Shown in pieces: positions 1 through 35,175 of a DNA stretch of 35,175 nt; positions within the stretch are counted from its first letter, which is position 1; each line of letters begins with the position of its first letter. The notes beneath the pieces were generated by a model. That model had not been told where the DNA came from and made no database searches. It worked only from the letters and a program-made list of their open reading frames with translations. The translations under genes were made by a program, and so were the position numbers. This DNA is from Nitrospirae bacterium RIFCSPLOWO2_02_FULL_62_14. GTDB taxonomy: Bacteria > Nitrospirota > Nitrospiria > Nitrospirales > Nitrospiraceae. Location of the stretch: NCBI GenBank assembly GCA_001805245.1, contig MHEU01000075.1:9672-44846 (forward strand). The letters are read 5' to 3'.

Positions 1-92
1 CGCCCCGTGCCGCGTCGTTGCCTTTGTGCTCCCGCTCTGGGTAAGATGCACGCATCATATTGAGAAATCTGTGAAAGACCCTGTTTTCGAGG

Positions 93-1088
93 ATGTCCGT
101 GGCACGGGAATTCTCACTCGCAGAAATATTTCAGCTCGGCTATTACTGGGAAACGAAAATCCTATTGACCGCCGTCAAGCTGGATCTGTTTTCGGCAATC
201 GACGCCAAGCCGAAAACGGCGGTTGAAGTCGCGCAGCGGATCGGCGCCGACGCCCGCACGCTGGAATTGCTCATGAACGCGCTCGTCGCAACGGGTGTGT
301 TGACGAAGGATGGCGACCGGTTTGCCAACACCTCCGTCGCGCAAACCCATCTCGTTAAAACGACTCCCGGCTACATCGGTCATCTCCTGATTCTCCACGA
401 CGCGGAATGGAATAATTGGGGCGGGCTGGAAGAGGCGGTCAGGACCGGACGCTCGCCGGTCACGCGGCACGTGTTTGAAACCGATCCGGAACTGGGCGCT
501 AATGTCCTGTCCGTGCTGCACCGGATCGGCGAACAAAGTGGGCCGGCGCTGGCGAAACGGCTGGCGTTGGGTGAAGCCAGGACCATGCTCGATCTGGGCG
601 GAGGCGCGGGCACCAATGCGATTGCGTTCTGCACCGCCTATCCTGATTTGAAGGCGACGGTGTTCGATCTGCCGCAAACGTTGCGGGTGACGGAACGGAC
701 CGTGAAGCAGGCCGGACTCGAGGATCGGATCACTCTTAAGCCCGGCAATTTCAACACAGACTCCCTCGGCGGCTCGTACGACGTCGTGCTGATGTCGGAC
801 ATTCTGCATTATCAGGACGACCAGATGAACGCGGCGGTGGTGAAGAAGGTGCACGGCCATGTAAATCCCGGAGGCCGGCTGGTGATCAAAGACCGGTTTC
901 TGGACGAATCGGGGACCGGTCCGGCCTGGACGACAGCCTTCGCGGTGCACATTCTGGTGAACACGGAAAAGGGCCGGTGCTACCGGACTGCGGATGCGAT
1001 GCGATGGATGAGGGACGCGGGATTCGGCGACGTGGCCGAGCTCGAGCGGACGGCGGTGGTGCAGGGGATTAAGACAAGTAAAAAGTAA
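93..1088 (+). CDS. SAM-dependent methyltransferase (O-methyltransferase family 2 type)
   Basis: A 331-aa class I methyltransferase. Residues ~10-100 look like the winged-helix dimerisation domain of plant/bacterial O-methyltransferases: sorting by family in 'LDLFSAID', 'TLELLMNALVATGVL'. The SAM-binding motif I is 'MLDLGGGAGTNAI' near residue 168, followed by the acidic 'VFDLP' strand and 'YDVVLMSDILHY' (motif IV region). The C-terminal 'GGRLVIKDRFLD' and 'MRDAGF' segments are typical of the acetylserotonin/hydroxyneurosporene O-methyltransferase fold. The family methylates hydroxyls on small molecules; the substrate cannot be read from sequence. The start ATG at 93 has only a weak upstream GAGG. 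The gene stands before a DUF420 gene separated by an A-rich 19-base gap, so the two may be co-transcribed. Fold assignment is firm, role is not. Confidence 0.85.
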   Translation: MSVAREFSLAEIFQLGYYWETKILLTAVKLDLFSAIDAKPKTAVEVAQRIGADARTLELLMNALVATGVLTKDGDRFANTSVAQTHLVKTTPGYIGHLLILHDAEWNNWGGLEEAVRTGRSPVTRHVFETDPELGANVLSVLHRIGEQSGPALAKRLALGEARTMLDLGGGAGTNAIAFCTAYPDLKATVFDLPQTLRVTERTVKQAGLEDRITLKPGNFNTDSLGGSYDVVLMSDILHYQDDQMNAAVVKKVHGHVNPGGRLVIKDRFLDESGTGPAWTTAFAVHILVNTEKGRCYRTADAMRWMRDAGFGDVAELERTAVVQGIKTSKK

Positions 1089-1107
1089 AAAGGTAAAAGT
1101 AAAAAGT
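1077..1107 (+). repeat. A-rich tandem repeat around the DUF420 ribosome-binding site
   Basis: The junction between the methyltransferase and the DUF420 gene consists of degenerate tandem units of the type AGTAAAA(A), with one unit reading AAAAAGGTAAAA and supplying the only Shine-Dalgarno-like AAGG. It starts within the last codons of the upstream gene and runs up to the ATG at 1108. Slippage here would change both the end of the upstream protein and the spacing to the start codon. Confidence 0.6.
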
Positions 1108-1824
1108 ATGGCTGAATTTCTGAAACAGTCCGGGTTTTTGGGCACGCACGCCACGATGGGAGCGGATCTCAGCCAGCTCATGGCGACCGTGTTTACGACA
1201 CTGTTCGTGATCGGCTGGATCCATGCGCGCCAGCGGAAGGGCCACGCGCACCATTGGCTGATGCTCAGCGGGATGATCGCCATGCTGGCCTTCTTCACGA
1301 GCTACTATCTGTTCCGGTCGCTCGGGGTGCTGGCCTTCGAAGGCAAGGAGGGGTTTGGGGGTTCGCAGGAGCTGTATAATCACGTGTTCATTCCGTTGCT
1401 GACGCTGCACATCTGCCTCGTGATCATCGGCATCGTCATGGCGGTTTACATGATCGTCCTGGGATTTCGTTCGCAGGCCATCGTCGAGGGGAGGCGAATC
1501 TTAAGGAATGAATTACTGCAGACCTCCTGGGGGAAGGTCGGGAAAATTTTCGGCAGCATCGCGGCCGTGCTCATCGGGCTCTTTCTCTGGCGCGTGGCGA
1601 CTGCGGGATTCTCCGTGCGCAAGCTGGAGGTCTATCTTGGGTTCATTATTTTGATCGGAATCGTGTTCAGCGTGGAGATGGCCATTCAGCGCATCTGGCC
1701 GAATGCCGAGCGGCGGCACAGGGCGCTGGGGCTGTTTACGATGATCGTCTATTGCATTCTGTTTGTTACAGGAACGACCACCTACACGATGCTCTATATT
1801 CTGTATCCAGGGAAAATTGGGTAA
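1108..1824 (+). CDS. DUF420-family polytopic membrane protein
   Basis: A 238-aa membrane protein with about six predicted transmembrane segments (residues ~20-40, 52-70, 92-120, 150-165, 178-197, 209-235). The first half, with 'ATVFTTLFVIGWIHARQR', 'MIAMLAFFTSYY' and 'YNHVFIPLLTLHICLVIIG', matches the DUF420 pattern seen in proteins encoded beside haem-copper and other oxidases in many bacteria; conserved histidines (His in HAHHW, HVF, LHI) could bind haem or metal. DUF420 members are linked by family knowledge to oxidase assembly, but no reaction is known. Its position upstream of a CydA-like gene at 3517 fits a respiratory role. This protein is longer than the ~140-aa core family, with an extra C-terminal membrane half. 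Confidence 0.75.
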   Translation: MAEFLKQSGFLGTHATMGADLSQLMATVFTTLFVIGWIHARQRKGHAHHWLMLSGMIAMLAFFTSYYLFRSLGVLAFEGKEGFGGSQELYNHVFIPLLTLHICLVIIGIVMAVYMIVLGFRSQAIVEGRRILRNELLQTSWGKVGKIFGSIAAVLIGLFLWRVATAGFSVRKLEVYLGFIILIGIVFSVEMAIQRIWPNAERRHRALGLFTMIVYCILFVTGTTTYTMLYILYPGKIG

Positions 1825-1843
1825 TTGAGCAGTGTTAAGTAAT

Positions 1844-1909
1844 GTGTGATGCGTGATGAGTCGGATGAAACAGAATCTCAAAACGGATTACTCGTTACTC
1901 ATTACTCAT
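1844..1909. repeat. Two short heptamer tandem repeats in the gap before the PCP_red gene
   Basis: The 99-base gap holds a GTGATGC/GTGATGA tandem at 1844-1861 and an ATTACTC-GTTACTC-ATTACTC tandem at 1887-1909. Both are low-complexity 7-bp arrays whose sequences are partly complementary (GAGTAAT versus GTGATGA). No promoter or gene is visible in the gap. Confidence 0.55.
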
Positions 1910-1923
1910 AACTGGGTTTCGCC

Positions 1924-2412
1924 ATGCTGACCTGCGGCTGCGGGCGCTGGATGCATACGGAAGGGATCGAAGAGCGGATGGACGGCTCCGCCCCGGCCTG
2001 GTTCGTGCGGTTCGAGTGCTGCGGCTGCCATTGGAAAGTCGGGGCGGAGGCGCCGGTCGACGAAGCGGCGAAACTGGCGGACCGGCTCATGTGGACCGAC
2101 GAAGCCCGGCATGTGCTGGACCGCATGCCGCCGTACGTCGCGCCGCTCGTCCGCCATGACGTGGAAGAGTTTGCGCGGTCGAAGGGCCAGCGGGTCGTCA
2201 CGTTTACGCTGCTGGCCCAGGCTCGAAACGGCGGGACGGTGGCGTGGGACCACGACGCCGAACAGCGGCTGAATAATGTGCCGGGACCGGTGCGCGCCAT
2301 GGCGAAAGTGGAGTTGGAGCGGACGGCGCTGGAGCGCGGACAGGCGCGCGTGACGATCGCGCTCATGGAAGAAGTCAAAGCCAAATACTTCGGCATGGCT
2401 GCGAAGGGCTGA
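1924..2412 (+). CDS. Protein with two PCP_red domains
   Basis: A 162-aa soluble protein. After an N-terminal segment with a cysteine pattern (CGCGRW near residue 4-9 and CCGCHW near 32-37, possibly metal-binding), there are two tandem copies of the small PCP_red helical domain: residues ~56-100 ('W..EARHVLDRMPPYV...' to 'VVTFTLLAQAR') and ~108-160 ('W..DAEQRLNNVPGPVR...' to 'VTIALMEEVKAKY'). PCP_red is the C-terminal domain of the B subunit of dark-operative protochlorophyllide reductase, but it also occurs alone in non-phototrophs, where its role is unknown. ATG at 1924 is the only sensible start. It overlaps no neighbour and is two bases before the next gene, so translation is probably coupled. 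Confidence 0.7.
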   Translation: MLTCGCGRWMHTEGIEERMDGSAPAWFVRFECCGCHWKVGAEAPVDEAAKLADRLMWTDEARHVLDRMPPYVAPLVRHDVEEFARSKGQRVVTFTLLAQARNGGTVAWDHDAEQRLNNVPGPVRAMAKVELERTALERGQARVTIALMEEVKAKYFGMAAKG

Positions 2413-2414
2413 CG

Positions 2415-3509
2415 ATGCTGCATCGAATGGCGTTGCGCGTGCTCCCATCGTTGGCGCTGGCGGTGACGGAAGAATCGGTGCGCAAGCGCAAGCGATGGGT
2501 GATGTTCGTCCCCGGGCTGGTGGCCTTTGCCATCTATCGTCTGGCGAAGCAGATCCTGCCGCTTTCGGATTCGGTCACGCTGCTGGTCGTGAGCGGGTTG
2601 GTCTCGGCTGCCACGGCGGCCTGGGCTTATCGGATGGGACGCCAGGCATCTTTCGTCCAAACGTGGCGCGAGGACGGCGTGCGACGAGTGCTCTGGTTGA
2701 TCGGATGGATCGGCTTTGCCTACGGCGTGCAATTGTCCCTGATGGTGCTGGCGCTTCTGAAAATTCTTGCCAATTACGATTTTCTCCAGCATCCGGACGG
2801 GCCGGCCATGATGGCGATCATCATCGCCTGCACCTCGGTCGCGCGGGATGCCTTCGAGATCGGCCATGTCCGTCTGTTGCAGCGGCAGGGCGAGCCGGTC
2901 GTGACATTTCCGGACGGCGCCGGTTTCAGGGATGCCGTGATGGCTCAAACCGGACAGATGGCCCGGTGGGCGTTGCTCCCGTCGATTGCGTGCGCGACCG
3001 TGGCGGTTGCTCTGGGCACGGTGCATGATCTGGCTGCGACGGGGTTGGCCCAGTTGGTGCTGGTTACGGTCTGCGCCGGGAGCCTGGCCGTGTGGGCCTA
3101 TCTATCCGGCGAGCAACGGCCGGGCGGGTGGCATGGCATGTCGGGCGCGGCCGGCTGGATGGAGCTGTTTCGCTATTGGTGGTGGCCGGGTCTGGCCTTT
3201 GCGGCGACCTATTATCTCTCCTGGGCCGGATTGATATTCTTCGTCGTGCATGCCGACGTGAGCGGCAGTGTTGTGCGGGGGGGGATTGCCGGTGCTGTCG
3301 CCGCCATGATGGCGGCCTATTGTTATTATCTGGGGCACCGCCGGCATGTGGAAAATCAGCTCAAGCAGATTGTCCCGCCTTCCCTGTTGCGCTGTCCGTT
3401 TGTGATGGGTATTCTGTCGAAGCAATCGGCCTTCGGGCGGGGCGGGCCGCCGCCGGCCGCGATGGCCGCAGTCACCTCTCCGACGATCGTTGCAGGAAAG
3501 CACAGCTGA
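2415..3509 (+). CDS. Polytopic membrane protein of unknown function
   Basis: A 364-aa protein with about eight hydrophobic segments (residues ~31-47, 54-72, 94-117, 130-144, 181-199, 204-224, 253-278, 284-306). I do not recognise a family. A soluble-looking loop ('DAFEIGHVRLLQRQGEPVVTFPDGAGFRD') lies in the middle, and the C-terminus (residues ~315-364) is basic and proline-rich. It starts two bases after the PCP_red stop and ends seven bases before the CydA-like start at 3517, so it belongs to the same transcript and may be an accessory subunit or assembly factor for that complex. This role is inferred from position only. Confidence 0.7.
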   Translation: MLHRMALRVLPSLALAVTEESVRKRKRWVMFVPGLVAFAIYRLAKQILPLSDSVTLLVVSGLVSAATAAWAYRMGRQASFVQTWREDGVRRVLWLIGWIGFAYGVQLSLMVLALLKILANYDFLQHPDGPAMMAIIIACTSVARDAFEIGHVRLLQRQGEPVVTFPDGAGFRDAVMAQTGQMARWALLPSIACATVAVALGTVHDLAATGLAQLVLVTVCAGSLAVWAYLSGEQRPGGWHGMSGAAGWMELFRYWWWPGLAFAATYYLSWAGLIFFVVHADVSGSVVRGGIAGAVAAMMAAYCYYLGHRRHVENQLKQIVPPSLLRCPFVMGILSKQSAFGRGGPPPAAMAAVTSPTIVAGKHS

Positions 3510-3516
3510 TCGCACG

Positions 3517-5406
3517 ATGATCCGCAGATGTTCCAAATCAGTTGCAGGGGCGGCGCTGGCTGTCGTGCTGGCGCTGCTCGTGATTCCGTTCGGTGCCGCG
3601 ACTCTGGCCGGGAGCGATTCGGGACCGGCGGATGAAACGGCAACCGACGTGTACTACCAGACGCCGGGCGTGCCCAGCGGCCCGCCGGCGCCGGTCGGTG
3701 ATCCGTTGACCTATCCCCGGTACGGTTCGCTGGACAATCGCACGTTCGTCTGGTTCGTCACCCAGCAGCACACCTATTTCGGCGGCTTCGTGCTCGCGCT
3801 GCCGATCTTCTGCGTCATTCTCGAATTCGCCGGGCTCGTCACGCGCAACCGCGCGGCGGCGGTGCGGTACGACCAGACGGCCCGCGACTTTCTGCGCGTC
3901 ACGCTCCTGGCCATGTCGCTGACGGCGGTGGTGGGGAGCCTGATGCTGGGGCTGTTCATCTGGTTTTATCCGAGCTTCATGAAGTACATGGGCGGGACCT
4001 TCAAGACGATGATGCCCGTCTATGCCTTCATCTTCAACGCGGAAGCCCTGTGCCTGATCGCGTACTATTACACCTGGAACCGCCTGGCGACGCCGGCGCT
4101 GAAATGGTGCCATGCGGCGCTCGGCATCCTCTGCAACGTCTTCGGCGCGGTGCTGCTGTTTCTGGCGAACAGCTGGATTGCCTTCATGATGTCGCCGGCC
4201 GGTGTGGATGCGCAGGGCCGCTTCCTGGGCAACGTGTGGCACCTGATGCACACGGCGCTGTGGAACCCGCTCAACGTGCACCGGTTTCTCGCGGACATCA
4301 TGTCCGGCGGAGCCGTGGTGTTGGCCTACGCGTCGTACCGGTTCCTCACGAGCAAGTCGGAAGAGGAGCGGGCCTATTACGACTGGGTCGGGGCGGTGTT
4401 TCTGATCGTGACGGTGATCGCGCTGCTGCCGATGCCCTTCGCGGGCTACTGGCTGATGAAGTCGGTCTATGCGTTCCGGCAAAGCATGGGCGTGACGATG
4501 ATGGGCGGCCTGCTGACGTGGCTGTTCGTCGTGCAGGCGCTCCTGATCGGCGTGCTGTTTCTCGGCATCAATTATTATCTCTGGCAATGCATGGGGCGGT
4601 TGCAGGGCGGGAAGCGGTATGAACAGGCCTATAAATATCTCGTGCTGGGACTCACGGGCTGTCTCTTCGTCTGGCTCACGCCACATACGGTCATGATGAC
4701 CGGAGGCGAAGTGAAGGCGATGGGCGGCGCCCAGCATCCGGTGGTCGGCAATTACGGGGTGATGTCCGCCAAGAACGGCGCGGTGAACCTGATGATCTGC
4801 CTGACGGCCCTGAGTTACATCTTCTACCGGCGCGCGAATCGCACGATCACAGTGTCCTGGGCGCGGAAGGGCAACACGGCGCTGGCCGTGCTGTTCGGCG
4901 CCGGGATGGCGAATATTCTCTGGCTGGCCATCTATGGGTTCTACGTGCCAGCCAGCGTGCGCGTGGGCCTTTCGTCGCCGCAGGCCTTCACGACGCTCAC
5001 GGTGGTCGTGGCCGGGTTGCTGATCAACCGCGCGTTGCTGCGCGGCGCGGTCGTGCACGGCTCGGTGGTCTGGGGAAAAATGTCCGTCCGGGGCATGGTC
5101 GCGCTCTTCGGGCTGGCGGTCTCCTTCACATGGGTCATGGGGCTCATGGGCTATATCCGTTCATCGGGCCGGCTGGCCTGGCACGTCAGCGAGCTGATGC
5201 CCGATGCCTCGCCCTGGGCCTACACGCCCACGCTCGCCTTCGCGGCCAAGATGGTGACGGTGAACATGGTCGTGTTCTGGACGACGGCGCTGCTGCTGTT
5301 CTGGCTCAGTAGCCGCGATCAGCGCTCGCTTCCCGAAATGGACCCGGCGCCGGAGAACCAGCTGCTGTTTCCCCCGCCGTCGCAACAGGAGACGCAGCCG
5401 TCATGA
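3517..5406 (+). CDS. Cytochrome bd-like (CydA-like) oxidase subunit, first paralogue
   Basis: A 629-aa membrane protein with a cleavable-looking leader (residues 1-32), a periplasmic stretch with 'DVYYQTPG', and about 13-14 membrane segments. 'TQQHTYFGGFVLALP' (His ~85) sits where CydA has its first haem-ligand histidine; 'LANSWIAFMMSPAGVD' and 'LWNPLNVHRFLAD' (His ~255) resemble the CydA 'NGWMQNPVG' and second ligand region. CydA is normally ~450-520 aa and paired with CydB; no CydB follows here. A second, longer-operon paralogue at 9124 shares most motifs ('NYGVMSAKNG', 'GLMGYIRSS'). Nitrospira literature has proposed such bd-like proteins as terminal oxidases. The ATG at 3517 is chosen because it begins the basic leader; an in-frame TTG at 3490 would overlap the upstream gene. 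Confidence 0.85.
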   Translation: MIRRCSKSVAGAALAVVLALLVIPFGAATLAGSDSGPADETATDVYYQTPGVPSGPPAPVGDPLTYPRYGSLDNRTFVWFVTQQHTYFGGFVLALPIFCVILEFAGLVTRNRAAAVRYDQTARDFLRVTLLAMSLTAVVGSLMLGLFIWFYPSFMKYMGGTFKTMMPVYAFIFNAEALCLIAYYYTWNRLATPALKWCHAALGILCNVFGAVLLFLANSWIAFMMSPAGVDAQGRFLGNVWHLMHTALWNPLNVHRFLADIMSGGAVVLAYASYRFLTSKSEEERAYYDWVGAVFLIVTVIALLPMPFAGYWLMKSVYAFRQSMGVTMMGGLLTWLFVVQALLIGVLFLGINYYLWQCMGRLQGGKRYEQAYKYLVLGLTGCLFVWLTPHTVMMTGGEVKAMGGAQHPVVGNYGVMSAKNGAVNLMICLTALSYIFYRRANRTITVSWARKGNTALAVLFGAGMANILWLAIYGFYVPASVRVGLSSPQAFTTLTVVVAGLLINRALLRGAVVHGSVVWGKMSVRGMVALFGLAVSFTWVMGLMGYIRSSGRLAWHVSELMPDASPWAYTPTLAFAAKMVTVNMVVFWTTALLLFWLSSRDQRSLPEMDPAPENQLLFPPPSQQETQPS

Positions 5407-6059
5407 CTCACGGGGTTATCCGCATAAAGCATGTTGCCGGCGCGATCCTGCTGGGGACGTTCTGCCTGGTCTGCTCGTTTTCCTCTCCGGTACCGGTCCA
5501 GTCGGCCGGCCTGATGGTGCTGGATGATTACAACGCCAAGGATGTGGATGGATTCCCTGCGGGATGGAAAGCCCAGCGTCAGGAGACCAAAGCCAGAATG
5601 CAATATACGGTGCAATCCGAGAAAGGTATGACGTTCCTGGCGGGCAAGGGCGCCGATCAGCGTGTCTACAAACGGATCGCCTGGGACCCCCGGGCCATGC
5701 CGATCGTCACCTGGCGGTGGCGGGTCAGGCAGGCGCCGGCCGGCGCCGATCCGGTCGCGGCGGTGTTTGTCTCGCTGGATACGGACCTGATGGTCATTCC
5801 GGTGGCTACGAAATATGTGTGGAGCCAGACCAAGGAAGTCGGCACGACGACGGAGGGCGGACTGTTCGACGCCTCGGAGATCGTCCTGCAAAAAGGCCCC
5901 AAGGGATTCGGCGAGTGGGTCGAACAGCGCGTGAATGCGTACGAGGATTTTAAACGCATCCACCGTCACGAGCCCGCGGTCGAGGCCTGGGGAATTTCCT
6001 TGCTGGCGGGCCCCGGCGTCGAAGTGGATTTTGGGCCGGTCATCGTGACCGCTCCGTAG
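5403..6059 (+). CDS. Exported DUF3047 protein
   Basis: A 218-aa protein with a signal peptide (hydrophobic residues ~12-33, likely cut after 'VQSAG'). The mature part, with 'FPAGWKAQ', 'KGADQRVYKRI', 'MPIVTWRWRV' and the C-terminal 'AWGISLLAGPGVEVDFGPV', follows the DUF3047 pattern: a beta-sandwich periplasmic protein of unknown function. Its ATG overlaps the stop of the CydA-like gene by four bases (ATGA type), indicating translational coupling, so it may act in the periplasm on the same complex. No metal or haem motif is visible. Confidence 0.75.
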   Translation: MTHGVIRIKHVAGAILLGTFCLVCSFSSPVPVQSAGLMVLDDYNAKDVDGFPAGWKAQRQETKARMQYTVQSEKGMTFLAGKGADQRVYKRIAWDPRAMPIVTWRWRVRQAPAGADPVAAVFVSLDTDLMVIPVATKYVWSQTKEVGTTTEGGLFDASEIVLQKGPKGFGEWVEQRVNAYEDFKRIHRHEPAVEAWGISLLAGPGVEVDFGPVIVTAP

Positions 6060-6083
6060 CCGTCTCATTGAAACGGGTGTCCG

Positions 6084-6467
6084 ATGCCGATCATTCAGGC
6101 AGAACCGGTGCAGATGGCGCCGCGGAAGGCTGTGGATATGGCTTTCGGCGCGGTGGTCATGGGCACGGTGGGGATCTTGATCGGCTGGTTCATGGGCGGC
6201 AGCGCAATCCCGGTGACCGGTGCGCTGGGTGTGGCGCTCGGCCTGGTTGTCGGATGGCTGGGCGGCCGGAGATTTCTAATCAGCATCCTGATCGGCACCG
6301 TGCTTGGCGGGCTGCTCGCGTGGATGGTGGCCGGGATCGAGAAGATTTCGTGGGGGGCCGGCGCGGGCGCGGCGATGGGGGGATTTCTCGGAGTGCAGGC
6401 ATCCATGCTGCTGGATCTGTGGGCGGAGCGGAAACAGGCGGCTCCGCCGGAGGAGCCGCAGCCGTGA
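6084..6467 (+). CDS. Small glycine-rich membrane protein
   Basis: A 127-aa protein with about four glycine-rich transmembrane helices (residues ~19-38, 42-58, 64-84, 90-110), including GxxxG-like packing ('GILIGWFMGG', 'GVALGLVVGWLGG'). The C-terminus is charged and proline-rich ('EEPQP'). I recognise no named family. It follows the DUF3047 gene by 24 bases and precedes the SUMF1-like gene by about 20, so it is likely part of the same operon. Confidence 0.65.
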   Translation: MPIIQAEPVQMAPRKAVDMAFGAVVMGTVGILIGWFMGGSAIPVTGALGVALGLVVGWLGGRRFLISILIGTVLGGLLAWMVAGIEKISWGAGAGAAMGGFLGVQASMLLDLWAERKQAAPPEEPQP

Positions 6468-6488
6468 GGGAAAGGGGAAAGGCGTCGG

Positions 6489-7418
6489 GTGAGCATGGAG
6501 AATAAGAATGTGCTGATCGGGTCGATCATTTTTGTCTTCGCGTCGTTCGCGCTGATGATCGGGCTGCTGGTTCACGAATCATATAAAGCAAAGAAGCAGC
6601 GCGAGCTCCTGGCGTCGGTCAAGACGGAACATCGGCCGGTGGCTGCGGTCGCGGCACAGGACTTTTCGATGTATAAGATATTGGTGGGGGACGAAGGCCG
6701 CGAAATGGTCCAGATTCCCGAAGGGCCCTTCACGATGGGAAGCCCGGAGGGCGATCCAGACGAGGCGCCCGAGCATCAGGTTTATCTCAAGACGTTTTAT
6801 ATCGATAAGAAGGAAGTCACGCAAGAGGAATACGATCGGTTCCTTCGGATGACCAAGCGGCAAAAACCGGGGTTCCCTGTGTTCGAAGACGACCAGTCGA
6901 AAATCCTGAAACCCGAGCTGCCTGCGATCGGCGTGTCGTGGTCGGACGCGGAAGCCTATTGCAAATGGGCGGGCAAGCGGCTTCCGACCGAGGCGGAATG
7001 GGAGAAGGCCGGCCGCGGCGAGGGGAAGCGACGCTATGCCTGGGGCGACGAGTTCGTGCCCGGTCAGGCCAACGTGGACGGCAGGGAGGACGGGTTTCAA
7101 TATCTTGCCCCGCCCGGCGCCCTCGAGGCCGGGCGAAGCCCGTACGGCGTGTACGATATGACGGGCAATGTCGCCGAGTGGGTGGCGGACAGCTATGACG
7201 AGCACTACTACAAGAAGGCGCCCTATCGCGATCCTTCGGGACCGGAAGAGGCGGACCTGAAAGTCATTCGTGGCGGGTCCTGGCGCGAAACGTCGCACAA
7301 TGCCCGGCTGTCAAAACGGTTTACGGCAAAGAAATGGCGGACCGACAGCACGATCGGCATCCGGTGTGCGCGCGACGCGGAAGAGTCGAAGCGCGCGCCG
7401 TCACGGAAAACTTCCTAA
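6489..7418 (+). CDS. Membrane-anchored SUMF1/FGE-like protein, first copy
   Basis: A 309-aa protein with one N-terminal transmembrane anchor (residues ~8-28) and a periplasmic FGE-sulfatase (SUMF1) domain from ~65 to the end. Diagnostic motifs: 'MVQIPEGPFTMGSPEGD', 'YIDKKEVT', 'PAIGVSWSDAEAYCKWAGKRLPTEAEWEKA', 'YGVYDMTGNVAEWVAD', 'VIRGGSW' and the terminal 'IGIRCA'. True formylglycine-generating enzymes carry a cysteine pair near the C-terminus; here the segment between RGGSW and RCA has no such pair, so a catalytic role in sulfatase activation is doubtful and a structural or binding role is more likely. Start is GTG 6489 or ATG 6495, both after AGGGAAAGGGGAAAGG. A second copy lies downstream at 7634. 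Confidence 0.85.
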   Translation: MSMENKNVLIGSIIFVFASFALMIGLLVHESYKAKKQRELLASVKTEHRPVAAVAAQDFSMYKILVGDEGREMVQIPEGPFTMGSPEGDPDEAPEHQVYLKTFYIDKKEVTQEEYDRFLRMTKRQKPGFPVFEDDQSKILKPELPAIGVSWSDAEAYCKWAGKRLPTEAEWEKAGRGEGKRRYAWGDEFVPGQANVDGREDGFQYLAPPGALEAGRSPYGVYDMTGNVAEWVADSYDEHYYKKAPYRDPSGPEEADLKVIRGGSWRETSHNARLSKRFTAKKWRTDSTIGIRCARDAEESKRAPSRKTS

Positions 7419-7448
7419 GTACGACAGGTTGTTGGCCCAGGAATTTCG

Positions 7449-7626
7449 CCCGGATTATTCATGAACGCTTCTGCTGCAATCGCGGATACGCTGCTGCGAC
7501 GGACGGGCTCGCCGCTCGGTCAGTCAACGTCCTGCGGTGAGGACGCCTCCTCCCCTCACGGCTCCACGCGTCCGTCTCGCGACGCGTCTGCGCGATTTCG
7601 CGACGAACCGTCATAAACAATCCGGG
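7449..7626 (+). mobile_element. MITE-like repeat element with terminal inverted repeats, copy 1
   Basis: This 178-bp stretch fills most of the gap between the two SUMF1-like genes. Its two ends are diverged inverted repeats of ~58 bp: the left begins CCCGGATTATTCATGAA and the right, read on the minus strand, begins CCCGGATTGTTTATGAC, with shared GCGA-rich continuation to ACGGACG. The interior has a 6-bp hairpin (CGTCCT / AGGACG). The same layout occurs inverted at 16155-16484, and its right end recurs at 35139. A 51-codon open frame (7461-7616) spans it but its end is not conserved in copy 2. No transposase is encoded. Confidence 0.75.
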
Positions 7627-7633
7627 CTTGGCC

Positions 7634-8560
7634 ATGATCGAAACCAGATTCAAAATTGCGATGCTCGTGGTGGTGACGATCTTCGCCAGTTTCCCGATCA
7701 TGGGTATTCTGCGCGGGACCAGGCTTCCACCGGTCGAGCCGGATCTTCCGGAAGCGCCCGTCGCCGGTGTGCAGACGCCCGGTGCCAATGAGCTTCCAAC
7801 CGACGAGGCGATGGTCGGCATTCCTGCCGGACCGTTCATGCGAGGAACGATTGCCGGCGGGTTCGACGAACAACCGGTGAAATCGATCCATCTTGACGCC
7901 TACGCGATCGACAAATACGAAGTGACGAACCACCACTATGCCGCGTTCGTCGCGGCGACCAACCATCGCAAGGCCGGTCCGCCGTCCCGCTATGCGAAGA
8001 ACATGTCGCGCATGCGCAGCATCAACCAACCGGTCGTGTACGTGTCATGGGACGATGCCGATGCGTATTGCCGATGGAAGGGGAAGCGGTTGCCGACTGA
8101 AGCCGAGTGGGAAAAAGCCATGCGGGGAGGCGACAAGCGTCTCTGGCCGTGGGGAAACGGCATCGATCCGTTGGCATCCAATTGGGCCGTGGCGCAGGAT
8201 GGCCACGAGGTGGCGGCGCCGGTGGGGTCGTTCCCGCGCGATGTGAGCCCGTTCGGGGTGGCCGATGGTGCGGGCAACGTCATCGAATGGGTGGCTGATT
8301 GGTACGGCGAGAATATCTACAGCGATTCAACCGACAGCAATCCGAAGGGACCTGAATTCGGGACGTTTAAAGTGCTTCGAGGAGGCGGGTATACGACATC
8401 AGGAACAGATGTCCGCGTGACCAGCCGAAACAAAATGGTGCCGGATTTTCGGGATGAAACGATCGGCTTTCGGTGCGCTGTTTCAGGCGGTCAGAACAGG
8501 GATTTCCCGCGGGCGGCGAAGTCGGAAAAAGTCACAGGAAATCAAAGTAGTAGAGAATAA
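7634..8560 (+). CDS. Membrane-anchored SUMF1/FGE-like protein, second copy
   Basis: A 308-aa paralogue of the protein at 6489, with an N-terminal anchor (residues ~6-26) and a SUMF1 domain from ~58: 'MVGIPAGPFMRGT', 'YAIDKYEVTN', 'PVVYVSWDDADAYCRWKGKRLPTEAEWEKA', 'FGVADGAGNVIEWVADW', 'VLRGGGY', 'TIGFRCAV'. As in the first copy, the cysteine pair of authentic formylglycine-generating enzymes is absent. I choose ATG 7634; a TTG at 7628 is in frame. There is no convincing Shine-Dalgarno because a repeat element was inserted just upstream (7449-7626), which may have split this gene from its original leader. Its 3' end is overlapped by a possible small gene on the opposite strand. Confidence 0.85.
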   Translation: MIETRFKIAMLVVVTIFASFPIMGILRGTRLPPVEPDLPEAPVAGVQTPGANELPTDEAMVGIPAGPFMRGTIAGGFDEQPVKSIHLDAYAIDKYEVTNHHYAAFVAATNHRKAGPPSRYAKNMSRMRSINQPVVYVSWDDADAYCRWKGKRLPTEAEWEKAMRGGDKRLWPWGNGIDPLASNWAVAQDGHEVAAPVGSFPRDVSPFGVADGAGNVIEWVADWYGENIYSDSTDSNPKGPEFGTFKVLRGGGYTTSGTDVRVTSRNKMVPDFRDETIGFRCAVSGGQNRDFPRAAKSEKVTGNQSSRE

Positions 8561-8636
8561 GAAATACGGCTAAAATTATATTGACAACCATGCCGGCCAA
8601 AACTATAATGTCGAACGTTTTCGAGTTTTTTTCCAT
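8532..8636 (-). CDS. Candidate 34-aa single-pass membrane protein (antisense)
   Basis: On the minus strand an ATG at 8636 opens a 34-codon frame ending in TGA at 8532. The product has a charged start (MEKNSKTFD), a ~20-residue hydrophobic helix ('IIVLAGMVVNIILAVFLILYY') and ends FDFL, which is a plausible small membrane subunit. A GAGGG lies ~8 bases before the ATG. It overlaps the end of the SUMF1-like gene by 29 bases and, on the other strand, contains a perfect sigma70 promoter, so either the frame is fortuitous or the two functions share the same DNA. Confidence 0.4.
   Translation of the reverse strand: MEKNSKTFDIIVLAGMVVNIILAVFLILYYFDFL
8581..8609 (+). promoter_or_regulatory. Perfect consensus sigma70 promoter of the respiratory operon
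   Basis: TTGACA (8581-8586), a 17-base spacer and TATAAT (8604-8609) match the sigma70 consensus at all twelve positions and ideal spacing. Transcription would start near 8616 and give a ~104-base leader before the 38-aa gene at 8720. The next clear terminator is at 15372, so the transcript would cover the two small proteins, the CydA-like subunit and three cytochromes c. Confidence 0.8.
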
Positions 8637-8719
8637 CTCTATGCCCTCTATGTGCGCGCAAGCGCCGTGAGCTTTAACATAGGGATGAGAAATCTGTCAA
8701 CACACGTTAAGGAGATATC

Positions 8720-8836
8720 ATGGAATCGGCACAGAATGACTATCAGATCAAGCTCGGCAAGATGATTTTTTATATCACCTGTGCGGTGAGCCTCTGGTTC
8801 TTCTACTGGTTCAACGGCATTCAGTGCCCATGCTGA
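8720..8836 (+). CDS. 38-aa single-pass membrane protein (CydX-like position)
   Basis: A short gene with an excellent ribosome-binding site, AAGGAG seven bases before the ATG. The product has a polar N-terminus (MESAQNDYQIKLGK), one hydrophobic, aromatic helix ('MIFYITCAVSLWFFYWF') and a C-terminal 'NGIQCPC' with two cysteines. It is the first gene after the consensus promoter and sits 37 bases before another small membrane protein and then a CydA-like subunit. Small single-pass subunits such as CydX stabilise bd oxidases; by position and topology this could have the same role, although its sequence is not that of CydX as I know it. Confidence 0.7.
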   Translation: MESAQNDYQIKLGKMIFYITCAVSLWFFYWFNGIQCPC

Positions 8837-8873
8837 TCCGTCCTCTATTCTTTTCTGCCAAGGGAGTCACGCA

Positions 8874-9080
8874 ATGATTGTCACGAATCCGCTGTTTTGG
8901 TTTGCTCTTCTGGCCATCGGTGTTGTCCTGTTGTTTGTCGGGAAAAAGATGGACCTCTTGAATAACACGGCCTATGCCGCGGTGGTGTCCGTTGTGATCG
9001 TGGTCGCCTATTTTCACATTGTCGATCACTACCTGATGGAAATGCAGGGATTGGATTACTGGTATCTTTTCAGAAAATAA
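8874..9080 (+). CDS. 68-aa two-helix membrane protein
   Basis: A small protein with two hydrophobic helices (residues ~5-23 and ~33-52) separated by a short basic loop ('GKKMDLLNNT'), and an amphipathic aromatic tail ('YLMEMQGLDYWYLFRK'). It has an AGGGAG Shine-Dalgarno nine bases before ATG 8874. It lies between the 38-aa gene and the CydA-like gene, 43 bases before the latter, in the same predicted operon. I recognise no named family; a subunit of the bd-like complex is the natural inference. The His in 'FHIVDHY' (two histidines) lies at the end of helix 2 and could ligate a cofactor. Confidence 0.75.
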   Translation: MIVTNPLFWFALLAIGVVLLFVGKKMDLLNNTAYAAVVSVVIVVAYFHIVDHYLMEMQGLDYWYLFRK

Positions 9081-9123
9081 CATCCGGACTTAATATTTCG
9101 AGACGGTTGTAGGGAGGTATACC

Positions 9124-11058
9124 ATGGGTCGTCAAAACGGAAAGAAGATATGGTCGATCATGGCGCTCGGCGCGATGATGGCCATCCTTCTTCTGCCGGT
9201 CGCCACTTCGCTGAACGCGCTTGCAAGCGGAGGGGGCGAGGCGCCGCCGGCTCCCGCGGTTAAGGCGGAAGGGGACAAGAAGGATGAGGCCAAGGTCGAG
9301 AAGGGGCGCGATGTCTATTATAAGACCGAGGGGATCGTGGCCGGTGCCCCGGCCCCGAAAACGACGGACGGTACGAAGGACTATCCTCGCTATAATTTTG
9401 AGAGCCGGGTCCTCCTGTGGTTTGCCAACCAGCAGCATCTCTACTATGGAAGCTTCGTCCTCGCGGTGCCCATCTTCTGCATGATCATTGAGTTCATGGG
9501 GGTGGTGACCAAGGACAAGGCGATGGCCAAGAAATACGATCAGCTGGCCTACGACTTCATTAAAATCAGTCTGACAGCCTACTCGCTCACGGCCATCCTG
9601 GGCGGCATCCTGATCTTTACCTTCCTGACTCTGTATCCTGCATTCTTCGGTTATCTCTCCAGCATCTTCCGTCCGGTCATGCACATTTATGCGCTGATGT
9701 TTGTGGCTGAGAGCGGCACCCTCTACATTTACTATTATGGATGGGACAAGATGAAGGAGGGGCTCCTGAAATGGATTCACTTGAGCATGTCGGTGATCCT
9801 GAACGTCATTGGAACTGTGCTGATGATGCTGGCGAACTCCTGGATCGGGTTCATGATGTCCCCGGCCGGCGTGGATGAGCAGGGTCGCTTCCTGGGGAAT
9901 ATCTGGCACGTCATTCATACGGCGCTGTGGAATCCGCTGAACGTGCACCGCATCCTGGGCAACATGGCCTTTGGCGGCGGTGTGGTGGCGGCCTATGCGG
10001 CCTATCGCTTCCTCTCGGCGAAAACCGATGAAGAGCGCGCCCATTATGACTGGATGGGTTATATCGCGATGGCCCTCGCTGTTGCGTTCCTGATCCCGCT
10101 GCCGTTTGCCGGGTACTGGCTGATGCGTGAAGTGTATGCCTATCGTCAGCAGATGGGGATCACGCTCATGGGCGGCTTGCTGGCGTGGCTCTTCATCATT
10201 CAGGCGACGATGATCGGTATTCTGTTCCTGAGCACCAATTATTATCTCTGGCAGGCGCTCGGGCGGATGCGCGGCGCTGAAAAGTATCAGCGGTACATCA
10301 AGTACCTGGTATTCGTGCTCGTCGTCGGATTCCTGGTGTTCATCACGCCGCATACGATGGTGATGACGCCCGCGGAGTTGAAGGCGATGGGCGGCCAGCA
10401 GCATCCGGTGCTGGGGAACTACGGCGTCATGTCGGCTAAGAACGGCGGCATCAACGTGATCATCACGACGACGGTGTTGAGTTTCGTCTGGTACATGCGC
10501 GGCAACAAGGAGCCGATGGTGCCGTGGAAGAAGTTCGGGAACATCTTCATGGGGACGTTCTTCGGCCTTGCCTATGTCAATATCATCTGGCTCGCCATCT
10601 ACGGTTACTACATTCCTGCAAACGTGCGCGTCGGGTTGTCGGTGCCGCAGGTGGCTACGACGTTGTCGTGTCTGTTCTTTATGACTGCCTTGAACGGCGT
10701 CATGCTGAAAGGCGCGAAGCAGATGGGGCCGATCGAATGGGGCAAGATTTCGGCCAGGTCTCAATATGCCATCATCATGCTGGCGACAGCGTTTACCTGG
10801 ATGATGGGACTGATGGGCTACATCCGGTCGTCGGTCCGGTTGTTCTGGCATGTCAATGAAATCATGCGCGATAACTCGCCCTGGGCCTATACGCACACGG
10901 TGGGGTTTGCGGCCAACATGATTTCGTTCAACGTGCTGTTCTTCTGGGTCAGCATTTTGTTCGTTTTCTGGCTTGGAACATTGGGAGCCAAGAAGGCGCC
11001 CGTCGAAGCCAAGGCGCATGCGCCTGGCCGGGTGCCCGAACCTGCGCACGGACATTAA
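9124..11058 (+). CDS. Cytochrome bd-like (CydA-like) oxidase subunit, second paralogue
   Basis: A 644-aa membrane protein with leader (residues ~9-35), a charged Ala/Pro/Lys linker (36-62) and ~14 membrane segments. 'NQQHLYYGSFVLAVP' (His105) and 'LWNPLNVHRILGN' (His275) align by context with the two haem-ligand histidine regions of CydA; 'LANSWIGFMMSPAGVD' (237-251) resembles CydA 'NGWMQNPVG'. Later conserved blocks 'PHTMVMTPAELKAMGG', 'QQHPVLGNYGVMSAKNGG' and 'GLMGYIRSSVRLFWH' are shared with the paralogue at 3517. The C-terminus ends in a His/Pro tail. AGGGAGG precedes the ATG by six bases. There is no CydB; instead three cytochromes c follow, which points to a complex taking electrons through c haems rather than a standard quinol oxidase. 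Confidence 0.88.
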   Translation: MGRQNGKKIWSIMALGAMMAILLLPVATSLNALASGGGEAPPAPAVKAEGDKKDEAKVEKGRDVYYKTEGIVAGAPAPKTTDGTKDYPRYNFESRVLLWFANQQHLYYGSFVLAVPIFCMIIEFMGVVTKDKAMAKKYDQLAYDFIKISLTAYSLTAILGGILIFTFLTLYPAFFGYLSSIFRPVMHIYALMFVAESGTLYIYYYGWDKMKEGLLKWIHLSMSVILNVIGTVLMMLANSWIGFMMSPAGVDEQGRFLGNIWHVIHTALWNPLNVHRILGNMAFGGGVVAAYAAYRFLSAKTDEERAHYDWMGYIAMALAVAFLIPLPFAGYWLMREVYAYRQQMGITLMGGLLAWLFIIQATMIGILFLSTNYYLWQALGRMRGAEKYQRYIKYLVFVLVVGFLVFITPHTMVMTPAELKAMGGQQHPVLGNYGVMSAKNGGINVIITTTVLSFVWYMRGNKEPMVPWKKFGNIFMGTFFGLAYVNIIWLAIYGYYIPANVRVGLSVPQVATTLSCLFFMTALNGVMLKGAKQMGPIEWGKISARSQYAIIMLATAFTWMMGLMGYIRSSVRLFWHVNEIMRDNSPWAYTHTVGFAANMISFNVLFFWVSILFVFWLGTLGAKKAPVEAKAHAPGRVPEPAHGH

Positions 11059-11084
11059 TCCTCGGTCAATTTTTTGATTCTGTT

Positions 11085-11115
11085 GGTCTCGCCCCCGCTC
11101 GGCGGGGGTGGGACC
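11085..11115 (+). promoter_or_regulatory. Intercistronic GC hairpin before the cytochrome c genes
   Basis: A 7-bp perfect stem (CCCCCGC, loop TCG, GCGGGGG at 11092-11108) extends outward by GGTCTC/GGGACC pairing to about 13 bp. It is not followed by a T-run, and a strong Shine-Dalgarno begins a few bases later. It is more likely a transcript-processing or translation-control hairpin than a terminator. Confidence 0.55.
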
Positions 11116-11130
11116 GAGGGAGGGTGTGAA

Positions 11131-12426
11131 GTGAAAGAGTTGCTCGTATCAGCGCTGGGTATGGGGTGGGGGGTGCTGGCGGTCCTGGCCGGATTGCTGG
11201 TCTATCACTTCACCAAGGGGAACAGGGACGGGGCCTTTAAAGTCTTTATCGGCATGCTCGCCACGCTCATGATCTTCATGGCGATCGCCAATTATAAGAA
11301 CAATTTCTTCGCGGAATCCCGCTTGCTGCCGGTCTCGCTGGTGCTGATCACCGCGACGACCTTCATGATGGCGCTCTATTTTTCCAATGTCAGCGCGCTC
11401 CTGAAGATCGGCGGGTTCATGTTCCTTGTGGCTGCGGCGCTGTCCGGATACGGCAACTGGCTGCCGCAGGTCGAGGGCGGGTTTCCCCCGAAGGAAGAGA
11501 AGCTTCAGTTTGACTCGATGACGTCGCAGCAGTTGGCCGACGAGGGCGAGAAGATCATATTCGGGGGCATCGGGCAGAGTTCCGTGCAGGGTGCGATCGG
11601 CAAGGGGCAGTGCCCTTTGTGTCATGGTTTCCAGAAGGGCTTCCTGAGCGAGCGGGCGCCGAACCTGTTTGGTCTTCCCGAGCGAGCGGAGAAGGAGCGG
11701 CTGACGGATCCGAACTACCACAAAGGTGAGCCGCAGAAGCGTGCATACGCTGACAAGGAAGCGTGCCCCGGGTGCGGGACCGCGACGACGGTGCAGGAAT
11801 ACATCGCCGAGTCGCACGCCTGTCCGAACTGCTATGTGGCGGCCGGATTTGGCGTGAAGGGCACGAACGACAAGGAAAGCCCCATGCCGAAGATTCACAA
11901 GCCACCGATATCTCTGAGCCTGCCGGAGCTGGCGGCGGTGGATACGTGGCTCTATGTCCGCGAGGGCAAGGAGCCGCCGTCATACGAAGACATTATCAAG
12001 TCCTACGAAAAGTTCATTCTGGAAGCGGATCGGCCGAAGCAGCAGGATGATAAGGCTGCCGGTCCCACGCAACTGCTGGCGGATGGCACGGAGCCGGTCG
12101 ATCAGATCTTTGCCAAGGCACAGTGCGTGGTGTGCCATACCATCCCGGGGATTCCCGGCGCAACCGGCACCCAGGGCCCCAAGCTCGAAGAGGGGACGAA
12201 CGCACCGAATCGTATCCACGATTCGGCGTATAAGGGCACGGCCAAGACGACTCCCGACTACATCATGGAGTCCATTGTTTCGCCGAGCTCCTATGTCGTG
12301 AAAGGGTTTCCCGATAACCTGATGCCGAAGATATTCGGTCAGAAGCTGAGCGCGGGCGCATTGAAGAAAATCGTCGATTATCTGTCTCAGGTGAAAGCGG
12401 GCGCGCCGCCACCGAAGATTTCATAA
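11131..12426 (+). CDS. Membrane-anchored dihaem cytochrome c with a CxxC-CxxC insert
   Basis: A 431-aa protein starting at GTG 11131, seven bases after GGGAGGG; earlier starts would run through the hairpin. Four N-terminal helices (residues ~6-25, 37-53, 66-84, 92-107) anchor a periplasmic domain. Two c-haem sites are seen: CPLCH (161-165) and CVVCH (332-336), each in a cytochrome c-like fold with 'MPKI' methionines downstream as possible axial ligands (252 and ~395). Between them is a CPGC...CPNC pair (212-215 and 231-234) without the haem histidine, which looks like a zinc-ribbon or a second metal site. It follows the CydA-like gene and probably passes electrons to or from it. Confidence 0.85.
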   Translation: MKELLVSALGMGWGVLAVLAGLLVYHFTKGNRDGAFKVFIGMLATLMIFMAIANYKNNFFAESRLLPVSLVLITATTFMMALYFSNVSALLKIGGFMFLVAAALSGYGNWLPQVEGGFPPKEEKLQFDSMTSQQLADEGEKIIFGGIGQSSVQGAIGKGQCPLCHGFQKGFLSERAPNLFGLPERAEKERLTDPNYHKGEPQKRAYADKEACPGCGTATTVQEYIAESHACPNCYVAAGFGVKGTNDKESPMPKIHKPPISLSLPELAAVDTWLYVREGKEPPSYEDIIKSYEKFILEADRPKQQDDKAAGPTQLLADGTEPVDQIFAKAQCVVCHTIPGIPGATGTQGPKLEEGTNAPNRIHDSAYKGTAKTTPDYIMESIVSPSSYVVKGFPDNLMPKIFGQKLSAGALKKIVDYLSQVKAGAPPPKIS

Positions 12427-12460
12427 TGACCGTTCCTAGCGCATCAAAGGGAGTGAAGAG

Positions 12461-13513
12461 ATGAAAGCAATAATGTCAGCGGCGGCAGTGGTGGGGGTGA
12501 TTGCATCGCTCCTCCTGCTGGGCATGATCTTCGGGGTCGTCAAGGCCGACACCGTGCACCTGGTGGAAGGCTACATGCCCATGCAGATGATCTTCGAGTT
12601 GGCCATCTTCGTGGCGGGTTTCACGGGACTCAGCTACATGCTGAATTCGATGGGGATGGCGATTCCCCGGTTCTGGCAGGGGATTGGCTTCGTTGCGTTT
12701 ATTCTGTTCTACCTCAAGTCTCGTGTCTATCCGCCCATTCCATTCAGCGTCCGGGCCATGTACGGCACAGTCACGATGGTGGCCGTCTTCATGTGGATGT
12801 CCAGCAACGAGGAGGATTGGAAGAAATTCCGGCAGCCGATCCTCAATGTGATGGATGCAGCGACGCCTAAACTCAAATTGATCCGGACCCTCTTCTTGAT
12901 TGCAATCCCGGTCGCTCTCTGGGGATTCTCATACCAGTCCTTCGTTCCGCAGGGAGCGGGTGCCGATGTGGATGAGCCGATCGAGCTGCGGACCGTGCAT
13001 CCGGCTCCGCCGGCCAGCACGAAGGTGCACGGGAAGACCTTCGTCTTGCAGACCTCGCAGAACCCGTATCGGGTGAACCCGGAAGGCAAGTACGATCAGG
13101 AATACAGCAACAAGCTCATCGTTGAGCAGGCGATGGGCCGCTTGATGCAGGCGAATGCCAATCCGTGGGATGAAAAGGCGGAAGGTTATCTGAAGAACGT
13201 CCGTGAGGGCGGCGAGATTTTCTTCCAGAACTGTCACTTCTGCCACGGCGACAACCTGAACGGCAGAGGGCTGCATGCCTTTGCGTTCAACCCGATTCCG
13301 GCGAATTTTACCGACCCCGGAACGATCGCCCAGTTGCAGGAGACGTTCATCTTCTGGCGCGTGTCGAAGGGGGGCCTCGGCCTTCCCCGCGAAGGGTTCC
13401 CCTGGGCCTCGGTCATGCCGCCCTGGGAACAGCACCTGACGACCGACGAAATCTGGAAAGTCGTGCTCTTCGAATATTGGCACACAGGCTATTATCCGCG
13501 GACGTGGGATTAA
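12461..13513 (+). CDS. Membrane-anchored monohaem cytochrome c
   Basis: A 350-aa protein with about five N-terminal helices (residues ~5-27, 42-61, 72-86, 99-114, 141-160) and a periplasmic cytochrome c domain. The haem site is CHFCH (258-262) followed by 'GDNLNGRG'; 'ASVMPPWEQHLT' near the end supplies the likely axial methionine. AAGGGAG precedes the ATG by seven bases. It lies 34 bases after the dihaem cytochrome and 33 before the EB_dh-type cytochrome in the same operon. The membrane part has the same length scale as that of the preceding protein, suggesting related architecture. Confidence 0.85.
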   Translation: MKAIMSAAAVVGVIASLLLLGMIFGVVKADTVHLVEGYMPMQMIFELAIFVAGFTGLSYMLNSMGMAIPRFWQGIGFVAFILFYLKSRVYPPIPFSVRAMYGTVTMVAVFMWMSSNEEDWKKFRQPILNVMDAATPKLKLIRTLFLIAIPVALWGFSYQSFVPQGAGADVDEPIELRTVHPAPPASTKVHGKTFVLQTSQNPYRVNPEGKYDQEYSNKLIVEQAMGRLMQANANPWDEKAEGYLKNVREGGEIFFQNCHFCHGDNLNGRGLHAFAFNPIPANFTDPGTIAQLQETFIFWRVSKGGLGLPREGFPWASVMPPWEQHLTTDEIWKVVLFEYWHTGYYPRTWD

Positions 13514-13546
13514 TCCCGCATTCAATTGGTGAAGGGGTATAACACC

Positions 13547-15346
13547 ATGAAGCAAGCTGGGTTGACGAGTAAAGCGGTCCTGATTCTCGCGGCTGCATTC
13601 GCGGTCACGATGGTGTCGGGGAGCGCCGGGGTTTCGATCTTCGCGCAAGAAGGCGGGAGCGGGCTACCGGCAGGGTTCAAAAAGGGTGAGCTGGCGCCGT
13701 TGCCTTCGGCTGAGATGATCGAGGCCGGGAAGCGCGTCTATTTCACCAAGTGCGTGTGGTGCCATGGCGTCGATGGTGCGGGTGACGGCCCGGCCGCCGA
13801 CCGCCTCTGGCCGCGTCCGAGAAACTTCAATCAGGGCACCTTCAAGATCCGCCATACGGCAAGCGGTGAGTTGCCGCTCTTCGATGCCAAGAAGCCGGTC
13901 AATGGGCAGAACGACCTCTTTGAAACGGTCACCCACGGCCTGCCCGGTTCGGCGATGCCGTCCTGGGAAGGCATCCTGACAGACGAGCAGCGGCAGCAGG
14001 TCCTGTCCTTTGTGACCTCCCAGTTGGTCAAGGATCGGAAGTTCGACGACAAGGCGACGGAAACGCAGACCGTGCTCAACTGGGATGAGCTTATGAAGAC
14101 ACAGGTCAAGTATAGCCCGGAGAGCATCGAGAAGGGCAAGCAACTCTTCCTCGACAAGAAGTGCATCGAGTGCCATGGTGCTGAGGGCCGCGGCGACGGC
14201 AACGCGTTCAACCTGAAGGATGACTGGGGCTTCTCGATTCAGCCGGCTGACCAGCGCAAGTGTTGGAACTTCAGAGGAAGCCGTCAGGATCCCTACAACG
14301 TCAAGAACATCTTCCGGACGTTCTCCACGGGTGTGAACGGCACGCCGATGCCGTCATTTGCCGACAACACGACGGTTGAAGAGCGGTGGCACATCGCCAA
14401 TTTCGTGCAATCGCTGTGCGAGCGGGATGCGAAGGGCAATCCGCTGGAAATCGATCCGCTCACGGACAAGCCGAAGGTCAAGTTTGTGATCCTGTCCGGA
14501 ACCGTGGAGGGCGAAATCCCGGACGATCCGGAGAACGAGTTGTGGCAGAAGCGGGAGCGCCGCATCGTGCTGCTTGCCGGACAGATTACGCACAAGCCCA
14601 GGAATTTCGTCAATCGTATCGACGATGTCTGGGTCAAGTCGCTGTACAGCCAGAAGGAAAAGCAGATTGCGTTCCTGTTCCAGTGGGATGACCGGACCAA
14701 GAGCGTGGCCAAGGAAGCCGGAACCAAGATTCCCTGGCAGCCGACCGAAGTGAACGTGGAAACGCATGGCGTGAAGGAACAGGCCCCCAAGACCGGCGAG
14801 GAAGGGTCCATCGCGGCCAACCAGAACAAGTTCCCGGTGTATAACGATGCCTTTGCGTTCCAGTTCCCGGTCAAGTGGCAGGAGCTGCCGCCACCGGAAA
14901 AACCGCGGTATCTGTGGGGCGACGAGAAGTACCCGGTCGATATCGTGAAGTGGGAGGCGGACGGATCGTTGCGCGCCTTCGCGGGAACCGGCTGGGACAA
15001 GGATTTCGAAGACCGTGATGACTACACGGAAAGACTGAAGCTGGCGAAAGCCGAGTGGAAGGACGGCCGGTGGAGCCTCATCATCAAGCGGCCCCTCAAG
15101 GCTGATTACGATGAGGACGTGAAGTTCGAGGTCGGCAAGTACATCCCCACGGTGTTTTTTGCGTGGGATGGTCACAACGGAGATGCCGGTCGCAAGATGG
15201 CCGTCTCCGCGTTCTACTACCTCGTTCTTCAGCCGCCGATTCCCAAAGAGACCTATATCTATCCGACCTTGATCGCGGTGGGTATCGTGATCCTGGAGGG
15301 ATGGATTCTGACGAGACGGGCCAATCGTAAGAAGGGCAAGGTCTAA
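13547..15346 (+). CDS. Dihaem cytochrome c fused to an ethylbenzene-dehydrogenase-type haem-binding domain
   Basis: A 599-aa protein. A signal sequence (residues ~8-33) is followed by two cytochrome c domains with CVWCH (69-73) and CIECH (206-210), both in the 'CHG..G.GDG' context, with 'MPSW' and 'MPSF' as likely axial methionines. Residues ~300-575 resemble the EB_dh family, the b-haem gamma subunit of DMSO-reductase-type enzymes such as ethylbenzene dehydrogenase and the candidate NxrC of nitrite oxidoreductase ('FQFPVKWQ', 'KWEADGSL', 'WSLIIKRPL', 'FFAWDGHNGD'). A single C-terminal helix (~575-592) anchors it. ATG 13547 is chosen, with AGGGG nine bases upstream; TTG 13526 is in frame. Last gene before the terminator. 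Confidence 0.87.
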   Translation: MKQAGLTSKAVLILAAAFAVTMVSGSAGVSIFAQEGGSGLPAGFKKGELAPLPSAEMIEAGKRVYFTKCVWCHGVDGAGDGPAADRLWPRPRNFNQGTFKIRHTASGELPLFDAKKPVNGQNDLFETVTHGLPGSAMPSWEGILTDEQRQQVLSFVTSQLVKDRKFDDKATETQTVLNWDELMKTQVKYSPESIEKGKQLFLDKKCIECHGAEGRGDGNAFNLKDDWGFSIQPADQRKCWNFRGSRQDPYNVKNIFRTFSTGVNGTPMPSFADNTTVEERWHIANFVQSLCERDAKGNPLEIDPLTDKPKVKFVILSGTVEGEIPDDPENELWQKRERRIVLLAGQITHKPRNFVNRIDDVWVKSLYSQKEKQIAFLFQWDDRTKSVAKEAGTKIPWQPTEVNVETHGVKEQAPKTGEEGSIAANQNKFPVYNDAFAFQFPVKWQELPPPEKPRYLWGDEKYPVDIVKWEADGSLRAFAGTGWDKDFEDRDDYTERLKLAKAEWKDGRWSLIIKRPLKADYDEDVKFEVGKYIPTVFFAWDGHNGDAGRKMAVSAFYYLVLQPPIPKETYIYPTLIAVGIVILEGWILTRRANRKKGKV

Positions 15347-15371
15347 TAATCCTTCTACGGTGGGGAACCAC

Positions 15372-15408
15372 AAAAGGGGGTGGGGAGACCCACCCCCTTT
15401 TCTTTTTC
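15372..15408 (+). terminator. Strong intrinsic terminator of the respiratory operon
   Basis: A perfect 13-bp stem (AAAAGGGGGTGGG at 15372-15384, loop GAGA, CCCACCCCCTTTT at 15389-15401) is followed by CTTTTTCT. It begins 25 bases after the stop of the cytochrome c/EB_dh gene. Confidence 0.92.
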
Positions 15409-15423
15409 TAGGCGAGGAGGGCT

Positions 15424-16053
15424 GTGCCTGAGCTGATTTCCAATATGACCGGGGTTCTGGTGGCCGGCGGGCAAAGCCGGCGCATGGGCCGGGACAAACG
15501 CTTTCTTGAGCTTGGCGGGCAAACTCTGCTTCAGAGAACCCTATCCTTGCTGCAAAGCCTCTTTGCAGAGGTGCTGGTTGCCCTTGCCGAGCCGGTGCCC
15601 CAACTAACCGGCCGGAACTACCGTGTGGTAACGGATCTTATTCCAGGCTGCGCCACGCTGGGAGGCTTGTATACGGGCCTGGCATCAGCCGGCCACCCCA
15701 GGATTTTTGCAGTCGGGTGCGACATGCCTTTTTTGAACCCGGAGGCCATTCAGAGACTTGCCGGGATTGATGCGCAGGCCGATGTGGTCATGCCCAAGCT
15801 GGCGACAGGGTTGCAGCCCATGCACGCGGTGTATTCAAAGGCCTGCCTGCCGCATCTGGAGCGGATGGCCAAGGCGAAACAATTGAAAGTACAGGCCTTG
15901 ACGGAAATCCCCGGTTTAACCGTGAGGCTGGTTTCCGAGAAAGAGTTACTGGACGTTGATCCTCAATTACTATCATTTTTTAACATCAATACACCGGCTG
16001 ATCTTGAGTTTGCCAGAAAGCTGCTGGCGGGTTCCGGAAGCGAACGCCCATAG
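15424..16053 (+). CDS. mobA: Molybdenum cofactor guanylyltransferase
   Basis: A 209-aa MobA-family enzyme, which joins GMP from GTP to molybdopterin to form the MGD cofactor of DMSO-reductase-family enzymes in the cytoplasm. It shows the nucleotide-binding 'GVLVAGGQSRRMGRDK' (residues ~10-25), 'TLGGLYTGL' and the metal-binding 'VGCDMPFLN' (~100). The C-terminal 'FFNINTPADL' is the standard MobA/IspD-like ending. Start GTG 15424 directly follows GAGGAGG (tight spacing); ATG 15445 is an alternative that would keep the nucleotide motif. MGD would be needed by nitrite oxidoreductase and related enzymes in this type of organism, though none is in this window. Confidence 0.92.
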   Translation: MPELISNMTGVLVAGGQSRRMGRDKRFLELGGQTLLQRTLSLLQSLFAEVLVALAEPVPQLTGRNYRVVTDLIPGCATLGGLYTGLASAGHPRIFAVGCDMPFLNPEAIQRLAGIDAQADVVMPKLATGLQPMHAVYSKACLPHLERMAKAKQLKVQALTEIPGLTVRLVSEKELLDVDPQLLSFFNINTPADLEFARKLLAGSGSERP

Positions 16054-16154
16054 GAAGGTCGGGCAAACGAAACGGACGGCGCGTTACCTTGTTCCGCCGC
16101 AGCAGTTATGTTAGATTCCGAAATCGTTTTTTCGCTGAAAACAAGCGGGGTTAG
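16054..16154. other. Gap after mobA, ending in a 9-bp hairpin
   Basis: No gene is visible. The stretch ends with ACAAGCGGG-GTTAG-CCCGCTTGT (16141-16163), whose right arm is the first part of the repeat element that follows. On the minus strand this hairpin is followed by TTTTC; on the plus strand there is no T-run. Confidence 0.5.
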
Positions 16155-16484
16155 CCCGCTTGTTCATGAGGGTTCGTGACGAAACCGCGGAGACGCTCCG
16201 CGAGACGGGTGCGTGGAGCTGTGATGGCGTGGCTTCAAGCCACGCCATGGAGGTAGCGAAGGAGGTGTGCCTCCTTCGTGGGGATCGTACAAGGGGGCTG
16301 GCCCCCTTGTAGGAGCCCGCGAGGCAGGCACCAGGGCCGAGCGGGCGACGGGAGGGAGGCAGACTTGCAAGGTCTGTTGACCGACCGAGCGGCGAACCCG
16401 CCCGCTTGGCCGCGGTAGCTGATGGCCAAGCTTGTCGTAGCAGCGTATCTGCGGTTGCAGTAGAAGCCTTCATGAATATGCGGG
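16155..16484 (-). mobile_element. MITE-like repeat element, copy 2, with a hairpin array
   Basis: An inverted, longer (330 bp) relative of the element at 7449-7626. Read on the minus strand it starts CCCGCATATTCATGAAGGCTT and ends at CCCGCTTGTTCATGAGGG (plus-strand left end). Shared internal blocks include TCGCCGCTCGGTC and TCCACGC. The copy-2-specific interior carries three strong hairpins in a row: 16224-16248 (12-bp arms), 16257-16278 (9-bp stem, TGTG loop) and 16289-16310 (10-bp stem, TG loop). It sits between mobA and argS. The long open frame across its minus strand (16111-16473) looks like a by-product of GC-rich repeat DNA. Confidence 0.75.
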
Positions 16485-16499
16485 CAAAAAAGAGGAGGG

Positions 16500-18263
16500 G
16501 TGGTGCCTCGGGATATCGTGCGTGACCAAGTCACGGGTGCACTGCGGAATGCCCTGCAGCAAGCCAGACAAAAAGGGCAGCTCGCGGCGGGGGAATGGCC
16601 GGCAATCACGGTGGATCTTCCCAAGCGGCCCGAATGGGGTGATTTGGCCACGGCTATCGCCATGAGTCTTGCCTCGCAGGAACGGCGTTCTCCCAAGGAC
16701 GTCGCGCAGATCATCCTCGACAATCTCGATCAGCCCAAGTCCGTCTTCGATCATGTCGAGATCGCCGCTCCCGGTTTTCTCAACATGACGGTCAGGCGCG
16801 ACCTGTGGATGCAGGTGTTATTGCAGATCGAAACAGAGGGCACTGCCTATGGCCGGAACGATCTGGGCCAGGGCCGGCGGGTGCTGGTGGAATATGTCAG
16901 CGCCAATCCCACCGGTCCGATGCACATCGGTCACGGGCGCGGCGCGGCGGTCGGCGATGCGGTCGCCAACCTGCTGGAGGCGTCCGGGTTCAACGTCTCG
17001 CGCGAGTACTATATCAACGATGCCGGCCGGCAGATGAAACTGCTGGGACAGTCGGTCTATGCCCGGTACCTGCAACGGAACGGGCGGACCGTGGCGCTTC
17101 CCGAAGGCGGCTACCAGGGTGCCTATGTCGAACAGTTGGCGGAGCGGGTGCAAGAGAGCCTGGGCTCGAAACTGGCGGATCTCCCGATGGAAGAGGCCGA
17201 ACAGCAGTGCCAGGAGTTCGCCTACCGGGAAATGATGGAGATCATCCGGCAGGATCTCCGGTCGTTCCGCATCACGTTTGATTCGTGGTTCAGCGAAGCC
17301 TCGCTGTTGTCGGCCGGAGCGGTCACCACGGTGTTGGAGGAGCTGCGGCGAAAGGACCTCCTGTTCGATCAGGAGGGAGCTGCGTGGTTCCGCTCCTCCG
17401 CCTATGGAGACGAAAAGGACCGGGTGATCCGCAAGCAGGACGGCGAATACACCTACCTGGCGTCCGATATCGCCTATCACCGCGACAAGCTGCAGCGCGG
17501 CTTCGATCTGCTCATCGACGTGTGGGGGGCCGACCATCACGGGTACATTCCGCGCATGCAGGCCGTCGTGCAGGCGCTGGGATATCCCAAGGACCGGCTG
17601 CGCGTGGTGCTGGTTCAGATGGTGAACCTCATGCGCAGCGGGAAAAAGGTCGAGATGTCGAAACGGGCGGGCGAGTTCGTGACGCTACGCGAGGTGGTCG
17701 ACGAAGTCGGGGCCGATGTCGCCAAATTCTTTTTCCTGATGCGGTCGTCCGACCGGCATCTGGATTTCGATCTCGAACTGGCCAAGCAGCAGTCGGCCGA
17801 CAACCCCGTGTACTATGTGCAGTACGCGCATGCCCGCGTCTCCAGTCTCTTCCGGGTGGCGGAGAGCCGCGGGGTCGCCGTGCCGAAACCCAGCAAGGCC
17901 GATCTGGAAGCCTTGACCGATCCGGACGAGTTCTCCCTGGTCCGGAAATTATCGGCCTATCCCTCGGTGGTGGAAGGCAGTGCGCTGGCGCTCGAGCCCC
18001 ACCGGATCGTGTTCTATCTTCAGGAACTGGCGCAGCAGCTGCATACCTTCTATTTCAAACACCGGATTCTTCCTCCGGCAGCTGAAGGGGAATCGGCAGA
18101 TGCCGGACAATTCGTGAAGGATGCGACGGTCTCGTCCGTGAAACATCGTGAACAACTGACTCCCCAATTGACCGGGGCGCGGCTTGCGCTGATGGGGCAG
18201 GTCGGGCAGGTCATTCGAAATGGATTGGGGCTCCTGGGGGTGTCCGCGCCCGAGCGCATGTAG
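16500..18263 (+). CDS. argS: Arginyl-tRNA synthetase
   Basis: A 587-aa class I aminoacyl-tRNA synthetase that charges tRNA-Arg. The N-terminal Arg-tRNA additional domain (residues ~1-90, 'ITVDLPKRPEWGDLATAIAM') precedes the catalytic core with 'SANPTGPMHIGHGRGAAVGD' (HIGH signature) near residue 125 and the 'KKVEMSKRAGEF' loop (KMSK equivalent) near 380. The C-terminal DALR anticodon-binding domain ends 'VIRNGLGLLGV'. Length is normal. Start is GTG 16500 (or GTG 16503), just after GAGGAGG, directly downstream of the repeat element. Confidence 0.96.
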   Translation: MVPRDIVRDQVTGALRNALQQARQKGQLAAGEWPAITVDLPKRPEWGDLATAIAMSLASQERRSPKDVAQIILDNLDQPKSVFDHVEIAAPGFLNMTVRRDLWMQVLLQIETEGTAYGRNDLGQGRRVLVEYVSANPTGPMHIGHGRGAAVGDAVANLLEASGFNVSREYYINDAGRQMKLLGQSVYARYLQRNGRTVALPEGGYQGAYVEQLAERVQESLGSKLADLPMEEAEQQCQEFAYREMMEIIRQDLRSFRITFDSWFSEASLLSAGAVTTVLEELRRKDLLFDQEGAAWFRSSAYGDEKDRVIRKQDGEYTYLASDIAYHRDKLQRGFDLLIDVWGADHHGYIPRMQAVVQALGYPKDRLRVVLVQMVNLMRSGKKVEMSKRAGEFVTLREVVDEVGADVAKFFFLMRSSDRHLDFDLELAKQQSADNPVYYVQYAHARVSSLFRVAESRGVAVPKPSKADLEALTDPDEFSLVRKLSAYPSVVEGSALALEPHRIVFYLQELAQQLHTFYFKHRILPPAAEGESADAGQFVKDATVSSVKHREQLTPQLTGARLALMGQVGQVIRNGLGLLGVSAPERM

Positions 18264-19792
<1,529 letters not shown>

Positions 19793-19825
19793 TTCATGTG
19801 GGCTAATAAGGAGTATGAGAAACGC

Positions 19826-21469
19826 ATGAAAAAAGTCGGCGGGCGGTTCACATTGCTGGCGTTGGTGGTGGTGCTTTCGGCGGTGTCATTTCTTCCCTCG
19901 TACCCCGCGGCGTTCCAGGCGCTGCCTCCGTGGTTGAAGCGGGCCTTTCCGAACAAGGGCATCGCGCTCGGGTTGGACCTGCAGGGCGGCATCCATCTGG
20001 TGCTGGAGGTCGAGGAGGACCGGGCCGTTGAGATCGCCGTGGATCGGTCCGTCAACGCGATCCAGGATCTCCTGGTCGACAAGAAGATTCCGGTCGAGTC
20101 CGTCAAGCGCACCGGATTCGCCCAGGTGACGCTGGCTTTTCAGAAGGAGGACCTCAAGGCGGAGATTCAAAAGACCCTCGAGGAGTTCTCCGCATTCTCC
20201 GAGAAGTCGGGCGCGGGGTCAGCCGGGACCCTTGTCTACGAGTTGTCGGAAGGCGAAATCAAGCGGATCAAGGATTCCGCGATCAATCAGGCGCTCGAAA
20301 CGATTCGGAACCGCATTGACCAGTTCGGGGTGGCCGAGCCGCTGATCCAGCGCCAGGGCCTGAAACAGATCGTCGTCCAGTTGCCGGGCATCAAGGAGCC
20401 GAAGCGGGCCAAGGACCTGATCAAGGAAACAGCCCTGCTGGAGTTCAAGATGCTGGACGAAGCCAACAAGCTGGCTTCCGAACTGCCTCAGCGGGTGCCC
20501 AAAGGTCAGGAAGACGCCATTCTCAAACAGTATCAGGACAGGATTCCGGAAGGCGATCAGATCCTGTTCGAAAAGGTCGTCGAAAAGGACAGCGGCCGCG
20601 AATACCGGATCCCCTACCTGGTCAAAAAGCGCGTCATGCTGGCGGGCGATGTGCTCAGCGATGCGCGCGTCTCCATCGGACAGTTCAACGATCCGTACGT
20701 CGCGATTACGTTCGACGCCAAGGGAGGGCGCGAATTCGAGCGGATCACCGAGGAGAATGTCAAAAAACGGATGGCGATCGTGCTCGATAACACGATCTAC
20801 TCGGCGCCGGTGATTCAGGAGCGCATCGGCGGAGGGCGGGCGCAAATCACGGGAACCTTCACTACGCAGGAGGCCAACGATCTGGCCATTGTGCTGCGGG
20901 CCGGCGCCCTGCCGGCGCCGTTGAAAGTCATCCAGGACCTGACCGTGGGGCCGTCGCTGGGACGGGACTCCATCGAAAAGGGCGTGCAGTCGACGCTGTT
21001 TGCCGGCGTGATGGTCGTGCTGTTCATGGCCGTGTACTACCGGCTGTCCGGCGTCATCGCGGATTTCGCGCTGACGTTGAATCTGATCTGCCTCATCGGC
21101 GCGCTGGCGGCGCTCAATGCGACGCTGACGCTGCCCGGCATCGCGGGAATCATCCTGACCATCGGCATGGGGGTGGATTCCAACGTCCTGATTTTCGAGC
21201 GCATCCGCGAAGAATTGCGATCGGGAAAGCCCGTTCGCCTGGCGGTGGACGGAGGCTATGACAAGGCCCTGCTCACCATTGTCGATTCGCACGTCACGAC
21301 GCTGATTACCGGCCTGGCGCTGTTTCTCTTCGGCACCGGCCCCATCAAGGGGTTTGCCGTGACGCTCTGTCTGGGGATCGCCATCAATCTGTTCACCGCT
21401 CTGGTGGGCACGAAGGTGATCTTCGATGTCATGAACCGTCGGCGGCAATCCGAACACCTGAGCATTTAA
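19826..21469 (+). CDS. secD: Protein translocase subunit SecD
   Basis: A 547-aa subunit of SecDF, which uses the proton gradient to pull proteins across the inner membrane. N-terminal helix at ~9-27, then the periplasmic P1 domain with 'GIALGLDLQGGIHLVLEV', and five C-terminal helices with 'GVMVVLFMAVYYRLSG' and the conserved 'LTIGMGVDSNVLIFERIREEL' (functional Asp). Start ATG 19826 follows AAGGAG at twelve bases; ATG 19796 is in frame but lacks a Shine-Dalgarno. Length is standard for the short bacterial SecD. Confidence 0.95.
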   Translation: MKKVGGRFTLLALVVVLSAVSFLPSYPAAFQALPPWLKRAFPNKGIALGLDLQGGIHLVLEVEEDRAVEIAVDRSVNAIQDLLVDKKIPVESVKRTGFAQVTLAFQKEDLKAEIQKTLEEFSAFSEKSGAGSAGTLVYELSEGEIKRIKDSAINQALETIRNRIDQFGVAEPLIQRQGLKQIVVQLPGIKEPKRAKDLIKETALLEFKMLDEANKLASELPQRVPKGQEDAILKQYQDRIPEGDQILFEKVVEKDSGREYRIPYLVKKRVMLAGDVLSDARVSIGQFNDPYVAITFDAKGGREFERITEENVKKRMAIVLDNTIYSAPVIQERIGGGRAQITGTFTTQEANDLAIVLRAGALPAPLKVIQDLTVGPSLGRDSIEKGVQSTLFAGVMVVLFMAVYYRLSGVIADFALTLNLICLIGALAALNATLTLPGIAGIILTIGMGVDSNVLIFERIREELRSGKPVRLAVDGGYDKALLTIVDSHVTTLITGLALFLFGTGPIKGFAVTLCLGIAINLFTALVGTKVIFDVMNRRRQSEHLSI

Positions 21470-21504
21470 GCGTCTGGAGGAGTGATGTATATGCAGGAGC
21501 ACGC

Positions 21505-22422
21505 ATGATCGAAATTCTCGGAAAAACGAACATCGACTTCATGGGTAAGCGCAAAATCGCGTTTGTGTTCTCCGGCATCATGGTCGCGCTGGGAATTCTG
21601 GCCATGGTGCAGATCGCGCGGGGGGCTGCCAATCTCGGGATCGACTTTGCGGGCGGGACCGCGGTCCAGCTCAAATTCGATCGACCGATCCGGACCGACG
21701 AGGCGCGGGCGGCGCTCGAGCGGAATCATCTTGCCGGTGCGGAGATTCAGGAGTTCGTGTCGGAAAACAAGCTGCTGATCCGGGTGAAGGCGGCGACGAC
21801 GATCGAGGAAAAGGTGGCTGACCGGGTGGTGGCCATTTTCGGCAAGGAGTTCCCGGACAGGAAACTCGAGGTCGAAGCGTCGACGGAGATCGGGCCGACG
21901 ATCGGGCACAAGCTGCAGGAGGATGCGCTGATCGCCATCCTGATCTCCTTCGCGGGTATCATCCTGTATATCGCCGCCCGGTTCGAATTCCGTTTCGGGG
22001 TCGCCGCGGCTGTCTCGACCTTCCACGACGTGCTGGCGGTGCTGGGACTGTTCTATGTCCTGGACAAGGAGGTCACGCTGCTGGTCGTGACGGCCCTGCT
22101 GACGCTTGCAGGCTATTCGCTCACGGATACCGTGGTCGTCTTCGATCGGATCCGTGAGAACTTGCGCGTGCGCCGGCGGGACGGGCTGGAAACGATCATC
22201 AACAACGGCATCAATCAGGTCCTGAGCCGGACGATTGTCACCAGTTTGACCGTGGTGCTGGTATTGGTCCCGCTGACCCTGGCAGGCGGCGAGGTCTTGC
22301 ACGATTTCTCGCTGGCGCTGCTCTGCGGGGTGATCGTGGGCACCTATTCGTCGATCTTCGTGGCCAGCCCATTGCTGGTGATCTGGCCAGGTGGAACAGG
22401 AAAATTGCTCAAGAAGGGATAG
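21505..22422 (+). CDS. secF: Protein translocase subunit SecF
   Basis: A 305-aa partner of SecD with six membrane helices. Seen: N-terminal 'IDFMGKRKIAFVFSGIMVALGI', 'LGIDFAGGTAVQLKF' (the SecF LGxDFxGG motif), 'STFHDVLAVLGLFYVL', 'LAGYSLTDTVVVFDRIREN' and 'SRTIVTSLTVVLVLVPL'. Start ATG 21505 follows GGAGGAGT at 21476-21483 with a longer spacer and GGAGCACGC closer in. It ends the tgt-yajC-secD-secF cluster; no terminator hairpin follows. Confidence 0.95.
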   Translation: MIEILGKTNIDFMGKRKIAFVFSGIMVALGILAMVQIARGAANLGIDFAGGTAVQLKFDRPIRTDEARAALERNHLAGAEIQEFVSENKLLIRVKAATTIEEKVADRVVAIFGKEFPDRKLEVEASTEIGPTIGHKLQEDALIAILISFAGIILYIAARFEFRFGVAAAVSTFHDVLAVLGLFYVLDKEVTLLVVTALLTLAGYSLTDTVVVFDRIRENLRVRRRDGLETIINNGINQVLSRTIVTSLTVVLVLVPLTLAGGEVLHDFSLALLCGVIVGTYSSIFVASPLLVIWPGGTGKLLKKG

Positions 22423-22451
22423 GATGGTCCTAATAAAAGTGTTACCTATGC

Positions 22452-22480
22452 TTGACAATAACTGAAAGGCACACGAAAAT
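22452..22480 (+). promoter_or_regulatory. Candidate sigma70 promoter for the two-component system
   Basis: TTGACA (22452-22457), 17-base spacer and GAAAAT (22475-22480; four of six match TATAAT). It lies 33 bases before the kinase start at 22514 and would give that operon its own transcription independent of secF. Confidence 0.5.
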
Positions 22481-22513
22481 GAGCACTTAGAAGGATTGAT
22501 CGGTGTTACCAAA

Positions 22514-24844
22514 ATGAAACTCTGGGGCCATTCACACAGTCTCCAGCGCAAGATCATCATGGCAATCGTGATGGTCGGCCTGCTCCCGCTCACATTCTCT
22601 CTTATTCTCACCTATTTCACCGAACGCCGGGCGCTTCACGAAACAATCGGTGTCAATTTTCGCGAAAAAGCGGTTGAAGCGGCCCGCCGGGTTGAAATGC
22701 AGGTGACCCGCGGCATCAATGAAGCCCAGCAGCTGGCGTCGACTCCGTTCCTGCGCACGGCGGTGGCGGAGTCCAATCGCAGTTATGCCGGCAAGGAGCC
22801 GCGCAACATCGAGTCCATGATCCAGGACTGGCAGAAGCAGTGGCGGCGACGAGGGAAGAGCAATGAGTTCCCCCTGTTCATCAACCGCATCGTCACGAAT
22901 TACCTGATCCGGTGGCACGATATCCGGCGGGCCGACTATCTGGGGATTCTGGTGACGGATAACCAGGGCGCGCTGGTCGTCAGTTCGATTCCGCAGGCGG
23001 AGTACTACCATGGCAAGAGCGCTTGGTGGCAGACGGCGTTCAACGGGGGGCGCGGCGCGGAGTATGCGAGCGAACTGTATTTCGATCCGTCCTACGGCAC
23101 CCATGTGCTGAATGTCGCCGTTCCTATTCTGGATGAGGACCAGCGGACGGCCATCGGCGTCGTCAGCGTGCTGTTGAAGCGGGATTCGCTGTTCCGGGCG
23201 ATCTCGGAAGTGACGATCGGAGCGACCGGCCATGCCATGCTGATGAGTTCGGACGGCACGCCGCTGCTCTGCCCCGTGCTGGCTCCCGAGGAACATGCGG
23301 TCACGCCGGCGCTGGTCGCGCAGCTCGCGCCGATGCAGGCGGGGTGGTCCATCGCCGAAGACGATGCGCACGGCGGACGCCATTCCCTCATCGGCTTCGC
23401 GCCGGTGCGGTTGAGCGAGCATCTGGCGCCCGGCAGCCTGGGCGGGAAGCGCTGGGTCACCTTCGTGCGCCAGAATCCCTCGGAAACTTATACGACGCTG
23501 GATCAGCTGCTCGTCAAAGTGCTGGCCTACGGGCTCGTGGTGTTTGCCGTGCTCGTGGCGACCGGCGCGTGGGTGGCGAGGAGAATCGCCAGGCCGCTTG
23601 CCGTGCTGCATGAAGGGGCGCAGCGGATCGGATCGGGCAATCTCGACCATCAGTTGACTCTCACGACCGGCGATGAACTGGAGCAGCTCGCCGGGGCGTT
23701 CAACGGCATGGCGACCAACCTGAAACAGTCGTTCACCCAGCTCGAACAGCGGTCGCTCGAAATCGAAGCGACCAAGCGCTATCTGGAGAACCTGCTCGAA
23801 AACGCCAACGACGTGATCTATACCCTCGATACCGAGCAGCGCTTCACCTACGTGAACGGCAGGGTGTCGGGGTGGGGATACCGGAAGGAGGACCTGATCG
23901 GCCGGCCGTATTTATCCCTGTTGTCGAAGCGCCATCGCGGCCGCCGTTTGAAGAGCACGCTGGATATCGGCGCCAAGCAGGTCTATGAAGTGGAGGTGCT
24001 CTGCAAGACCGGCGAGACCAGGACGGTGACGGTCAGCGTGTCGCCGCTCTGCGACTCGGAGGGACGGATTCACGGCGTGCTGGGCATCGCCCGCGACATC
24101 ACCGAGACGAAGAAGCTGGAGCAGCAGATCCGCAGTTCCGAGAAGCTGGCCTCGGTCGGAAAACTGGCGGCCGGCGTGGCGCACGAGATCAATAATCCGC
24201 TCGGCGGCATCCTGAATTGCCTCTATAACTTCCGGAAGGGCGCGCTGTCGCCGGCACGGCAGGAGGAGTATCTGGTCTCCATCGAGGACGGGCTGCGCCG
24301 GGTCCAGAAGATCGTCCGCCAGTTGCTGGATTTCTCTCAGCAGCACGATCCCGAGTTTTCCCCTGCCAATATCAACGACGTCGTCGAGCGGGTATTGGTC
24401 CTGACCGAACATGCGCTGGACGCGAAGCAGATCGGCCTGGACAAGCAGCTCCAGCGTGACCTGCCGGCATTGATGGTGGACCGCCACATGATGGAGCAGG
24501 TCTTGATGAACCTGATCCTCAATGCCGTGCAGGCGATCAAGGACGGCGGCACCATCACCATCAGCACGCGGGCGCATGACCGGAACTGCGAAGTGGTGGT
24601 GGAGGATACCGGGTGCGGCATTCCCGCGCACGTCCTGCCGCATATCTTCGATCCCTTCTTCACCACCAAGGGGACGGGAGAGGGGACGGGGCTGGGCCTC
24701 TCGGTCAGCCTGGGCATTGTCGAGCGGCATGGAGGCCGGATTTTAGTTGATAGCGAAGTGGGGAAGGGATCGGTGTTTACCGTCTGTCTTCCGCTGTCCA
24801 ACGAACGGTCCACTGAACGATCGATGGTGGGGAGGATGTCGTGA
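22514..24844 (+). CDS. Membrane sensor histidine kinase (Cache-HAMP-PAS-HisKA-HATPase)
   Basis: A 776-aa NtrB/ZraS-like kinase. A first helix (residues ~13-35) and a second (~336-356) flank a ~300-residue periplasmic sensor resembling a double Cache domain ('YLGILVTDNQGALVVSS', 'TAIGVVSVLLKRD'). HAMP follows ('RRIARPLAVLHEGAQRIGSGNLD'), then a PAS domain ('LENANDVIYTLDTEQRFTYVNG'), the phosphoacceptor His in 'AAGVAHEINNPLGGI', N box 'QVLMNLILNAVQAI' and G boxes 'VEDTGCGIP' and 'GTGLGLSVSLGIV'. It should phosphorylate the regulator encoded next, with overlapping stop/start. ATG 22514 is chosen; TTG 22496 is in frame but sits on its own Shine-Dalgarno. The ligand is unknown. Confidence 0.9.
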   Translation: MKLWGHSHSLQRKIIMAIVMVGLLPLTFSLILTYFTERRALHETIGVNFREKAVEAARRVEMQVTRGINEAQQLASTPFLRTAVAESNRSYAGKEPRNIESMIQDWQKQWRRRGKSNEFPLFINRIVTNYLIRWHDIRRADYLGILVTDNQGALVVSSIPQAEYYHGKSAWWQTAFNGGRGAEYASELYFDPSYGTHVLNVAVPILDEDQRTAIGVVSVLLKRDSLFRAISEVTIGATGHAMLMSSDGTPLLCPVLAPEEHAVTPALVAQLAPMQAGWSIAEDDAHGGRHSLIGFAPVRLSEHLAPGSLGGKRWVTFVRQNPSETYTTLDQLLVKVLAYGLVVFAVLVATGAWVARRIARPLAVLHEGAQRIGSGNLDHQLTLTTGDELEQLAGAFNGMATNLKQSFTQLEQRSLEIEATKRYLENLLENANDVIYTLDTEQRFTYVNGRVSGWGYRKEDLIGRPYLSLLSKRHRGRRLKSTLDIGAKQVYEVEVLCKTGETRTVTVSVSPLCDSEGRIHGVLGIARDITETKKLEQQIRSSEKLASVGKLAAGVAHEINNPLGGILNCLYNFRKGALSPARQEEYLVSIEDGLRRVQKIVRQLLDFSQQHDPEFSPANINDVVERVLVLTEHALDAKQIGLDKQLQRDLPALMVDRHMMEQVLMNLILNAVQAIKDGGTITISTRAHDRNCEVVVEDTGCGIPAHVLPHIFDPFFTTKGTGEGTGLGLSVSLGIVERHGGRILVDSEVGKGSVFTVCLPLSNERSTERSMVGRMS

Positions 24845-26304
24845 AATCGCCGGCCGTGCTGATCATCGACGATGAACCCTTGATGCGCCTGTCCATGGAG
24901 GACGCGTTGCGCGCCGTGGGCTGCGAGGTGCGCGCCGCGGCAACCGGGCCGGAAGGGCTGGCCATGCTGGAGCAGGCGGCGTCCGACATTGTCGTCACCG
25001 ATCTCCGGCTGCCGGGGATGGACGGCCTGACGCTGCTGCAGGCGGCGAAACAGCGGTCGCCCAAGACCGAGGTCGTGCTGATCACCGCGCACGGCTCGGT
25101 GGAAACGGCCGTGGGCGCGATGAAAGCCGGCGCGTACGATTACATCACGAAACCCTTTTCGATGGATGAACTGCTGCTCATCGTCGAGCGGATCGGCAAG
25201 ATGCTGGCGCTCCGGCAGGAAAACGTGTTGTTGCGGGAGGAACTGGAAAGCAAGTTCACCTTCGAGGGCATTCTGGGGAAGAACGAGCGCATGCGGGAGG
25301 TGCTGGAAAAGGTCAAGCTGGTGGCCGCGACGGATTCCACCGTGCTGATCTCCGGCGAGAGCGGGACCGGCAAGGAACTGGTGGCGAATGCCATCCATCG
25401 CAGCAGCCCGCGCCGCGACCAGGCGCTGATCAAGGTCAGTTGCGCGGCGCTGCCGGAGACGCTGCTGGAAGCCGAACTGTTCGGGCACGAAAAGGGCGCC
25501 TTTACCGGTGCGCTGAAACAGCGGCGTGGCCGGTTCGAGCTGGCGCATAAGGGCACATTATTCCTGGATGAGATCGGCGAAATTTCTCCGGTCGTCCAGG
25601 TCAAGCTGCTGCGCGTATTACAAGAAAGGCAGTTCGAACGTGTCGGCGGCAATGAAACGATTGATTCGGACGTCCGCCTCGTCTGCGCCACCCAGAAAGA
25701 CCTGAAGAAGGAAGTACAGCAGGGGCGCTTCCGTGAAGACCTCTATTACCGGCTCAACGTGGTGCCCATCCAGCTGCCGCCGCTGCGCGCGCGCCGGGAA
25801 GACGTGCTGATGATCGCGGAGCATGTGCTGCAGACACGGGCGGCCCGGCTGAGCAAGCCAGTGAAGGGGTTCTCGCAGGGCAGCCGGGAGGTGTTGCTGC
25901 GGTATTCGTTCCCGGGCAACGTCCGCGAGCTGGAAAACATGGTCGAACGGGCCGTGGCCCTGTGCCGGCCCGGCGAGGACGTACAGGCCTGGGATCTCTG
26001 CGGGATGCCGTCCTGTCCCTATCTCGGCGGCCAACCACAAGAAGGCTGCGGTTTCTGCAGCGAAGGATTGACGGGGAAGCGGGCGATCCCGGCCGGTCGA
26101 AGCGATGTGGTGGATTCGCTGGCGGCGGCGCGGGAGCAGTTCGAAAAGCAGTACATCCTGTCGGTGCTGGTGCGGACGGAGGGCAGCCGGACCATGGCGG
26201 CGAAGGTTCTCGATCTCTCCAGGAAAGCCCTCTGGGAGAAGTGCAAACGCTACGGCATTCCGTCGAACAGAAACGGTAAGGATGTCGAGGACGAAGACGA
26301 ATAG
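24841..26304 (+). CDS. Sigma54-dependent response regulator (NtrC family) with a Cys cluster
   Basis: A 487-aa regulator: receiver domain (residues 1-120, phosphoacceptor Asp54 in 'VVTDLRLPGMDG'), AAA+ domain with Walker A 'GESGTGKE' (172-179), the sigma54-contact loop GAFTGA (219-224) and Walker B 'GTLFLDEIGE' (238-247), arginine-finger region 'RFREDLYYRLNV', and a C-terminal Fis-type helix-turn-helix (~434-472). Between AAA+ and HTH is an unusual cysteine cluster C-x4-C-x10-C-x2-C (Cys387, 392, 403, 406) that could bind a metal. GTG 24841 overlaps the kinase stop by four bases. It activates sigma54 promoters; none is identifiable with confidence in this window. Confidence 0.93.
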   Translation: MKSPAVLIIDDEPLMRLSMEDALRAVGCEVRAAATGPEGLAMLEQAASDIVVTDLRLPGMDGLTLLQAAKQRSPKTEVVLITAHGSVETAVGAMKAGAYDYITKPFSMDELLLIVERIGKMLALRQENVLLREELESKFTFEGILGKNERMREVLEKVKLVAATDSTVLISGESGTGKELVANAIHRSSPRRDQALIKVSCAALPETLLEAELFGHEKGAFTGALKQRRGRFELAHKGTLFLDEIGEISPVVQVKLLRVLQERQFERVGGNETIDSDVRLVCATQKDLKKEVQQGRFREDLYYRLNVVPIQLPPLRARREDVLMIAEHVLQTRAARLSKPVKGFSQGSREVLLRYSFPGNVRELENMVERAVALCRPGEDVQAWDLCGMPSCPYLGGQPQEGCGFCSEGLTGKRAIPAGRSDVVDSLAAAREQFEKQYILSVLVRTEGSRTMAAKVLDLSRKALWEKCKRYGIPSNRNGKDVEDEDE

Positions 26305-26316
26305 GCTTTAAGGCGG

Positions 26317-26585
26317 CAGGGTGGCACGCCCCTCGCTTCAGCGCCTCCCGGAACGGCCCTTTCGGACTTTGCCGGGCGGAAGCCTTCTGGAATTCCCGCG
26401 GCCGCGGTCGTTGACCGCGGTGCCTTGGTCAGTTCCAGCTTTCCTGCCCGCTAAAGCCTCGGTGGGTGCCCCGCTTCTCCGGCAAAGTCCGCTCGATCTC
26501 GCCACCCCACTTTTTAGAATTGAAAGGCGACAGGCCACTTGCAAGCCCGTCGCCTTTAACGCTTCGCCACGTTCAGTGTGCTGCT
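26317..26585 (+). repeat. Left copy of the ~268-bp inverted repeat bounding the accessory island
   Basis: This sequence recurs inverted at 31762-32027 with high identity over most of its length, for example the stretch from CTTCTGGAATTCCCGCGG to the CCGGCAAAGTCCGCTCGATC block. Inside are nested inverted repeats: GGGTGGC / GCCACCC outside, GGACTTTGCCGG / CCGGCAAAGTCC next, CTGGAA / TTCCAG, and an 8-bp core hairpin CCGCGGTC-GTT-GACCGCGG. It then has an AAAGGCGAC / GTCGCCTTT hairpin and ends in the attC-like arm TAACGCTTCGCC. No gene is visible from 26305 to 26898. Confidence 0.8.
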
Positions 26586-26650
26586 CCGGTAGCTATTGCC
26601 CTCGAAACATTGCCTGCCCTGAGTGCGTCGAAGGGCCTGCCCAGAGCCCG
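26557..26650 (+). repeat. 94-bp direct repeat (attC-like arm plus TTCGAC-type repeat), copy 1
   Basis: This 94-bp sequence is repeated at 28058-28151 with two mismatches. It begins TAACGCTTCGCCACGTTC, an arm shared with the palindromic sites at 28961, 30098 and 31719, and ends in a CCCTGAG...TCGAAGGGC hairpin-type repeat. The two copies bracket the Fic gene. Confidence 0.85.
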
Positions 26651-26822
26651 CCCATCGAGAGCCTCTGGGTCGAGCGATCGAGGGTCCGCTTCTTTGACCA
26701 CCATCTACCGAAAAATTGTGTTCTGACCCCACGCAGCTCGCCTCAGATCTCTTGTTATCGTACAAGTCATTGGCATGATACATAAAATACGATTCAAAAG
26801 AACTCTTGCAATCCTCCGGTAA

Positions 26823-26920
26823 TTTTGAAAGAATTGCGCACATTTCTTTCAAAGATAGAAATGCTTTGAAAGTGGCCATTGACCCCTGGGTAGTACGTAT
26901 GGACGCGAAAGACTTTCAAA
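26823..26920 (+). promoter_or_regulatory. Cluster of four CTTTCAAAG half-sites around the fic start
   Basis: A perfect inverted repeat CTTTCAAAG (26846-26854) - 9 bases - CTTTGAAAG (26864-26872) lies 27 bases before the chosen fic start. Further half-sites are TTTTGAAAG at 26823-26831 and CTTTCAAA at 26913-26920 inside the first codons. The arrangement looks like an operator array; the Fic protein itself has a C-terminal winged-helix domain that could bind it. Confidence 0.6.
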
Positions 26921-28053
26921 CGCCGAGTGCCGGACGTGTTGTGAAGATGCCGCAAGGCTATCTGGCGTTTGTTCCTTCTCTCCTGCCTCCCGCGCTGAAG
27001 TACGACAACGATTTGGTGCTCGCGCTTTCTCGTGCCGATGCCGCACTGAGCGAACTGTCCGGTCTTGGCCGGCAATTACCGAATCCGCATTTACTCATCA
27101 GTCCCTATGTGCGTCGTGAGGCCGTTCTCTCTTCTCGCATCGAGGGCACGAAGGCCAGTCTTTCCGATCTATTACTGGATGAGTTGGACGCGGGAGTCTC
27201 GCGAAGCGGGGACGATGATGTCCGGGAAGTCCGGTGCTATGTCACGGCGCTGGAATATGGACTCAAGCGGCTCTCGACCCTGCCGCTCTCGTTGCGTCTC
27301 GTTCGGGAGATCCATGCCCGGCTCATGAAAGGCGTCAGAGGCGAACGGGCCATACCGGGAGAGTTCCGTCGTTCGCAGAATTGGATCGGTCCTTCCGGGA
27401 GCACGCCGGCCGCCGCATCGTATGTCCCGCCGCCTCCCGAGCACATGGACGAATTGTTGGCCGATTGGGAACGATTCCTCCACACACGGGACCGATTTCC
27501 CGATTTGGTTCAGTGCGCGATCATGCACGAGCAGTTTGAGGCGATTCACCCCTTCCTCGATGGAAACGGACGGGTCGGTCGCTTGTTGATCACGTTGTTT
27601 CTTGTGGAGCGAGGTCGTCTGTCGCAGCCGTTGTTGTACTTGTCCGCCTATATCGAAGCCCATCGGCAGGATTATTACGATTTGCTGCAACGGGTTCGGA
27701 CGCACGGCGACTGGACGGCATGGCTTCTGTTCTTTATTACGGGCGTCCTCGACATTTCCACGGAGGCCGCGGGCCAGGCCAGACGGCTCATTGATCTGCG
27801 GGAGCAATCTCGAGGGCGTCTGCGCGACAAGGCCAAAGCGCTGGTGTTACTGGATGAACTGTTCGTAAACCCTTACATGACGGTATCCAAGGCCGAACGC
27901 GTCTTAAAGGTCTCAAATCCAACCGCACGGCAAGCCGTTCTGTTACTTGAGCGAAAAGGATTGCTGGAGGAAGTCAGCGGCCGTCAGTGGGGACGGTTGT
28001 ATTTGGCCAAGCCGATCATGAACGTTCTCGAACCACCCTCGAAGAAGACCTGA
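26899..28053 (+). CDS. Fic-domain protein with inhibitory helix and C-terminal winged helix
   Basis: A 384-aa Fic protein; the family transfers AMP (or another nucleotide part) from NTPs to target proteins. The N-terminal Fic_N region starts 'MDAKDFQTPSAGR' and 'GYLAFVPSLLPP'. The inhibitory helix motif SSRIEG (residues 78-83, Ser/Thr-x-x-x-Glu-Gly) is present, so activity is probably self-restrained. The active-site motif HPFLDGNGRVGR (217-228) is intact. Residues ~310-380 form a winged-helix domain ('TVSKAERVLKVSNPTARQAVLLLERKGLL'). ATG 26899 matches usual family starts; an in-frame TTG at 26806 would run through the operator cluster. The gene sits between two 94-bp direct repeats, as a cassette would, and its stop is four bases before the second. 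Confidence 0.9.
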   Translation: MDAKDFQTPSAGRVVKMPQGYLAFVPSLLPPALKYDNDLVLALSRADAALSELSGLGRQLPNPHLLISPYVRREAVLSSRIEGTKASLSDLLLDELDAGVSRSGDDDVREVRCYVTALEYGLKRLSTLPLSLRLVREIHARLMKGVRGERAIPGEFRRSQNWIGPSGSTPAAASYVPPPPEHMDELLADWERFLHTRDRFPDLVQCAIMHEQFEAIHPFLDGNGRVGRLLITLFLVERGRLSQPLLYLSAYIEAHRQDYYDLLQRVRTHGDWTAWLLFFITGVLDISTEAAGQARRLIDLREQSRGRLRDKAKALVLLDELFVNPYMTVSKAERVLKVSNPTARQAVLLLERKGLLEEVSGRQWGRLYLAKPIMNVLEPPSKKT

Positions 28054-28057
28054 CCCT

Positions 28058-28151
28058 TAACGCTTCGCCACGTTCAGCGTGCTGCTCCGGTAGCTATTGC
28101 CCTCGAAACATTGCCTGCCCTGAGTGAGTCGAAGGGCCTGCCCAGAGCCCG
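28058..28151 (+). repeat. 94-bp direct repeat, copy 2, directly after fic
   Basis: Identical to 26557-26650 in 92 of 94 positions, starting four bases after the fic stop codon with TAACGCTTCGCCACG. The near-identity, compared with the more diverged related sites at 28961, 30098 and 31719, suggests the fic segment arrived or was duplicated recently. Confidence 0.85.
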
Positions 28152-28188
28152 TCGAGGGGCCTGCTCCATGTCTCTTGTTTATTCCCCA

Positions 28189-28217
28189 TTGCCCTGCTTG
28201 GGGAAATTCGCTAGACT
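28189..28217 (+). promoter_or_regulatory. Candidate promoter of the ORF6N gene
   Basis: TTGCCC (28189-28194), 17-base spacer, TAGACT (28212-28217): four of six matches at each box. It lies upstream of the palindrome at 28262 and the gene start at 28318. Confidence 0.35.
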
Positions 28218-28261
28218 GCCAGTCAATTTATTAGGCTTCCAAATAATAGATGGAACCGGTC

Positions 28262-28284
28262 TAAGGTCACAGAATGTGACCTTA
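28262..28284 (+). promoter_or_regulatory. Perfect 10-bp-arm palindrome upstream of the ORF6N gene
   Basis: TAAGGTCACA (28262-28271), GAA, TGTGACCTTA (28275-28284). It is 34 bases before the start codon, in the leader. Its core TCACA-n3-TGTGA resembles the TCGCA-n3-TGCGA cores of the three palindromes inside the gene, so it may be an operator recognised by the encoded DNA-binding protein. Confidence 0.65.
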
Positions 28285-28317
28285 AAGAATGCGACTATAC
28301 AGGGAGGCGACTGAACA

Positions 28318-28956
28318 ATGCGCGACCTGATCCCGCATGAACAGATCGAAAAGAGCATTCTTTTTCTGCGCGGGCAGAAAGTCATCCTGGATGCCGACTT
28401 GGCGAGGCTTTACGGGGTGCCGACCTATAGGTTCAACGAAGCGTTCAAACGAAATCGCCATCGGTTTCCTGATGATTTCGCCTTTCAATTGACGGCAGAC
28501 GAGTTCGCTGATTTGAGATCACAATATGCGACCTCAAGCGTGCAAGGCGCCGATAAATTGGAAGATACGGAGGACTCATCGCAATTTGCGATGAGTTCAT
28601 CCCGGAGACCTGGCCGTAAGGATCGCGCGAACCGGTCGCAATTTGCGACCAGTTCCAGCCGTCATCGTGGTGCCGCCTATCGTCCTTGGGCATTTACGGA
28701 GCATGGTGCGCTGATGGCCGCGAATATTCTCCGCAGCGAGCGCGCGGTGCAGATGAGCGTGATTGTGGTGCGCGCCTTTGTTCGATTGAGGGAAATGCTG
28801 GCAACCAACAAGACGCTGGCGGCAAAGCTGGCCGAGTTGGAGCGAAAAGTGGCCAGTCATGACGAGCATATCCGGTCGCTGTTTCAAACAATCCGCCAAC
28901 TGATGAACCCCCGGCCGTCCAAACCCCGTCGGATCGGCTTTCAGGCACGGGGCTGA
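28318..28956 (+). CDS. ORF6N-domain DNA-binding protein with internal repeat insertion
   Basis: A 212-aa protein. The N-terminal ORF6N domain is clear: 'IEKSILFLRGQKVILDADLARLYGV', 'RFPDDFAFQLTADEFADLRSQ' and, after an insertion, 'YRPWAFTEHGALMAANILRSERAVQM'. The family is found in phage and toxin-antitoxin-like settings and binds DNA. In usual members LRSQxxT is soon followed by the PxAFTE motif; here ~40 extra residues carry two more copies of the (S)SQFATSS peptide (copies at 67-74, 87-95, 107-114). A coiled-coil tail follows ('LAAKLAELERKVASHDEHI') and ends in the common basic 'RRIGFQARG'. GGGAGG lies eleven bases before the ATG. Its stop is four bases before an attC-like site. Confidence 0.85.
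   Translation: MRDLIPHEQIEKSILFLRGQKVILDADLARLYGVPTYRFNEAFKRNRHRFPDDFAFQLTADEFADLRSQYATSSVQGADKLEDTEDSSQFAMSSSRRPGRKDRANRSQFATSSSRHRGAAYRPWAFTEHGALMAANILRSERAVQMSVIVVRAFVRLREMLATNKTLAAKLAELERKVASHDEHIRSLFQTIRQLMNPRPSKPRRIGFQARG
28513..28655 (+). repeat. Three palindromes inside the ORF6N coding sequence
   Basis: Palindrome 1 (28513-28537): TTGAGATCACA-ATA-TGCGACCTCAA, 9 of 11 pairs. Palindrome 2 (28574-28596): ACTCATCGCAA-T-TTGCGATGAGT, all 11 pairs. Palindrome 3 (28629-28655): 13-bp arms with GGTCGCAA-T-TTGCGACC core, 12 of 13 pairs. Each encodes the SQ(F/Y)A(T/M) peptide in the same frame. Cores are conserved while the flanking arms differ between copies yet remain self-complementary. Confidence 0.8.
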
Positions 28957-28960
28957 CTGC

Positions 28961-29020
28961 TAACGCTTCGCCACGTTCGACGGGCAATTCTGGTAGTGAT
29001 CGTCCTCTGCCTTGATCGCT
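28961..29020 (+). repeat. attC-like site after the ORF6N gene
   Basis: Begins TAACGCTTCGCCACGTTCG four bases after the ORF6N stop, followed by GGGCAATTCTGGTAGTGAT, which matches the central part of the sites at 30098 and 31719 (minus strand). Only one arm is well conserved; the distal arm is degenerate, so the end point is approximate. Confidence 0.55.
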
Positions 29021-29043
29021 TTCTGGTGGACCTCGATTAATAG

Positions 29044-29071
29044 TTGACCAAAATTCGGTCACCTGTAGAAT
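29044..29071 (+). promoter_or_regulatory. Promoter with operator-like repeat for the antitoxin gene
   Basis: TTGACC (29044-29049), 16-base spacer, TAGAAT (29066-29071). The TGACC of the -35 box and GGTCA at 29057-29061 form an inverted repeat overlapping the promoter, as expected for autorepression by a Phd/YefM-type antitoxin. The start codon at 29079 is only eight bases beyond the -10 box, so the mRNA would be nearly leaderless. Confidence 0.55.
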
Positions 29072-29078
29072 AGAAATC

Positions 29079-29336
29079 ATGTCAAAGATGCTGCCGACCT
29101 CAAGAGTCAGAACACGTCTTCATGAGCTGGTCACGGCTGTGGCCAAAAGGGGAGAAACAATTGTGATCACTCGATACGGGAGGCCTGCCGCTGTCCTGGT
29201 GACCTACGAGAAATGCCGGCGGCAAAAGGAAACGCCGGACATTCTCTCCGATCCGGACATGATGCGGCAGATCGGGCAGAGCCGCCGGTTTTACGCCAGG
29301 GGAGCGAAGGGGCTGTCTCAGGATGATGTACTCTGA
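29079..29336 (+). CDS. Phd/YefM-family antitoxin without an adjacent toxin
   Basis: An 85-aa protein with the Phd/YefM fold: 'TSRVRTRLHELVTAVAKRGETIVITRYGRPAAVLVTYEKC' (residues ~5-45), which binds DNA, followed by a less structured tail that would normally cover a toxin. No RelE/ParE/Doc gene follows; the next gene encodes a nucleotidyltransferase 84 bases downstream. No Shine-Dalgarno is present and the promoter lies immediately upstream, so translation may be leaderless, from ATG 29079 or 29088. It could be an orphan left by toxin loss or an antitoxin acting on a distant toxin. Confidence 0.8.
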   Translation: MSKMLPTSRVRTRLHELVTAVAKRGETIVITRYGRPAAVLVTYEKCRRQKETPDILSDPDMMRQIGQSRRFYARGAKGLSQDDVL

Positions 29337-29348
29337 CCCCGTGCAGTG

Positions 29349-29377
29349 TTGACAGAATCGACCTTGGACCGTAGGCT
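29349..29377 (+). promoter_or_regulatory. Candidate promoter of mntA-hepT
   Basis: A consensus TTGACA (29349-29354) with a 17-base spacer to TAGGCT (29372-29377), a weak -10. It lies 44 bases before the mntA start, which has GGGGAG nine bases upstream. Confidence 0.4.
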
Positions 29378-29420
29378 GTGCGCGTGAGTCGGTGATCTGA
29401 TCGTAGGGGAGTTGTAAGAA

Positions 29421-29741
29421 ATGACAAAAGTGTCCAGATCAGGTGCCCGCCAGAAGCTTCGGCGGTACATGAATGCCCTACGGCGGCAGTTGCCCATGCT
29501 GCGAACCAGGTTTCACGTCCGGTACCTCGGCGTGTTTGGTTCGTATGTCCACGGGACTCCCCGGAGGGGCAGCGATCTTGACGTGTTGGTGGAGTTTTCC
29601 GAGCAACCGAGCCTTTTCGAGTTTCTTGAGCTTGAAAACCGGTTGTCCTCCCTCCTGGGCGTTAAAGTGGACCTGGTGATGAAAGGGACGCTCAAACCGC
29701 TCATCGGCCGTCGGATTCTCGCCGAGGTCGTGGGTCTGTGA
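29421..29741 (+). CDS. mntA: MntA-type minimal nucleotidyltransferase antitoxin
   Basis: A 106-aa minimal nucleotidyltransferase. The catalytic signature GS-x10-DxD is complete: '[20 protein letters not shown]' with GS at 40-41 and Asp52/Asp54; '[13 protein letters not shown]' supplies the third acidic residue (Asp ~88). In characterised MntA-HepT pairs this enzyme adds AMP to a tyrosine of the HEPN toxin and neutralises it. Its stop TGA overlaps the GTG start of hepT by four bases (GTGA), the usual arrangement. Confidence 0.9.
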
Positions 29742-30100
29742 CGCGCACGCGCGAATTTCTCGATTACCTCGCCGATATCCAGCACGCCGCACAGCACATC
29801 TCGAAATTCATCGCCGGCATGACTTGGCCCAGGTTCTCGCGGGATCAGAAGACCATCTTCGCGGTGGTCAGGGCCTTCGAGATTATCGGGGAAGCGGCCA
29901 AGAAAATCCCGCCGTCCGTCCGCAAGCGGCATCCGAAGGTCCCGTGGAAGCAGATGGCGGGCATGCGGGACAAGCTCATCCATGAGTACTTCGGAGTGAA
30001 CTACGAGGTGCTGTGGAAAACGGCCAAGGAGGATATCCCTCCAGTACGACGGCTCATGGCGAAAGTGCTGAAGGCAGAAACCAGACGAGCGCGCAGATAA
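29738..30100 (+). CDS. hepT: HepT-type HEPN ribonuclease toxin
   Basis: A 120-aa all-helical HEPN protein. The RX4HXY motif is intact: R77-DKLI-H82-E-Y84 in '[21 protein letters not shown]'; Arg and His form the RNase site and Tyr84 is the residue modified by MntA in studied pairs. Upstream '[18 protein letters not shown]' is the family's first conserved helix. The GTG start overlaps mntA. The TAA stop is itself the first part of an attC-like site (TAACGCTTCGCC), so the toxin-antitoxin pair looks like a cassette. Confidence 0.9.
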
Positions 30101-30157
30101 CGCTTCGCCAGGTTCGATGGGCAGTTCCTACAGTGATTGTCCTCCGACCATTGATGC
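30098..30157 (+). repeat. attC-like site overlapping the hepT stop codon
   Basis: TAACGCTTCGCCAGGTTCGATGGGC begins with the hepT stop codon; on the minus strand the site aligns over ~55 bases with the full palindrome at 31719-31790. The distal arm (near GATGCC) is degenerate. Confidence 0.55.
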
Positions 30158-30173
30158 CTTTGGTTCTGGCTCC

Positions 30174-30202
30174 CCCCTTCGACAGGCTCAGGGCAGGCCC
30201 TC
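30174..30202 (+). repeat. TTCGAC-type short interspersed repeat
   Basis: CCCTTCGACAGGCTCAGGGCAGG resembles the hairpin repeats inside the 94-bp direct repeats (26618-26650, 28119-28151) and at 33292-33351. The family is a short CCCT...AGGG or CTCAGGG-type imperfect palindrome that occurs only in non-coding gaps here. Confidence 0.6.
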
Positions 30203-30209
30203 CGAAATA

Positions 30210-30238
30210 TTGACGCAATTCTTACGAAAGCGTAGCCT
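30210..30238 (+). promoter_or_regulatory. Candidate promoter of the MazG-HNH operon
   Basis: TTGACG (30210-30215), 17-base spacer, TAGCCT (30233-30238). The -35 is good, the -10 weak. It lies 50 bases before the 52-aa gene that starts the operon. Confidence 0.35.
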
Positions 30239-30287
30239 GCATCCATCCGAAACGGCGAATATTCCACCTTATTTTTCTAGGAGCGAA

Positions 30288-30446
30288 ATGAACAAGAAGA
30301 AGCCTGCTTCACAGATCAAAGATGACGTGAAAAGCATGTGTGGCATGCTGAAGGCCGATGATTCGGTCACCAAGGCCTTGCTTCGCGAGCGGGACGAAGA
30401 CAAGAAGCGCGAGGCGACAAAGTACGGAAAAATCCGCCGGGGGTAA
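30288..30446 (+). CDS. 52-aa charged protein heading the MazG-HNH operon
   Basis: A short gene with a good Shine-Dalgarno (TAGGAG, four to five bases before ATG 30288). The product is highly charged (MNKKKPASQIKDDVKSMCGM...) with a predicted helix and a basic end (KREATKYGKIRRG). It stops three bases before the MazG-like gene, so the three genes are probably co-translated. I recognise no family. It could be a regulator or a small partner of the downstream enzymes. Confidence 0.65.
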   Translation: MNKKKPASQIKDDVKSMCGMLKADDSVTKALLRERDEDKKREATKYGKIRRG

Positions 30447-30449
30447 ACG

Positions 30450-30797
30450 ATGGATCGTCTAGAAGCTCTCACCAATGATCTTCGGGAATTTGTGGCAGAA
30501 CGGGAATGGGGCCAATTCCACGATCCCAAGAATCTTGCCATGGCAGTAGCTTCTGAGGCAGGCGAACTTTTGGCTGAATATCGTTGGGTAGCAAATACCG
30601 AAGCTGATCATCTAACAAAAGACCCGGATCGACGTGCCAAAATTTCAGGCGAAGCTGCCGATGTAGGGATTGCCCTGTTTCTATTTTGCGATCGAATCGG
30701 TGTGGACTTACTGGAGGCGATTCGGATCAAGATGAAAACGAATTCCCAAAACTATCCCGTTAGTAGATCAAAGGGCAGGGCAGAAAGACCAAGATAA
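30450..30797 (+). CDS. MazG-like nucleotide pyrophosphohydrolase
   Basis: A 115-aa all-alpha NTP pyrophosphatase of the MazG/RS21-C6 type. The metal-binding pattern ExxE...ExxD is present: E36-A-G-E39 in 'AVASEAGELLAEYRW' and E68-A-A-D71 in 'ISGEAADVGIALFLFCDRIGVDL'. Relatives hydrolyse (d)NTPs, several preferring dCTP or modified nucleotides; the substrate here is unknown. The C-terminal 'NSQNYPVSRSKG' is the usual N.KYP.....G substrate loop. It is packed between the 52-aa gene (3 bases) and the HNH gene (0 bases), which suggests a joint role in nucleic acid defence. Confidence 0.85.
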   Translation: MDRLEALTNDLREFVAEREWGQFHDPKNLAMAVASEAGELLAEYRWVANTEADHLTKDPDRRAKISGEAADVGIALFLFCDRIGVDLLEAIRIKMKTNSQNYPVSRSKGRAERPR

Positions 30798-31724
30798 ATG
30801 AAGCTTTGGGTTGGAGTAACGGACGGGGATTGGTACCGCTTTCTGAGTCAACGTGCAGACCTCGATGAGATCAATTTCTGGCAGCCAGGAGGCAATCGAG
30901 AGTTCAATGCTCTTTCGCCTGGCGAGCTTTTCCTCTTCAAGCTTCATTATCCCGAGAATGTGATTGTGGGGGGAGGGTTTTTCGCAACTTCTTCAATTCT
31001 CCCTTGCAGTCTCGCATGGGAAACATTTGGAGAAAGGAATGGGGCTACCACCTATACGGAGATGAGACGACGAATTGAAAAGTACCGTAGGTCCTCACCT
31101 AAGCCACATGAAGATTACAAGATCGGATGCATTATTCTCGAGCAACCGTTCTTTTTAGATAGGTCCACGTGGATTACTGTTCCTTCTAGCTTCGCTAGAA
31201 ACATTGTTCAGGGAAAGACCTACGATCTTGCCTCGCAAGACGGGAGGACGCTTTGGGATTCTGTGCGATCAACGCTCCAGATGCGAAACGTATCCAATGA
31301 AATATCCTCGGAAGGCCCACGACCTGTGTATGGCGAGCCAGTCCTTGTGCGACCCCGCCTAGGGCAAGGAGCTTTTCGACTGTTGGTTACTGATACATAT
31401 AAGCGGAGATGTGCCATCACAAGAGAGAAAGCTTTGCCGGTACTGCAGGCGGCACATATCAAGCCGGTCGCTGAAGGTGGGCAGCATCAAATCAGCAATG
31501 GACTTCTTCTACGTTCCGATATCCATGCACTGTTCGACCACGGGTATGTGACAGTTAGCCCTGATTTCCAGTTTCGAGTCAGCCAGAGGCTTAAAGCGGA
31601 TTTCGACAACGGGGAAAACTATTTCCGCCTGCAAGGGACAAAAATATGGGTGCCGCCACATGTTCGCGATCAGCCCAGCCGGGAAGTTTTAGAATGGCAT
31701 GCTGATACGATGTTCTTGGGATAA
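30798..31724 (+). CDS. HNH endonuclease with PUA/EVE-like N-terminal domain
   Basis: A 308-aa protein. Residues ~1-140 ('KLWVGVTDGDWYRFL', 'FWQPGGNREFNALSPGELFLFKLH', 'VGGGFF', 'CIILEQPFFL') look like a PUA-superfamily (EVE-like) module, a fold that reads modified bases. Residues ~195-255 hold an HNH_2-type nuclease: 'YKRRCAITRE', 'LQAAHIKPVAEGGQHQISNGLLLRSDIHALFDHGYV' with His220, Asn234 and His243/248 as likely catalytic or metal residues. Such fusions are typical of modification-dependent restriction. The gene begins on the base after the MazG stop. Its TAA stop lies within the R''-like arm of the attC-like palindrome at 31719. Codon use is less GC-rich than the housekeeping genes, consistent with acquisition. 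Confidence 0.85.
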   Translation: MKLWVGVTDGDWYRFLSQRADLDEINFWQPGGNREFNALSPGELFLFKLHYPENVIVGGGFFATSSILPCSLAWETFGERNGATTYTEMRRRIEKYRRSSPKPHEDYKIGCIILEQPFFLDRSTWITVPSSFARNIVQGKTYDLASQDGRTLWDSVRSTLQMRNVSNEISSEGPRPVYGEPVLVRPRLGQGAFRLLVTDTYKRRCAITREKALPVLQAAHIKPVAEGGQHQISNGLLLRSDIHALFDHGYVTVSPDFQFRVSQRLKADFDNGENYFRLQGTKIWVPPHVRDQPSREVLEWHADTMFLG

Positions 31725-31790
31725 CGGATGCCAAGGTTTGTAGGGCAATTACTATTGGCATAGCCCACTGCACTTGGCGAAGCGTTAAAG
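31719..31790 (+). repeat. Complete attC-like imperfect palindrome after the HNH gene
   Basis: Left arm GGATAAC - GGAT - GCCAAG (31719-31735) pairs with right arm CTTGGC - GAAGC - GTTAAAG (31773-31790): AAC/GTT outer boxes and a 6-bp inner box with short unpaired spacers between, as in integron attC sites. The centre folds too (GGGC...GCCC with CAAT/ATTG inside). The last base departs from GTTRRRY. The arm GGCGAAGCGTTA is the reverse of the TAACGCTTCGCC found after three other genes of the island. Confidence 0.65.
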
Positions 31791-32027
31791 GCGACGGGCT
31801 TGTGAAGCGGCCCGTCGCCTTTCAATTTAAAAAAGTGGGGTGACGAGATCGAGCGGACTTTGCCGGAGAAGCGGGGGACCCGCCGAGGCTTTAGCGGGCA
31901 GGAAAGCTGGAACTGACCAAGGCACCGCGGTCAGCGACCGCGGCCGCGGGAATTCCAGAAGGTTTCCGCATGCTAAAGCCCGGAAGGGTCGCTTCGAGAG
32001 GCGCGGACGCGAGGGCTTGCCACCCTG
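31762..32027 (-). repeat. Right copy of the ~268-bp inverted repeat bounding the accessory island
   Basis: Inverted relative of 26317-26585. It begins within the attC-like arm, continues with a perfect 13-bp hairpin (AAAGGCGACGGGC at 31787-31799, GCCCGTCGCCTTT at 31810-31822) and holds the same core hairpin (CCGCGGTC-AGC-GACCGCGG). The outer GGGTGGC end is conserved; the GGACTTTGCCGG inner arm is diverged in this copy. From 31791 to 32075 there is no gene. Confidence 0.8.
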
Positions 32028-32075
32028 CTTTAACCGCTGTTTTGTTCAGGAAACGGATAGCGAGGGGGAGTAAGG

Positions 32076-33182
32076 CTATTCCTGCGGCGGCGTTCCGCCT
32101 TCCCACAACTTGACGGTCCGATCCCACGACGCGCTGGCCAACTGCATGCCGTCCGGCGAAAACGCAAGTGCCCTGACCCCGCCCGCATGGCCCTTCAGTG
32201 TCCGGAAGTTCCGGCCCGTCGCGATCTCCCAGAACTTGATCGTCTGATCGTCGCTGGCGCTGACCAGGACCCTGCCGTCCGGCGAGACGACGAGCGCCCG
32301 CACCCATCCGGAATGGCCCTTCAGCGTCCGGAGCTCGGTCAACTGCGGCATCTCGAAGAATTTGATCGTGGTGTCGCGGCTGCCGCTGATCAGCAGCTTT
32401 CCATCCGGAGTATAGGTCAGGGCCCCGATCCAGTAATCCATCGCTTTTTGGAAGCCGCCGTCGTCTTCGACGAAGTATCCGCGCTGCTCCGTGCCATCGT
32501 ACGCATCGTCCACCCAATGACCGTTGTGAAGCAGCTTTTCCTCTCCGCTCGGCAGCACCTCCCAGACCCTGATTTTGCCGATGTCGTTGCCGCTGGCGAG
32601 GTGGATGCCATCCGGCGAAAAGGCCACGCAGACGGACCAATTGTGGTCGAGCGCATCCTTGCCGAGCAGGGTCATCAGGTCCGTGCCGGTCGTGACCTCC
32701 CAGATTTTGATATCCTTGTTATGAGAGCCGCGCGCCAGCATCAGCCCGTCCGGGGACAGCGACAGGCTGCAGACGTTGTGATCGTAGCGGGTGAAGAGCA
32801 ATTTGGTCGGCGCGCCGGTTTTGGGGTTCCAGAGCCGGATCGTGCGGTCCTCGCTGCCGGTGGCGAGCGTCTGGCCGTCCGGCGTGAACACCGCGGCGCG
32901 GATGTCGTGGGTATGCCCGCGCATCGACCGCAGCAGGCGGCCGGTCTCGATGTCCCAGACGCGCACCAGCCGGTCGACCCCGCCGCTGACCAGGGTCTGG
33001 CCGTCCGGCGCGAACGCGACGGTCCAGACGCCATGCGAATGACCGCGGAAGGTCTTGACCTCCCGCGCATCCGCCTTCCAATATTCCAGGAAGTTGACGG
33101 ATGGCCGTGGCGGCGCCGCCGAGAGGGCGGCCATGCCGGAGGAGGAACCAGGCACTGATGGAGCGGATATCGGGTCAGCCAT
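32076..33182 (-). CDS. WD40-repeat protein
   Basis: A 368-aa protein made of seven WD40 repeats, enough for one closed beta-propeller (residues ~40-365). Typical units: 'FRGHSHGVWTVAFAPDGQTLVSGGVDRLVRVWDIETGRLL', 'LATGSEDRTIRLWNPKTG', 'LKGHSGWVRALVVSPDGRVLVSASDDQTIKFWEIATG', ending 'LASASWDRTVKLWEGG'. There is no signal peptide or enzymatic domain, so it is a scaffold or binding protein of unknown partner. It is the only clear long gene on the minus strand and its 3' end faces the island's right repeat. The start at 33182 lacks a Shine-Dalgarno; an internal Met at residue 17 is possible. Confidence 0.9.
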   Translation of the reverse strand: MADPISAPSVPGSSSGMAALSAAPPRPSVNFLEYWKADAREVKTFRGHSHGVWTVAFAPDGQTLVSGGVDRLVRVWDIETGRLLRSMRGHTHDIRAAVFTPDGQTLATGSEDRTIRLWNPKTGAPTKLLFTRYDHNVCSLSLSPDGLMLARGSHNKDIKIWEVTTGTDLMTLLGKDALDHNWSVCVAFSPDGIHLASGNDIGKIRVWEVLPSGEEKLLHNGHWVDDAYDGTEQRGYFVEDDGGFQKAMDYWIGALTYTPDGKLLISGSRDTTIKFFEMPQLTELRTLKGHSGWVRALVVSPDGRVLVSASDDQTIKFWEIATGRNFRTLKGHAGGVRALAFSPDGMQLASASWDRTVKLWEGGTPPQE

Positions 33183-33220
33183 GCGATCTGTTCAAGAGCT
33201 TATGCGACGATGGGCACCAT

Positions 33221-33250
33221 TTGCAAATGACAGCGGCTCAAGATTATAAT
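33221..33250 (+). promoter_or_regulatory. Candidate promoter in the divergent gap, ATTATAAT core
   Basis: TTGCAA (33221-33226), 18-base spacer, TATAAT (33245-33250) on the plus strand. Because ATTATAAT is self-complementary it also offers a -10 on the minus strand toward the WD40 gene, though without a good -35. Confidence 0.4.
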
Positions 33251-33291
33251 TTTCCTGCGACGATCTTAAAAGAAGCCTTTCAACCAAGTCA

Positions 33292-33351
33292 ACCCTTCGA
33301 CCTCGAGAAGGTCGAGGGAGCTCAGGGTTGACCCTGAGTTCATCGAAGGGT
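33292..33351. repeat. Three-stem cloverleaf-like repeat (TTCGAC family)
   Basis: Outer stem ACCCTTCGA (33292-33300) / TCGAAGGGT (33343-33351) encloses two inner stems: CCTCGA (33301-33306) / TCGAGG (33312-33317) and CTCAGGGT (33321-33328) / ACCCTGAG (33331-33338). All three stems are perfect. It lies in the gap between the divergent WD40 and HELTH genes and would sit in the leader of the latter. Confidence 0.75.
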
Positions 33352-33444
33352 CAAGGCGCGTTCATTACAACCGAGTTCTCCTCCAGGAAGCCTCGGAACG
33401 GGCGGTCCCGTCAGTATTGAGACGCAGCACGGGAGCCACTCACC

Positions 33445-34443
33445 ATGGAAATCAGATTTCAGCCGGCGTTGCTTCAGGAAGTCATCGACTCGTTCGTCGA
33501 GAAGACCGAGCGCGAAGGCGATCCGACCTACTACAAGGAGTTTCATGAACTGGCCGATCCCATCTATGAGAAGTTTTCCCTGGACGACCGGGAGCCGGAA
33601 TTCAAGAAGCTGTACCAGTATCTGTTCGGCACGTGGGGGTTCTCGGACATCATCCGCGACGCCTTCAACGAATTTCCGAGTTTGAAGGAAAAAGTCGGGA
33701 TCGTGCTGGTCAAGGGCGTGCTGAAGGAAGATCAGGAAGGCGTGGATGTGCTTCGGAAGTGGGGCTCCATCGAACAGGACCTGGCCAGGCAGTTCGAGGA
33801 GAAGGGGTTGAAGGGCGCCGGCATCAAGTTGATCCCGAGACGGTTCTACGATCCGGCCCTGACCCGCTACTGCCGCCATGAACTCACGCATGTCGCGGAT
33901 CTGCTGGACTCGAACTTCGGATACGATCCGGATACGAAAGTCGGACAGAATCCCGGCGAAGAGACGCTGGTGCTGCAGCGGTACCGGGTGCTCTGGTGCC
34001 TGCACATCGACAGCCGGCTGCAGCGGGCCGGCAAGGAGTCCATGCTGGGCAAGGACGACCGGTTCAAGGAATTCCGTTCGTGGTACCGGAAAATCCCGCC
34101 CGCCCAGCTCAAGTCCGTGTTCGAAGGGCTCTGGCAGACGGAGTCGATGACGCATTCCGAGCTCGTCGAGATGGCGGCCGATACGCTGCGCGTCATGGAT
34201 CGGGCGGTGGATACCGAAGGCGGGGAGGTTCCCGAAACGCAAAACAAGGTCATGCTGATGCCGGGGTTCCCGTGCCCGCTCTGCCGGTTCCCGACGTACA
34301 GCTGGGTGGAAGACATGAACAACAAGGTGGAGAAGCACGTCCTGGACTTTATACGCGAGAACCATCCGGGATGGGATGTGGAATACGGCGCGTGCGATCG
34401 CTGCGTGGAAGTCTACAAGTTGCGCGCGGATGGTGTAATGTAA
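33445..34443 (+). CDS. Conserved protein with zincin-like HELTH motif and a CxxC pair
   Basis: A 332-aa soluble protein. 'YCRHELTHVADLLDSNFGYD' contains HELTH (residues 145-149), an HExxH zinc-metallopeptidase signature; no obvious glutamate third ligand is placed, though Asp/His residues downstream could serve. Near the C-terminus C277-PL-C280 and C317-DR-C320 form a possible zinc-ribbon. The rest is helical and charged ('VLKEDQEGVDVLRKWGS'). I recognise no named family; protease activity is a guess from the motif. GGGAG lies nine bases before the ATG. The ferredoxin gene starts 20 bases after the stop, so the two are likely co-transcribed. Confidence 0.8.
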   Translation: MEIRFQPALLQEVIDSFVEKTEREGDPTYYKEFHELADPIYEKFSLDDREPEFKKLYQYLFGTWGFSDIIRDAFNEFPSLKEKVGIVLVKGVLKEDQEGVDVLRKWGSIEQDLARQFEEKGLKGAGIKLIPRRFYDPALTRYCRHELTHVADLLDSNFGYDPDTKVGQNPGEETLVLQRYRVLWCLHIDSRLQRAGKESMLGKDDRFKEFRSWYRKIPPAQLKSVFEGLWQTESMTHSELVEMAADTLRVMDRAVDTEGGEVPETQNKVMLMPGFPCPLCRFPTYSWVEDMNNKVEKHVLDFIRENHPGWDVEYGACDRCVEVYKLRADGVM

Positions 34444-34463
34444 CAGCCAGCTGGGAAGGCTGT

Positions 34464-35060
34464 ATGGGTACAGACCCCAAATACGGACGACGGAACTTTC
34501 TCAAGGACTCCGCGTTTTCGTTTGTCAAAACCGCCCAGGAATTCATCAAGCACCGCGATGCCCCTCCCGATCAGGCGCCGCCTCCGGTGCGGCACGATTG
34601 GCTGCGTCCCCCCGGTGCTGTCGAGGAAGCGCTGTTTCTCGAGCGCTGCACGCGCTGCAACGACTGCGCCAAGGCGTGCCCTTATCAGAGCATCCAGTTC
34701 GACCGCCGCGACGGCTCTCCGGTAATCTTTCCGGATCAGGTGCCCTGCCACCTCTGTGACGATTTTCCGTGCATTGCCGCCTGCGCGACGGAAGCCCTGC
34801 TGTCCGTTGACGGACCGGGAGAGGTCAGGATGGGGCTGGCCGTCGTGTCGCACCGGCTGTGCACGGCAGGGCAGGGGTGTCATGCCTGCGTGTCTCAATG
34901 CCCGACCCAGGCGCTCTCGATGGATTTTTCGGCGATGCGCCTGCAGGTTACGGAGAACCGTTGCGTGGGCTGCGGCCTGTGCGAGCAGGTCTGCAGGACC
35001 GTCAACGATAAAATTGCCATCAGGGTGACCCCCGCCAGGCTGTTGCCGGCCGGCGGGTAG
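34464..35060 (+). CDS. Four-cluster ferredoxin with twin-arginine motif (NapF/NapG/MauM-like)
   Basis: A 198-aa iron-sulfur protein. 'GRRNFLKD' at residues 8-15 fits the twin-arginine pattern RRxFLK, though the hydrophobic stretch after it is weak, so export is uncertain. Four cysteine groups can hold [4Fe-4S] clusters: 62-65-68-72, 95-98-103-107, 133-139-142-146 and 167-170-173-177. The 'CHLCDDFPCIAAC' and 'GQGCHACVSQCP' spacing resembles NapF/NapG/MauM-type ferredoxins that feed electrons to periplasmic or membrane reductases. ATG 34464 is chosen because it puts the RR motif at the N-terminus; AAGG lies five bases upstream. No reductase is adjacent in the window. Confidence 0.88.
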   Translation: MGTDPKYGRRNFLKDSAFSFVKTAQEFIKHRDAPPDQAPPPVRHDWLRPPGAVEEALFLERCTRCNDCAKACPYQSIQFDRRDGSPVIFPDQVPCHLCDDFPCIAACATEALLSVDGPGEVRMGLAVVSHRLCTAGQGCHACVSQCPTQALSMDFSAMRLQVTENRCVGCGLCEQVCRTVNDKIAIRVTPARLLPAGG

Positions 35061-35138
35061 GGGCCCCAGAGGGCACTGTTCGTGCGGTGTTTATGGGGGG
35101 CGCAACGAATCCCGGGACGCAGTAAAATCAGGGGGTAA

Positions 35139-35175
35139 CCCGCGTTATTTATGGCGGTTCGTCGCGAAATCGCGG
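35139..35175 (+). mobile_element. Start of a third copy of the MITE-like element (cut by the window end)
   Basis: CCCGCGTTATTTATGGCGG followed by TTCGTCGCGAAATCGCG matches, in the same orientation, the left end of copy 2 (16155) and, inverted, the right end of copy 1 (7626). The rest lies beyond the window. From 35061 to 35138 no gene is visible. Confidence 0.7.

Follow-up and report, generated by a model that had tools for sequence, protein, structure and literature searches.

In nitrite oxidisers with a periplasmic NXR, the routes by which electrons reach oxygen and, uphill, the quinones are a standing question. Here we analyse a window, the whole stretch of 35,175 nucleotides taken from one contig (C75) of Nitrospirae bacterium RIFCSPLOWO2_02_FULL_62_14, a Nitrospira-type genome of 2.66 Mb that is 95% complete and has Nitrospira as its closest named relatives. 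The window carries an operon whose products would form a leading candidate for one of two jobs, oxygen reduction or uphill quinone reduction, and the question that it raises is which of the two. The cluster is already known from published work on Nitrospira, on Nitrospina and on anammox bacteria. Our comparison adds that the module is untied from NXR and can exist with a single CydA-like gene, that its candidate haem ligands can be listed as near-invariant residues, and that two small membrane proteins, relevant to any purification, open the operon.

A single operon behind a conserved promoter

Positions 8720–15346 form a single operon on the plus strand, within a promoter-to-terminator span of 8581–15401. 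In agreement with the preliminary description, which had placed the genes between one promoter and one terminator, the span opens with a perfect sigma-70-type promoter (TTGACA-N17-TATAAT, 12/12 match; 8581–8609) and closes with an intrinsic terminator (13-bp stem, 4-nt loop and T tail; 15372–15401). The operon encodes, in order, a small single-TM protein of 38 aa (MESAQNDYQIKLGKMIFYITCAVSLWFFYWFNGIQCPC; 8720–8836) and a protein of 68 aa with one or two TM segments and the C-terminal motif VDHYLMEMQGLDYWYLFRK (8874–9080), both candidate accessory subunits; a CydA-like subunit of 644 aa (9124–11058); a dihaem c-type cytochrome of 450 aa with about four N-terminal TM segments (11074–12426); a monohaem c-type cytochrome of 350 aa with several N-terminal TM segments (12461–13513); and an alternative NxrC-like subunit of 606 aa with a C-terminal TM anchor (13526–15346).

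The promoter is one of five perfect TTGACA-17-TATAAT sites in the genome, and a genome-wide search with the spacer-inclusive pattern found no second site within three mismatches. Upstream of 110 orthologous loci, which are all the family- and order-level loci with enough upstream sequence, the hexamers are identical, the spacer is nearly so and the flanks are conserved; the promoter is perfect in 109/109 orthologous loci scored.

Three anchored cytochromes and an EB_dh domain

The preliminary description had listed three anchored cytochromes with 2+1+2 CxxCH sites, and this arrangement holds. The sites lie at residues 180 and 351 of the 450-aa cytochrome (which also has non-haem CxxC at 231 and 250), at residue 258 of the 350-aa cytochrome and at residues 76 and 213 of the 606-aa protein, and among orthologues of more than 60% identity they are kept in 109/109, 76/76 and 73/73 sequences, respectively.

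An EB_dh-like domain, also part of that description, is recovered in the 606-aa protein as a Pfam match above cut-off (PF09459); its match to TIGR03477 falls below the cut-off of that family. The protein has a sequence match to 6h5l_B, and its fold matches EbdC (2ivf_C) and subunit C of the Kuenenia NXR (7b04_C), in a model of pLDDT 54 that we used solely for this fold match, which agrees with Pfam. The axial ligands of haem b in EbdC are Met and Lys. The Lys position is kept (K557) and the Met position is Gln or Glu; the source genome's own NxrC also has Gln there. Haem b binding by the domain is plausible, but with the Met position altered it is a candidate haem-b domain rather than an established one.

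Two small membrane proteins open the operon

The 38-aa protein precedes the CydA-like gene in 112 of 115 family- and order-level loci, with a median omega of 0.046, and a protein of the 68-aa type is found in 109 of the same 115, with a median omega of 0.14. The three loci without both (L046, L100 and L111) have almost no upstream sequence. Judged by these omega values, the two are real coding genes under strong purifying selection. Both lie inside the range 8720–15346 of the preliminary description, yet are absent from its account. In many relatives at 49–66% CydA identity, likely counterparts stand ahead of the CydA-like gene; they were picked out by eye, on the strength of where they lie, how long and how hydrophobic they are, and which motifs they have at their ends. 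The motif D..LMK.QGL of the 68-aa protein is recognisable in phylum-level relatives.

Neither protein has a family match in Pfam or NCBIfam, and for the 38-aa protein this includes the CydX family. A survey of CydX found it, within Nitrospirota, only in Leptospirillum (PMC4325964). We found no mention of the small proteins in the main texts of the published cluster descriptions. By analogy with CydX in the canonical bd oxidase, both are probably further subunits that make the complex whole.

A CydA fold with near-invariant histidines

The 14-helix CydA-like protein of the preliminary description stands on several grounds. The product of 9124–11058 matches Cyt_bd_oxida_I (PF01654, E 1.7e-15), and NCBIfam gives it no CydA-type name. 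Its AlphaFold2 model (pLDDT 62.7, pTM 0.62) has 14 long helices, and the best structural matches are solved CydA chains (Z 23–27); next in rank come ActF, from alternative complex III (Z 18.9–19.8), and PsrC (Z 12.9). The first helix (residues 2–35) could be a cleaved signal peptide. In the model, extra helices replace the periplasmic Q-loop, between the sixth and last CydA-type helices.

Aligned with Escherichia coli CydA, the protein keeps the equivalents of H19 (H105), H186 (H275) and E107 (E196), whereas the haem b595 ligand E445 is replaced by Leu563 and E99 by Ile188; no counterpart of M393 was found, the residue falling in an alignment gap. A profile search against solved structures confirms the N-terminal half of this alignment. 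The presumptive oxidase copies likewise have no equivalents of E445, E99 and M393.

The 'two candidate haem histidines' reported earlier are an undercount, because H105, H219, H275, H410 and H576, and also H427, are near-invariant, giving five to six in total. Loss of ligand histidines across homologues had been named as one finding that would refute the proposal. Across the CydA-like proteins of the phylum, H219, H410, H427 and H576 are near-invariant, and H105, the equivalent of the H19 ligand, is invariant throughout the clade of the operon's copy; but one deep clade (L152–L154), which has an nxrA-like gene as a neighbour, carries Met in place of H105 and Arg in place of H410, so that the haem set has changed there. 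If the helix order follows that of CydA, H105, H275, H410, H427 and H576 would all lie on the periplasmic side. We make no claim about haem geometry, because the quality of our AlphaFold2 models is no better than moderate and in part low.

Four CydA-like genes and no CydB

No match to CydB (PF02322) was found anywhere in the 95% complete genome, in line with the 'without CydB' of the preliminary description, and no member of the COX1 family was found. The CydA-like protein is not without relatives, however: the genome has four CydA-like genes, two in the window and two on contig C50. The second gene of the window encodes a paralogue of 638 aa and about 50% identity in a separate upstream cluster (3490–5406, plus strand). 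In our tree, the two window copies group apart from the two copies on C50. The C50 cluster has the same order as the window operon (CydA-like, cytochrome c, cytochrome c, EB_dh), and a cluster of its type is the terminal oxidase preferred in the literature. The operon's copy holds each histidine of the presumptive terminal-oxidase copy that the latter's class-level relative also keeps. If the source organism is aerobic, as its kinship with Nitrospira suggests, oxygen reduction must rest on at least one of the four CydA-like copies, because COX1 and CydB were not found.

The paralogue at 3490–5406 is a possible partner of the operon's CydA-like protein (CydAA'). An obligatory pair is unlikely, because only one CydA-like gene is present in G131, a class-level relative that is 96% complete, and in each of ten deep genomes of the Nitrospirota, which indicates that a second is not required. 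In G131, the CydA-like gene of the module is the only PF01654 gene and COX1 has no match, leaving the module as the only detected oxygen-reductase candidate and favouring oxygen reduction by it. The ten deep genomes all have COX1 homologues, and the module is therefore kept where another oxidase exists.

The module is not tied to NXR

The preliminary description had linked the complex to nitrite oxidation. That link is present but not exclusive: nxrA has a match in 47 of 56 Nitrospirales genomes (family and order level, source genome included), whereas 9/9 genomes of the same class but other orders that carry the module have no nxrA match at E 1e-100. These nine are 94–99% complete drafts, in which gaps may mimic the absence of a gene, and the lineage names of class- and phylum-level relatives are inferred. 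In the nine Nitrospirales genomes without a match, the source genome among them, nxrA was probably lost in assembly. We did not find the source genome's own nxrA; contig C3 breaks off shortly after genes of NxrC and TorD type, and a candidate on that contig was rejected, as the region holds a radical-SAM gene and its neighbours instead. In three deep Nitrospirota genomes, an nxrA-like gene adjoins the CydA-like gene.

Because the nine other-order relatives carry the module without detectable nxrA, we conclude that it is not specific to nitrite oxidation. Such relatives fit the published Mn(II)-oxidising Nitrospirota, which have no nitrification genes, yet have bd-like clusters (PMC9040806).

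Oxygen reduction or uphill electron transfer

We propose that the operon products would assemble into a membrane-bound, CydA-like, CydB-less respiratory complex (OR-N or 'bd-like'). On the periplasmic face, the NxrC-like dihaem/EB_dh protein and both anchored c-type cytochromes would take up electrons and hand them on to haems in the CydA-like protein, bound by its histidines near the periplasmic side. The usual donor in the source organism would be nitrite, by way of NXR, and the most likely reaction would be cytochrome c-driven reduction of oxygen. That the complex exchanges electrons with periplasmic c cytochromes, as first suggested in the preliminary description, has good support from the synteny of the four-gene module throughout the phylum and from a paralogous copy whose genes follow an identical order. 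Domain content and conservation likewise lend good support to electrons entering on the periplasmic side by way of the NxrC-like protein and the anchored cytochromes, but not to any particular acceptor. The two roles offered with that suggestion, an oxygen reductase fed from nitrite oxidation or a module for reverse electron flow, are both already in print for the cluster (PMC6606698, PMC3578206, PMC8026999).

An OR-N-type, cytochrome c-coupled oxygen reductase is the reading that we place first, slightly ahead of reverse electron flow, at a little under an even chance. It is favoured by the match to solved CydA chains, by the retained equivalents of H19, H186 and E107, and by the histidines and cluster order that the window operon has in common with the presumptive terminal oxidase. 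The lack of COX1 and CydB matches, the gene content of G131, the strong transcription of the orthologous cluster in N. moscoviensis and the treatment of related bd-like complexes as terminal oxidases (both below) also favour it; the retained histidines cannot decide the matter, because all CydA-like copies share them. Several observations weigh against it. Anammox bacteria, which are strict anaerobes, are reported to carry the bd-like/alternative NxrC cluster (PMC3578206), and its bd-like protein is reported to lack two ligand residues on which a haem-copper-like site is believed to depend (PMC8026999). The changes at E445, E99 and M393, the preference in the literature for the C50-type cluster as terminal oxidase, and the COX1 homologues in all ten deep genomes with a single CydA-like gene point the same way.

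The second reading is that the complex works as an alternative complex III run backwards, using the proton motive force to drive electrons from periplasmic cytochrome c or NXR into the quinone pool. We consider this a serious but tentative contender. It has been proposed for the cluster (PMC6606698, PMC3578206), and it would fit the retention of the module both in NXR-less relatives within the class and in deep relatives that have haem-copper oxidases; bd-like clusters are also carried by the Mn(II)-oxidising Nitrospirota, whose electron donor is likewise of high potential (PMC9040806). The second-best fold matches, ActF and PsrC, point in the same direction, although resemblance to an NrfD-type helical bundle may reflect merely a common arrangement. 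Against uphill transfer, there is neither a Q-loop nor any of the known residues for quinol binding (PMC3578206), extra helices taking the place of the loop in our model, and we identified no alternative quinone site; the invariance of the H19-equivalent ligand in the clade of the operon's copy also argues against it. A more far-reaching version, which strikes us as rather unlikely, is that oxygen reduction is no longer the main job of this bd-fold protein and that, with five c haems and two small subunits, it would take electrons from periplasmic cytochromes uphill to quinones. If true, this would amount to a novel type of complex III, common to nitrite oxidisers, nxrA-less relatives and anammox bacteria.

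It is improbable that the operon serves chiefly in NXR docking, with the alternative NxrC binding NXR at the membrane and the remaining subunits relaying electrons to soluble cytochrome c. The resemblance of the 606-aa protein to NXR subunit C and EbdC is consistent with such a conduit, as are the nxrA-like genes next to the CydA-like gene in three deep genomes, but docking does not call for a conserved 14-helix haem subunit, and the same-class carriers without detectable nxrA speak against it; as an exclusive partner of NXR, the complex is ruled out by those relatives. A canonical quinol-oxidising cytochrome bd whose CydB gene was lost in assembly would agree with the CydA family match, but it is refuted by the gene order, which is conserved in all relatives and leaves CydB out, by the genome-wide lack of a CydB match and by the altered E445, E99 and M393 positions, and we give it almost no weight.

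Comparison with known systems

Canonical CydAB has the CydA fold in common with the operon's CydA-like protein, for which CydB, E445, E99, M393 and the Q-loop are missing or replaced. As for alternative complex III, no ActB-type iron–sulfur or NrfD-type ActC/ActF Pfam domains were found in the window operon, and the sole likeness is one of fold, between the CydA-like model and ActF. The haem b subunit of type II DMSO reductases and NXR gamma have the EB_dh fold in common with the 606-aa protein. TO_1 of Ca. Manganitrophaceae, treated as a terminal oxidase in Mn-oxidising Nitrospirota that lack nitrification genes, likewise pairs its bd-like protein with a cytochrome b in the periplasm (PMC9040806), a likeness rather than an established orthology.

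Such proteins have been placed in the OR-N family (CydAA', with subclades OR-N1 to N5) as candidate cytochrome c-dependent oxygen reductases, and the family has in common with the operon a CydA-like protein without CydB, co-encoded c cytochromes and an occurrence in Nitrospirota (PMC12342949, PMC10839748). For Nitrospina, Nitrospira and Kuenenia, a conserved cluster has been described whose bd-like protein has 14 helices, keeps the ligands of haem b, carries three helices where the Q-loop would be and is devoid of quinol residues; a role as alternative complex III was proposed for the cluster (PMC3578206). Another account repeats the cluster and discusses it as a possible terminal oxidase (PMC8026999). 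Compared by published description only, the Nitrospina/anammox cluster and the window operon both have 14 helices, the haem ligands of the N-terminal half, helices instead of a Q-loop, and c cytochromes and an alternative NxrC encoded next to them, and the published haem counts per cytochrome differ slightly. The published Gln/Phe replacements were not reproduced with the sequences of the source genome.

The nearest system is the bd-like_3/alt_NxrC_2 cluster of Nitrospira moscoviensis (PMC6606698), a label that we apply to locus L068 from the published description and not from locus tags. L068 is syntenic with the window over the whole region, with identities of 89% for the CydA-like protein, 75% for the dihaem cytochrome, 79% for the monohaem cytochrome and 73% for the alternative NxrC. 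In both organisms a second CydA-like copy lies nearby, and the four CydA-like copies of the source genome have their match in the four bd-like oxidases reported from N. moscoviensis (PMC6606698). Two canonical CydAB are present in addition in N. moscoviensis and absent from the source genome; otherwise, nothing essential differs. In nitrite-grown N. moscoviensis, transcription of the orthologous cluster ranks in the top 40 of all genes (PMC6606698), and such high transcription fits the perfect, conserved promoter of the operon.

Conserved promoter and small membrane proteins of the operon

Around the promoter of the CydA-like operon (window 8541-8640), approximately 85 bp are nearly identical across 110 orthologous loci, and this near-identity includes the 17-nt spacer. 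Perfect TTGACA-17-TATAAT sites are rare, with only five in the genome. That the spacer itself is conserved suggests either that a regulator acts here or that the promoter is unusually strong. Directly 5' of the operon, window 6489-8560 encodes two formylglycine-generating-enzyme-like (FGE-sulfatase) proteins, and at least one such protein occupies the same position in most relatives from the same class but other orders.

The operon opens with two small membrane-protein genes on the plus strand (8720-8836 and 8874-9080). Across orthologous loci, their products are strongly conserved and under purifying selection, and neither matched a known family in Pfam or NCBIfam; we consider them candidate accessory subunits. 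Further downstream, the 450-aa dihaem cytochrome carries two non-haem CxxC motifs, CPGC and CPNC, between its haem sites (residues 231-253; window 11764-11835). Among orthologues above 60% identity, C250 and C253 are invariant, and the first CxxC pair is not.

Neighbourhood of the second CydA-like gene

Three genes lie close to the second, paralogous CydA-like gene. One encodes a DUF420 membrane protein (1108-1824), which belongs to the CtaM family, a maturation factor of haem-copper oxidase; a genome-wide search found no COX1 gene in the same genome. Another encodes a protein of 162 aa (1924-2412) that is conserved at this place; it contains a CxxCH motif and matches PCP_red (protochlorophyllide reductase 57 kDa C-terminal domain) in two stretches. 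The third, overlapping the start of the CydA-like gene, encodes a 364-aa multi-TM protein (2415-3509) that is conserved in the family and had no accepted family match.

Links to nxrA

The source genome assembly lacks nxrA. NxrC- and TorD-like genes lie at the end of its contig C3 (locus L168, 18012-19899), where a collapsed repeat probably accounts for the absence. In three deep Nitrospirota loci (L152, L153 and L154), an nxrA-like gene adjoins the CydA-like gene, and the CydA-like protein of these loci has Met at the equivalent of E. coli CydA H19 (H105 in the window's protein) and Arg at H410.

Follow-up and report, generated by a model that had tools for sequence, protein, structure and literature searches.

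A palindromic DNA element with covarying arms in ORF6N genes, tentatively an autoregulatory site

Several kinds of palindromic DNA lying within or beside genes are known, and each resembles the element described here in some respect. The palindromic amphipathic repeat coding elements, or PARCELs, are dyad-symmetric coding DNA under a repeated protein motif; they are widespread and horizontally spread, their palindrome sequences are variable, and the role of their palindromy is unexplained (PMC2996958). The Rickettsia palindromic elements and their counterparts in Wolbachia and Methanocaldococcus (cited in PMC2996958) likewise place palindromic DNA in frame within genes, in non-structured protein segments. 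REP sequences are short palindromes tied to a protein family, the RAYTs, and hairpins have been proposed for them. Integron attC sites are recombination sites where folded structure outweighs sequence, a priority that the element described below may share. In the open literature searched, outside which subscription papers lay, we found no description of a palindrome in ORF6N, KilA-N or Bro-N genes.

The ORF6N gene of the window and its palindromes

The window is a stretch of 35,175 nucleotides from the genome of Nitrospirae bacterium RIFCSPLOWO2_02_FULL_62_14 (contig MHEU01000075.1). The source genome holds one ORF6N gene, which is listed in Table 1 together with one palindrome in its leader and three within its coding sequence. 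Sites were scored as two 12-bp arms around a 3-nt centre, with paired positions counted out of 12.

Table 1. Coordinates of the ORF6N gene and associated features in the window.
Feature	Position	Strand	Evidence or remark
ORF6N-domain gene, 212 aa, PF10543	28318..28956	+	Pfam E 7.2e-30; PADLOC PDC-S05 2.5e-47; PHROG anti-repressor 7.2e-20; Foldseek against viral models
Leader palindrome, TCTAAGGTCACA-GAA-TGTGACCTTAAA	28260..28286	none	11/12 paired, inner 10 pairs perfect; ends 31 nt 5' of the ATG
RBS-like GGGAGG, in the order leader palindrome, RBS, start codon	28302..28307	+	sequence reading
Internal palindrome 1, TTTGAGATCACA-ATA-TGCGACCTCAAG	28512..28538	none	degenerate, 9/12; codes DLRSQYATSS
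Codons of residues 79-116, mostly predicted disordered, with internal palindromes 2 and 3	28552..28665	+	AlphaFold2 model
Internal palindrome 2, GGACTCATCGCA-ATT-TGCGATGAGTTC	28572..28598	none	11/12; codes DSSQFAMSS
Internal palindrome 3, GAACCGGTCGCA-ATT-TGCGACCAGTTC	28629..28655	none	11/12; codes NRSQFATSS

The Pfam match to PF10543 scored 103.6 bits against a curated cut-off of 27.8. In PADLOC the gene falls under phage defence candidate PDC-S05, a role that would follow from guilt-by-embedding evidence; most candidates of this kind still await experimental validation (PMC12988326). The protein also matched the PHROG anti-repressor family phrog_4792, and its fold neighbours in a Foldseek search against viral models were phage KilA-N/antirepressor proteins. 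Being an ORF6N member by profile and resembling viral antirepressor models, it is akin to the ORF6N/KilA-N/Bro-N phage antirepressor family, and we regard it as a putative antirepressor/KilA-N-like protein with a predicted DNA-binding-type fold. A fold search of the PDB gave no significant match, and no informative relative by sequence or fold was found among solved structures. AlphaFold2 models a confident domain with pLDDT <50 at residues 79-84 and 88-116, and palindrome 1 encodes the end of the helix that precedes this disordered stretch.

The initial annotation had described the leader palindrome as perfect and the three internal ones as near-perfect. All four sites are present where it had placed them. 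The inner 10 pairs of the leader copy are indeed perfect, though the whole is 11/12; internal copies 2 and 3 are both 11/12, and "near-perfect" is too strong for copy 1, as only 9 of its 12 positions pair. The proposed expansion of the protein by about 40 residues fits the two extra modules in the region that AlphaFold2 predicts to be disordered. Internal palindrome 3 lies at about -48 nt from the FTE codons, which is the position common to most homologues. When the window protein was synonymously recoded 20,000 times, at least one site at >=11/12 appeared in 0.04% of the recodings and two such sites in none, and chance is thereby ruled out for the palindromes of this gene. The core TCRCANNNTGYGA (TCRCA-N3-TGYGA) occurs eight times in the 2.66-Mb genome, four of them at the ORF6N gene. 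The arms of the remaining four matches pair at 5-8 of 12 positions, i.e. they are not palindromic, and a genome-wide regulon in the source genome was rejected on this ground.

Around the ORF6N gene (window 26806-30100) lies a cluster of genes of defence or toxin-antitoxin type, with a SoFic-like Fic gene, a Phd/YefM antitoxin gene and a nucleotidyltransferase gene (PADLOC PDC-S09) paired with a HepT-like protein as neighbours. A repeat starting TAACGCTTCGCCACGTTC occurs at window positions 26557, 28058, 28961 and 30098 on the plus strand and 31770 on the minus strand, no farther than 5 nt from the stop codons of the genes for Fic, ORF6N and the HepT-like protein; the genome has about 35 copies, and a reversed control has none. 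It looks like a candidate cassette-type 3' repeat.

Distribution and arm covariation among ORF6N genes

ORF6N genes were collected with protein patterns that left out the SQ motif; by matching the Pfam profile to Nitrospirota genomes and to a second set, phylum-wide and centred on a genome labelled Ignavibacteriae; and by protein similarity in plasmids and phages, with additions via one Nitrospira relative. The set of 173 genes used below is distinct in the loop region and excludes loci fetched with a palindrome pattern (L120-L149 and L251-L265). Our earlier counts of palindromes and of covariation had taken in the pattern-fetched loci L120-L149; the result held with pattern-fetched loci excluded, and sampling bias was therefore rejected as the cause of the palindrome frequency.

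A palindrome of at least 10/12 was found at the same place in 167 of the 173 genes (97%), across several phyla, and a perfect one in 82. Among 8,650 synonymous recodings, 1.1% reached at least 10/12 and 0% were perfect. Most genes (121) have a single site, as had been claimed for ordinary members of the family, while 40 have two, five have three, one has four and six have none. The initial annotation had proposed looking for palindromes with covarying arms in homologues, and these are what the 97% carry; the contrary case, in which the same peptides are encoded by non-palindromic codons, was not seen, synonymous recodings of these peptides being almost never palindromic. The density of perfect palindromes in ORF6N genes is about 110 times that of the flanking DNA.

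A search for GGTCRCANNNTGYGACC in 198 Nitrospirota genomes gave matches in 49 genomes, the reversed control pattern being rare. Of 30 extended-core loci examined in Nitrospirota, 27 fall within an ORF6N gene, in the leader of one or in a remnant. Palindrome copies with no ORF6N gene in the 3 kb fetched were found at L261, L263 and L134. At L263 two palindromes (about 1490-1590), with no ORF6N gene, are flanked by a DUF3800-like and a Res-like ORF in what seems to be a type III restriction locus, and the pair is possibly a relic. At L134 (1503-1680) three palindrome-like sites with different arms are clustered where no ORF6N gene is detectable. The notion that the palindrome is a spreading element accordingly survives in part: some genes have additional internal modules, a leader can contain as many as four copies, and a small number of copies have no ORF6N gene with them. 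Against it, the main site keeps one position across phyla, and the palindrome is otherwise hardly found except in ORF6N genes and their leaders.

In viral contigs, the window protein as query retrieved two distant relatives and the Legionella query none; scanning the two relatives (L150 and L151) revealed no such palindrome. In a group of two-site Nitrospira genes, the second site has decayed in L227 and L230, and the first is nearly intact. On a plasmid of Treponema saccharophilum (L185), the ORF6N gene lies within a type I restriction-modification operon, its neighbours being genes for a DNA methyltransferase, a winged-helix protein, an S subunit and Fic.

Watson-Crick pairing of the arms holds for 93% of pairs, compared with 62% after shuffling. 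For 156 sites picked solely by the peptide SQ.[AV], the eight flanking pairs were Watson-Crick in 113-145 sites, against 49-78 when left and right arms were exchanged between sites, and the maxima of 300 such shuffles lie far below the observed values. The covariation persisted when each 70%-identity cluster was represented by a single gene. The consensus of the element is N7-T-N2-C-A-NNN-T-G-N2-A-N7', with arms of about 12 bp and a 3-nt AT-rich centre. On sequence evidence, the conserved property is the mutual complementarity of the arms together with a few fixed bases (T, CA/TG).

The core TCGCA/TGCGA encodes SQxAT, TCACA/TGTGA encodes SQxVT, TGCCA/TGGCA encodes CQxGT, TTCCA/TGGAA encodes FQxGT and TTTCA/TGAAA encodes FQxET; the Treponema gene (L185) has the core TCGAA/TTCGA. 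The five peptide motifs are evidently a single palindrome whose bases have varied. Because the inner core and the arms covary, so do the residues before and after the core (R, W or K with T, S with M, and I with I). A minority of genes, from several distant loci and with Legionella among them, use the other codon phase of the palindrome at the same position of the domain (EVVTNCDHL, ELVTNWHRF, ELVENFDRF), and the palindrome constraint is evidently independent of the reading frame. Since the arms change together across bacteria, part of the conserved ORF6N motif seems to be dictated by DNA symmetry.

Possible functions of the palindrome

The reading that we prefer, though we put it at somewhat under an even chance, is of a DNA element selected for its symmetry and probably serving as an autoregulatory site of the ORF6N protein. 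ORF6N genes carry a double-stranded cis element: nearly every member has one copy in a flexible loop of the domain, with at least one copy just 5' of the ribosome-binding site in some, and two to four internal copies in some. The ORF6N protein would recognise DNA with paired arms (a dyad, or DNA prone to form a cruciform) largely irrespective of arm sequence and, via the leader and gene-body sites, would regulate how its own gene is transcribed; at the leader, 11-31 nt from the ATG, initiation would be affected by protein bound there or by an extruded structure. As the loop tolerates any amino acids that a palindrome encodes, the LRSQxATS motif would be largely a by-product of the DNA site. 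We infer autoregulation because leader copies lie mostly at this distance from the ATG and the protein fold is of DNA-binding type. Put more generally, and with the same reserve, this may be a gene family marked by a DNA site within itself that is recognised by the symmetry of its arms (as cruciform or hairpin), is readable in more than one frame and dictates a protein motif, the protein binding the site to control or to move the gene. Against the preferred reading, we identified no DNA-binding protein already known to read symmetry independently of sequence in such a manner; the lack of a significant PDB fold match, the decayed second sites at L227 and L230 and the copies lacking a nearby ORF6N gene (L261, L263, L134) also weigh against it.

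A clear leader copy was found in only 19 of 174 ORF6N genes, a frequency unlike that of a standard autoregulatory operator and one that counts against an autoregulatory site. These copies end mostly 11-31 nt 5' of the ATG and have the same symmetry and fixed bases (T, CA/TG), though they lie outside the ORF6N coding sequence. An ORF6N-like stretch upstream of the leader palindrome was seen at L123, L094, L103 and L193, and weakly at L114 and L073; the idea that leader palindromes are remnants of upstream ORF6N copies was rejected for most genes. The ORF6N leader at L094 (G008) contains four palindromes with four different arms, and its array includes another ORF6N gene.

The chief rival to autoregulation, possible but on balance unlikely, is a recombination or mobility site, that is, hairpin or cruciform DNA where ORF6N genes duplicate, truncate, fuse and are lost, and so spread and shuffle. 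At L123 (1200-1640), a tandem ORF6N array, each truncated copy ends in the leader palindrome of the next; L148 has an internal deletion at the palindrome, L125 joins the left arm of one palindrome type to the right arm of another, and L126 and L147 retain only the part up to the palindrome. The number of modules, which ranges from 1 to 4, and the palindromes without an ORF6N gene in the seeming type III restriction locus (L263) point the same way. However, the main site occupies one fixed position in distant phyla, which is what one would expect of a regulatory or structural site, and an upstream ORF6N remnant is absent for most leader copies. Palindromes are also general rearrangement hot spots, so that the junctions there may be a side effect, and the truncated copies came from the palindrome-pattern search, hence from a biased sample that gives no rate.

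We give a rather low probability to an ordinary operator bound in a sequence-specific way by a symmetric ORF6N dimer, with a specificity that differs among family members so that the arms covary across genes. The consensus positions (T, CA/TG and YTTGAGG-like arms), a leader site adjoining the start codon and the DNA-binding-type fold speak for such an operator. Yet in the 19 genes with leader copies, the arms of leader and internal sites agreed at 8.5/12 within a gene and 8.2/12 between genes (sd 0.24; 6% of shuffles reach 8.5), and the core dinucleotides at 0.33 and 0.36, respectively. Nor are the internal sites within one gene closer to each other than to sites of other genes, and CGCA and CACA cores occur together in two-site genes. 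This absence of any greater likeness within a gene than between unrelated genes speaks against self-recognition of the ordinary sequence-specific kind, and it disfavours the simple form, one protein and one operator sequence, of the initial annotation's suggestion that the protein may bind its own gene body. The same sequence in leader and other sites, as in a classical autoregulatory operator, was not found, and a gene-specific operator was rejected, leader-internal similarity not being clearly above that between genes. Moreover, the half-sites of a dimer, being independent, should not covary, and while a family of sequence-specific dimers could give covariation between genes, it could not give the mix of arms within a gene.

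Quasipalindrome correction via template switching is established in bacteria. A palindrome that perfects itself in this way, replication repeatedly copying one arm onto the other, would show covariation with little or no function, and we consider this improbable as a full account. Where genes are about 80% identical, two-sided changes are more frequent than one-sided ones, but the closest relatives (>=90% identity) differ by 5 one-sided and 0 two-sided changes, a comparison of few data. The process also leaves unexplained the 97% retention at one position across phyla, the fixed core bases and the near-confinement to one gene family. Template switching could help in keeping the arms perfect.

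An mRNA hairpin governing translation or RNA stability is highly improbable. Leader copies abut the ribosome-binding site, and RNA could form a 12-bp stem closed by a 3-nt loop, but such a hairpin should tolerate G.U and have a strand. Mismatched pairs on the coding strand number 38 for G-T and 46 for A-C (shuffled expectation 149 and 157), the centre triplets are strand-symmetric (AAT 62/ATT 52, ATC 12/GAT 9, AAC 6/GTT 7), and no Rfam family matched; an RNA hairpin element was rejected on these three grounds. With G-T not favoured over A-C and the centres symmetric, selection appears to act on the DNA and not on the mRNA, and the counts demonstrate, at the level of sequence comparison, a constraint on double-stranded DNA. 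The earlier suggestion of a structure-selected element is supported, at the level of DNA rather than RNA. That SQxAT is conserved at the protein level and its palindromy is an accident of codon usage can be practically dismissed: the peptide motif is conserved in many members, but synonymous recoding, the second-frame genes, the non-coding leader copies and the covariation of residues across the site refute it.

The conserved motif of a large and widely annotated family appears, then, to stem from a DNA palindrome and not from what the protein does, and the genes concerned are listed as phage-defence candidates. They offer a clean system for asking whether cells read DNA symmetry independently of sequence, and they carry the warning that ORF6N profile models and covariation-based structure inference partly read DNA constraints.

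Comparison with described palindromic elements

The ORF6N element is set apart from the known palindromic coding elements by being short and nearly perfect, by belonging to one DNA-binding gene family, by its presence in some leaders and by its covarying arms. PARCELs consist of 25-residue DUF285 repeats in tandem, whose dyads are imperfect and differ in length and phase, whereas the ORF6N element is a nearly perfect 27-mer that keeps its place within one DNA-binding domain family and occurs in non-coding leaders as well; the 25-residue DUF285/TIGR02167 tandem repeats were not found in the window protein, in which Pfam finds only ORF6N. Rickettsia-type elements enter assorted unrelated genes of one genome, whereas the ORF6N element is almost confined to one gene family in many phyla and has covarying arms instead of a shared repeat sequence; the 27 of 30 ORF6N-linked sites in Nitrospirota do not show a spread over many unrelated genes of one genome. 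REPs are extragenic, occur in high copy number and carry a GTAG/CGTC tag, whereas the ORF6N element is intragenic and has few copies, and Pfam finds no transposase domain in the ORF6N protein. In a comparison by eye, attC sites, which follow the cassette gene, are bulged and contain two core pairs, whereas the ORF6N palindromes are uninterrupted, symmetric and situated within the gene.

Follow-up and report, generated by a model that had tools for sequence, protein, structure and literature searches.

Modification-dependent nucleases are usually regarded as genes that work on their own and require no protection. The closest described counterpart of the nuclease considered here is VcaM4I (EVE-HNH, PDB 6yex), which has the same arrangement of an N-terminal PUA-superfamily domain, a linker helix and a C-terminal HNH domain and is reported as a 5mC/5hmC-dependent enzyme; a MazG partner does not occur in the available text of that paper (PMC7897488). 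The nuclease of the window (the whole stretch of 35,175 nucleotides analysed) differs from VcaM4I in that its sensor is undetectable by sequence and lies nearer to ASCH than to EVE domains by structural Z score. TagI (SRA-HNH, PDB 6ghs) shares the HNH domain with the window protein (VIA Z 12.7, 108 aligned, rmsd 2.6) whereas its sensor is an SRA domain, and we know of no nucleotide pyrophosphatase partner for it.

The nearest solved relatives of the window MazG are RS21-C6 and human dCTP pyrophosphatase 1 (DCTPP1; PDB 2a3q, 6sqw), matched at 2.3e-20 over 101 ungapped residues (11-111) with the metal motif kept; the window MazG is shorter, and DCTPP1/RS21-C6 is a cellular housekeeping enzyme of animals while the window gene adjoins a nuclease. 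According to the accessible portions of PMC4491611, DCTPP1 has a Km of 85 μM for 5-methyl-dCTP versus 152 μM for dCTP, its loss leads to more cellular 5-methyl-dCTP, and the MazG of M. tuberculosis is active on 5-OH-dCTP. A comparable adjacency is mentioned in passing for SauUSI homologues of Streptococcus, where a MutT homologue adjoins the type IV gene (PMC7641849, legend of Fig 9), although MutT has the NUDIX fold, not that of MazG, and the SauUSI homologue is not a PUA-HNH protein.

Both kinds of enzyme, modification-dependent PUA-HNH nucleases and DCTPP1-like pyrophosphatases, are already known; what appears to be new is their pairing. Our literature search, outside which most subscription journals and preprints lay, found no description of the MazG-HNH pair, nor was one present in the accessible parts of PMC13092281, PMC7824862, PMC7897488, PMC7641849, PMC7461809, PMC11090510, PMC12839542, PMC10853773 and PMC12707154; Fig 6F of PMC13092281 may, though, contain this very pair.

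The MazG-HNH locus and its two proteins

The MazG gene abuts the nuclease gene (0 nt) and follows a 52-aa open reading frame after 3 nt (Table 1); the three ORFs, coordinates and gaps of the first-pass annotation were reproduced. The cassette-like boundaries that it described were also recovered: GC content is 0.48-0.51 over MazG-HNH versus about 0.60-0.65 further out, and the two copies of an inverted repeat enclose positions 26330-32015. The inner 84 nt of this repeat have 29 matches in the 2.66 Mb genome. Pfam detected no DNA methyltransferase gene in the 10 neighbouring ORFs scanned (26806-34443). An integron cassette was considered and rejected: the segment 31719-31796 behind the HNH gene can fold in an attC-like manner, but its second half is not kept in the other copies, and no integrase scored above the family cut-off (best 85 bits versus 265) in the genome, which is incomplete. 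A catalogued defence system was likewise rejected, as no modelled protein set of PADLOC-DB 2.0.0 was matched; MazG matched 0 of its families, and the HNH protein gave partial matches only, through its nuclease half (5.4e-17, residues 182-307).

Table 1. Features of the MazG-HNH locus (window positions; both Pfam matches lie above the family cut-off)
Feature	Position	Strand	Length	Description	Pfam match
Left repeat copy	26330..26612	.	~283 nt	dispersed inverted repeat; outer edge of toxin-antitoxin/defence block	
52-aa ORF	30288..30446	+	52 aa	putative orphan remnant (C-terminal tail) of an antitoxin of AbrB/VapB type; adjacent gene, not counted in the pair	
MazG-like gene	30450..30797	+	115 aa	predicted all-alpha nucleotide pyrophosphohydrolase, DCTPP1/RS21-C6 type	PF12643, 4.6e-7
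Sensor-HNH_2 gene	30798..31724	+	308 aa	predicted PUA-superfamily (ASCH/EVE/YTH-like) sensor, about residues 1-160; HNH_2, about residues 185-308	PF13391 (HNH_2), 4.3e-11
Right repeat copy	31732..32015	.	~283 nt	same dispersed inverted repeat; directly behind the HNH stop codon	

The 52-aa protein matched no Pfam, PHROG or PADLOC family (one NCBIfam and one PHROG match, at E 0.018 and 0.046, were dismissed as chance), and tblastn on plasmids gave no match. Its identity surfaced only in the homology search of Nitrospirota genomes, of which 23 of 395, its own included, had a match at E<=0.01, at most places over residues 11-48. In the opened loci this part aligned with the toxin-binding C-terminal tails of AbrB-type antitoxins (~87 aa) adjoining a PIN-type toxin gene, these families being named by eye (clearest in L156, L158 and L159). 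With Pfam, no AbrB DNA-binding domain was detected in the 52-aa protein and no PIN toxin gene among the scanned ORFs around it; MazG comes after the ORF instead. Judged by sequence, the homology is genuine though partial, and the gene is a probable bystander, the remnant of a VapB-type antitoxin minus its DNA-binding half and toxin. Directly upstream of it lie Fic, ORF6N, a Phd antitoxin and an MntA-HepT pair, toxin-antitoxin-rich surroundings that such a remnant suits.

The gene does not travel with the pair. Neither of the two closest homologous pairs, L002 and L040 (MazG 72% and 80% identical to that of the window), carries it in front of MazG; these two have in common a short conserved leader instead, and no other convincing match was seen among the 47 loci examined. 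The three-gene unit of the first-pass annotation is therefore not supported: the trio rarely co-occurs, and it is the MazG-HNH pair that recurs.

Both remaining genes are genuine and under purifying selection, because synonymous sites are near saturation relative to L002 and L040 while pN/pS is about 0.08-0.20 (0.14-0.19 for MazG). The ExxE/ExxD motif noticed at first pass is intact in the window MazG (E36, E39 and E68, D71); among 11 partner MazGs, W20, E36, E39, W46, E68 and N98 do not vary, while D71 is kept in at least 90%. In the alignment with DCTPP1, the positions of W47, W73 and N125 are kept and that of H38 is occupied by L11; our search found no paper on these residues. With both the metal motif and family-level similarity present, membership of the DCTPP1/RS21-C6 family predicts that the window enzyme would hydrolyse dCTP-type precursors.

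The sensor half of the HNH protein matched no Pfam family. VcaM4I was matched by sequence through its HNH half (2.8e-7), H220 of the window protein aligning with the catalytic H224 of VcaM4I, the residue replaced in the H224A mutant (PMC7897488, in part). An intact HNH motif had been noted at first pass, and H220, N234 and H243 were invariant in 19 of 19 aligned homologues. The AlphaFold2 model (15 sequences, pLDDT 83.5, pTM 0.69) retrieved VcaM4I as its best Foldseek match (1.3e-10), followed by ZmASCH (1.6e-5) and TagI (3.3e-5). By VIA, ZmASCH reached Z 11.9 (137 aligned, rmsd 3.2) and VcaM4I Z 11.8 (231 aligned, rmsd 16.8 to the whole protein, domain placement in the model not being fixed and 22 linker residues having pLDDT <50). 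Other PUA folds scored lower: EVE PSPTO5229 8.3, McrB N-domain 8.3, THYN1 8.1 and YTH about 8. Model residues 1-166 matched ASCH, EVE, YTH and McrB N-domains with both programs, so that the N-terminal domain models as a PUA-superfamily domain with ASCH as the nearest sub-type by Z. The proposal that the protein is a modification-dependent restriction candidate agrees with the likeness of its modelled architecture to VcaM4I by sequence, Foldseek and VIA, and from this architecture the protein is predicted to cut DNA carrying a modified base.

Recurrence of the pairing

We searched 395 Nitrospirota genomes with the HNH protein and with a MazG profile. Once places matching the HNH half only had been dropped, the nuclease set comprised 17 places in 16 genomes, each matching either the greater part of the protein or its sensor half. 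MazG lay within 300 bp of the nuclease in 10 of the 16 genomes (chance expectation, about 0.003 of the 17 places), one of them, G287, being a remnant in which a deletion joins the HNH start to the MazG end; in the other 6 the nuclease had no adjoining MazG. Gene order varies: MazG precedes the nuclease in three genomes (G000, G195, G372) and follows it in seven. MazG itself is present in 99 of the 395 genomes. Broken copies were seen of HNH in G147, G342, G388, G027 and G372 and of MazG in G195. At the level of loci, L002 has a stop codon within MazG and an open HNH gene (80% identical to that of the window), HNH is broken with MazG intact in L016 and in L011, L012 and L013 (siblings, probably one event), and HNH is split in L008/L040. 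The order of decay gives no inference about a guard, because HNH is 2.7 times longer than MazG and some breaks may be assembly errors.

Outside this set the pairing of the window-type nuclease was sparser. The species-genome scan gave 17 loci, some of them fragments, and MazG adjoined 4 (L032, L036, L040, and L041; L040 is a contig of G372 and already in the Nitrospirota count). The viral contigs held 6 loci, with MazG beside one (L065), and no MazG was seen at any of the 4 plasmid loci that cover the greater part of the protein. MazG is thus a frequent partner in Nitrospirota and a minority partner elsewhere, and it cannot be essential, because many such nucleases have no MazG neighbour. Conversely, 8 of 10 plasmid MazG loci opened had no HNH neighbour. 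The order in L036 is HNH, MazG and then a NUDIX hydrolase. The first-pass annotation proposed checking for an association with defence islands; homologues of the nuclease sit among restriction genes: GmrSD (L032, L033), a type I specificity subunit with Mrr (L034), a type I/III R subunit (L035), Mrr_cat_2 (L037), a helicase (L041) and a type ISP enzyme (L048).

A search of viral contigs from the MazG side (55 loci in 37 clusters at 90% identity, of which 3 end at a contig edge or within 43 bases of it) identified by profile an HNH gene adjoining MazG in 12 clusters. One was of the window type, and 11 carried another N-terminal domain and lay mostly within 20 bases downstream of MazG. Two further clusters show a different HNH-like protein (L112, called by eye, with no Pfam match) and, behind MazG, an MrcB_N protein (L115). 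Other viral MazGs adjoin DNA methylases. The second N-terminal domain occurs fused to several HNH types. The reciprocal, nuclease-side search of viral contigs retrieved 49 loci, of which 48 had a usable anchor, forming 22 clusters. In 16 clusters MazG immediately precedes the nuclease on the same strand (gaps -113 to +53), and in 6 it is absent (L186, L204, L205, L215, L224, L225). This search was seeded with alignments A5 and A6, whose members had all been found via MazG, and only the remaining clusters are independent. In Bacillota the second sensor domain was found in 2 of 398 genomes, both with MazG directly upstream. Among 26 plasmid records with the second family, 8 were opened: MazG adjoins, by annotation or profile, in three (L052, L053, L232), probably adjoins in L231, where a tblastn match lies inside the upstream gene, and does not adjoin in L228, L229, L230 and L233.

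The L104 model of this second sensor (pLDDT 90) is YTH-like, its nearest solved fold being the N-domain of TgaMcrB (6p0f/6p0g; VIA Z 15.3, 155 aligned, rmsd 2.6). There the YTH domain is fused to McrB instead of HNH, and the window sensor is of another sub-type. Since the accessible parts of PMC7897488 and PMC12707154 describe the TgaMcrB domain as a 6mA reader, the YTH-like sensors may, by analogy, read 6mA. Their MazGs keep the same conserved pocket with dCTP-type residues.

A tree was built from 85 MazG domains, of which 11 adjoin the window HNH type, 23 the YTH-like type and 49 neither, the last class including loci cut by contig ends. A single clade was rejected for the partner MazGs of each sensor type (AU p 3e-69 and 1e-10). 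The starred branches force at least 6 and at least 7 changes for the window and YTH-like types, respectively, which may be gains or losses and derive from an alignment of 114 columns. The same nuclease stands beside MazGs of ordinary Nitrospirota lineages (L036, L004) and distant ones (L041, L065). As the partner MazGs form no single clade, the pairing arose or was reshuffled repeatedly; as two sensor-HNH families pair with MazG, one partner class, a sensor plus a nuclease for modified DNA, appears to have been chosen repeatedly. Of the gene set put forward at first pass, the trio is not supported and the pair is: it recurs far beyond chance across several phyla, is carried by prophages, involves two sensor families and stands in either gene order.

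Possible roles of MazG beside the nuclease

Our tentative reading, to which we give somewhat less than even weight, is that the two genes at 30450-31724 form a restriction module of type IV (modification-dependent) with MazG as its guard. The HNH protein would flip out a modified base, read it through the PUA-superfamily domain and cut the DNA with the HNH domain, allowing the cell to attack phage DNA with modified bases. The DCTPP1-like MazG would turn dCTP-type precursors, preferably 5-modified or oxidised, into monophosphates and so keep modified precursors, both those that the phage makes and those set free when its DNA is digested, out of host DNA. Host DNA without the modified base would then not have the nuclease turned on it. 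According to the first-pass annotation, one enzyme removes odd nucleotides and the other cuts DNA containing them; this is compatible with the data, although the two activities, if aimed at a single phage, would in part work against one another. We hold the guard role likeliest because it makes the two activities complementary, and the opposition therefore disappears. Arguing against a guard are the nucleases without MazG, L002 with its stopped MazG and open HNH, and the possible reading of 6mA by the YTH-like sensors. A dCTP-type enzyme is not obviously protective against 6mA, and a guard would there need a broader enzyme or the sensors another target.

Defences are known that deplete dNTPs by means of dCTP deaminases and dGTPases, and a rather less probable reading is that both proteins attack: MazG would hydrolyse the modified dNTPs of the phage, or dCTP, slowing its replication or forcing it to make unmodified DNA open to cleavage by other restriction systems, and HNH would cut the modified DNA that remains. 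The same genomic data fit this reading, the pair occurs on prophages and viral contigs, where defence cargo is usual, and DefensePredictor has MazG among its predicted, unvalidated defence domains (PMC13092281, available text). However, removing modified precursors would leave HNH less to detect, and MazG persists at loci whose HNH is broken or missing (L011, L012, L013, L016), which a housekeeping value explains at least equally well. A further alternative, which we consider improbable, is that MazG relieves mutagenic or damaged-nucleotide stress in general, or acts on a nucleotide signal, in cells with defence islands and uncoupled from HNH, the two being co-inherited as paired cargo. That only 10 of the 99 Nitrospirota genomes with MazG have it beside the nuclease, that most opened plasmid MazG loci lack HNH and that other viral MazGs neighbour methylases all agree with this; on the other hand, two sensor families paired at gaps of a few bases, and partners forming no single clade, exceed what passive co-inheritance would give.

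It is also quite unlikely that the HNH protein, instead of being a modification-dependent DNase, targets RNA or unmodified DNA or belongs to the homing-type nucleases, MazG then being a passenger with no connection to it. RNA binding and enzymatic roles are likewise known for ASCH and YTH domains, and the nearest ASCH structures are, by their titles, enzymes or RNA-linked, and ZmASCH is of this kind; against this, no solved protein comes closer than the HNH halves of VcaM4I and TagI, and the homologues' neighbours are restriction genes. Very little weight is given to the 52-aa protein as a working third component, an inhibitor or adaptor of MazG-HNH: antitoxin tails do neutralise toxins and the gene lies 3 nt from MazG, but it matches only the tails of antitoxins of PIN-type toxins and is missing upstream of the L002 and L040 MazGs.

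Beyond the guard role itself, it is a possible but doubtful extension that MazG-sensor-HNH is its own kind of type IV defence, in which the nuclease would be safe only because a dedicated nucleotide-pool enzyme keeps the hunted base, including the recycled one, out of host replication, as a metabolic counterpart of the methyltransferase that protects the host in classical restriction-modification. If a dNTP pyrophosphatase is indeed the repeated partner, the nucleotide pool, and not DNA methylation, may mark self versus non-self; alternatively, if the partnership is true, MazG may be a second line of attack. Substrate hints run both ways, and the target of MazG should reveal the base read by the sensor. 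The prophage-borne pairs suggest a role in competition between phages.

MazG and sensor-HNH genes at related loci

At L014, one of the loci opened for comparison, a deletion was observed to have joined the first third of HNH with the C-terminal 31 residues of MazG (1291-1731; one genome). Among phage MazG-like genes without an HNH partner, adjoining genes tended to be DNA methylase- or helicase-like (L091, L097, L099, L116, L117, L119 and L120; by eye).

For the YTH-like-HNH nucleases, a second sensor-HNH family, a cytosine DNA methylase gene was seen nearby in L205, L224 and L232 (the first two by eye); MazG was present at L232 and absent at L205 and L224. Haloarchaeal proteins annotated as restriction endonucleases also start with this YTH-like domain (L233; plasmid hits H62, H65, H67, H68, H73 and H74).

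An inverted repeat around the toxin-antitoxin/defence block

The whole Fic/ORF6N/Phd/MntA-HepT/MazG-HNH block is bracketed by two copies of an inverted repeat, and an inner part of this repeat, of about 56 nt, is again present directly behind Fic, ORF6N and HepT. The stop codon of the HepT-like gene lies within a repeat copy. No recognised toxin was found directly behind the Phd/YefM-type antitoxin gene in a family scan of the neighbouring ORFs.

Features of the toxin-antitoxin/defence block and repeat-flanked loci of the same genome
Feature	Location	Remark
Inverted repeat, ~283 nt, two copies	26330-26612; 31732-32015	bracket the whole block
Inner element, further copies	28058; 28961; 30098	
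Fic protein	26806-28053	full-length, near SoFic; PADLOC 4.2e-119
Phd/YefM-type antitoxin gene	29079-29336	
MntA-like nucleotidyltransferase and HepT-like RNase genes	29421-30100	type VII toxin-antitoxin-like pair
attC-like fold	31719-31796	repeat copy behind HNH
Eco57I-type, DUF433 and HNH_5-like genes	L256 1921-4932 (contig C37); L260 (contig C52); L251 (contig C37)	repeat-flanked

Repeat copies across the genome

The repeat copy behind HNH could fold like an integron attC site. The second half of this site was missing from the other repeat copies compared, and no integron integrase above the family cut-off was detected in the genome search.

Searching the window's genome with the inner 84 nt of the repeat gave 29 matches. 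Since copies also border one gene each of the Eco57I-type restriction-modification, DUF433 and HNH_5-like kinds, the element seems to mark sites of accessory or defence cargo genome-wide.
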